From the IMG/VR virus record IMGVR_UViG_3300025073_000115, positions 1-34,263 of that record: a DNA stretch of 34,263 nucleotides; one strand, 5' to 3'. The stretch comes from a virus. Made by a program: the position numbers and the translations under genes. The notes beneath the pieces are model-generated. The model had not been told where the DNA came from, made no database searches, and saw only the letters and a program-made list of their open reading frames with translations. The stretch's first letter is position 1. Every line of letters starts with the position of its first letter. This document shows, piece by piece, positions 1 to 34,263 of the stretch.

Positions 1-972
1 GTTGAATGCGTTGGATATAGCGAAATAGATAAATTCGCTATTCAAATTTATCAAAAACACTTTCCTACTCATCATAATTTTGGAGATATAACTCAAGTAG
101 ATGTTGATGCGCTTTCTGATTTTGATTTATTAGTGGGTGGTTCTCCATGCCAAGACCTAAGTATCGCTAAAAGAGATAGAAAAGGATTAGATGGTTCACG
201 AAGTGGATTGTTCTATAAATATGTAGAGATTTTACAAAAGAAAAAACCTCGGCACTTTATTCTTGAAAACGTGGCTTCAATGCCAAAAGAGAGCAAGGAT
301 CAAATCAGTCAAATATTAAACGTTCAGCCTATTATGATCAATGCAGCTTTAGTTTCTGCACAGCAAAGAAAGCGTCTTTTCTGGATCGGTGAATTGATTA
401 ACAATCAATATAAACAAACGGACATAACGCTTCCAGAAGATAAAAAGATTTTTCTTAAAGATATTTTAATTGATGGAATTGAAACAAAAGAAAAAAGTTT
501 ATGTGTAACTGCTACTTATTCAAGGGCTTGTCCTAGAGATTATTTTGAAAAACATTCAAGACAATTAATTAAATTAGGTCATTTTAATTCAGGTGGTCAA
601 GGAGATAGAGTTTATAGTATAGAGGGAAAATCGGTAACTTTATCGGCTTTAGGTGGAGGTAGAGGTGCAAAGACTGGATTATATTGTATTGCTCAAAGAG
701 GTAGATACAATCAAGACGGTCTTACAACTCAACAACAACTAGAGCCTCGTTTAGATGGCAAAACAAACTCATTAACTACGGTACAAAAAGACAATTTAAT
801 TGGGAATGTTGATGTTGACGTATATAGAAAGTTACACCCCATAGAATGCGAAAGATTACAATGCTTGCCTGATGATTGGACGGAAGGACTGAGTAACAGT
901 CAACGTTATAAATGTTTAGGCAATGCGGTTAATGTTGAAGTGGTTAAGCATATTTTAACTTTCATTAAATAA
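1..972 (+). CDS. DNA (cytosine-5) methyltransferase, 5'-truncated by the window edge
   Basis: The frame is open from base 1, so the N-terminal SAM-binding FxGxG motif lies outside the window; about 323 residues remain. Visible C5-methyltransferase motifs in order: ECVGYSEID (motif II type), FGDIT (motif III type), the catalytic GGSPCQDLS with its Cys codon at 148-150, the ENV motif (FILENVAS), QQRKRLFWIG (motif VIII) and CLGNAVNVEVV (motif X). The target-recognition segment lies roughly at 450-830. A GTG at 133 is internal and is not the start. The enzyme would methylate C5 of cytosine in a short site that cannot be read from sequence. It is one of three genes on the plus strand and converges with the late operon. 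In a phage its usual role is protecting its DNA from host restriction. Family assignment is firm; the role is inferred. Confidence 0.95.
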   Translation, partial: VECVGYSEIDKFAIQIYQKHFPTHHNFGDITQVDVDALSDFDLLVGGSPCQDLSIAKRDRKGLDGSRSGLFYKYVEILQKKKPRHFILENVASMPKESKDQISQILNVQPIMINAALVSAQQRKRLFWIGELINNQYKQTDITLPEDKKIFLKDILIDGIETKEKSLCVTATYSRACPRDYFEKHSRQLIKLGHFNSGGQGDRVYSIEGKSVTLSALGGGRGAKTGLYCIAQRGRYNQDGLTTQQQLEPRLDGKTNSLTTVQKDNLIGNVDVDVYRKLHPIECERLQCLPDDWTEGLSNSQRYKCLGNAVNVEVVKHILTFIK

Positions 973-1025
973 GCCTAAATAATCTAATGGCATGAAGCCA
1001 ACAATAGTGATTATTTAAGCTTATT
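968..1025 (+). terminator. Nested hairpin at the end of the methyltransferase gene
   Basis: Three nested stems share one axis: AATAAGC/GCTTATT outside, AAATAATC/GATTATTT in the middle and GGC/GCC at the tip. The plus-strand side is followed by a T-rich TTTATTTT. It overlaps the stop codon of the methyltransferase gene, which suits a terminator. A second short stem, GTGAG/CTCAC at 1034-1054, is followed by AATATTTTTAT and could be a back-up terminator. Read by eye, with no folding energy computed. Confidence 0.5.
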
Positions 1026-1482
1026 TATTTTGGGTGAGATTTCAGATTACTCACAATATTTTTATATATAAATTATTCAGCCACTATCAATTTAATTGAT
1101 CAAATTAAATTTTAACGATAGAAGGATTTTTTACCTTAACTAACCTAGCCATCTGTAATAAGTTTTTCGGTTAGTGCTTATGAGGGAAGTATTAATATTA
1201 TACTACCTTTTTACGCTTTATTATTTATATAAATATAAACCATCTTCAGAACAAGACGTTCTTATATAATCTTTACAGATTATACGATGTGCGTTAGGAC
1301 TGACGATCCATTTTCCGCCACCGTAAATATTATATTTAAAATGAAAATAAAATCAAGGTTAGAACAAAAGAATGACTACTCGCCAAAATAACAAACCACT
1401 ACATCTCCACTATATGGTTTCGTGGCTTAAATAAAGGATTCTTACATCTTTTTATGAAAACATAGAATAATTTACTACATGA
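973..1482. other. 510-bp gene-free region rich in inverted repeats
   Basis: No credible reading frame is visible on either strand. Besides the two terminator-like stems at its left end, the stretch holds a perfect TTTAATT-GATCA-AATTAAA repeat near 1090-1108, enclosed by CTATC/GATAG. It also holds CTAACC/GGTTAG near 1138-1173, an AGTAT/ATACT stem followed by CTTTTT near 1188-1213, a TATAATC-TTTACA-GATTATA repeat near 1264-1283, and CCAC/GTGG near 1408-1424. It separates the convergent methyltransferase gene and lysis module. A structured RNA, a replication or packaging signal, or simply stacked terminators are all possible. Confidence 0.5.
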
Positions 1483-1653
1483 TTATTTATTAATCACATC
1501 AATCCCAGCGAATTTAAGTAGCCAAGCGATAGCCGCACAAACAACAAAGATTGTTACGATTGTTAGCACTATTCCTGATAATAGAGGAAGTAGAAAAGTG
1601 ATGATAATATAAAAAACTAAAACTCCTAATAAAATTGATAATAAAGTATTCAT
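1483..1653 (-). CDS. Small membrane protein, holin candidate (56 aa)
   Basis: This 56-residue frame starts MNTLLSILLGVLVFYIII and is almost entirely hydrophobic up to a short polar end, AGIDVINK. It has room for two membrane helices, roughly residues 3-22 and 26-47. A longer overlapping frame in another phase (1514-1708) has no such pattern and is rejected. The gene is the last of the late operon, next to a second membrane protein and the M23 endolysin. Size, topology and position fit a small holin or antiholin that would let the endolysin reach the cell wall. There is no sequence-level family match, so the role rests on context. Confidence 0.6.
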   Translation of the reverse strand: MNTLLSILLGVLVFYIIITFLLPLLSGIVLTIVTIFVVCAAIAWLLKFAGIDVINK

Positions 1654-1670
1654 ATGTTTTGATTATTAGA

Positions 1671-1973
1671 TCATGCTTCATCTTGTTCTTTATTTGGTAA
1701 ATTAGCAAGTTTTATTATTGGTTCTTCTGTAATAACTTCTGCGGCACGAGTAGGTATGATTGTTTTTGTAAACTGTGGAGCCAATAAAGCAATAAGAGCC
1801 TTTATGGCACTCCTTAAACAAGCCCCTCCTAGCACCATTAAGGTGGTTGTGTCAAGATCCCCCCTCCATAACGAACCTAGCACAGCAGATTCAAATAAAA
1901 CCATCATGGCGATAAACGTAGTCACAAAAGACTTTACCTCGTCTTTTAAAAATTGTTCTGTTTCGATTGTCAT
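1671..1973 (-). CDS. Holin-like membrane protein (100 aa)
   Basis: The protein has a short polar N-terminus (MTIETEQFLKDEVKS), a hydrophobic segment about residues 16-34, a second about residues 44-66, and a charged tail ending EEPIIKLANLPNKEQDEA. Two membrane spans with a charged C-terminus directly after an endolysin gene match the general plan of phage holins. It lies 12 bases downstream of the endolysin gene and 17 bases upstream of the 56-residue membrane protein. The two may form a holin/antiholin pair. The call rests on topology and context, not on a recognised family signature. Confidence 0.65.
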   Translation of the reverse strand: MTIETEQFLKDEVKSFVTTFIAMMVLFESAVLGSLWRGDLDTTTLMVLGGACLRSAIKALIALLAPQFTKTIIPTRAAEVITEEPIIKLANLPNKEQDEA

Positions 1974-1985
1974 AATAAGTATTGG

Positions 1986-2618
1986 TTAAATATTGCTCAT
2001 TGATAGAGCAAATTTTTGTAAAGGTTCAACGTTCAGAATATGATATTTTCTTAAAATCTCTAAAAACCAAGCCTTATCACTATTTATATTTCCATCCTGT
2101 AATAACCCATTATTTAACCAATAGTCTACCGCTTGCTTCTCCCACCCCTTTAATCCTGACACGTCTTGAGCCGTCTCCTGTGCGTTTAACCAAGAAAGCG
2201 GATCAATATATCCTAAATATCCGTTTTTGTAGTTTAAAACGCTTCCCTTGCTGTCGATTTCACGCAATCCGAAATGAAGATGTGCGCCTGTTGAAAACCC
2301 AGTATTACCTGAAATCAAAACGCAATCTCCTTTTTTAACTTTTATCCCAATTTGTTTACAAATAACTTCTTTGCCGTGAGCATAAATTGTCTGAAAGCCG
2401 TTGTGATTGATCCTAATGTAATGACCATAGCCATCCTCATCACAACCTATATAATTCACTACGCCATCATCTACTGTTAAAATTGGTGTACTTTCTGGAA
2501 TTGCGAAATCTAAACCGTTATGACCTGCTAAATTAAACTGAGAATAAAGTTGTGGATTCTCACCAAAATATTGTGAAATCCTAAATTCATTTTCGAAAGG
2601 ATAAGATATGTTTTTCAT
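1986..2618 (-). CDS. M23-family metallopeptidase endolysin
   Basis: The protein has 210 residues. Residues about 28-120 are a LytM/M23 zinc endopeptidase: GHNGLDFAIP supplies the first His and Asp ligands (H33, D37), IYAH gives H81, and GAHLHFGLR gives H113 and H115. M23 enzymes cut peptide cross-links in peptidoglycan. No signal peptide is visible, so release would need a holin, and two candidates follow immediately downstream. The C-terminal 75 residues (from about LSWLNAQE) include an EKQAVDYWLNNGLLQDG stretch that looks helical and may bind the wall or be phage-specific; it is not recognised. The catalytic motif set is complete, so the enzyme is probably active. Confidence 0.93.
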   Translation of the reverse strand: MKNISYPFENEFRISQYFGENPQLYSQFNLAGHNGLDFAIPESTPILTVDDGVVNYIGCDEDGYGHYIRINHNGFQTIYAHGKEVICKQIGIKVKKGDCVLISGNTGFSTGAHLHFGLREIDSKGSVLNYKNGYLGYIDPLSWLNAQETAQDVSGLKGWEKQAVDYWLNNGLLQDGNINSDKAWFLEILRKYHILNVEPLQKFALSMSNI

Positions 2619-2627
2619 AATTTAGAA

Positions 2628-3065
2628 TTAAGATGTGAGATTAGTGGTAAAGCCAATAATCCCTAAAATAATAAATGTTATGATCGCTCCTATTAATCCT
2701 CCCCATAATTTTTGATATTTACCATCTTTTATAATAATCATTAAATCTTTTTTTGTTACCATATTTTCTTTTAATGTTAAAGTCTCAACTATATTATTTT
2801 TAAGTTTTTCTGTTTCTTTGCCATAATTTTGTAAAAACTCATTAAATTTAGCCATCATTTCATCAAGTTTTTGAGGGATTAAATTAAAAGGTATAATTTG
2901 CTTTTCTAATGAAGCCAGTCGTTCCGAAAGAGATAATTCTAGCACTTGTATTCTATTATAAATATCATGTTTAGCTTCATGGAGCTTTAAGAGATCAGAT
3001 TTAAACTCTTCATGATCTTTTAAGTTTTGATCTAATTTATCTTTCTGTAAGCATGGATTTGACAT
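2628..3065 (-). CDS. Coiled-coil protein with C-terminal membrane anchor, lysis-associated
   Basis: The start is taken at MSNPCLQK (3065), one base after the TGA of the upstream gene, giving 145 residues. An upstream ATG at 3107 would lie inside that gene. Residues about 8-115 are charged and helical with heptad-like leucines (IQVELSLSERLASLEKQ). Residues about 121-139 (WGGLIGAIITFIILGIIGF) form one membrane helix, followed by TTNLTS. This plan resembles small XhlA-type phage proteins that sit beside holins and endolysins. The match is by architecture only. Its place just before the endolysin supports a lysis or cell-envelope role. Confidence 0.7.
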   Translation of the reverse strand: MSNPCLQKDKLDQNLKDHEEFKSDLLKLHEAKHDIYNRIQVLELSLSERLASLEKQIIPFNLIPQKLDEMMAKFNEFLQNYGKETEKLKNNIVETLTLKENMVTKKDLMIIIKDGKYQKLWGGLIGAIITFIILGIIGFTTNLTS

Positions 3066-3066
3066 T

Positions 3067-4131
3067 TCATAAATATAGTTTATATAACACGTCTGGGGCT
3101 CTATCATTCAATCCATACACCGTATTAACCTCGCCAAATCCTGCCATGAATTTAGTTGTTGCCCCGAAATTATGATTAGAAGTTGATTGCTGTGTTCCAG
3201 CAAAATTATATTTAAAATAATCTGTAGCGGTACTTACATAAATATAATTAGTATTCGCTCCTATTGCACCACCAAAACTTGGTGTCCCCGCTAAAGCAAA
3301 ATCTGATGCGGAATCTAACGTTGTTCCATTAATTGTAAGTCTTCGTATATCATAATCATTAGCTGTATTCCCTGCTTGTTTCGTGAAAAATAAATAAGTG
3401 CCATCAGTAAACATGTAAGTCGCATCTGTCGTCCCGAAACCTGCATATGTCATTTGAGTCCCACCTGCCGCTAAGTCATCTTTATCGTATCTATACACTC
3501 TATGCAATGGAGCTCCATTATCTCTTAATAATACATATAAATAATCGCCTATTACAGCGACCCCTCTAATAGCATCCGCAGCCGCCCAATCTGAAGTAAT
3601 AGCTCTTATATCTGGTGCACTATTAACATGATACATAGTTAATGAAGTCGTGTAAGCGTTAGGGATATGTTCTGTGTTGTCGGTATAATAAGGCATTGTA
3701 TCAGTGGGGTTATTTTGATCCCAGAACCAAGGAGCTGGCAACCCGAAAATTCCTTGATCGAAAAAAGAATTATTTGGCTTACTCATTAACTGGAAATTTG
3801 TACCATCATGAGTTAAAATTACAACCTGTCCATTCCTAATTGTACTAGGAGAAATTTCATTTCCACTTACATCTTTAATGGCGGTCGCCCCTATTGTATT
3901 AACATTAACGGTGCATGCTCCAGTATTGGCAAAATTAGCTTTAAATTTAATTGTAAGTCCAGCTTCATAGGCTGTAATCTGTGCATCAATAGCCACGACA
4001 TAAGCATTCGCTGAACCTGTGGACACGACATAATCACCACCACACACTAATACGTCTTTACGAAGATTATTAAAGTGAGTAGCAAGAATATCCTGACCTA
4101 AAGTTACCTGTGATGAATCAAGAACACTCAT
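3067..4131 (-). CDS. Tail fibre / tail-tip protein (354 aa)
   Basis: The N-terminal third contains a beta-rich module seen in many phage tail and adhesion proteins: YVVSTGSANAYVVAIDAQ, then NVNTIGATAIKDVSGNEI and GQVVILTHDGTNFQLMS. The C-terminal two thirds repeat short strands ending in tyrosine or aromatic residues (GDYLYVLLRDNGAPLHRVY, DGTYLFFTKQAGNT, NTNYIYVSTATDYF). The spacing is like a small beta-propeller, which could be the receptor-binding head. It lies between another fibre-like gene and the lysis module. Receptor and fold are inferred; structural-protein status is well supported by context. Confidence 0.7.
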   Translation of the reverse strand: MSVLDSSQVTLGQDILATHFNNLRKDVLVCGGDYVVSTGSANAYVVAIDAQITAYEAGLTIKFKANFANTGACTVNVNTIGATAIKDVSGNEISPSTIRNGQVVILTHDGTNFQLMSKPNNSFFDQGIFGLPAPWFWDQNNPTDTMPYYTDNTEHIPNAYTTSLTMYHVNSAPDIRAITSDWAAADAIRGVAVIGDYLYVLLRDNGAPLHRVYRYDKDDLAAGGTQMTYAGFGTTDATYMFTDGTYLFFTKQAGNTANDYDIRRLTINGTTLDSASDFALAGTPSFGGAIGANTNYIYVSTATDYFKYNFAGTQQSTSNHNFGATTKFMAGFGEVNTVYGLNDRAPDVLYKLYL

Positions 4132-4133
4132 GA

Positions 4134-4697
4134 TTAAGAGAAAGTAAATGTAGATTCTACTGTTAGCGTTTCAGTTACTGCCTTGGAAACTGAAATTAAA
4201 AAACGTGAAAATAACTGCCCTGTATTAGCACTTGCAGCGCCATCAATAAACCAGCCTGCTTCTGCATAAGTACCCGAAGTTTCAGTTGCAGTGTAGAAAT
4301 TACTTATATAGGCTATATTGCTTGCTGATGTTTGACTTGACGTAGCTTTTCTGTACGTCTCAGTCCCAAGTGTTGTGTTACTATTAGCTGGCGAAGCGCT
4401 GCCTGAGCCTAAAGCCCCATAATTAATAATTCCTGTATAAGTAGTAGTATTAGCTAGTCTTTGAGCTAGTACTGATCTTCCTGCCGTAGGAATAATATTT
4501 TCATATAATGTTTCTCTTTTTTGACAATGTTTTTTAAATTCTGTCCAGTGATATTGAAAAGCTTCCCATGATAAATTACCTTGACCAAGGATCTGTTCAA
4601 GTTCTTTAGCTATTTTATTTAAAGGTTTGCAAATCACGAAATTATGCAGTCCTTTAATTCCTGCTAGTTCCTTGTTTTTTCGTAAATGATTGAGCAT
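4134..4697 (-). CDS. Virion protein, fibre-like (187 aa)
   Basis: The first 68 residues or so are polar and helical (ELEQILGQGNLSWEAFQYHW). Residues about 70-187 form a Thr/Ser/Ala-rich beta domain (TTTYTGIINYGALGSGSASP, YAEAGWFIDGAASANTG) ending in VESTFTFS. This second half resembles beta-rich domains in tail fibre and baseplate proteins of uncultured phages. The start codon directly follows a hairpin at 4698-4727 that carries an element shared with two other late-gene starts. Two bases separate it from the next fibre gene. The exact role is unknown. Confidence 0.65.
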   Translation of the reverse strand: MLNHLRKNKELAGIKGLHNFVICKPLNKIAKELEQILGQGNLSWEAFQYHWTEFKKHCQKRETLYENIIPTAGRSVLAQRLANTTTYTGIINYGALGSGSASPANSNTTLGTETYRKATSSQTSASNIAYISNFYTATETSGTYAEAGWFIDGAASANTGQLFSRFLISVSKAVTETLTVESTFTFS

Positions 4698-4727
4698 AAG
4701 CCAAGAGATTATGAACCTCTGGGGCTT
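4698..4727 (-). promoter_or_regulatory. Leader hairpin with shared element, copy 1
   Basis: On the minus strand the shared element reads AGAAGCCCCAGAGGTTCAT. Its own 3' partner gives a broken stem: AAGCC, two unpaired bases, AGAG, a nine-base loop, CTCT, one unpaired base, GGCTT. The ATG of the 187-residue gene follows immediately. A small CTTCT/AGAAG stem lies just upstream. Matching elements occur at 13520-13539 and within 23455-23491. Confidence 0.5.
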
Positions 4728-4772
4728 CTACTATTAGAAGTATACTTAGAAAAACAAAAGTAATCAATATTT

Positions 4773-7700
4773 TTATTCGTAAGCACCGACTCCATATACT
4801 GTTTGAGATTTTGTTGCGTCTGTTGTATACATATAATCAAATAAAACATCACCAGACGCTGTTGTATCTGTAGTATTAACAGTAAGATATTGTAATGTAA
4901 TTGTTTGAATATTCGTGATATCAAAACTTCCTGACTCAATATAGTCAGGATCGGTTAATTTAAATTTAATTTGACGCCATAATTCAGACACGGCAAGATA
5001 ATCATTTAAATTCAAAAATACTCGATAATCCAATAAAGGATTAGTCGCATGACTCGAAAAATAAATTCTTAAATCTTTAATTTTAGCTTTTACCGAATTA
5101 TCTTTTACCTTAAACCAATAATTTATAAATTTATCCGTTAAATTAACAGGGCTAGCTAAGTTAATATACATATAAGTGCCAGCAGATACAGCCGTTTTAT
5201 TTAATGATAATGAGGCTGTTGTATCAATGTGTTCATCGGTTACTGTTGTAATCGTACCATTAACCGCAGTCCAACCGCCTGCAACATCTAAACCGTCAAT
5301 AATATCACTAGCACTTTCAGGCTGGTATTTGTTGGTTTTATCCTTTTCCGTCTCATCACTGGAAGTTGTTGTTTGTGTCTCAGTTGATGTTACCTGTTCA
5401 GTCGCTCCTGTTGTATGGCTTTCACTTATCGTTATAATAGGAAATTCGCTTTCGACTAATTCAATCACAGCGTTATCAACAACAAAAGCCCCTGATATAG
5501 TTGTAGACAATTTTTGGAAATATTCGATTATTCCAAATAAAGTGGTAGCACAAGTAACTTTGCATTTCATGTAATCTTGATTGTATTGTTTGGCTACTTT
5601 CTGAATTAATAATTCTTCAAACATAACTTTATTTGAATCTTTGATTGTCATTAATTGCCCTGCTTTTAATCCATCAAAATCAGTATCAAAATTAATTGTA
5701 ACAACAGGATTCTTATATTGATCTACTTCTGCCCTTGCCCTATCTCTAGCGGCAGTCCTTGAATCCAAACTATTGTCATCAATCTTAGCTCCATCGAATT
5801 GACCGTCCCCATGTCCTAATAACAACCTCATTCTTGTAATTGACGTATTGTCTTTATATTGAGTTACAATATCAATTTTTTCTGTATATGTAAATAAAAG
5901 GAAATCGGAAGTGGTAAGTGTTGTAGTGGCATCAGTTGCTCTAATAGACTTTTCAGAGAAATTCGAGACATAATTTACGGTTGTTTCATCAACTAAATTC
6001 TCCACTCCAACGGTTTGAGTTGATGCGAATTTAGAAAAAGTGTCACCATTAGTTTGGCTCGTTACAGCTTCAACAGTGAAATTATCATCATTAACTTTTG
6101 TGATTTGTCTAACGGCATTTGATCTTGTTCTATTAACAATATAATCACCTGTAATTAATGCGTGTGCTGTGGCTGTAATATTAGTTGTGGTAGTTCCGCC
6201 TTCACAAGTATCTATACTAGTATTATTATCTAATTTAATAACTAAATTCTTAAATTTATTCTTTAATATCCATTCCCTAACTGCATTATCGCCTTGAACG
6301 ACTTGTGAATAAGTAGAAGCTGAATCTTCTGTCCCACCTGCTACAGTTTGAGCATTTTTCAATTGTGAAGTGTCAATATTAACACTTATATTATCACCAT
6401 TATAGAATTTATTTGAAGCTTCAAGCATCCAGATAGAATCTATCGTTACATCAGGATCATTATTTGAATGAGTAAATTGAAAATCTACTTTCCGTATTAC
6501 TCCCCAGTCTGGAAGTCCTGTTGAAGTAAAAGCGGACTTAGCAATTAATAGTTTATTATATCCAAGTTTTAAATTCGTAGTCCAACTATAACTAAAATAA
6601 TCCACGCCTGAATTAGTTGAAAAGATTAAATCAATTGAAGTTGGTACTGTGTTCTCAATATATACATGAATCATTATACGATCACTAGTAGGACTTGTAG
6701 TGCCGTCTTCTCTTGTGCTTAGATTATAAGTTCCTGTGATAGTTGTTGGCGTTGCACTTGTAACAGTTTTCTGTGATTTATTCGCTGTAATGTACCATTT
6801 ATCATTGTTAGATAGAGTCCAGCCACTCTCACTCATGTCAAACAATAACTGTGAGCCATCTGATAATTGCCACGGCGCAGAGTCGCTATCCATTGATTTG
6901 AAATGTATATCCCTATCATAATCAATATACCAAAAATAAGAATTGAGTTTAGCGAGAGCATCTATTGTCGCCGTTGGTCTTTGAAAAGGAGCGGCGAAAC
7001 TATCTAAAGTTGCACCAGCTTCAAGATTAAAGAAAGTAAAGAAATCATCTTCATAAATTCGCCAATTATCTATTGTAATTATTCCGCTTGCTGTTTGATC
7101 TATAGCTAAAGCAATTCTAATTATAGCCGTCCAATCAACCGTTCCAGCTGTAAAATCAGCAGTTTTTGACATGTCAATTTCACAAAAATGCCAATTACCA
7201 TCAGGAAATATAGGAGTTAAATACCAACCTTTCATGTTTGTAATTGCGGCATCACTAGAACAATATAATCTAATAGATGTAATAATATTAGTTGATGGGA
7301 ATTTAATCCATAATCCCATTTTACCTTTTGTCGGCTGTCCAGAACTTACTCCCACATACGAAGAATAATCTGTACTAGATAATGTTAATCTATAATCTGC
7401 TGCTCCACTGGCATACACCCAAGAAAAAACACCTGATGATGTCCCATTACCATTAATTATGTCATTTGTATTAATAATAGGTAACGCGGCATCATTAATT
7501 ATTCCCCATGCGGATTGAATTGCTCCATCATTAGCATAATCCATCGTATCTATAATCATATTCATGTTGTTCAGGTCTTCGGTTACGAACCCCACTATTA
7601 TCTGTCTTGCGTTTTTATTTTCCCAGCTGTCATTAACCTCTTTTCTGTCAAATTCTTTTGTGAAATCGATACACTGCACGCTATACGCCACATTTTCCGA

Positions 7701-8153
7701 TAAAACATTTGTCGAAATTCCCACATTCTGCACAACACCACCAAAAATCTTTTCGCCTGCGTATTCTCCTGCACTATGAGCAGAAACAGCAGCACTTTCT
7801 AATGTTATATTTATATTATTTCCACTCTCAACTAAAGATGAAATAGTTACTTTCTCTTCTGTGCTTAATCCTATACCAAGCCATATCTCCTGATTTGCTC
7901 TAAGTTTATAATGAGTAATAATGTCTATATCAGATAATGTTTTCTTTTTAACCACTAAAGCCGTGCCTGAATAAGAAATAATTTCAAAAGCATCAAAAAT
8001 CTTAATTTCTTGATTATCTATAGGCTGGTCTCCTCCAACAATTATATCAAATCCGCAAGTATTAGCCTTATTCTGCACTTGCTCAACTATCTTTAAGCTT
8101 CTTGTGCTTACATAAGACGAGATGTCAACGTCAGCAAGGTAAAGTTTAATCAT
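4773..8153 (-). CDS. Tail hub / baseplate protein (1126 aa)
   Basis: The second largest phage-tail gene of the window, downstream of the tape measure where tail-tip (Dit/Tal-type) proteins normally lie. It starts MIKLYLADVDISSYVSTRSL and has a segment GENVAY-like region SENVAYSVQCIDFTKEFDRK with KNARQIIVGFV, as in tail-hub proteins of many siphophages. Three or so beta-sandwich segments follow (for example near residues 240-360, 470-590 and 970-1110), each with paired aromatic strands typical of carbohydrate-binding or lectin-like folds. A small module, TAHALITGDYIVN..QITKVNDDNFTV, also occurs in the protein at 15411-16073. No peptidase or hydrolase signature is visible. Probable role: closing the tail tube and holding fibres. 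Confidence 0.75.
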   Translation of the reverse strand: MIKLYLADVDISSYVSTRSLKIVEQVQNKANTCGFDIIVGGDQPIDNQEIKIFDAFEIISYSGTALVVKKKTLSDIDIITHYKLRANQEIWLGIGLSTEEKVTISSLVESGNNINITLESAAVSAHSAGEYAGEKIFGGVVQNVGISTNVLSENVAYSVQCIDFTKEFDRKEVNDSWENKNARQIIVGFVTEDLNNMNMIIDTMDYANDGAIQSAWGIINDAALPIINTNDIINGNGTSSGVFSWVYASGAADYRLTLSSTDYSSYVGVSSGQPTKGKMGLWIKFPSTNIITSIRLYCSSDAAITNMKGWYLTPIFPDGNWHFCEIDMSKTADFTAGTVDWTAIIRIALAIDQTASGIITIDNWRIYEDDFFTFFNLEAGATLDSFAAPFQRPTATIDALAKLNSYFWYIDYDRDIHFKSMDSDSAPWQLSDGSQLLFDMSESGWTLSNNDKWYITANKSQKTVTSATPTTITGTYNLSTREDGTTSPTSDRIMIHVYIENTVPTSIDLIFSTNSGVDYFSYSWTTNLKLGYNKLLIAKSAFTSTGLPDWGVIRKVDFQFTHSNNDPDVTIDSIWMLEASNKFYNGDNISVNIDTSQLKNAQTVAGGTEDSASTYSQVVQGDNAVREWILKNKFKNLVIKLDNNTSIDTCEGGTTTTNITATAHALITGDYIVNRTRSNAVRQITKVNDDNFTVEAVTSQTNGDTFSKFASTQTVGVENLVDETTVNYVSNFSEKSIRATDATTTLTTSDFLLFTYTEKIDIVTQYKDNTSITRMRLLLGHGDGQFDGAKIDDNSLDSRTAARDRARAEVDQYKNPVVTINFDTDFDGLKAGQLMTIKDSNKVMFEELLIQKVAKQYNQDYMKCKVTCATTLFGIIEYFQKLSTTISGAFVVDNAVIELVESEFPIITISESHTTGATEQVTSTETQTTTSSDETEKDKTNKYQPESASDIIDGLDVAGGWTAVNGTITTVTDEHIDTTASLSLNKTAVSAGTYMYINLASPVNLTDKFINYWFKVKDNSVKAKIKDLRIYFSSHATNPLLDYRVFLNLNDYLAVSELWRQIKFKLTDPDYIESGSFDITNIQTITLQYLTVNTTDTTASGDVLFDYMYTTDATKSQTVYGVGAYE

Positions 8154-8170
8154 AAAATATAATAAGATAT

Positions 8171-8185
8171 AGGACTCAAAATCCT
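8171..8185 (-). promoter_or_regulatory. Short hairpin before the tail-hub gene
   Basis: AGGAT-TTTGA-GTCCT-type inverted repeat with a five-base stem, 17 bases upstream of the ATG at 8153. Several late genes here have a small stem at a similar place, but this one is short enough to be chance. Confidence 0.25.
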
Positions 8186-8228
8186 AACAATATTATTATA
8201 CTATAAAAAAAATAATTGAAATTATTTT

Positions 8229-8396
8229 TTATTTATTTTCTATGATTTCGATATTTGTAATTATATAGTTAATATTCCAAAAAAAGAATAAAGGAGAAAG
8301 TAACCCATAACTAACTACACTAAGGATTAACAATCCAATATTAATTAACAAATACTTCCACCATATACCATTAAACTTTAATGTGTGTTTTTTCAT
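8229..8396 (-). CDS. Small membrane protein between tape measure and tail hub (55 aa)
   Basis: The frame begins MKKHTLKFNGIWWKY and has two hydrophobic stretches, about residues 16-30 and 32-47, joined by a Ser-Tyr-Gly turn; the end is NIEIIENK. The pattern Gly-Ile-Trp, a long hydrophobic run, a Gly turn, then a second run recalls the repeated unit of YjgN/DUF898 membrane proteins, but this is only a visual resemblance. The gene fills most of the 270-base gap between the tape measure and tail-hub genes and is in the operon direction. It could be an infection-stage membrane protein or a superinfection-exclusion factor. Function unknown. Confidence 0.6.
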   Translation of the reverse strand: MKKHTLKFNGIWWKYLLINIGLLILSVVSYGLLSPLFFFWNINYIITNIEIIENK

Positions 8397-8423
8397 ACAT
8401 AATACATACCACTAAATTACGAT

Positions 8424-11264
8424 TTAAGCAACCGCAAAATGCTGTTTTAGAATTGATATAATTGGATCACCTATTTTTTCAATCACATCGTTTTTATCCA
8501 AAACGTTATTCCCCGAAATATAAAGATTAATGGTGTTCCCGCCTAATTTGTTATTTGGTACAACATCAGAACCGCGCGGCAATCGCACCATCTCAGCCCC
8601 CTGTTCTCCCACCATCGCCAATCCGCCACTAAAATTAGTAACACCATTAGCAAATTTTGGTATATCTAAATTTTTTACTGTTTTTCCGCTACCTGTATTT
8701 TGCATTGTACTAGAAAGTTCTTTGAATTTATCAATCATTTTATTAATAGAATCAACAGTCTTTTTTTCTTGACTTTCGACATAACTAGTAAACAATTCAG
8801 TGGCTTCTTTAGATTGAGTAACTATAGTGTTTCTTAATCTCAAATAAGCATCTTCTTCTGTCTTAATTGCTTTAAGCGTTTCCTCTTTATTGAGATTTAA
8901 TTTTGCTAAAGCATCATCATAATCCTTTTGTCGTTCAATTTGTTGATTTTTATAATCTTCTACAATCCTTTCAAAATCTGTTAGCCTTCCTCTGCGTCTA
9001 GCCTCCCTAACTTCATTATCAATTGATAAAATTAAATCTTTATTTCGTGTTAAGGCCGCTTGCTCAACAACTAAAGAATTTTTTAAATCACTAAGCTTGT
9101 TATAATCCATTTCATCTCGTTTTTTCTTTTTCTCTTCTTCAATTTGTTCTTGGATGTCAGCAATTTTCTTTTCCTGTTCAACTACGTCTTCACCTAACTC
9201 TTGTCTTGCTTGCGTTTGATCATCCTGAAACGCACCCATCAATTCTTTAATATCCTGATTAACGCTTCTTAATTCTTCACGTAAATCAGCAAGTTTTTCA
9301 CTGTGATCTCTAATAACTGTTTGAAGCACCGCACTAACAGTTTCCTGAAAATCACCATATTGATCTTGTAAATCTTGTAAAGCTTTTTGTGCCTTTTCAG
9401 CGCCGTCTTTCAGCGAACCGCCACCTCCTCCACCTCCGCCCAAGCCCGCCGCCAATTTACCTGTTTCATCGCTAGTTTCTTTTGTTGTATTTTTTAAGTT
9501 TTGTAAGAATTTATCAAATCCTGATACTTCTTCTCCTGTAGTTACCGCGGCCGTTCCACTACTGTCCAGCCCCATTTTCAAACCATCTAAATTAAATGAT
9601 ATGGGTGTAATAGACGCTCCCAGTTCATTAAGTTTGTTGATTAAAGAGTTGATAGGGGCAATAGCTAATTGTACGCCTGAATTAAATAATTCCACTATAT
9701 TATTCCACATTCCTTGAGCCATATTAACTGCTCCATTCTTAATTCTTTCCCAGTCACCAGTCATTAATCCTGCGAATATTTCCATAATTCCTCCTAAAAG
9801 CTCTACACCAAAGTTAAACCAAAAAGTAACTTTATTCCATAAAAAACTTACTATTGCAATAATTGTATCTCCCCAATCCTCCCACATCATTTGAAAAAAC
9901 TCTAATCCCGCCTTAAATAATGACACTACTACGTCCCATGTTGATGTTATTGCTTTCCATGTTTTTTTCCACGTGGGTTCAATAATTTTCCAGATTGGCT
10001 CAAATGCTTCAAGAAATTTAATTAATAGTTGTTTCGATTCGTTAAGAAAACTTTTAAGTGGTGTTTTCTGTAAACTAATATTCTTCAATGCTAATTCTAC
10101 TGCTTGCAATCCTACTTCTCCATTTTTTGTCATTTTTACTACTTCCTTTTCAGTTACATTGAATTGTTTAGCTAATTCAGCTAATAATGGTACATTGTTT
10201 TTAACAAAACTTTGCATTACATCATCAGTTAATTTATTTGCGTCTTTTACTTTTAAGAAAGAATCAATTAGTGTTTGTAAATTAGCGTCCATATCTACGG
10301 CAACGTCTTGCAGTAATACCATAGTAGGAAGAAAAGAAGCAGCTGATCCACCTACCGCAACAAATGCTTCAGCTGTCTTTGTCGCATTCACTCCCATATT
10401 TAACATTGAAATTGCAATCTCATCAGCAGTTTGTTTTAAAGGGGTAAATGAAGCAAGTGAGTTCTGTCTAAAATTAGTAAAAGCTGTATTAATCATAGTT
10501 AAACCTTCCGTCAAAGGTGGTATCAATCCTGCTCCCAATTCTCTAGCCGCTAAAACAAAATTATCTTTTAAATTTGAGATTTGTCCTAAAAAGGTTTGAT
10601 TTTGAGCTTGCATCATATTATAGAATCGTCCGCCCTCACTAGTCATATCAATAAATGCTTGTTCAACGGCCGCAAAACTTATTGCCCCTTCTTCAACCAT
10701 TTTTTTAATTTGTGCTTCTGTTTTGTTAAATTGTTCTGCTAATTGAGATAATAAAGGAACACCATTATTAACGAATTGCCTTAATTCTGTTCCGTATAAT
10801 TGATTTGCAGTCTTTACTTGTCCAAATGCTAAGGCTATATTCCCAATAGGAACAGATAAGCCAGCCGCCACATCTCCTAACATTGACATTGTAGACACAA
10901 CCTTTTCAGCTTCAATTCCCATAGCTAATAATAATTTAGCGTTCTGTTCAACGTCTGGAAGTGTAAATGGTGTTTTCGCCGCCAATTCTGATAATTGTCC
11001 TAAAAGTTCCATCGCTTTTTCTCCACTACCTAACATTGTTGTAAAAGCCATTTGTGTTTGTTGGAATTTCGCTGCTTCACGAATAGACAAAGCCCCTGCT
11101 GCAACTATCGCAGTACCAATAGCCGCAATAGCAATAGCCGCATTCCTGCCTATATTTTGGATTGGATTAATAGCAGACGCAAATTGTTTATTAAAATCAT
11201 TTAATCCTTTACTGGCATTATTTTTGAGTTCTATTAATATCGAAGCTTTTGCGTCATCTGCCAT
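8424..11264 (-). CDS. Tail tape measure protein (946 aa)
   Basis: The N-terminus is helical with a hydrophobic Ala/Ile stretch (NAAIAIAAIGTAIVAAGAL) and a TMP-type core: FQQTQMAFTTMLGSG, ELAAKTPFTLPDVEQNAKLL and GTELRQFVNNGVPLL. A second related segment (MQSFVKNNVPLLAELAKQFN) shows an internal duplication about 185 residues later. Hydrophobic helices follow about residues 460-510, then a Gly-rich hinge, a long coiled coil about 630-820 and a C-terminus with GEQGAEMVRLPRGSDVV, common in tape measure ends. The protein sets tail length and occupies the tail lumen. At the usual 0.15 nm per residue it would specify a tail of about 140 nm. Its ATG overlaps the stop of the chaperone extension (TAATG). 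Confidence 0.95.
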   Translation of the reverse strand: MADDAKASILIELKNNASKGLNDFNKQFASAINPIQNIGRNAAIAIAAIGTAIVAAGALSIREAAKFQQTQMAFTTMLGSGEKAMELLGQLSELAAKTPFTLPDVEQNAKLLLAMGIEAEKVVSTMSMLGDVAAGLSVPIGNIALAFGQVKTANQLYGTELRQFVNNGVPLLSQLAEQFNKTEAQIKKMVEEGAISFAAVEQAFIDMTSEGGRFYNMMQAQNQTFLGQISNLKDNFVLAARELGAGLIPPLTEGLTMINTAFTNFRQNSLASFTPLKQTADEIAISMLNMGVNATKTAEAFVAVGGSAASFLPTMVLLQDVAVDMDANLQTLIDSFLKVKDANKLTDDVMQSFVKNNVPLLAELAKQFNVTEKEVVKMTKNGEVGLQAVELALKNISLQKTPLKSFLNESKQLLIKFLEAFEPIWKIIEPTWKKTWKAITSTWDVVVSLFKAGLEFFQMMWEDWGDTIIAIVSFLWNKVTFWFNFGVELLGGIMEIFAGLMTGDWERIKNGAVNMAQGMWNNIVELFNSGVQLAIAPINSLINKLNELGASITPISFNLDGLKMGLDSSGTAAVTTGEEVSGFDKFLQNLKNTTKETSDETGKLAAGLGGGGGGGGSLKDGAEKAQKALQDLQDQYGDFQETVSAVLQTVIRDHSEKLADLREELRSVNQDIKELMGAFQDDQTQARQELGEDVVEQEKKIADIQEQIEEEKKKKRDEMDYNKLSDLKNSLVVEQAALTRNKDLILSIDNEVREARRRGRLTDFERIVEDYKNQQIERQKDYDDALAKLNLNKEETLKAIKTEEDAYLRLRNTIVTQSKEATELFTSYVESQEKKTVDSINKMIDKFKELSSTMQNTGSGKTVKNLDIPKFANGVTNFSGGLAMVGEQGAEMVRLPRGSDVVPNNKLGGNTINLYISGNNVLDKNDVIEKIGDPIISILKQHFAVA

Positions 11265-11811
11265 TATCTAAAATTAGATTTAGTTGAATTTTTATTATTT
11301 TTTTTATTTTTTTTGTTATATTCCTCTCCCTCAATATTCAGAAACTTTTTCCACATATTTAAAGTTTTTACATCTTGCTCATCATACTCAATAGGAGTCC
11401 AGCCAAACTCTTTACAAATAGTATATTTAATATATTCAGGCGGAACTGAACCTTTACCTACTTGCAGATATTTTCTTATTTGCTGTTCTATTGCAGGGGG
11501 AGGTCTTGCCCTATTCCTGCAATTTTATCTATTTCTTTAAGGATTTTAACTGAATCGGGTTTTGAAATATAATCAAAAATATCGTCATTAATCTCTATAT
11601 TTTTCTGATTAATCATTAATGATTCGATCATATTAAGCATCTTATATCCTTCTACTTTAGCATTCTTAATCATCACTTCCGCCATATTAGTTAGCTTTGG
11701 CTGTCCTTTTTCATCTATTTCCATCCCTTCCATAAACATTTCTTGAGTTTTATCCCAAAGTCGTTTAGGGAATATAGATTTAAGAGTTACCTCTCCATTT
11801 TGTAATTTCAT
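11264..11811 (-). CDS. Tail assembly chaperone GT product by predicted -1 frameshift (about 182 aa)
   Basis: The frame of the short chaperone (11811-11488) can be joined to a second frame in the -1 phase that is open from about 11519 to its TAA at 11266-11264. That second frame has no usable ATG except one late internal codon, so it needs frameshifting to be made. The only plausible slip site is a run of five C at 11500-11496 (minus-strand CTC-CCC-CTG), two codons before the TAG at 11490-11488. The extension reads PAIEQQIRKYLQVGKG, then EYIKYTICKEFGWTPIEYDE, and a Lys/Asn-rich tail. A -1 frameshift just before the tape measure gene is the conserved plan of siphophage G/GT chaperones. The TAATG overlap with the tape measure start supports genuine translation. 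Confidence 0.75.
11488..11811 (-). CDS. Tail assembly chaperone, short form G (107 aa)
   Basis: A 107-residue protein starting MKLQNGEVTLKSIFPKRLWD, with a mostly helical body (EVMIKNAKVEGYKMLNMIES) and ending GIGQDLPLQ at a TAG. It sits between the tail tube gene and the tape measure gene, the standard position of gpG-like chaperones that coat the tape measure during tail assembly. Most ribosomes would make this form; a minority would slip at the C-run at 11496-11500 and make the longer form. No sequence signature was recognised, so the call rests on position, size and the frameshift arrangement. Confidence 0.8.
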   Translation of the reverse strand: MKLQNGEVTLKSIFPKRLWDKTQEMFMEGMEIDEKGQPKLTNMAEVMIKNAKVEGYKMLNMIESLMINQKNIEINDDIFDYISKPDSVKILKEIDKIAGIGQDLPLQ

Positions 11812-11853
11812 AAAGATAAGCAGTTATTAATAAAAGTGAGCTAGTTTTTGATC

Positions 11854-11882
11854 CCTCCTGTAGTTTTTTAGGCTACAGGAGG
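11854..11882 (-). terminator. Strong hairpin between tail tube and chaperone genes
   Basis: A perfect ten-pair stem, CCTCCTGTAG/CTACAGGAGG, with a nine-base loop CCTAAAAAA on the minus strand. It sits 43 bases upstream of the chaperone ATG and 40 bases after the tail tube stop. No T-run follows on the minus strand, so it is more likely an mRNA processing or stability element, or a partial terminator that lowers chaperone levels relative to tube protein. On the plus strand no gene is present. Confidence 0.55.
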
Positions 11883-11922
11883 AAAGTAAAAATGGGAAAC
11901 TGCTCAAGAAAACCCAAGTTTA

Positions 11923-13482
11923 CTAATATGTAGCGGTTGCATTTCTAAGTCTAACTTTTGCCATACTTGATAAATTGCCAGTACCTTGACCTGCCCTGTC
12001 ATGATCAGAAGTAAATTTAAGTTCTTCTGTTATTAGTCCATCACTAATAGGTAATTCTATTGGTTGTAATTTAGCGTTTGGTATATCTATTCTTAACATT
12101 GTTTTCTCGCTTGCATCTCTACCCCCTGAAAAATTCTTTTTAAGTGGTGAAGTCATGTCGGTGTTATCTGCTGTCGTTACCAAGTCCGAACCAGTTGAAG
12201 CACAAGCCACGCCAGTCAAGGCGTGAATAGCAGCGGCAACTAAAGTTGTGGTATTATTAGCCGCTACAGCGTCTAGAGTAAGAGTTATATTTTTCCCACT
12301 TAATGCTGCAGCTAAGGCAGCACCTCCTCCAACTATAGTAAGATTATAATCATTGCCAGCTTCACCAGTTGCATCAACTGTAACGCTTGCAGTACCAATT
12401 CCATCTGTTTCAATTGTTAAACTTGCAGCAGCGGCCGCATTTGAAGCTAAAGCGTCACCTAAGAATTTAATTCTTAATCCTAACGAATCTTTTGATCTTA
12501 GAGCATCAACAAAATCAGGATTAGCATGTAAATGAGATAAAGTAATATCCGAAACATCAAATCCTAAAAGGTTGATCCTTGACGGCATTCTATCAACTAC
12601 ATCATTTCCAGTAGCAGCATTCTCAGCTTCTAAATTATTTGTAAATTCACAAGAAAAATTAGTCATGTCTGAAGTAGCAGTTGTATTGTCAACTGGATTT
12701 GTAGATGTACCAACTGATATTTCCGCACCTCCAGTAAATATAAATTCAGATCCAAGTGCTGTATAACTAGGGCTTGCATTTCGTTTTATTACTACTACAT
12801 CACCGACAGCCAAAGAAACGGCGATTGTTTCAACCGTAGTCAATGTCGTTTCTGTAGGTACAGCCGATAATGTATAAGTAGCCAAGACTGTATCTTGATT
12901 ATCAGCGTCTAATACCTGAATAGTATCACTTGTAGTTATTCCACTTGTTTGATCTAATGTTAAAGTTGTTCCTGTTGCAATAGCAACTGTCAACCGTGCA
13001 TTCACAAACCATCTCTGAGCCATGAATCCAACAGTCCAATCAGCTCGATTGTCATTAATAGCAAGAGCTAATTTTGAAATTCTACATCCGAAATATCTAG
13101 TTATATAATCTTCACCACCAACAGCGAAATCTAAAGTATAAGAATCTTGTGTGTTTTGGGGCTGAAAATCATGTTGATAAATCCCAGTTGCTAGAGTTGA
13201 AGCCGTCTCATCACCAAAACAACCATTTAACAAATGCCCTGAAATAGTAGGTTCTGCTGGTAATGATACTTCAAGTTCTGCTGGTTCATACGCTCCAATA
13301 TATGAACGTGTGTTTAAAGATCTATTCCCTTGTACTGTATTGGTTTTAGCAATATTCCAAGGATTTGGAAGTGTCGTTTCAAGAAATTCAGCAAAAGTGT
13401 CTGGATATACCGCCGCTCCTGCTGTAGTTTCTTTTTTAAAAGCTAGATAGCCACGTTTACCATATGAGACTGAGTTTGACAT
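11923..13482 (-). CDS. Major tail tube protein with inserted Ig-like domains (519 aa)
   Basis: The N-terminus, MSNSVSYGKRGYLAFKKETT, followed by TAGAAVYPDTFAEFLETTLP and LEVSLPAEPTISGHLLNGCFG, has the layout of a siphophage tail tube protein: strand pairs plus repeated AEP/GHLL segments. It is large for the family. Two beta segments seem inserted or appended: TLTLDQTSGITTSDTIQVLD (about residues 168-230), and an Ala/Thr-rich part with TIETDGIGTASVTVDATG (about residues 350-450). It is followed downstream by the chaperone pair and tape measure and preceded by tail terminator and completion genes, as expected. A terminator-like hairpin stands just upstream, perhaps adjusting transcript levels for an abundant protein. 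Confidence 0.8.
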   Translation of the reverse strand: MSNSVSYGKRGYLAFKKETTAGAAVYPDTFAEFLETTLPNPWNIAKTNTVQGNRSLNTRSYIGAYEPAELEVSLPAEPTISGHLLNGCFGDETASTLATGIYQHDFQPQNTQDSYTLDFAVGGEDYITRYFGCRISKLALAINDNRADWTVGFMAQRWFVNARLTVAIATGTTLTLDQTSGITTSDTIQVLDADNQDTVLATYTLSAVPTETTLTTVETIAVSLAVGDVVVIKRNASPSYTALGSEFIFTGGAEISVGTSTNPVDNTTATSDMTNFSCEFTNNLEAENAATGNDVVDRMPSRINLLGFDVSDITLSHLHANPDFVDALRSKDSLGLRIKFLGDALASNAAAAASLTIETDGIGTASVTVDATGEAGNDYNLTIVGGGAALAAALSGKNITLTLDAVAANNTTTLVAAAIHALTGVACASTGSDLVTTADNTDMTSPLKKNFSGGRDASEKTMLRIDIPNAKLQPIELPISDGLITEELKFTSDHDRAGQGTGNLSSMAKVRLRNATATY

Positions 13483-13504
13483 ATTTTAAATGTTAATAAT
13501 AAAA

Positions 13505-13529
13505 AGAGGTTCATTGTGCATGAACCTCT
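13505..13529 (-). terminator. Terminator-like hairpin before the tail tube gene
   Basis: On the minus strand a perfect ten-pair stem, AGAGGTTCAT/ATGAACCTCT, with loop GCACA, is followed directly by TTTTATTATT. This is the best rho-independent terminator shape in the late operon. It lies 23 bases upstream of the tail tube ATG, so it may end transcripts from the head/connector genes or act as an attenuator. Its 5' arm is part of the shared leader element described at 13520-13539. Confidence 0.65.
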
Positions 13530-13539
13530 AGGGCTTCTA
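13520..13539 (-). promoter_or_regulatory. Shared leader element, copy 2
   Basis: The minus strand reads TAGAAGCCCTAGAGGTTCAT, identical over at least 20 bases to the copy in the hairpin at 23455-23491 and one base different from the copy at 4709-4728. Here its right half pairs with a different downstream partner, forming the terminator-like stem. It precedes the tail tube gene. Confidence 0.5.
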
Positions 13540-13562
13540 TTGCTGTTATTTTTTATTTATTT

Positions 13563-13712
13563 TTATTTTTTTTCTTCTTCTGTTTTCTTTTTCACTTCCT
13601 TTTCTGATTTTTCCATTTGTTTTTCTGGAAGTAAAGTAACGGTTACCGTCCCATCTGGAAGAATTTCCTTTTCAAATTCTCTACCAGCTTTTTTTATAAT
13701 TTCTTTTGACAT
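13563..13712 (-). CDS. Small charged protein (49 aa)
   Basis: The start is placed at MSKEIIKKAGREFEKEIL (13712), after the stop of the tail terminator gene; a longer frame from 13775 would overlap that gene by 53 bases. The protein has a short strand segment (DGTVTVTLLPEK) and a very charged Lys/Glu tail (KSEKEVKKKTEEEKK). It lies between tail terminator and tail tube. No family was recognised. Codon use and operon direction support a real gene. Confidence 0.6.
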   Translation of the reverse strand: MSKEIIKKAGREFEKEILPDGTVTVTLLPEKQMEKSEKEVKKKTEEEKK

Positions 13713-13722
13713 ATTAGTAAAA

Positions 13723-14223
13723 TTAGTTAGTATTACGAGTTGAACGCCAAACGGCTCTGAAAGTAAGTGTAGCAACTACAACCTTTCTATCTTCATCCTC
13801 TGCAATATCATTATAATCTATTTTGAAAGAATCTGTAAAGAGTCCGTAACTATTAAGATCAAAATTAGAGTGAGTCCTTAGTGCGTACATGATAGAAGGA
13901 GTTGCGTAGAATCCGTTAGTGTCTCTTTTTTCCATATAACTTAAAAATTGTGTTAATGAAGCATTTGCAGTTTCAGAATTAGCATCTCCATAATAAGTTG
14001 AAGCACTATCAATTATGTCAATACCGATTTGAGCTTCGTTCTGGTCTCTTACTGTCCCAGTCCCTTCTACTGTGGTTTCCATACTAATAGGATATATAGC
14101 GATCATAGGACAATTAGCAACAACTATCCTATCTAATTTAGGTTTGCCAATATAATACTTCTTGATTGTAGATCCAAATTCAGAAGTTAATAGTGTTTGT
14201 ATTCCTGTTAATAATGTATTCAT
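13723..14223 (-). CDS. Probable tail terminator protein (166 aa)
   Basis: A 166-residue protein starting MNTLLTGIQTLLTSEFGSTI. It has a predicted strand-rich centre (ANCPMIAIYPISMETTVEG, RDQNEAQIGIDIID) and a C-terminal strand VVVATLTFRAVWRSTRNTN. Size, an N-terminal helix followed by an alpha-beta sandwich, and its place between the virion morphogenesis gene and tail tube gene match tail terminator (gpU-like) proteins. These cap the tail tube and join it to the head. No diagnostic motif exists in this family, so the call leans on position. It overlaps the upstream gene by four bases (ATGA). Confidence 0.65.
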   Translation of the reverse strand: MNTLLTGIQTLLTSEFGSTIKKYYIGKPKLDRIVVANCPMIAIYPISMETTVEGTGTVRDQNEAQIGIDIIDSASTYYGDANSETANASLTQFLSYMEKRDTNGFYATPSIMYALRTHSNFDLNSYGLFTDSFKIDYNDIAEDEDRKVVVATLTFRAVWRSTRNTN

Positions 14224-14660
14224 TTTTTAATATTTTTTCTTAAATATTTATTAATTATTTCAATTATATCTTCAGTTAGATTTTTAGTTAATCCTAGCAT
14301 TTTACGCTGTGGATTTTTTCCTTCACCTAACTGATGGAAAGGATAGTATTTAATTTTATTACTCACATAAACCGACATTGCTTTAACTGTTTTATGAAAT
14401 CCTTTTTTGAGTTTGCCAGTTCTTACAAGTATCGGACTCGAACCAAATCCTATTTTTAATCTTTGTGCTATAGTAGCAGGCTGTAGTGGTTGCCATGGTT
14501 TTTTATCTAAATTCGCTTGTTTGTCAAACGTTCCTTCGTATTCCTTAATTAATTTATCTCCTATTTGTCCCATAGGCTCTTTCATATTTTTAACCGTCTT
14601 ATCTATATTCAATAACAATCTCTTAACCTCTCTATCATCAACTTTTATATTTAACTCCAT
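14220..14660 (-). CDS. Phage virion morphogenesis / tail completion protein (146 aa)
   Basis: The sequence follows the Mu gpG/P2 gpS-like virion morphogenesis pattern. An N-terminal helix (DDREVKRLLLNIDKTVKNM) is followed by GDKLIKEYEGTFDKQANLD, then KKPWQPLQPATIAQRLKIG, then SSPILVRTGKLKKGFHKTV and the late segment YYPFHQLGEG. The W-x-P-L-x-P-x-T and L-x-x-T-G-x-L-K-x-x-F motifs are the strongest evidence. The family acts in tail completion and head-tail joining. It lies two bases downstream of the connector gene and overlaps the tail terminator by four bases, so the three are probably translationally coupled. Confidence 0.85.
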   Translation of the reverse strand: MELNIKVDDREVKRLLLNIDKTVKNMKEPMGQIGDKLIKEYEGTFDKQANLDKKPWQPLQPATIAQRLKIGFGSSPILVRTGKLKKGFHKTVKAMSVYVSNKIKYYPFHQLGEGKNPQRKMLGLTKNLTEDIIEIINKYLRKNIKK

Positions 14661-14662
14661 AA

Positions 14663-15400
14663 TTAAATTTTATCATTAGTTCTGAATATATTATCGGTAG
14701 GATTATCTTCATCATCTGAACTTGCACTATTTGGGTAAGTTTCAATTAAGTTGTCTGAACTAGTCGCTAATTCGTTCCCTTCAAAATCATATAATTTAAT
14801 ATATCCAGTATCAATTTTCTGTAAAAATGGCTCAACTGTTTTTTCCATAATTAATTGACCTTCGCTTCGTCCTTGATCGTTTACTACATTCATCAAGAAA
14901 AAAGCGGAAGCACATTCAGCACATACAGCTCTTAAATCTGGAATCCCTACTTCTTGTCTATTCCCATTTGTTACAGTTATTCCAGCAACAGTTTGAGTTG
15001 CCGAGCTGATTGTAACCTCGGCATAACTATCAGCAGTTTGATTATTAATTGTCACCTGTTCGTCTGAATATAAGCCATTAACAATAAAATCACTACTATT
15101 GGCAGCTGCAATCCTAAATAAATCTGCAGCACCTATAGCAGTAAGTCCACTAGTTATTGCGAGAACATAAGCAGTGCCATTGATAGTAATTGTCATTGAT
15201 CCTGTTGTTGATCCTGTCCCTGAAAAAGTTAAAGTATTCTCATAATATTTACCTAAAGGCATTGTGTATTTTCTTCCAACACGACCAAGTATAATACTCT
15301 CTGCCATCTGAATTTTTCTTAAATATTCAGCATCAGTTATATTAGTATTATTTCTAAATAAACTTGAAGATTGTTTAACATCTATAATGGTACAAAGCAT
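14663..15400 (-). CDS. Head-tail connector protein with inserted beta module (245 aa)
   Basis: The ends of the protein form a helical connector of the Mu gp36/DUF1320 kind: DAEYLRKIQMAESIILGRVG at residues 23-42 and IPDLRAVCAECASAFFLMNV about 153-172. It continues with GQLIMEKTVEPFLQKIDTGY. Between them, residues about 55-148 are a Thr/Ser/Gly-rich beta segment (GSMTITINGTAYVLAITSGL and VTINNQTADSYAEVTISSAT) that looks inserted into the helical fold. Connectors of this class form the ring between portal and tail. The insert would point outward and may be a decoration domain. The connector assignment is moderate; the insertion is an inference from composition. Confidence 0.7.
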   Translation of the reverse strand: MLCTIIDVKQSSSLFRNNTNITDAEYLRKIQMAESIILGRVGRKYTMPLGKYYENTLTFSGTGSTTGSMTITINGTAYVLAITSGLTAIGAADLFRIAAANSSDFIVNGLYSDEQVTINNQTADSYAEVTISSATQTVAGITVTNGNRQEVGIPDLRAVCAECASAFFLMNVVNDQGRSEGQLIMEKTVEPFLQKIDTGYIKLYDFEGNELATSSDNLIETYPNSASSDDEDNPTDNIFRTNDKI

Positions 15401-15410
15401 TTTTAAAAAA

Positions 15411-16073
15411 TTAAATTCTATTAAGTTTTAAAACACCATATTGATAAACTAAACTAACAGCTCCTGTAGCTTGAGCTGATAGCCACAATCTATCCCCAGC
15501 AACTATTGTTACAAATGCACCACCTCCCACCATTTCATTCCCAGCTGCCGCAAATAAATTCGCATCTATTGCTTCAGCGATTTGAGTTGTGTTTTTATAT
15601 GGAATAAAAGTAACATCTTCGACTCCAGCAAGTTCTGTACAGCGCATTAACCATAACAGATTATACGTGCCTTCTGCACCAGCCCCAGCCTGTAAATATG
15701 AACCCTGATTCCATGTACCAGTCGCATCATTAGCAACCCACGTATCAGTAATTTTAAAGCTATTATCATTAACTTTCGTGATTTGAAAAACCCCATTATA
15801 ATTAGTAGTCCCCTTAATTGTGATGTAATCACCTGTTAATAATCCATGTGCTGTATCTGTAACAGTAACTTCACCGCCTCCCGCATCAGCAAAAGCACTT
15901 ATCGTCCCATTAGTCCCAGCACTGAAAGTCCAATTATTAAGCGTTCCAGAACTCCAAAGCCTAAGAGCTGTCGGAATATTTTCCCCAATAGCAAAAACAG
16001 AACCAACATTATTAAGGTACATTGAAGCATGATTTGTACCTAAAATGTTTACATTTTTTCCAATAATTAACAT
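15411..16073 (-). CDS. Virion decoration-like protein (220 aa)
   Basis: Beta-rich, with few charged residues. A module at about residues 65-118 (VTVTDTAHGLLTGDYITIKG..VFQITKVNDNSFKI) recurs at protein and DNA level in the tail hub at 4773-8153, where the matching part is at about 6070-6180. Flanking parts (LWSSGTLNNWTFSAGT and AGDRLWLSAQATGAVSLVYQ) resemble virion surface proteins of uncultured phages. It lies in the head/connector cluster next to a small exported protein. Probably a head or neck decoration protein; exact role unknown. Confidence 0.6.
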   Translation of the reverse strand: MLIIGKNVNILGTNHASMYLNNVGSVFAIGENIPTALRLWSSGTLNNWTFSAGTNGTISAFADAGGGEVTVTDTAHGLLTGDYITIKGTTNYNGVFQITKVNDNSFKITDTWVANDATGTWNQGSYLQAGAGAEGTYNLLWLMRCTELAGVEDVTFIPYKNTTQIAEAIDANLFAAAGNEMVGGGAFVTIVAGDRLWLSAQATGAVSLVYQYGVLKLNRI

Positions 16074-16091
16074 ATTATTATTATTTAGAAA

Positions 16092-16391
16092 TTATTTACA
16101 TTCTTTTATTTTTTGTCCGAAAAATTCTTGCATATCAATATATAATTCACATACTTCTTCTGCGTGCTTTGTCGCCTGATCAAGATTCCTTGTTATAGTA
16201 TGCTCAAGCGGAGTGTCAATATTATCTATAATGCCCTCTTCATATAGAGTTACGGCATTTTTATATAATTTTTGTGCGTTTTCAGAGTTTTTTTCTGTAT
16301 TAGTAATCAAATCTTTTGAGGAATTTGAACTCGCAAAAACAAAAGGTATTAATAACAAACAAATTAAAATTGTTAATAATGTTTTTTTCAT
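16092..16391 (-). CDS. Small exported protein with Sec signal peptide (99 aa)
   Basis: A typical signal peptide: positive MKK, hydrophobic core TLLTILICLLLIPFVFA, then SSNSS with a likely cleavage near residues 20-21. No lipobox Cys follows, so a lipoprotein is unlikely. The mature part of about 78 residues is helical and acidic, with repeated Asn/Glu/Lys and two Cys (AEEVCELYI, KIKECK). An exported protein inside a virion-gene cluster is odd: candidates are a superinfection-exclusion factor, an envelope protein used during lysis, or an acquired moron. No family recognised. Confidence 0.7.
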   Translation of the reverse strand: MKKTLLTILICLLLIPFVFASSNSSKDLITNTEKNSENAQKLYKNAVTLYEEGIIDNIDTPLEHTITRNLDQATKHAEEVCELYIDMQEFFGQKIKECK

Positions 16392-16408
16392 AAAATAAAA
16401 ATTAAAGA

Positions 16409-18229
16409 TTATTTATAACCTAAATTAACCCAAAAATCTGCTCCACCAACTGTTTTAGTGGCGAGAGTTGTTGAGTTAGCCCACGAGATACCTGTATTAC
16501 ATAATTTACCAAACTCTCCAAGGTCAAGTGAGAATGATTGCCCAGCAGGAACAGGAATTGAGATTACAGGAACAGAGGCGTCAGCTGGTACTGTTGTAGA
16601 ATTATAAACTTGAAAATATCTAGTAGCGGCATTATTATTTACCCCAAAAACTGTATATAGAGTTCCAGCACTAGCTTTTGAGACACTTGAAGCTTCTAGT
16701 GCGGCGCTATCATCCCAAGCTAATTCACCAACAGAGACCGGCATAGGGTTAAGTCCTGTTATATCTGCATTTTCGACTTGTAAATTTGCATTGCAATTAA
16801 AATTATCATGTGTACTTTGTCGGATATCTCCAGTGTTACAAGCAGTTATTTTACCATCAATACTAGTAGTATCTCCTGCAATCGTTGCTAGATTACCTCC
16901 CGTTTCAAGAGCCAAGAGAGAAGTGTTAAGGTTAGTTCCAGCATTAGCTGTTACAGGAATTGCCGCCTGATCGGAGGCGAGAACAACTGGAGCAGAACCC
17001 GCCATATTCTTCTGTCCTAGAGTGCCTAACTTACCATCTATTGAAGATGTAGAGGTCGCTATATTCCCTGTATCAGTATCGATAGTCGATAGAGTGGTCT
17101 GTGTAGCGAAATCCTTACCTGCAATCGTTGCTAGATTACCTCCTGTTTCAAGAGCTAAGAGAGAAGTATTAAGGTTAGTTCCTGCATTGGCTGTTACAGG
17201 GATTGCCGCCTGATCGGAGGCGAGAACAACTGGAGCAGAACCTGCCATGTTCTTCTGCCCTAGAGTGCCTAACTTCGAGTCGATGCTTCCTGTGTCGGTG
17301 TCAATTGTCGACAATGTCCCTTCAACTCCATCAAGATGTCCTATCATAGTTGTTTGATTCGCCGCTGTTGCTTGACTTGTAAGCTTAGTATCTATACTTG
17401 ATAATGAAGTGGCACTATTCCCAGTATTTGTATTTGTGGTCACCAATGCTCCCTCAAGTCCGTCTGTATAGCCTTCTAATTGATCTACATAAGCATTTAA
17501 AGTAGTTAAAGTAGTGTTTGTTGTCCCAATTAATGTCTCAAGTCCATCAGTAAATCCTTCTAACCCATCTGTATAAGTTTTTAAATCTGTCATTTTGCCA
17601 TCAATACTCGATAAACTCGCATTCCCAGTATCTTGTTTTGCAGAGGTAGCCAAACCAGCTCCTGAAGCAATTCCTGTAATTTCAGTTTTACTTGTAATTG
17701 AATATTTAACGTAAACAGTATCTACTAATATTGCGGTTAAAGTATTTGCCGCATTATCAAAATTTACTTTTACGGCAATGTAATTAATTGAACTCCATGC
17801 CGCACCGTTCCCTGTTGTTGTTGTCGGAGTATTGATATCAACTTCAATCTTATTCCAGCCTGTAGTTAAAGCAGAATCAGCAGTTTGATATATATAATTA
17901 TGGCTTGCACTTTCGCCAATAATTAATTGAACATTGGCAATATTAGTAAGATCAGATAGATTTAACCAATATCCTAAAACACCATCTAAATACTCAACAA
18001 GATTAATTGTTTCCGCAGATGCAAGTGTCCGTGTTATTTGTCCAAAAGCTTCTGTTACTCCACTTTTCGCAAAAGAAAGAGAATTAGTTCCTTCTCTGTG
18101 ATTTACCGCAGTTGCTAAATCACTAACATCAGTCGAACCTGACCAATTAGTAGCACTTTCAGAATTATCTAAAATAAATCTATCTTGTTTAACGTGTGCA
18201 TAGACACGTTGTCTTGACGTATTTCCCAT
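16409..18229 (-). CDS. Repeat-rich fibre-like virion protein (606 aa)
   Basis: The start is placed at MGNTSRQRVYAHVK (18229); the ATG at 18265 would add 12 hydrophobic residues unlike the rest. Residues about 15-180 form a jelly-roll-like segment (NLVEYLDGVLGYWLNLSDLT). The middle has low-complexity trimer-fibre repeats with Ser-Ile-Asp and Thr-Asn motifs (SLSSIDGKMTDLKTYTDGLE). Two copies of LGQKNMAGSAPVVLASDQAA plus IPVTANAGTNLNTSLLALE follow, a phrase common in phage fibre and decoration proteins. The C-terminal 100 residues are a small beta domain (AATRYFQVYNSTTVPADASV). A neck or head fibre is likely, given its position near capsid genes. Confidence 0.7.
   Translation of the reverse strand: MGNTSRQRVYAHVKQDRFILDNSESATNWSGSTDVSDLATAVNHREGTNSLSFAKSGVTEAFGQITRTLASAETINLVEYLDGVLGYWLNLSDLTNIANVQLIIGESASHNYIYQTADSALTTGWNKIEVDINTPTTTTGNGAAWSSINYIAVKVNFDNAANTLTAILVDTVYVKYSITSKTEITGIASGAGLATSAKQDTGNASLSSIDGKMTDLKTYTDGLEGFTDGLETLIGTTNTTLTTLNAYVDQLEGYTDGLEGALVTTNTNTGNSATSLSSIDTKLTSQATAANQTTMIGHLDGVEGTLSTIDTDTGSIDSKLGTLGQKNMAGSAPVVLASDQAAIPVTANAGTNLNTSLLALETGGNLATIAGKDFATQTTLSTIDTDTGNIATSTSSIDGKLGTLGQKNMAGSAPVVLASDQAAIPVTANAGTNLNTSLLALETGGNLATIAGDTTSIDGKITACNTGDIRQSTHDNFNCNANLQVENADITGLNPMPVSVGELAWDDSAALEASSVSKASAGTLYTVFGVNNNAATRYFQVYNSTTVPADASVPVISIPVPAGQSFSLDLGEFGKLCNTGISWANSTTLATKTVGGADFWVNLGYK
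16875..17032 (-). repeat. Direct repeat copy A in the fibre-like gene
   Basis: About 158 bases, repeated in frame at 17119-17276 (offset 244). The copies differ at a small number of positions, nearly all at third codon positions (for example ccc/cct and gcc/gct), so the protein repeat is kept while DNA drifts. Confidence 0.85.
17119..17276 (-). repeat. Direct repeat copy B in the fibre-like gene
   Basis: Second in-frame copy of the unit at 16875-17032. It encodes the same LGQKNMAGSAPVVLASDQAA stretch and the following IPVTANAGTNLNTSLLALE. Confidence 0.85.
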
Positions 18230-18287
18230 ATTGTAAAAAATTAGCAAACAAACAAATTTGAGCAATTTTTTGTTTAAAATTTCAATT

Positions 18288-18311
18288 CATAGCCCCATTA
18301 CTGAGGCTATG
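18288..18311 (-). promoter_or_regulatory. Hairpin upstream of the fibre-like gene
   Basis: Minus-strand stem CATAGCC/GGCTATG, seven pairs, with a ten-base loop, between the stop of the 667-residue gene (18321) and the ATG at 18229. No T-run follows closely, so it may be a processing or stability hairpin rather than a terminator. Confidence 0.4.
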
Positions 18312-18320
18312 TCAAAAACT

Positions 18321-20324
18321 TTAAGATTTAACTACATTCATTTCCATTATTCCATTTGCAAATTCAGTTGTGCCATCTTCTTGTGTTACATATATTGCTA
18401 TTTGATCACCAGCATTACATGCCACACTCCAATTAGCAACTTCATTGACTATAAGAGCTTTTGTCCAAGTTGTAATTGCTGAACATTTACCATTAGTCAA
18501 ATTACAAAGAATAACCTTAGTATCATTATTAGCACCCGATACAGTTACAAAACTTACTCTTGACCTGCCAATAGTTCCAGCAGCAGGCATTTCAGTAGCC
18601 GAATCAGCTGAAATTAAATAATGTTCATGACTATCTAACAAAGGAATTTGAGTAATATTAACAGTAGCATTACATCTAGCTCTTACCCAATAAGCCGCTT
18701 GTGAATCAATAGTTGTTGAAGCCCAATTAGCTGGAGCAGAAAATATAATTTCACCATCTCTTTGAAATGATCGTAAACCGTTTTGTGCCGTGCTATCAGT
18801 ATAATCATATATGATGGTTAATGGCGACCATACTGCACCATCCCAATATTCCCAACTTAACGAATCTGCGCCATAAGTTGCTGGAGTACCAGCCGCAATA
18901 TCAAAATACATTACACCAAAAGGATTTGCTCCACCGAAATATACGGCATCATTTTCAACTTCTGTATCAGGGAATAATTGCCAATCCGCAGCGTATTGAT
19001 CACTTGTATTACTAGTGGAAACATTAGAAAATGAAGTTGTGCCATGATCATAAGTTTTTGCATAATCAGGTGCTTGCTCGGTTTGAGTTTCAGCGTTAAA
19101 TGGAAAACCAAACTCTGCAACAGTTCCCATTAATCCAACAGTAACTAAATCTGTTTTCAATCCTGCTTTCGCACTTACAACTCCTCCATTAGTCATTGTA
19201 GCATCACCACTCATAACAACCTTTGTATTATTAGCAGCAGTCCCATCAACTCCGATAAAGAATTGTCCACTTGCTAAGCCTTCAAGCATTGAATCTTCAA
19301 CTGCACCGCCAGCAATAGTTACAGCACCTGCGTTGTCCATCGTAGCATCTCCCGACATAACAACCTTTGTATTATTAGCAGCAGTCCCATCAATTCCGAT
19401 AAAGAATTGTCCACTTGCTAAGCCTTCAAGTAAGTTAGCGTCGACTGCACCACCTGCTATATGTTCAGAATCAACTGCATCATCAGCTATTTTAGTCCCA
19501 TCAATTGCATCAGCTTGAATTTGTGTTCTGCAATATTTAGTTATTTTTTTAGATCCAGGAAAAAATTCAATTTCTCCTATGGTAGCGGAAACGACTTTAA
19601 CCACACCAACTTCTTGTACCATTTGATCTGTACCAGTTGGAGCGGCAAATATAAATCCACCGGCAGTTGTATTATCAGCATACACTTTATCACCAATTGT
19701 TCTGCCAACTGTATTTACGTTAACAGCAAGACCAAAGGGATAAACAACGCCAGCAGTTGTATTTGCGATTTCGTCAAGTACAACGTGAGTCGCCTCAACT
19801 CCAGCATCAGCATCAGCTTTTGTTACAGTTATTCCAAGTGTCGTATCATATCCACTAAGATTTACTAATGTTCCAACAGTTAATGCTGAACCAATTGTAT
19901 TATAAATATTAGCACCTACATCTGTAGCGTTAGCTCTAACAGCTATACCACGACCAGCGCCTACGGCTAGACTTGCAGTCCCTTCTGTAGCATCACCAGT
20001 CATACCATTACCAGCAGTTACGCCAGTAATTACAGCTTCGACTCCTTCAATTAATGAAAAGCTTGAAGATGAAGTTGTGCCTATATTCCTATATTTACCA
20101 GTTGCACCTGTCGAGGTGTCTGTTTTAATATATTCAGCATCTTTCGCATAAACAGATTGACTGTTTTGCGTTGAAGCGGCAGCAGTACCAGTTGCTTTAG
20201 TAATCAATCCAGCATTATCTCGTTCCATAACTCTTATAGTTTGGCTATTGATAGTCTGTGTTTGACCTATAGTCTGGATCTGACCTACCACGACCTTTTG
20301 TCGTTTTTTTGTATAATCAGCCAT
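18321..20324 (-). CDS. Multidomain virion protein (667 aa)
   Basis: The N-terminal 60 residues are polar (KKRQKVVVGQIQTIGQTQTI). Residues about 90-260 resemble DUF2190-type capsid cement domains (GRGIAVRANATDVGANIYNT, DKVYADNTTAGGFIFAAPTG). Two repeats follow, each with MLEGLASGQFFIG or LLEGLASGQFFIG, then VDGTAANNTKVVMSGDATM, a fibre-like unit seen in many phages. The C-terminal 220 residues hold a beta domain with SWEYWDGAVWSPL and AAYWVRARCNATVNITQIPL, seen in tail-tip and surface proteins. It lies directly after the capsid cluster. A capsid-surface decoration or head fibre is likely. Confidence 0.7.
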   Translation of the reverse strand: MADYTKKRQKVVVGQIQTIGQTQTINSQTIRVMERDNAGLITKATGTAAASTQNSQSVYAKDAEYIKTDTSTGATGKYRNIGTTSSSSFSLIEGVEAVITGVTAGNGMTGDATEGTASLAVGAGRGIAVRANATDVGANIYNTIGSALTVGTLVNLSGYDTTLGITVTKADADAGVEATHVVLDEIANTTAGVVYPFGLAVNVNTVGRTIGDKVYADNTTAGGFIFAAPTGTDQMVQEVGVVKVVSATIGEIEFFPGSKKITKYCRTQIQADAIDGTKIADDAVDSEHIAGGAVDANLLEGLASGQFFIGIDGTAANNTKVVMSGDATMDNAGAVTIAGGAVEDSMLEGLASGQFFIGVDGTAANNTKVVMSGDATMTNGGVVSAKAGLKTDLVTVGLMGTVAEFGFPFNAETQTEQAPDYAKTYDHGTTSFSNVSTSNTSDQYAADWQLFPDTEVENDAVYFGGANPFGVMYFDIAAGTPATYGADSLSWEYWDGAVWSPLTIIYDYTDSTAQNGLRSFQRDGEIIFSAPANWASTTIDSQAAYWVRARCNATVNITQIPLLDSHEHYLISADSATEMPAAGTIGRSRVSFVTVSGANNDTKVILCNLTNGKCSAITTWTKALIVNEVANWSVACNAGDQIAIYVTQEDGTTEFANGIMEMNVVKS
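19194..19286 (-). repeat. In-frame direct repeat copy A in the 667-aa virion gene
   Basis: 93 bases matching 19338-19430 with few differences (offset 144). It encodes the LEGLASGQFFIG..DGTAANNTKVVMSGDATM unit. Confidence 0.85.
19338..19430 (-). repeat. In-frame direct repeat copy B in the 667-aa virion gene
   Basis: Second copy of the 93-base unit at 19194-19286, with almost the same protein; one visible change is Ile for Val before the Asp-Gly-Thr. Confidence 0.85.
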
Positions 20325-20335
20325 ATTTTAATTTA

Positions 20336-20632
20336 TTAAGAAATAATTCCTTTTTCCAAAAACAATTTAATTAATGTTGGTTCTTGTATTTCCGTACCAC
20401 GTTTAAACAATTGACCATTATGCAAAACGTTACTTAATATTATATGCTTGCCTGACTGTTTAGTCTGAACTTCCGCTTTTTCAGTTAATTGAACTTTTAA
20501 GTCTTCAACTTGTTTTTTCAATTTACCATTCTCCATACGAAGAACTAAAATTGTTTTATCTTGCTCAGCAATTCGAGCGTGCAAGTCAACATTATCAATT
20601 GTTTGTGAATTTTTATTAGCAGTTTTTTCCAT
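20336..20632 (-). CDS. Coiled-coil protein downstream of the capsid gene (98 aa)
   Basis: Residues about 16-55 are a coiled coil (LHARIAEQDKTILVLRMENG, KLKKQVEDLKVQLTEKAEVQ). The C-terminal 35 residues (HIILSNVLHNGQLFKRGTEI, EPTLIKLFLEKGIIS) form a compact beta-alpha unit like the small KGxx-containing domains often found next to Mu-type capsid genes. It lies between the major capsid and the 667-residue virion protein. A role in head completion or as a minor head protein is plausible. No catalytic residues are seen. Confidence 0.6.
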   Translation of the reverse strand: MEKTANKNSQTIDNVDLHARIAEQDKTILVLRMENGKLKKQVEDLKVQLTEKAEVQTKQSGKHIILSNVLHNGQLFKRGTEIQEPTLIKLFLEKGIIS

Positions 20633-20655
20633 TGTTTAAAATTTAAATATTAAGA

Positions 20656-21585
20656 TTAAGCTACCGCATCTTTAATGAAGTAAGCTAAATTAACGTCTAT
20701 TACGTTCTGATCAAACGAATCTCTTACTCTAACAACATCAGACAAAATAGCATCTTCGTATCTAACGTCTACTTGTCTTTGAACATCCTTAAATGTTATT
20801 CCGAAAGTAGGAGCCATTAGACTTGGTCTAGCTCTATGTATTAACCAAGCATGTTTGCCCCAAATATTATCTAAATCATCAGTTTGACCTTCATTTGAAG
20901 CTAGTTTTATAGCATCTCCAATTAAGATTTCTTCAACTTGGAATAATTCCGCCATAGCTTTTTTGATTGCTTCCATGTTAGTCATTCCTACTGAAACAAT
21001 ACGAGCTGTTAAATCAGGATGAATTAATAGGGTTTCCCATACATCATTACCTAGAACTAATACGTTAGGTTTTTTACCTGTTAAGCCAAGCATAGTAGTC
21101 CTACCTGTTTTAACAATTCCAAGGGGATCAGAATTAGCATAATCGCTAAATTGTGAAGTACCACTTAATGTAACATTAGAAGTTAAATTGCCTGTGCTTG
21201 CCATATACGTAGCCAAAGCATTTTCTTGATAACCCCACATTTTATCGATTGCAAAAGCTGTTGCATCTCTTTTTGCATCATAAGGATCATCTTGATTATT
21301 TTGAAATTCAATTGGAACTTCTTTTTCAATTGCTTTTTCTGTACAAGCATAAGTGCCTTGACTAACAGTATAATCAAAAGACATTGCTCTTGTACCTGGA
21401 GCACGTTCCATGCTGTCAGGAAGACGTAAATTGTCTTTACCATATTTAGCATATTTACCTGATTTTTCTTTAACCGCAAGAATCGGCATAATACGATCCG
21501 CAATTAAATTATTGTTGCGATATGCAACTGAGAACTGTGTCAAAATCTTATCGACTTTGGTTTGACCCAATAATGGATTAGCCAT
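20656..21585 (-). CDS. Major capsid protein (309 aa)
   Basis: 309 residues, the usual size of an HK97-fold capsid subunit of the Mu-like/E-like class. Characteristic parts are the N-terminal arm (ILTQFSVAYRNNNLIADRIM, ILAVKEKSGKYAKYGKDNLR), the spine-helix region (DAKRDATAFAIDKMWGYQENA), the P-domain strand VLVLGNDVWETLLIHPDLT, and a C-terminal strand FKDVQRQVDVRYEDAILSDV. It lies right after the protease/scaffold gene and a small cement-like gene, the standard order. The N-terminal arm is short, consistent with a separate scaffold (see 22048-23457). Confidence 0.88.
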   Translation of the reverse strand: MANPLLGQTKVDKILTQFSVAYRNNNLIADRIMPILAVKEKSGKYAKYGKDNLRLPDSMERAPGTRAMSFDYTVSQGTYACTEKAIEKEVPIEFQNNQDDPYDAKRDATAFAIDKMWGYQENALATYMASTGNLTSNVTLSGTSQFSDYANSDPLGIVKTGRTTMLGLTGKKPNVLVLGNDVWETLLIHPDLTARIVSVGMTNMEAIKKAMAELFQVEEILIGDAIKLASNEGQTDDLDNIWGKHAWLIHRARPSLMAPTFGITFKDVQRQVDVRYEDAILSDVVRVRDSFDQNVIDVNLAYFIKDAVA

Positions 21586-21626
21586 ATATTTATATTTAAT
21601 TAATTAATAAAAACAAACTATTCGGA

Positions 21627-22022
21627 TTATTCATCTGTAGCTGTTACTTCACCAAAACAAAGTTGCACTTCCGCGATATCATTATCAGCATAAGTACCCA
21701 AAGCTCTAGCGAAATAATTTTCGTTTGCTGCATCACAAATTTCAGCATCGCCATCTGACGTAGGAGTCAATAAAGACCCCATAGTAACAGCTTGAGCAAG
21801 CTTACATTTAGACACGCCTGCGATCCTAACAATCGCTATTTCTCCAGCAGCAGGAGCATTTTGTAAAATACCAAGTGCTTTTTCGTTTGCGCCACAAATA
21901 GCGACTTGATTGCTTCCGTTCTCTTTTACAGCGAAATACTGTTTCGTTGCTAAGGTCGCAACTGCTTCCACACTAATATCTATTGAACCTTCATCAGTGA
22001 TGAATTTATCTAAAGATGTCAT
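21627..22022 (-). CDS. Capsid cement / decoration protein (131 aa)
   Basis: A beta-barrel-like small protein: ISVEAVATLATKQYFAVKEN, EKALGILQNAPAAGEIAIVR, IAGVSKCKLAQAVTMGSLL. The G-I-L-Q-x-x-P-x-x-G-E pattern followed by R-x-x-G-x-x-K is typical of DUF2190-like and Mu-type decoration proteins that bind the capsid surface. Its place between protease/scaffold and major capsid is the usual one. Copy number should be close to that of the capsid protein. Confidence 0.82.
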   Translation of the reverse strand: MTSLDKFITDEGSIDISVEAVATLATKQYFAVKENGSNQVAICGANEKALGILQNAPAAGEIAIVRIAGVSKCKLAQAVTMGSLLTPTSDGDAEICDAANENYFARALGTYADNDIAEVQLCFGEVTATDE

Positions 22023-22047
22023 ATATATAAAATATTAAAAAATAAAA

Positions 22048-23457
22048 TTATTTATTAAAAACTTCTTTCTGAGCTTGGATAACAGCGATATGTTTTTCCA
22101 TACCCTGCTTAACGTATTCCTCAGCAAGAATTTCTACTTTTTTAAGTTTCGCTTCCTCTTCGCCTTCCTCACTTAGCTTTTCATTTCCTTTATTTGTGCC
22201 CAATTCTTTAACCATTTCTTCGTTAACAATAACAACACTAGACAATAAAACTTTGAATTGTCCATACTGTTCATCGTTTAAAGAAGAAATAAATTCTGAA
22301 AGATTTTGCGAATCTTTTTTAAGTGCAGGTTTGCCGACTTCAGATAATACAACACTTTCGATTCTTTCTTTAAGAACAATTTGTTTTTTCTCTTCTTGAA
22401 GTTTAGCAATTTCAGCATCTTTTTCGACCAAAGATTCTTGCAATTTAGTTAATTCATTCGTTTCAGACATTTTCTTTTCTTTTTTCATTGTTTCTTCTTT
22501 CAAAGAAAGTTCACAAGCCTTAGAGGCTTCTTCTTTTGACATGCCTTTTTTTATGTTATCCATCATGCAAGTTTTCATTGCGGGATCAGTAACCTCAGCA
22601 AGTTCCTCTTCTATTGTAGGTTTAACCTCTTCAGGTTTTGCTTCTACTTCCTTAACTTCAGGATCAAGTTCTTTAACTTGTTCCTCATCAAGAGTAGTAA
22701 GCATATTCTTGAGAATTGATTTTTCAGATGCTGAAACAACATCTTTCTTTTTCAATTCTTCAAGATACATTTTAATTGCATCCATATTAGAATTATTAGT
22801 TATTAAAAATAATTGATTTGAAAGTGATTCGCTTAAAACAATCCCACCCTGATTTATGTTCTTCACGGCTGGGATATTAGTAAGTGCACCACCAATTAAT
22901 ACATTATTGAAAGTTTGATTTGACACGTCATCAAACCATTTCTGTGCAAATTCAGCACTAAAAAACCTAAATTGTTTATTTTTAAGCTTTTCTTCTCCAA
23001 GCGGAGTCCACTCAACTTTTGCCATTAACTTTTGTCCTCGAATAAAAAGATCTTTAAACCAGCCTGCCGCTTCACCATCTCTATTATGTCCTAAATTAAC
23101 TTGTAAATCGACTCCATAAGCCCCATTCTTCCAGTTAGCAATAAATTCTTTAAGCATCGATAATGTAATGTTAAGTTCACGACTTTTTAAAGTTCCTACC
23201 CTTAAGACCTCAATTGTGCTTATTTTGCCCTTAACTGAAAATTCGCTTAGATACTCAAAAAACCCTTCTAGGTTTTCAGAAAAGTGTTGCTCGACTATTT
23301 GTAATTCTTCTTGAGATAGATCTGATTCATCTGTTGTGCTTCCTTCCACCCTTGACCTAATAGCACCACAAATACGATTAGCCTTCTCTTTAGAAAAGCC
23401 TTTACTCTCTTGATCTACTACACAAGCTTCAAAGTTTTTGTATTTTGCAAATGGCAT
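22048..23457 (-). CDS. Mu I-like head maturation protease with scaffold domain (469 aa)
   Basis: The protease part lies about residues 72-225: STIEVLRVGTLKSRELNITL, VNLGHNRDGEAAGWFKDLFI, LMAKVEWTPLGEEKLKNKQF, RFFSAEFAQKW and GGALTNIPAVKN. These match Mu gene I-type proteases, which process scaffold and capsid during head maturation. The rest, about 235-469, is acidic and helical (TKLQESLVEKDAEIAKLQEE), a scaffold. Two copies of a small Cys-containing motif occur: ACVVDQESKGFSKEKANRIC at residues 11-30 and KTCMMDNIKKGMSKEEASKA near 314-333. An internal ATG at the scaffold start, MDAIKMYLEELKK (about residue 224), could give a scaffold-only product, as in Mu. Its own ATG lies in a hairpin. Confidence 0.88.
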   Translation of the reverse strand: MPFAKYKNFEACVVDQESKGFSKEKANRICGAIRSRVEGSTTDESDLSQEELQIVEQHFSENLEGFFEYLSEFSVKGKISTIEVLRVGTLKSRELNITLSMLKEFIANWKNGAYGVDLQVNLGHNRDGEAAGWFKDLFIRGQKLMAKVEWTPLGEEKLKNKQFRFFSAEFAQKWFDDVSNQTFNNVLIGGALTNIPAVKNINQGGIVLSESLSNQLFLITNNSNMDAIKMYLEELKKKDVVSASEKSILKNMLTTLDEEQVKELDPEVKEVEAKPEEVKPTIEEELAEVTDPAMKTCMMDNIKKGMSKEEASKACELSLKEETMKKEKKMSETNELTKLQESLVEKDAEIAKLQEEKKQIVLKERIESVVLSEVGKPALKKDSQNLSEFISSLNDEQYGQFKVLLSSVVIVNEEMVKELGTNKGNEKLSEEGEEEAKLKKVEILAEEYVKQGMEKHIAVIQAQKEVFNK

Positions 23458-23491
23458 AGAAACCTAGATATGAACCTCTAGGGCTTCTATG
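23455..23491 (-). promoter_or_regulatory. Leader hairpin enclosing the protease start codon, shared element copy 3
   Basis: On the minus strand CATAGAA pairs with TTCTATG and, inside, CCTAG pairs with CTAGG, with a 2x1 internal loop and a ten-base terminal loop. The last three bases of the 3' arm are the ATG of the protease gene, so the start codon would be paired. The 5' arm and loop contain AGAAGCCCTAGAGGTTCAT, also found at 13520-13538 and, with one change, at 4709-4727. The upstream gene, ending 13 bases before, encodes a Com-like zinc finger. Confidence 0.55.
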
Positions 23492-23503
23492 TTAATAATA
23501 ACA

Positions 23504-23713
23504 TTATAAGTTTATAATGTATTGCGCATTAACGTCAAGTTGTTTTTTTATTATTTTTGTAAAAACAATTCCTTTTCCTACATGCACAATATTTTTACAT
23601 TTATCACATTTTATGTTAATGTATCCCTCCTCAATATTTCCTTTAAATAATAAAGAATTACATGGTCGATTATTATACCAGCCCTGACAACGAATTTCAG
23701 TAATTTCACTCAT
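23504..23713 (-). CDS. Com-like zinc-finger protein (69 aa)
   Basis: Four cysteines in the order of Mu Com-like proteins: IRCQGWYNNRPCNSLLFKG gives the first pair (C9, C18), and INIKCDKCKNIVHV the second (C-x2-C). Com of phage Mu is a small zinc-finger RNA-binding protein that melts a hairpin at the mom start so that mom can be translated. The first Cys pair here is spaced C-x8-C rather than C-x2-C, as is common in distant relatives. The C-terminal 25 residues are basic. It sits between the split MuF gene and the protease, next to a hairpin enclosing the protease start. RNA binding is inferred from the family. Confidence 0.75.
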   Translation of the reverse strand: MSEITEIRCQGWYNNRPCNSLLFKGNIEEGYINIKCDKCKNIVHVGKGIVFTKIIKKQLDVNAQYIINL

Positions 23714-23722
23714 AATAATATA

Positions 23723-24013
23723 TTAATTATTAATTTTCTCATACGCTCTACTATCCTTGCGAATAATAGGTTCTTTTGGCTGGGTAACGGTATTAATTCT
23801 TGGTACTCCCTCAACCGTTTCAACCTTAGATCGTAAACTCTGCGGAATCCCTGTAATAGTAGGAAGTGGTGTTTCGCCTTTAAGTACAGCCACGTTAATT
23901 CCTCTGCAATTTTTCACTTTTATTCTCTCTATAGTATAACTCTCATCATCACATACTCCAAAATTATATACTGTACCTTGATAAGGAATAGATTGTATTG
24001 ATTTAATTTTCAT
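23723..24013 (-). CDS. Intein C-fragment fused to the MuF C-terminal part (96 aa)
   Basis: Residues 1-35 are a split-intein C-fragment: MKIKSIQSIPYQGTVYNFGV, then CDDESYTIERIKVKN. The YQGTVYNFGV stretch is intein block F, and KN before Cys36 is the C-terminal splice junction. The 35-residue length is like the DnaE Int-C. Residues 36-96 are C-extein: CRGINVAVLKGETPLPTITG and a polar tail to the stop. The extein Cys-Arg completes the MuF His-x-Asn-Cys-Arg motif whose first half is in the gene at 24605-27406. Two key intein positions are unusual: block F lacks the typical His (Glu there), and the residue before the final Asn is Lys. The peptide alone would have no enzyme activity. Confidence 0.9.
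   Translation of the reverse strand: MKIKSIQSIPYQGTVYNFGVCDDESYTIERIKVKNCRGINVAVLKGETPLPTITGIPQSLRSKVETVEGVPRINTVTQPKEPIIRKDSRAYEKINN
23909..24013 (-). other. Split intein, C-fragment (Int-C, 35 aa)
   Basis: Splice junction is predicted between Asn35 and Cys36; the Cys codon is at 23908-23906. The fragment has its own ATG at 24013, 39 bases from the oppositely oriented HNH start. Confidence 0.88.
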
Positions 24014-24052
24014 GATGTCGTAGTATGAAAGTGGTTAATAAATATAATTGAT

Positions 24053-24649
24053 ATGCAAATTCAATGTCGTATTTGTGGAAGGTTTCGTAATCGTAAACCT
24101 TCCGATCAGCACCATCTTTGTTCTTTCAAATGTAGGGATCAAAGCCGTTTTCTTCAAATATGTCATAAATATTCCCCTCAGTATTATAAAGAACTTTATA
24201 TAGAAAAGAAATTGTCTTTTCGCAAAATAGAAGCTTTGGCTGGAATTAACGTTAAAACATTGAGAAAAATCTTTCATTATTTGAACATACCTATAAGACA
24301 CGGATCGGAAGCCGTAAAAACTCAATGGATTAATAATCCCGAAAGAAGAAAGCAAGCCTCTGAAATAATAAGTAAAGTAAACCCAAACAGAGGTAGAACA
24401 TTGCCTTATCATAAGCTTATTTGGACAAAACAACACCAAAAATGGAGAAAACTTATTAAAGAACGAGATACTTATACTTGCCAATCCTGTAAATGCACTG
24501 GAAATAGATTGCACGCACATCATGTTAAAAATATTATTGATTTTCCTGAATTAAAAAATGATTTAAACAATGGAATCACATTATGCGATAAATGCCATGG
24601 CAAGCTACACTCCCAAGAGAGACTCAGTCAAAACATCTCCAATAATTAA
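24053..24649 (+). CDS. Free-standing HNH homing endonuclease inside the split intein
   Basis: 198 residues on the strand opposite to its neighbours. An N-terminal zinc finger (CRICGR ... HHLCSFKC, residues 5-27) is followed by a helix-turn-helix (LSFRKIEALAGINVKTLRKI, about 54-73), a NUMOD-like linker (SEAVKTQWINNPERRKQASE) and the HNH domain about 131-187. Within this are CQSC (143-146), HAHHV (154-158), an Asn-rich NDLNNGITLC and CDKCHGKLH. The HHV, N and H residues give a full HNH active site. The domain order is that of phage homing endonucleases. Its 3' end overlaps the Int-N frame by 45 bases, and its start is 39 bases from the Int-C start. It probably cuts intein-less alleles of the MuF gene. 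Confidence 0.92.
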   Translation: MQIQCRICGRFRNRKPSDQHHLCSFKCRDQSRFLQICHKYSPQYYKELYIEKKLSFRKIEALAGINVKTLRKIFHYLNIPIRHGSEAVKTQWINNPERRKQASEIISKVNPNRGRTLPYHKLIWTKQHQKWRKLIKERDTYTCQSCKCTGNRLHAHHVKNIIDFPELKNDLNNGITLCDKCHGKLHSQERLSQNISNN

Positions 24650-27406
24650 GTTTTTTGCCTCTCTCCATTCATCATTAATCCAAAACTTATGTTCCGGTGT
24701 GCACTGAATCATGGTATTATCTTCTAATGTTATTTGAAGAAGTTCTCCTTCATAATAACGTGACATTGTGTGATACACGCCTTTCCAATTATCTAAATGA
24801 GTAGCCACAATGTCATCCACTTCAATATCTTCTATAACCTTACTGCCTTGAGCTGTCAGCACACGAGACCCAGCAATAAAACAATTCTGATGTACTGCTC
24901 CCATTTTAGCAAAAGGATCTGATGGCTTCATAATACGTCCATCAATAGACATACAAAAATTACAGACTTTATTATCTAAAATTTCACTTCTTTGGATTGC
25001 ATAAAAATCATTTCTAAAAGTATCATAAACAATATCCCTACCTCTATTTATATTTTCTATTGGTATATATCCAATAATTGATTGATTCCCTTCTTTAGCT
25101 TTTTTATCAAATATATCTTTAGCCACGGCAATTGCCGCGACCGCTCCAATACCTTTTAGCAAGGATTCTCTAATACTACTCTTAACATCAGAATCAATAT
25201 TTTGTCCTCTTTTAGCTAATAAATCGTCAATTTCACCATTAATTGTTTGAGGGTATAGATTTGGAGTTGTAGGTTCATTTGTTTTCAATTCTTTAGCTGA
25301 ATTTTTTTTGCCAAAAGCTAAAGCGGCTAGAGCTGCCGTCTTAATAATCGTCTTCATCTTATTAGTTAGCTGTGTTGACTGTTCATTAATTGCCTTTACA
25401 TCTTCATTATATAACGCTTTTTCTAACTTACTAAAAAATAAAGTTTTCTGTTGTGCTGTTAATTCTTCTAATTCACTTGCTAACTCTTTTTCATTCCTAT
25501 CTAAGTATTCTTGTATCGCATCAAAATCAATTTTCTTTTCTGCTAGAGTTAAAACACGATTCAAATCTTTTTGTGCTTTTTTGTCCCATTTAGAAAGTTC
25601 TTCTAATTGTTCAATATCTTTTTTTTTTAAATTTTCTAAATTTCCATTAGTTTTATTCTTTGGAATACCTAATGTACAAACAAAATCAAAATCTTCACTT
25701 GCTTTACCTTTTCTATCATCATAAGCCCAGTTTTTAAGACTAATATATGCCTTTGTTCCGCACGTCTTACCATTACTATCTTTTATAATATTTTCCCCTC
25801 CTAAATTCGCCTTCATTCTATTTACAAATGAAATAGTTCTGCTGGCATCCCTTATATCTTGAGCATTCCAGTCTTCCTTCTTTTTATTTAATAATCTCAA
25901 ATTTCTTTGAATTGGCGAGCGGTCTAAAGAAGCTAACTTACTACATTCTGTTTCGCTCCATGCCTGCAATTCGTTTGCACTCATATTAATTGTATTTTTG
26001 TATTTCGTAAAAACATCATCTAATTCAGCAAATTTTTCTTCTTCCGATATCTCTTCGTCTTCTTTTTTGCCTTCTTTTTCTATATCATCTTCATCTCCTT
26101 CATCTTTTTTTTCAGGTTCTTCAACTACATCTTCCTTATCTTCTTTTGGTTTTTCGATAGGGCTTTTAATTTCTTCTTCCTCTTCTTCACTTAATATAGG
26201 GAGCTTAAACGTTGCCCTAACTTGTTTCTTTAATTTTGGTTCTACATCAAGTAACGAACCTTCAATTGCTAATTTAAGAGATTCTACATACTCTTTAATG
26301 TTTTTATCTTCTATATCTCCATGAGCTAACTTCACGAAATTCTGACCATCACTGAACCCATTATATTCCATTTCTTTTATTAAATGATTAAGTGGCCAGA
26401 TTAGATGTTCAATTACATACAACAATAAAAGTTTGAAATCTTTGCTAAAAGACTGTCCTAGTGCTTGAGTGCCATTTGTTTCTCCAAGTGATATATGTTG
26501 AGCTAGAATACTCTGAGCTATCATTCTATTGTGATGAATAATATTATCCATACTAGATTTAGCTTCTCCACTTGTAGGAGCTGTAAGGAAACTAAACTTA
26601 ACGTTTTCTTTAACTTCATTGCTATTTGGATCGAGTCGCCCTTGAAATGCTCCAAAAGCTTTTTGATTTGATATTATGTTTTTTAAAAAATCAACTAATT
26701 TAGATTTAACTGTTTGATCTACATAATGAGCCATAGGTATACCAGCTCTAAACCTCTCATTTGCCACCATCTCAATTTTATAAAGCAAATTCTTCATTTT
26801 CCAGTGAATATAAGCCGCACGAATTAATGGTATTCCTGATGGATCATCTCCTTCACTATCAAAAGTAAATAAAGATAATTTATAATTTGGAATAGAGAAC
26901 TGTGAAGTCTTAACTAAACTCGAACTAATTAATTGAGTAACCCCAGCCTCACCGTTCTCCATCTCCCACTTATAATGTGCGGAAGCTAAACGTGGAGCGA
27001 GTTTATTCAAAACTAAAACACCATCCTCTATTTTCCACACTTTCTCAAAATACATAAATCCAAAATCCAACATAACTAAAGCTTGTATTAATATTCGTTT
27101 AAAATTATTATTTTCAAATAGATATTTTTTAACAAATTCTAAATGTTTTTTCTGTAATTCGTCATTCTCGTCTTGAACAACTAAAAACCAATCAATATTA
27201 ATTATTGGCATTTTAACTGCACGCAGAACAGCGGCGACCTGTCCATCATTCCGCATTTTTAATACTGTTTCGATTCTTTTATCATCTCTCCAATCACTGT
27301 TATAATCATTGTTAATAAACCCTGAAAAAGCCTCAAGACCTGAGTTGCCTAATTCTTTAGTTGCATCTTTTTTTGAGAATAAAGGAAATAAATCAATAAA
27401 TCCCAT
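24605..27406 (-). CDS. Portal / MuF head-morphogenesis fusion ending in an intein N-fragment (933 aa)
   Basis: Residues about 1-400 are a Mu gp29-like portal: SDWRDDKRIETVLKMRNDGQ, VMLDFGFMYFEKVWK, ASAHYKWEME, PSGIPLIRAAYIHWKMKNLL and HHNRMIAQSILAQH. An acidic linker (about 405-465) leads to a small domain about 472-565 (NMSANELQAWSETECSKLAS, RTISFVNRMKANLGG), seen in other phage proteins but of unknown role. A charged helical segment follows, and then the MuF domain about 690-841 (YAIQRSEILDNKVCNFCMSI, DGRIMKPSDP, GAVHQN). C842 begins the intein: CFIAGSRVLTAQG is block A and MIQCTPEHKFWI is block B. The frame ends in TAG after 92 intein residues. Trans-splicing to the product at 23723-24013 would give 902 residues. 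The start has no SD. Confidence 0.92.
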   Translation of the reverse strand: MGFIDLFPLFSKKDATKELGNSGLEAFSGFINNDYNSDWRDDKRIETVLKMRNDGQVAAVLRAVKMPIINIDWFLVVQDENDELQKKHLEFVKKYLFENNNFKRILIQALVMLDFGFMYFEKVWKIEDGVLVLNKLAPRLASAHYKWEMENGEAGVTQLISSSLVKTSQFSIPNYKLSLFTFDSEGDDPSGIPLIRAAYIHWKMKNLLYKIEMVANERFRAGIPMAHYVDQTVKSKLVDFLKNIISNQKAFGAFQGRLDPNSNEVKENVKFSFLTAPTSGEAKSSMDNIIHHNRMIAQSILAQHISLGETNGTQALGQSFSKDFKLLLLYVIEHLIWPLNHLIKEMEYNGFSDGQNFVKLAHGDIEDKNIKEYVESLKLAIEGSLLDVEPKLKKQVRATFKLPILSEEEEEEIKSPIEKPKEDKEDVVEEPEKKDEGDEDDIEKEGKKEDEEISEEEKFAELDDVFTKYKNTINMSANELQAWSETECSKLASLDRSPIQRNLRLLNKKKEDWNAQDIRDASRTISFVNRMKANLGGENIIKDSNGKTCGTKAYISLKNWAYDDRKGKASEDFDFVCTLGIPKNKTNGNLENLKKKDIEQLEELSKWDKKAQKDLNRVLTLAEKKIDFDAIQEYLDRNEKELASELEELTAQQKTLFFSKLEKALYNEDVKAINEQSTQLTNKMKTIIKTAALAALAFGKKNSAKELKTNEPTTPNLYPQTINGEIDDLLAKRGQNIDSDVKSSIRESLLKGIGAVAAIAVAKDIFDKKAKEGNQSIIGYIPIENINRGRDIVYDTFRNDFYAIQRSEILDNKVCNFCMSIDGRIMKPSDPFAKMGAVHQNCFIAGSRVLTAQGSKVIEDIEVDDIVATHLDNWKGVYHTMSRYYEGELLQITLEDNTMIQCTPEHKFWINDEWREAKNLIIGDVLTESLLGV
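24608..24883 (-). other. Split intein, N-fragment (Int-N, 92 aa)
   Basis: Begins at Cys842 (codon 24883-24881), exactly at the MuF His-x-Asn-Cys motif. Block A is CFIAGSRVLTAQGSKVIEDI; block B is ITLEDNTMIQCTPEHKFWI with the usual Thr-Pro-x-His. No endonuclease domain follows in frame. Its stop codon lies inside the 3' end of the opposite-strand HNH gene. Confidence 0.92.
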
Positions 27407-27472
27407 GATGTAATCAGATTTAATAAATTATCTATATTATCCTAATAATTAATTAAAAAAGCAAATTAAAAT

Positions 27473-27658
27473 TTAAAAATGTATTCTTTGTAATGCTTTC
27501 TTAATGTTTTTAAATAGTTTTTGAAAATTATAATTCAAACAATATATTTGATAAGATAAACAATTTTTAATCTTTAGTTTTTCTGTCTTACTTAACTTCT
27601 CAACTTCTTTTTTCGGTATAAGCAAAACATCAATTAACCATTTATTTATTAAATTCAT
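27473..27658 (-). CDS. Small hypothetical protein (61 aa)
   Basis: A basic, Leu/Lys-rich frame (MNLINKWLIDVLLIPKKEVE) with several aromatic residues. It is one of few starts here with a good SD: AAGGA seven bases before the ATG. It lies between the portal gene and the IS element. Codon use is low-complexity AT-rich, so spurious translation is possible. No family recognised. Confidence 0.45.
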   Translation of the reverse strand: MNLINKWLIDVLLIPKKEVEKLSKTEKLKIKNCLSYQIYCLNYNFQKLFKNIKKALQRIHF

Positions 27659-27748
27659 TATTTAATCCTTAAAGAATAAAACATTCTAATCAATTTCTTT
27701 CTCCATTTGAAATTAAGAATTGAAGTATTTTTTTATTTTATAAAATAA

Positions 27749-27776
27749 AAGGCGATTATCCCTTGAGAGCAAGTGA
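27749..27776 (+). repeat. Left terminal inverted repeat of the IS
   Basis: Reads AAGGCGATTATCCCTTG, then AGAGCAAGTGA. It contains a CTTG-AGAG-CAAG dyad. A further copy of TATCCCTTG-N4-CAAGT (TCAG spacer; GCAAG) lies at 27804-27821, 50 bases before the passenger gene. Confidence 0.75.
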
Positions 27777-27803
27777 GATCAATTTATCTACTTAGTAAAT
27801 TTT

Positions 27804-27821
27804 TATCCCTTGTCAGCAAGT
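27804..27821 (+). promoter_or_regulatory. Internal copy of the IS end motif before the passenger gene
   Basis: TATCCCTTGTCAGCAAGT repeats the terminal motif with core CTTG-N4-CAAG, in the same orientation as the left end and 47 bases away from it. It may be a second transposase-binding site or an operator for the P63C gene that starts at 27871. Confidence 0.45.
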
Positions 27822-27870
27822 TCTCTTTGGTTATATAATATATAACGTATTTATTATATAACATATATAT

Positions 27871-28806
27871 ATGGCAGAAAAGGTTTTCGCAACACATTAT
27901 GGTGATTTAGAAATTGCTCATCAAAAAATACCATGTGCTGTATTAAATAATGGCAAAAGAGTATTAATTCAAAGAGAGGTTGTAGGCTTATTAACAGGAA
28001 ATAAAAAAGGAGGATTCGACCGCTATTTAATGGCTTCAAATCTACGTCCGTTTGTTCCTGAACGCCTTTTAGGTCAAAGTCTCGACCAGAGCATGAATAA
28101 GATTTTATATAAAGGGAAATCCGCTCAGGCATTTGATGCTACAGATTTGATTGATTTATGTGAAATGTATTTAAAAGCTAGAAATGCTGGCGTATTGTTA
28201 AAATCACAAGAGAAGTTAGCTTTACAAGCAGAAATTATTATTAGGTCATTTGCTAAGGTAGGTATTATAGCCGTTATTGATGAAGCGACAGGTTATCAAA
28301 AACAAAAAAATGAATATCAGAAAATTTTAGAATTATTTATTGCAAAAGAATTGCAACCTTATATATCTACTTTTGATGAAAATTATTACAAGCAACTTTA
28401 TAGATTACTAGGATGGAGCTGGGACGCTTTTAAAAATAAGAAGAAAAATCATCCTCAATATATTGGCAGACTTACAAATAGATTGGTTTATGAAAAACTT
28501 GCTCCAGGTGTACTTGAAGAATTACAAAAATTGAATCCAAAAGATGATAAAGGTAGAAGAAAGCATAAAAATTTCCAGTTTTTGACAAGTAATCATGGCT
28601 ATAGAGAATTATTAAGACATATAGCTTCAATAAGCATACTGATGGAACAATTCCCTAATGAGCAGCTTACAGAAGCAATTAGCAAAATTGATGCTCGCTT
28701 TCCTTCTTATACGCCAATATATCAAACAAGTATGGATTTTCCTGTAGTGAGTACGGAGATTTTCAATAATGCTATTGCTAAGGCTTCATTAAATGTTGGC
28801 AACTAA
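27871..28806 (+). CDS. P63C-domain protein, IS passenger (311 aa)
   Basis: The C-terminal half matches the P63C domain: ISTFDENYYKQLYRLLGWSW, HPQYIGRLTNRLVYEKLAPG, VLEELQKLNP, KGRRKHKNFQFLTSNHG and a final helix about residues 250-275. The N-terminal part (VFATHYGDLEIAHQKIPCAV, VLIQREVVGLLTGNKKGG) recalls the KilA/Bro-like regulatory proteins to which P63C is often joined. P63C proteins occur in phages and mobile elements; their molecular role is not established. The gene has an AT-rich leader with TATAAT-like sequence (27832-27850) and lies between the IS terminal repeats, so it travels with the transposase. Confidence 0.85.
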   Translation: MAEKVFATHYGDLEIAHQKIPCAVLNNGKRVLIQREVVGLLTGNKKGGFDRYLMASNLRPFVPERLLGQSLDQSMNKILYKGKSAQAFDATDLIDLCEMYLKARNAGVLLKSQEKLALQAEIIIRSFAKVGIIAVIDEATGYQKQKNEYQKILELFIAKELQPYISTFDENYYKQLYRLLGWSWDAFKNKKKNHPQYIGRLTNRLVYEKLAPGVLEELQKLNPKDDKGRRKHKNFQFLTSNHGYRELLRHIASISILMEQFPNEQLTEAISKIDARFPSYTPIYQTSMDFPVVSTEIFNNAIAKASLNVGN

Positions 28807-29637
28807 AAAATGAAAAACTGATTTGTAAAATCTATTATTGTATCTCCAAGCAAATTCATTCACATATTGTTGAAGATATTTAGGAGATACGGCGTGATAA
28901 GTACCATCTATAGATCTTTTAAGTTGAGACCAAAACCCTTCAATAGTATTGGTGTAAGCTAAACCATTCACCCATTGTCTGGCTCCATGATTAACTTTTT
29001 GATGATTATATTCTGTCATTGTGCCATAACTTTTATATTCATCAGTCATTAGATTAGCTCCAATTTTCAAATGGTTTTTAATAAATGGCTTAATAACAGA
29101 TGATTTTGTGTGTTGTGTGACTTGAGCGATAACAGAACCTTGTCTTTCTACAATACCGATCACAGGAGTTTTATTTTCAGCTCCTCTCCCTCTTTTACCA
29201 CCTCTCTTTTTACCTCCAATATAAGTTTCATCTGCTTCGGCGGTATTATCTAATTGCTTGCCGTTCTCTTCAAATAACATTCTGATTTGCTTTGCAATTC
29301 TCCAAGCCGTTTTGTAAGTTACTCCTAATTGTCTTTCTAACTCCTTTGCTGATACTCCATTTTTGGATGCAGAAAACAAGAAGATAGCATAGAACCATAA
29401 TCTGATTGGGGTATCTGACTTGTGAAAGATAGTATTTGCTAAAGGATAGATCTGATTTGCACAAAATTGGCAAGCATAACATTTTCGATTATTGACTTTA
29501 TAATACTTAAAAGGTTTTTTGCATTCTGGACATTCTTTTAAACTACCAAATTTCTTATTAAAAATCTCTGCAATACAAGCGTCATCATCAGGATATTTTT
29601 TATTGAAGTCGTTGATTGTAAATTTATTAGACAACAT
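28789..29637 (-). CDS. IS1595-family transposase (ISXO2-like), 282 aa
   Basis: An N-terminal zinc ribbon (CPECKKPFKYY ... CYACQFC, residues 36-59) is followed by a helix-turn-helix region (KNGVSAKELERQLGVTYKTA) and an ISXO2-like DDE core. Catalytic residues: D136 in AEADETYIGGKKRGG, D199 in LMTDEYKSY, and the NTIEGFWSQLKR segment (N230, E233). The family usually carries D-D-N/E. Length, motif spacing and zinc ribbon are complete, so the enzyme may be active. Start at the ATG at 29637; no SD. It converges with the P63C gene, overlapping 18 bases. Confidence 0.93.
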   Translation of the reverse strand: MLSNKFTINDFNKKYPDDDACIAEIFNKKFGSLKECPECKKPFKYYKVNNRKCYACQFCANQIYPLANTIFHKSDTPIRLWFYAIFLFSASKNGVSAKELERQLGVTYKTAWRIAKQIRMLFEENGKQLDNTAEADETYIGGKKRGGKRGRGAENKTPVIGIVERQGSVIAQVTQHTKSSVIKPFIKNHLKIGANLMTDEYKSYGTMTEYNHQKVNHGARQWVNGLAYTNTIEGFWSQLKRSIDGTYHAVSPKYLQQYVNEFAWRYNNRFYKSVFHFLVANI

Positions 29638-29678
29638 ATTAGATATTTAGAAAATACATAAATATGTTATCAAATCAT

Positions 29679-29706
29679 TTACTTGTCGTCAAGGGATAAT
29701 CACCTT
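29679..29706 (-). repeat. Right terminal inverted repeat of the IS
   Basis: The minus strand reads AAGGTGATTATCCCTTG, then ACGACAAGTAA, matching the left end in 23 of 28 positions. It holds the same CTTG-N4-CAAG dyad. Confidence 0.75.
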
Positions 29707-29709
29707 AGA

Positions 29710-29985
29710 TTATATTAAAAAATCCTGTTGAGCTTTTCTATAAATTATCTTTATATGAGTAGAACCAACCTTTAATCTTTCGCGATTACAAAATAATCGC
29801 AGGAAGGTTACTCCATCTCCATCCTCTCTAACAACAAAGACTGCTCGCCACCTTCCAATCGCTTCGTTATAAGGAATAAAAAAATCTAAATAAATATTAT
29901 TTTCATCTTTTGGATCTTGTCTAACAAAAGAAGCTTCCTTTTCGTAATTCAAATTCGCAACTACTATTTTATATATAATCCTCAT
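29710..29985 (-). CDS. Hypothetical protein downstream of the terminase (91 aa)
   Basis: A compact alpha-beta frame: MRIIYKIVVANLNYEKEASF, NNIYLDFFIPYNEAIGRWRA, VFVVREDGDGVTFLRLFCNR. No family was recognised. It starts 16 bases after the terminase large subunit gene and ends just before the right end of the IS. Codon use and operon direction fit a real gene. Before the IS arrived it probably abutted the portal region. Confidence 0.65.
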   Translation of the reverse strand: MRIIYKIVVANLNYEKEASFVRQDPKDENNIYLDFFIPYNEAIGRWRAVFVVREDGDGVTFLRLFCNRERLKVGSTHIKIIYRKAQQDFLI

Positions 29986-30001
29986 ATTAATAATTTAAAA
30001 A

Positions 30002-31585
30002 TTAAAAACTCATTTCCATTATATTCCCTGCTATTGTCATTGCGTTCCTGCCTAATCTCTTTTCTATCTCGTCATCAATAGAAGTATCCTCAGAATGAAG
30101 TCCTTGAGTAGCAAGTTCTACCGCATAAATAAATGCGTCTACCATATCATCATGCTCACATTGATTCGGAAATCCTAGTAACTGATCATGGAATGATGCT
30201 TGATAAGGATGGAATTTAATTATTCCATTTTGTATAAGTGGCTCAATAGCCTGCAATCTTGATAGTTTATCCCTTCCTTTAGGGTTTAAGGTTTGCAAGG
30301 GCAAATAAAGACCTTTCGCTGATTTAGATTCAAGAACTTGATATAAGGCTCTCATAGTCATTACCGCTTCAACTCCAATAACTCTTAAATTCTTATTTTT
30401 ATATTTTTTCCAAAGATCAATTATAAATTCCGCCTGTTCGTCTACAGTCTTTTTAATTTCAAATACTTCCACACAAAAAAGTTTTCCTGTCAAAATATTT
30501 CTTGCTAAGACGAATATAGCAGTTGAGTCCGCTAATCTTTTTTGTCCGATAGCTGGGTCTACTGTTATGTAATATTCATAATCCGCATCTTTCCATTCAA
30601 TATTAACATCATAATAATTATCCTTAATCCAATTATCTCTAATGATACAATCATCTAAATTACGAGGATTCAGCATCATTTCAGCTTGAAATGTGGAAAG
30701 TCCAAGATCATGTTTCTTTTGTTCTAATGACGCTTTCCATAGTTTTGAATCTTTAGCTTGAAAATTAAATAATTTAGCTTCTTCATTCGTTTCAGTGTAT
30801 TTACCTTCCCAGGCGATCTTATCACCAACTCGGATAGGTTGTATTCTTAACTTCCAGTTAGGATTATCTTTTGCCTTTTGTTCTAACCACGAAACAGAAC
30901 CAAAATTTGAAATTTTATTGCAAAGATAAATACTTTGAGCATCTACGGATAAACCAGCCAACAACTCACCAAACCACTCAATAACAGATTTCGTTTGTGT
31001 AATGCTTTTAGCAGTTTGCGTTGTCTCAAAGTCATCTATAACATAAAAATCAGGTCTATACTGTTGATAGACAAGTCCCCTAGTTGACGTCCCTGTAGAT
31101 ACTGAACGGATCATAACGCCATTCTTACATATAACAGCCTCCTTAATAGATTTCTTTTTGCTTTTCTTTACATCAACAAAAGATTCTTCGAAAAATAACT
31201 GTCCGAAATCTCTAATTAAATCTAGATTAGTTTGTAGTTGTATGGCTATATCATACACATTCGCATCAGCTTTGTTTTTGTCGAAAGCGGCAAAAACGTT
31301 AAACATTCGCTTCTTGAATACTACATTGTGAATAATCTTAATCTTAGCGTAGCTGGTTTTCGCGCTTTCTCTAAATGCTTCCCAAATCAAGTGTTGATAC
31401 CCTTCAAAATTCAAATCCTTGCACATTCCCAAATGAAACGGTGCAGGCTCATGAGTGAAGTAATGCGGAAAATAAAGAAGACCAAAAAAGAATATATGCT
31501 TTTCGCAAAGTTCTAAACGTAAATCTTTATTTATTGCAATTTGTTTTCGCAGATCAGCAGGAAGATAATTTGGGAGCCAATTCAT
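30002..31585 (-). CDS. terL: Terminase large subunit (527 aa)
   Basis: The ATPase half has a variant Walker A (FRESAKTSY, residues 71-79) and a Walker B with the following acid (DFYVIDDFE, D184/D185, E187). The nuclease half has the RNase H-like metal site: D343 in YYITVDPAIG, E406 in RVIGVEAV and H478-D479-D480 with D483 in HDDMVDAFIYA. This enzyme powers DNA packaging into the capsid through the portal and cuts the concatemer. The length is normal for the family. It follows the small subunit and a 45-residue gene in the usual order. Packaging type (cos or headful) cannot be told by eye. Confidence 0.95.
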   Translation of the reverse strand: MNWLPNYLPADLRKQIAINKDLRLELCEKHIFFFGLLYFPHYFTHEPAPFHLGMCKDLNFEGYQHLIWEAFRESAKTSYAKIKIIHNVVFKKRMFNVFAAFDKNKADANVYDIAIQLQTNLDLIRDFGQLFFEESFVDVKKSKKKSIKEAVICKNGVMIRSVSTGTSTRGLVYQQYRPDFYVIDDFETTQTAKSITQTKSVIEWFGELLAGLSVDAQSIYLCNKISNFGSVSWLEQKAKDNPNWKLRIQPIRVGDKIAWEGKYTETNEEAKLFNFQAKDSKLWKASLEQKKHDLGLSTFQAEMMLNPRNLDDCIIRDNWIKDNYYDVNIEWKDADYEYYITVDPAIGQKRLADSTAIFVLARNILTGKLFCVEVFEIKKTVDEQAEFIIDLWKKYKNKNLRVIGVEAVMTMRALYQVLESKSAKGLYLPLQTLNPKGRDKLSRLQAIEPLIQNGIIKFHPYQASFHDQLLGFPNQCEHDDMVDAFIYAVELATQGLHSEDTSIDDEIEKRLGRNAMTIAGNIMEMSF

Positions 31586-31600
31586 AAATTAATTATATTT

Positions 31601-31738
31601 TTAAGCCCTTTTTGGTAATGTACCCTTCAAGACATCAAAACATTCTAAATTCTCACCACACACACCACAAATATCTTGACCAATGCTTTTTGGCAATTCA
31701 ACTTGAATACGATTTTTAATAAAATCTTTAAGTTTCAT
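31601..31738 (-). CDS. Small cysteine-rich protein (45 aa)
   Basis: Begins MKLKDFIKNRIQVELPKSIG and contains CGVCGENLEC (C-x2-C-x5-C) near residues 24-33. That is the sort of partial zinc-ribbon seen in tiny phage proteins. It fills the gap between the two terminase genes, 15 bases before terL. With only three Cys a full four-ligand zinc site would need another partner residue. Function unknown; codon pattern and position make it plausible. Confidence 0.55.
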   Translation of the reverse strand: MKLKDFIKNRIQVELPKSIGQDICGVCGENLECFDVLKGTLPKRA

Positions 31739-31799
31739 GATTTAATTATATATTCTAAAAACACAAAAATCAATACCCATAGAGAGAAACTATAACACG

Positions 31800-32285
31800 T
31801 TATTCTTTTGGTTCAACTAACTCTCCTGCTTTTTTAAGCAACTCCATCATAGGAGTAGATAATTCATGTTTAATTGTTTGATCTCCTTCTTGCTCCACAT
31901 ATTGTTTAACAGCAAATTCATTTTTACGTTTTCGTTCTAAATATTTAAGTGAAAATTCTTTATCATCTTTTATGCCTTTAACTACTTCCTGCCTTGCTTG
32001 TAGACACGGCAACTCGCTACAAAGCTGTTTTATGGTGGAAAATTGAGCGTGTACTTGACAAAAGTATTTATACTGGTCTAGCGTTATTCCTGCGTACACA
32101 CAAGCCTCCATTACCGAGGAATCAATCTTAAAAGCTGAAATTAATCTTTCGGTCTTTCCACGATCTAGCCACCACGCATTTGAACTATCAACAACCTCAA
32201 GATCAGGAAAATATTTATCAGTAATTATATAAGCAATTTTAGGCTTTTCAGCTTTTTCTTGAATGAATTTTTTAGTTGGTGTCAT
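31800..32285 (-). CDS. terS: Probable terminase small subunit (161 aa)
   Basis: It has a helical N-terminal DNA-binding segment, with a helix-turn-helix-like part about residues 47-85 (RLISAFKIDSSVMEACVYAG, LDQYKYFCQVHAQFSTIKQL). A coiled central part follows with a KDDKEFSLKYLERKRKNEFA segment, found in many small terminase subunits. The C-terminal tail is acidic. It lies next to terL with one tiny gene between. The small subunit recognises the packaging start and feeds DNA to TerL. The ATG overlaps the 3' end of the ASCH gene by 14 bases. Confidence 0.8.
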   Translation of the reverse strand: MTPTKKFIQEKAEKPKIAYIITDKYFPDLEVVDSSNAWWLDRGKTERLISAFKIDSSVMEACVYAGITLDQYKYFCQVHAQFSTIKQLCSELPCLQARQEVVKGIKDDKEFSLKYLERKRKNEFAVKQYVEQEGDQTIKHELSTPMMELLKKAGELVEPKE

Positions 32286-32589
32286 TTAATTTAAATTTTA
32301 AATAAATTAATGAATTAATGTTTTGGTTTGGATAACACTCATTTAATATTTTCTGTAAATCTTGTGTTGTAGCTATTCCCTCATTATTTAATATTTCTTC
32401 ATTAATTTCTTCTAATGCAAAATTTTCTCTTTCTATTATGATTGCTTCAATATAATGATGTCCACAGGTTAGTCTCACCACATCTCCCACATTCATATGG
32501 TTTTTTAATCTCAAAGTAGAACATTTTTGTCCTTCTTTAATCTTTTCAAACAAATGTTTTTTAAAAAATAATAATTGCTTATTAGACAT
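32272..32589 (-). CDS. ASCH-domain protein (105 aa)
   Basis: The start is placed at MSNKQLLFFKKHLFEKI (32589), overlapping the upstream gene by eight bases; a start at 32634 would overlap it by 53. The protein has the ASCH pattern: FKKHLFEKIKEGQKCSTLRL, a GDVVRLTCGHHYIEAIIIER strand pair, then a charged helix and YLKFKL near the end. ASCH domains fold like PUA domains and are thought to bind RNA or modified nucleotides. Its role here is unknown. It lies in a cluster with ABC/GNAT and ParB-like genes upstream of the terminase. Confidence 0.8.
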   Translation of the reverse strand: MSNKQLLFFKKHLFEKIKEGQKCSTLRLKNHMNVGDVVRLTCGHHYIEAIIIERENFALEEINEEILNNEGIATTQDLQKILNECYPNQNINSLIYLKFKLNDTN

Positions 32590-33625
32590 AAGTGAAAGAA
32601 TAAGTGTATTTATTTTTACTTTGTGCCATACCAATCATTGTTGTTGTTGATGGAATCATATGTCCTTTTCTTTTCAAGATCCAATTTTGTGAATTATATA
32701 AAGCTTTAACCATGGCAAAATTAGAAGTAGTCAAAAACATTTTGAACTTTTCTATTTTATACTTTTGGCAAACAGTATTCAAGAGCAATTTACCAATGCC
32801 AATTCCCTGATAATCAGGCAAGACAACTATTCGATGTATTCTCTTCATCATTTTACTTGATGGATGAGGAAAATGAATAACAGCACAAAACCCTACAATA
32901 ATATTATCTAAAATTGCGACATAGCAAGCTGCCGTCTTCAATAACGAAGAATCTAAATAATGAAATTTGCTAAACATTCGCCAAAAACTTCTTTCGGCTT
33001 GATAAATATAGAGTTGTCTTGTTTGTCTTTTTTTTTTCTCTAATGTTAATTCCATAACATTAGTATCATATATCCAATCTGTATCTAAGTAATACAGCAC
33101 GTCTTCATGACAACTTATCAGGAGAAGTTGTTTATCAATTTTGGGAAGAATTTTATTAATTACTTGGCACATCGTAATAGCAACATTCCGATCCACAACA
33201 CTAGTAAATTCATCAAATACAATCATTTTTTTCGCTGATAATAACGCTAAAGCTAGATCTACACGCATTTTTTCACCGTTAGATAAAACTTTATAGGGCT
33301 TTAACCAACTTTTTGGCGAAGCAAATCCTACAAGCGTTAATATGTGAGTTATTTCTTTTAAAGATGTTGTTTTTTCAAATAAATCTAATATAGACTCATT
33401 ACCTAATTTTTCCTTAATAACGTCAACATAATTAAATATTTCTTTTGCTAAAGTGGTTTTGCCAGTGCCTGAATTCCCAACAATAACCCCCAATTTCCAT
33501 TGCGTAGGTAATTCTACGTTCCATTCTTCTTTTATTTCATTGTTTACAAAATCTAAATCATACTGTCCGATAACAGACTGATTCCTGAAACTATCAACAT
33601 ATTTACTTGTTTTAACAATTTTCAC
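32582..33625 (-). CDS. ABC-type ATPase fused to a GNAT acetyltransferase (347 aa)
   Basis: Residues about 35-190 are a soluble ABC ATPase: Walker A GNSGTGKTT (50-58), a signature LSNGEKMR (114-121), Walker B MIVFDEF (134-140) and the switch His in SCHED (H173). Residues about 200-340 are a GNAT acyltransferase with the acetyl-CoA loop RIVVLPDYQGIGIGKLL (265-281) and a following NFAMVKALYNSQNW helix. No membrane segment or transporter partner is present. Such fusions recur in phages beside ParB-like and terminase genes. Substrate is unknown; DNA-base modification (as with Mu Mom, a GNAT-fold protein) is one idea, not shown. It overlaps ParB by four bases. Confidence 0.9.
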   Translation of the reverse strand: MKIVKTSKYVDSFRNQSVIGQYDLDFVNNEIKEEWNVELPTQWKLGVIVGNSGTGKTTLAKEIFNYVDVIKEKLGNESILDLFEKTTSLKEITHILTLVGFASPKSWLKPYKVLSNGEKMRVDLALALLSAKKMIVFDEFTSVVDRNVAITMCQVINKILPKIDKQLLLISCHEDVLYYLDTDWIYDTNVMELTLEKKKRQTRQLYIYQAERSFWRMFSKFHYLDSSLLKTAACYVAILDNIIVGFCAVIHFPHPSSKMMKRIHRIVVLPDYQGIGIGKLLLNTVCQKYKIEKFKMFLTTSNFAMVKALYNSQNWILKRKGHMIPSTTTMIGMAQSKNKYTYSFTYV

Positions 33626-34146
33626 AAATTAAGAATTTTAGGATTTAAATTCATCCCCTGTAAAATATCAAATATGTTCTTGGATTCATCTTCACTTTCG
33701 CAATCAATATAAACTCTAAACACATCATCTAATGACTGATTATGATTGTTTTTTAACGGATCAGGATCTAAAGCCAATTGCGATAAATCGAATCCCGTTA
33801 AGTCCAAGTTCTCACTTGATAATTCCTTCAGCTCCTCAATAACCAAATCCATATCCCAATCGCCCATTTCAGCAATTCTATTATCTGCTAATCTCAATGC
33901 CTTAACCTCTTCATTTGATAAATTCTCCATCCTAACACAAGGAATTTCTTCTTTGTTTAATCCTTGCATAACAATAAGCCTGCCATGTCCTGCTATTACA
34001 TTATTTTTTTCATCAATTAAAATTGGAGTTGTAAACCCAAATTTTTCAATATTCTTTTTCAATAATTCAATCTGATTCTCAGGATGTTTCTTGGCGTTCT
34101 TAACATAAGGCTTTAATTCTACGATTTTAACATTTACGACTTTCAT
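33622..34146 (-). CDS. ParB/Srx-domain protein (174 aa)
   Basis: The N-terminal 90 residues form a ParB/sulfiredoxin-like domain: LKPYVKNAKKHPENQIELLK, KFGFTTPILIDEKNNVIAGH and GHGRLIVMQGLNKEEIPCV. The G-H-G-R motif at residues 53-56 is the phosphoryl/nucleotide-binding hallmark. LRLADNRIAEMGDWDMDLV follows, as in phage versions that are often fused to a DNA methyltransferase. Here the fusion partner is absent; the C-terminus is short and acidic. It overlaps both neighbours by four bases (ATGA), so the three are probably translated together. Its role in phages (packaging or DNA modification) is not settled. Confidence 0.88.
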   Translation of the reverse strand: MKVVNVKIVELKPYVKNAKKHPENQIELLKKNIEKFGFTTPILIDEKNNVIAGHGRLIVMQGLNKEEIPCVRMENLSNEEVKALRLADNRIAEMGDWDMDLVIEELKELSSENLDLTGFDLSQLALDPDPLKNNHNQSLDDVFRVYIDCESEDESKNIFDILQGMNLNPKILNL

Positions 34147-34262
34147 AATTCTTCAATTATAGGAATTAAATAAGTTAAGGTTTTCGCTCTTTTATCATAA
34201 AAAAACTGTACAAGATCACCTTGTTTATTCGAATAAAACTCAGCACCTAACCCTTCATTAAC
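34143..34262 (-). CDS. C-terminal end of an unidentified protein, cut by the window edge
   Basis: A frame open to the window edge gives 39 residues (GLGAEFYSNKQGDLVQFFYD, KTLTYLIPIIEEL) with a TGA that overlaps the ATG of the ParB-like gene (ATGA). The overlap and frame support a real gene. The part seen is too short to name; no motif was recognised. Confidence 0.6.
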   Translation of the reverse strand, partial: VNEGLGAEFYSNKQGDLVQFFYDKRAKTLTYLIPIIEEL

Positions 34263-34263
34263 T

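What the first reader, a model, noticed from the sequence alone, without database searches (positions are those of the whole stretch)
23723..27406. Split intein breaks the phage MuF/portal gene, with a free-standing HNH gene on the opposite strand between the halves
The portal/MuF frame ends in an Int-N of 92 residues that starts at Cys842, exactly at the MuF motif. A separate gene begins with an Int-C of 35 residues, and its first extein residues are Cys-Arg. Joining the exteins gives GAVHQN-CRGINV, the conserved His-x-Asn-Cys-Arg of MuF. Between the halves lies a complete HNH endonuclease gene, antisense and overlapping the Int-N end by 45 bases. So an essential head protein may form only by trans-splicing. 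Fractured genes with split inteins around an endonuclease are known from environmental sequences; I do not know of one in a portal/MuF fusion with an antisense HNH.
Basis: partly seen in the sequence, partly recalled or inferred. Interest (0 to 1): 0.93.

Follow-up and report, generated by a model that had tools for sequence, protein, structure and literature searches.

The report
Split intein with antisense homing nuclease
A phage capsid gene is cut in two by a self-splicing protein element whose DNA-cutting gene sits on the opposite strand, and many relatives, including cultured Salmonella phages, encode that cutting enzyme on the reverse strand of the splicing element's own codons, an arrangement that also suggests how split inteins can arise.

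Summary
A portal-MuF gene ends in a 92-residue Int-N at HQN|C. A separate gene starts with a 35-residue Int-C and resumes MuF at CRG. An HNH gene lies antisense between them. AlphaFold folds exactly these two pieces into one HINT domain, closest to gp41-1. The nuclease's DNA-binding module marks a family found only at MuF genes (19 of 19 loci): free-standing beside intact MuF, or inside MuF inteins at the same N|C site. In at least 15 phages the intein is one continuous frame and the nuclease lies wholly on its antisense strand, codon for codon, with no antisense stop where 3-13 are expected. In three others the frame has split and the stops have returned. The window is an intermediate: same register, HNH still depleted in stop-making codons (P about 3e-4), five stops at the edges. 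A diverged form of the antisense nuclease occurs in 87 GenBank phage records, with empty alleles in sister Salmonella phages. I propose that the nuclease homes into MuF and that splitting relieves double coding. Splicing and cleavage are inferred, not shown.

The parts
24884..27406 (-). Portal-MuF fusion gene, N-extein (841 aa), ends ...GAVHQN
   Evidence: PF06074 Portal_Mu E 2.6e-28; phrog_113 portal E 8e-42; MuF tail aligns across the junction
24608..24883 (-). Int-N, 92 residues from Cys842; TAG stop at 24605-24607
   Evidence: TIGR01445 E 2.6e-4; HMM of MuF Int-N, E 1e-35, the window being one of its six seed sequences; pLDDT above 90 for residues 1-90 of the model
24053..24649 (+). HNH homing-type endonuclease gene (198 aa), antisense to the intein and in exact codon register with it
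   Evidence: PF01844 E 2e-6; phrog_8446 E 1e-19; phase 0
24170..24379 (+). DNA-binding module (..NIPIRHGSEAVKTQWINN..) shared by the MuF-associated nuclease family
   Evidence: HMM E 1e-33, window among the seeds; alignments A2 and A3
24479..24616 (+). HNH catalytic domain (CxxC, HH, N, CxxCH present)
   Evidence: PF01844 matched to residues 143-188
23909..24013 (-). Int-C, 35 residues, own ATG, ends KVKN
   Evidence: HMM E 2e-20, window among the seeds; pLDDT above 90 from residue 289; 2LWY alignment reaches into Int-C
23723..23908 (-). MuF C-extein CRGINV..., 61 residues
   Evidence: tblastn alignment across the junction; same N|C site in all relatives
24038..24550 (-). Relic of the former continuous intein frame: 513 nt without a stop, antisense to the HNH gene; in-frame stops at 24605, 24581, 24563, 24551 on the Int-N side and 24035 before Int-C
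   Evidence: 5 antisense stops against 14.0 expected, P 2.7e-4; codon-bias control

Best explanation
This is a homing element in the phage MuF (minor head) gene. The nuclease gene carries a DNA-binding module specific to the conserved MuF codons around (H/W)xN|CR, and cuts intein-less MuF alleles so that the element is copied in. The intein makes the insertion harmless by splicing itself out. In the ancestral form, still seen in many relatives, the intein is one continuous protein and the nuclease is encoded on the antisense strand of the intein's central linker, codon against codon, so one DNA stretch is read on both strands. In the window this double-coded frame has recently broken: stops have appeared at both edges and an ATG sits at the start of Int-C. 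The halves are now separate proteins that must trans-splice to make portal-MuF. Splitting frees the nuclease from having to avoid TTA, CTA and TCA codons. Shown by sequence: the anatomy, the register, the stop avoidance and its relaxation, the shared insertion site, empty alleles, and the MuF association. Inferred: splicing, cleavage, homing, and the direction continuous to split.
For: Two halves form a HINT fold exactly at the gene borders. The module occurs only at MuF in 19 of 19 loci found without using MuF. All antisense loci are in phase 0 with Int-N and Int-C in one frame, window included. Continuous loci have 0 antisense stops against 3.4-12.7 expected; split L023, L051 and L078 have 7, 15 and 8 against 5.3, 12.8 and 7.3. 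Free-standing copies are at expectation. Window HNH has GC3 equal to the genome (0.199 vs 0.194) yet TTA/CTA/TCA 4 of 28 vs 556 of 1185, Fisher P 4e-4. Nuclease codon position 3 varies most, so the nuclease rather than the linker is conserved. Empty sites with divergence near the junction: L058/L092 and PK2/SETP13. Same class in cultured phages.
Against: No biochemical data. Penultimate Lys instead of His may slow the last splicing step. The window is the only example with HNH plus antisense split. Its sister intein (L058, support 0.96) is also split, at a similar place, but with a sense-oriented nuclease, so the window's split could be older than its nuclease. The trees are unrooted and short. 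The stop test depends on codon usage taken from neighbouring genes (only 61 codons for L059). Continuous and split classes are themselves defined by stops.
Confidence: 0.74

Rival explanations
1. The intein of portal-MuF fusions was split first (shared with L058), and an HNH gene landed later between the halves in antisense orientation; the codon register is coincidence. It still works by trans-splicing and homing.
For: Window and L058 inteins are sisters (0.96); both Int-C genes start MKIK; L058 is split with a sense nuclease whose stop overlaps the Int-C start as ATGA.
Against: Nuclease in phase 0 (1 in 3) and halves in one frame (1 in 3) would be luck; the HNH gene is depleted in antisense-stop codons although its other codons match the genome, and free-standing relatives are not depleted.
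Confidence: 0.2
2. The intein is dead or only cleaves; the phage makes a truncated portal-MuF, and the C-terminal piece is debris.
For: Penultimate Lys; several in-frame stops; no activity data.
Against: Cys1, the TxxH motif, terminal Asn and +1 Cys are kept; both halves end at the domain borders and fold with pLDDT above 90; the 61-residue C-extein is intact with its own ATG.
Confidence: 0.1
3. The halves are joined by stop-codon read-through or recoding, giving a cis intein.
For: Int-N and Int-C share a frame, and 513 nt between them lack stops.
Against: Five stops, four TAA and one TAG, while TAA, TAG and TGA all end other genes; no tRNA gene found.
Confidence: 0.02
4. The open antisense frames of relatives are by-products of codon bias, not real double coding.
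For: In GC-rich phages antisense frames are often open by chance (L081, L083, L085, L086: P 0.04-0.31).
Against: AT-rich loci have P(0 stops) down to 1e-8, and L082 2e-10; free-standing homologues show no avoidance; intein motifs at both ends are conserved.
Confidence: 0.02

Closest known systems
Fractured genes with split inteins and free-standing endonucleases (Dassa et al. 2009, NAR 37:2560, doi 10.1093/nar/gkp095; text not held, recalled)
   Same: Conserved gene broken by a split intein with an endonuclease gene between the halves, mostly phage; a proposed link in split-intein origin.
   Different: As recalled, those host genes are DNA synthesis and repair enzymes; here it is a head protein, the nuclease is antisense and in codon register, and continuous double-coded relatives are visible.
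gp41-1 / NrdJ-1 natural split inteins (6QAZ, 6RIZ, 8UBS)
   Same: Fold and approximate sizes of the halves.
   Different: Low sequence identity (about 28% to gp41-1); penultimate Lys; MuF host.
Inteins with nested homing endonucleases (DOD, HNH)
   Same: Intein plus homing nuclease at one conserved site; L079 looks like a sense-strand example in MuF.
   Different: Here the nuclease is not part of the intein polypeptide; it is encoded on the opposite strand.
Collaborative homing and free-standing phage homing endonucleases (reviewed in PMC2988022)
   Same: Free-standing nuclease beside the MuF gene that the intein inhabits in other phages.
   Different: Both the free-standing and the intein-borne nuclease share the module here, so the path between them can be followed.
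Intein-containing capsid morphogenesis protein of Jerseyvirus (PMC8425127)
   Same: An intein in a capsid morphogenesis gene was noted there.
   Different: The passages found do not mention an antisense nuclease inside it.

Membership tests
Natural split intein | Int-N with Cys1, block B TxxH; Int-C ending in Asn with +1 nucleophile | tested here: met
   C842; TPEH; KVKN|C; Intein_splicing above cut-off for the joined halves
Natural split intein | Two genes whose exteins join to a conserved host protein | tested here: met
   uninterrupted portal-MuF homologues L091/L092
Natural split intein | Penultimate His (usual, not universal) | tested here: not met
   Lys in the window; His in the aligned relatives
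Natural split intein | Trans-splicing activity | not testable with these tools
   needs expression
Fractured gene (Dassa 2009) | Free-standing endonuclease gene between split-intein halves | tested here: met
   24053..24649 +
Fractured gene (Dassa 2009) | Host gene for DNA synthesis or repair | tested here: not met
   host is portal-MuF; criterion recalled, paper not held
HNH homing endonuclease | HNH catalytic motif plus separate DNA-binding module | tested here: met
   PF01844; module
HNH homing endonuclease | Cuts the intein-less allele at the insertion site | not testable with these tools
   only indirect: empty-site pairs
Phage MuF (PF04233) | Profile score above the gathering cut-off for the spliced protein | tested here: inconclusive
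   18.7 bits against 29.6; homologues L006, L052 and L184 pass
Bacterial intein-like (BIL) domain | No Cys/Ser/Thr at +1 (type A) | tested here: not met
   +1 is Cys, although 2LWY is the best PDB sequence match
Antisense-nuclease MuF intein (class defined here) | Insertion at N|C of the MuF motif, nuclease antisense in phase 0 | tested here: met

The most novel reading that the evidence does not exclude
MuF inteins form a large class in which the homing endonuclease is encoded on the antisense strand of the intein's own codons, in exact register. Natural split inteins arise from it, at least twice, when the double-coded frame breaks and trans-splicing lifts the antisense constraint; the window is caught just after that step.
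Probability: 0.7. Interest if true: 0.93.

Novelty: new variant of a known kind. Interest (0 to 1): 0.88.

Why it matters
How natural split inteins and fractured genes arise is an open question. Here free-standing, continuous antisense, half-relaxed and fully relaxed split forms sit at one conserved site, with a measurable constraint (antisense stop codons) that disappears on splitting. It is also an unusual natural case of full codon-register double coding of an enzyme against another functional reading frame, present in phages that can be grown, so it can be tested directly. For annotation, the nuclease is mostly not called as a gene in the MuF genes of the GenBank phages looked at.

Tried and rejected
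Stop-codon recoding: rejected. Simple decay of a cis intein: unlikely given intact, neatly bordered halves. Direct relatives of the 933-aa protein in viral and genome contigs: none by exact-peptide scan, which led to searching with the nuclease instead. Antisense nuclease of L052 and L071 in GenBank phages: no match, but the diverged L085 nuclease matched 64 and 87 records at two thresholds. Module in 396 genomes drawn from each host phylum of L051 and L052: only the seed genome each time, so it is rare in sampled bacterial genomes. RNA elements (such as self-splicing introns) in the window: none in Rfam. Literature: nothing found in the held library on antisense nucleases inside inteins or on inteins with 'MuF'; Dassa 2009 and Pickard 2008 are not held, so an earlier report there cannot be excluded.
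Full report
1. The observation. The window is a whole IMG/VR virus record of 34,263 bases with a Mu-like head-gene order on the minus strand: terminase, portal-MuF, protease, capsid. The portal-MuF frame ends in a 92-residue Int-N starting at Cys842. A 96-residue gene starts with a 35-residue Int-C and continues CRGINV. An HNH gene lies on the + strand between them and overlaps the Int-N gene by 45 bases. The joined halves pass the Pfam intein cut-off, and the best PDB sequence match is the BIL domain 2LWY. The joined MuF end aligns through the junction with uninterrupted MuF proteins.

2. Fold. Reading the window from Cys1 through the stops to the C-extein (P0001), AlphaFold with an alignment of relatives gives pLDDT above 90 for most of residues 1-90 and from 289 to near the end, and below 50 for 91-288. 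The Int-N stop is at residue 93 and the Int-C ATG at 291. So the confident HINT domain consists of exactly the two encoded halves. Foldseek's best PDB matches are gp41-1 (E 5e-6) and 2LWY. The continuous intein of L052 gives a similar pattern.

3. The nuclease marks MuF. The HNH protein shares an N-terminal module (NIPIRHGSEAVKTQWINN) with relatives found by searches that used only the nuclease. The 19 distinct contigs carrying the module all have it at a MuF gene: eight beside an uninterrupted MuF (L002, L012, L056, L060, L061, L063, L065, L066) and eleven inside MuF inteins (L006, L011, L018, L023, L051, L052, L055, L058, L059, L062, L064). The catalytic domain varies: HNH in the window and several free-standing copies, DUF559-like in at least some intein-borne ones, another nuclease type in L058. 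A scan with the Int-N alone found nine further MuF inteins with the module, all antisense.

4. Antisense double coding. In every antisense locus examined, window included, the nuclease codons are in exact register with the intein frame, and Int-N and Int-C share one frame. In 15 loci that frame is open throughout; the expected number of antisense stops, given the nuclease's Leu and Ser content and local codon usage, is 3.4-12.7 per locus, P(0) from 10^-1.6 to 10^-8.3 (some loci are close relatives, and L059 had little usage data). Split loci L023, L051 and L078 have 7, 15 and 8 stops against 5.3, 12.8 and 7.3 expected. Free-standing genes and the sense-oriented L058 show no depletion. Changes between relatives concentrate at nuclease third positions, so the nuclease is conserved while the linker only has to stay open. 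In the window 5 stops are seen against 14.0 expected (P 2.7e-4), four of them opposite the last part of the HNH gene and one just before Int-C, leaving 513 nt open. The HNH gene has the genome's third-position composition but few TTA/CTA/TCA codons (4 of 28 against 556 of 1185, P 4e-4). I read this as a fossil of recent double coding.

5. Mobility. All inteins sit at the same N|C position of MuF. Of 88 MuF loci fetched by N-extein searches, 78 read straight through to CRC or similar, five carry the intein, and five could not be classified. L058 and L092 are 96-99% identical in the flanks and differ by precise insertion between AAC and TGC, with 13 mismatches in the first 50 bases downstream against near zero just beyond.

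6. Wider class and cultured phages. Distant MuF inteins in GC-richer phages (L081, L082, L083, L085, L086, L087) also carry an antisense, in-register nuclease ORF; L082 has 0 stops against 16.8 expected. The L085 nuclease matches 87 GenBank phage records (44 Salmonella, 15 Gordonia, 14 Pseudomonas and others); where the gene is named it is mostly a MuF-like minor capsid or head-morphogenesis gene. In Salmonella phage PK2 the MuF gene holds a 272-residue intein with an antisense ORF (0 stops against 7.3 expected); Vibrio phage 1.197.A has 0 against 12.0. Megablast of the PK2 gene finds 348 records, 58 with most of the gene; most of the other listed ones match in two pieces, as an empty allele does. 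PK2 and SETP13 confirm the precise empty site with raised divergence near it. One paper notes an intein-containing capsid morphogenesis protein in such phages; the passages found do not mention the antisense nuclease.

7. Mechanism and order of events. The module's strict MuF association and the shared site suggest a nuclease that recognises conserved MuF codons. Free-standing copies show it can live beside MuF; intein-borne copies are shielded by splicing. Antisense encoding keeps the nuclease as its own gene while the intein stays one protein, at the price of avoiding three codons. Splitting removes that price. Splits appear at least twice on the trees (L023/L051/L078, and the window with L058), but the trees are unrooted and the window's sister L058 has a sense nuclease, so a prior split with later HNH arrival remains the main rival.

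8. Known or new. Split inteins, fractured genes and inteins in this head gene are known. An intein whose homing nuclease is encoded on its own antisense strand, in register, was not found in the papers available to me; key papers (Dassa 2009, Pickard 2008) could not be read. I call it a new variant of a known kind.

Noticed in passing
L060 about 440-460, L061 about 4620-4640, L066 about 60-80: MuF genes next to free-standing HNH copies carry CCCTTTTG exactly at the H-P-F|C-R codons; the rest of MuF is in the -1 frame, which looks like programmed -1 frameshifting (or escape from the nuclease) at the target site.
   Followed up: partly
L058:2652-5869 and L092: Portal-MuF fusion with a split intein whose nuclease is fused in frame to Int-N on the sense strand, stop and Int-C start overlapping as ATGA; L092 is the near-identical empty allele.
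   Followed up: yes
L079:6001-7203: MuF intein at the same site whose sequence looks like an in-frame, sense-strand DOD/LAGLIDADG-type nuclease rather than an antisense one.
   Followed up: no
L003:3068-6805: Head protease-like frame with an apparent in-frame intein containing a related HNH domain.
   Followed up: no
L006:5495-7783: The terminase gene of the same phage also seems to carry an intein (...IANGLVSHN|T...).
   Followed up: no
L052:4137-6503: MuF C-terminal end carries a PBECR2 nuclease-like domain (E 7e-20), so the intein sits in a MuF-effector fusion.
   Followed up: no
window 32582-33625: Protein with a partial ABC-type ATPase domain fused to a GNAT acetyltransferase domain, next to a ParB-like gene (33622-34146).
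   Followed up: no
window 28789-29637: IS1595-family transposase gene inside the phage head-gene region, beside a P63C-domain gene on the other strand (27871-28806).
   Followed up: no
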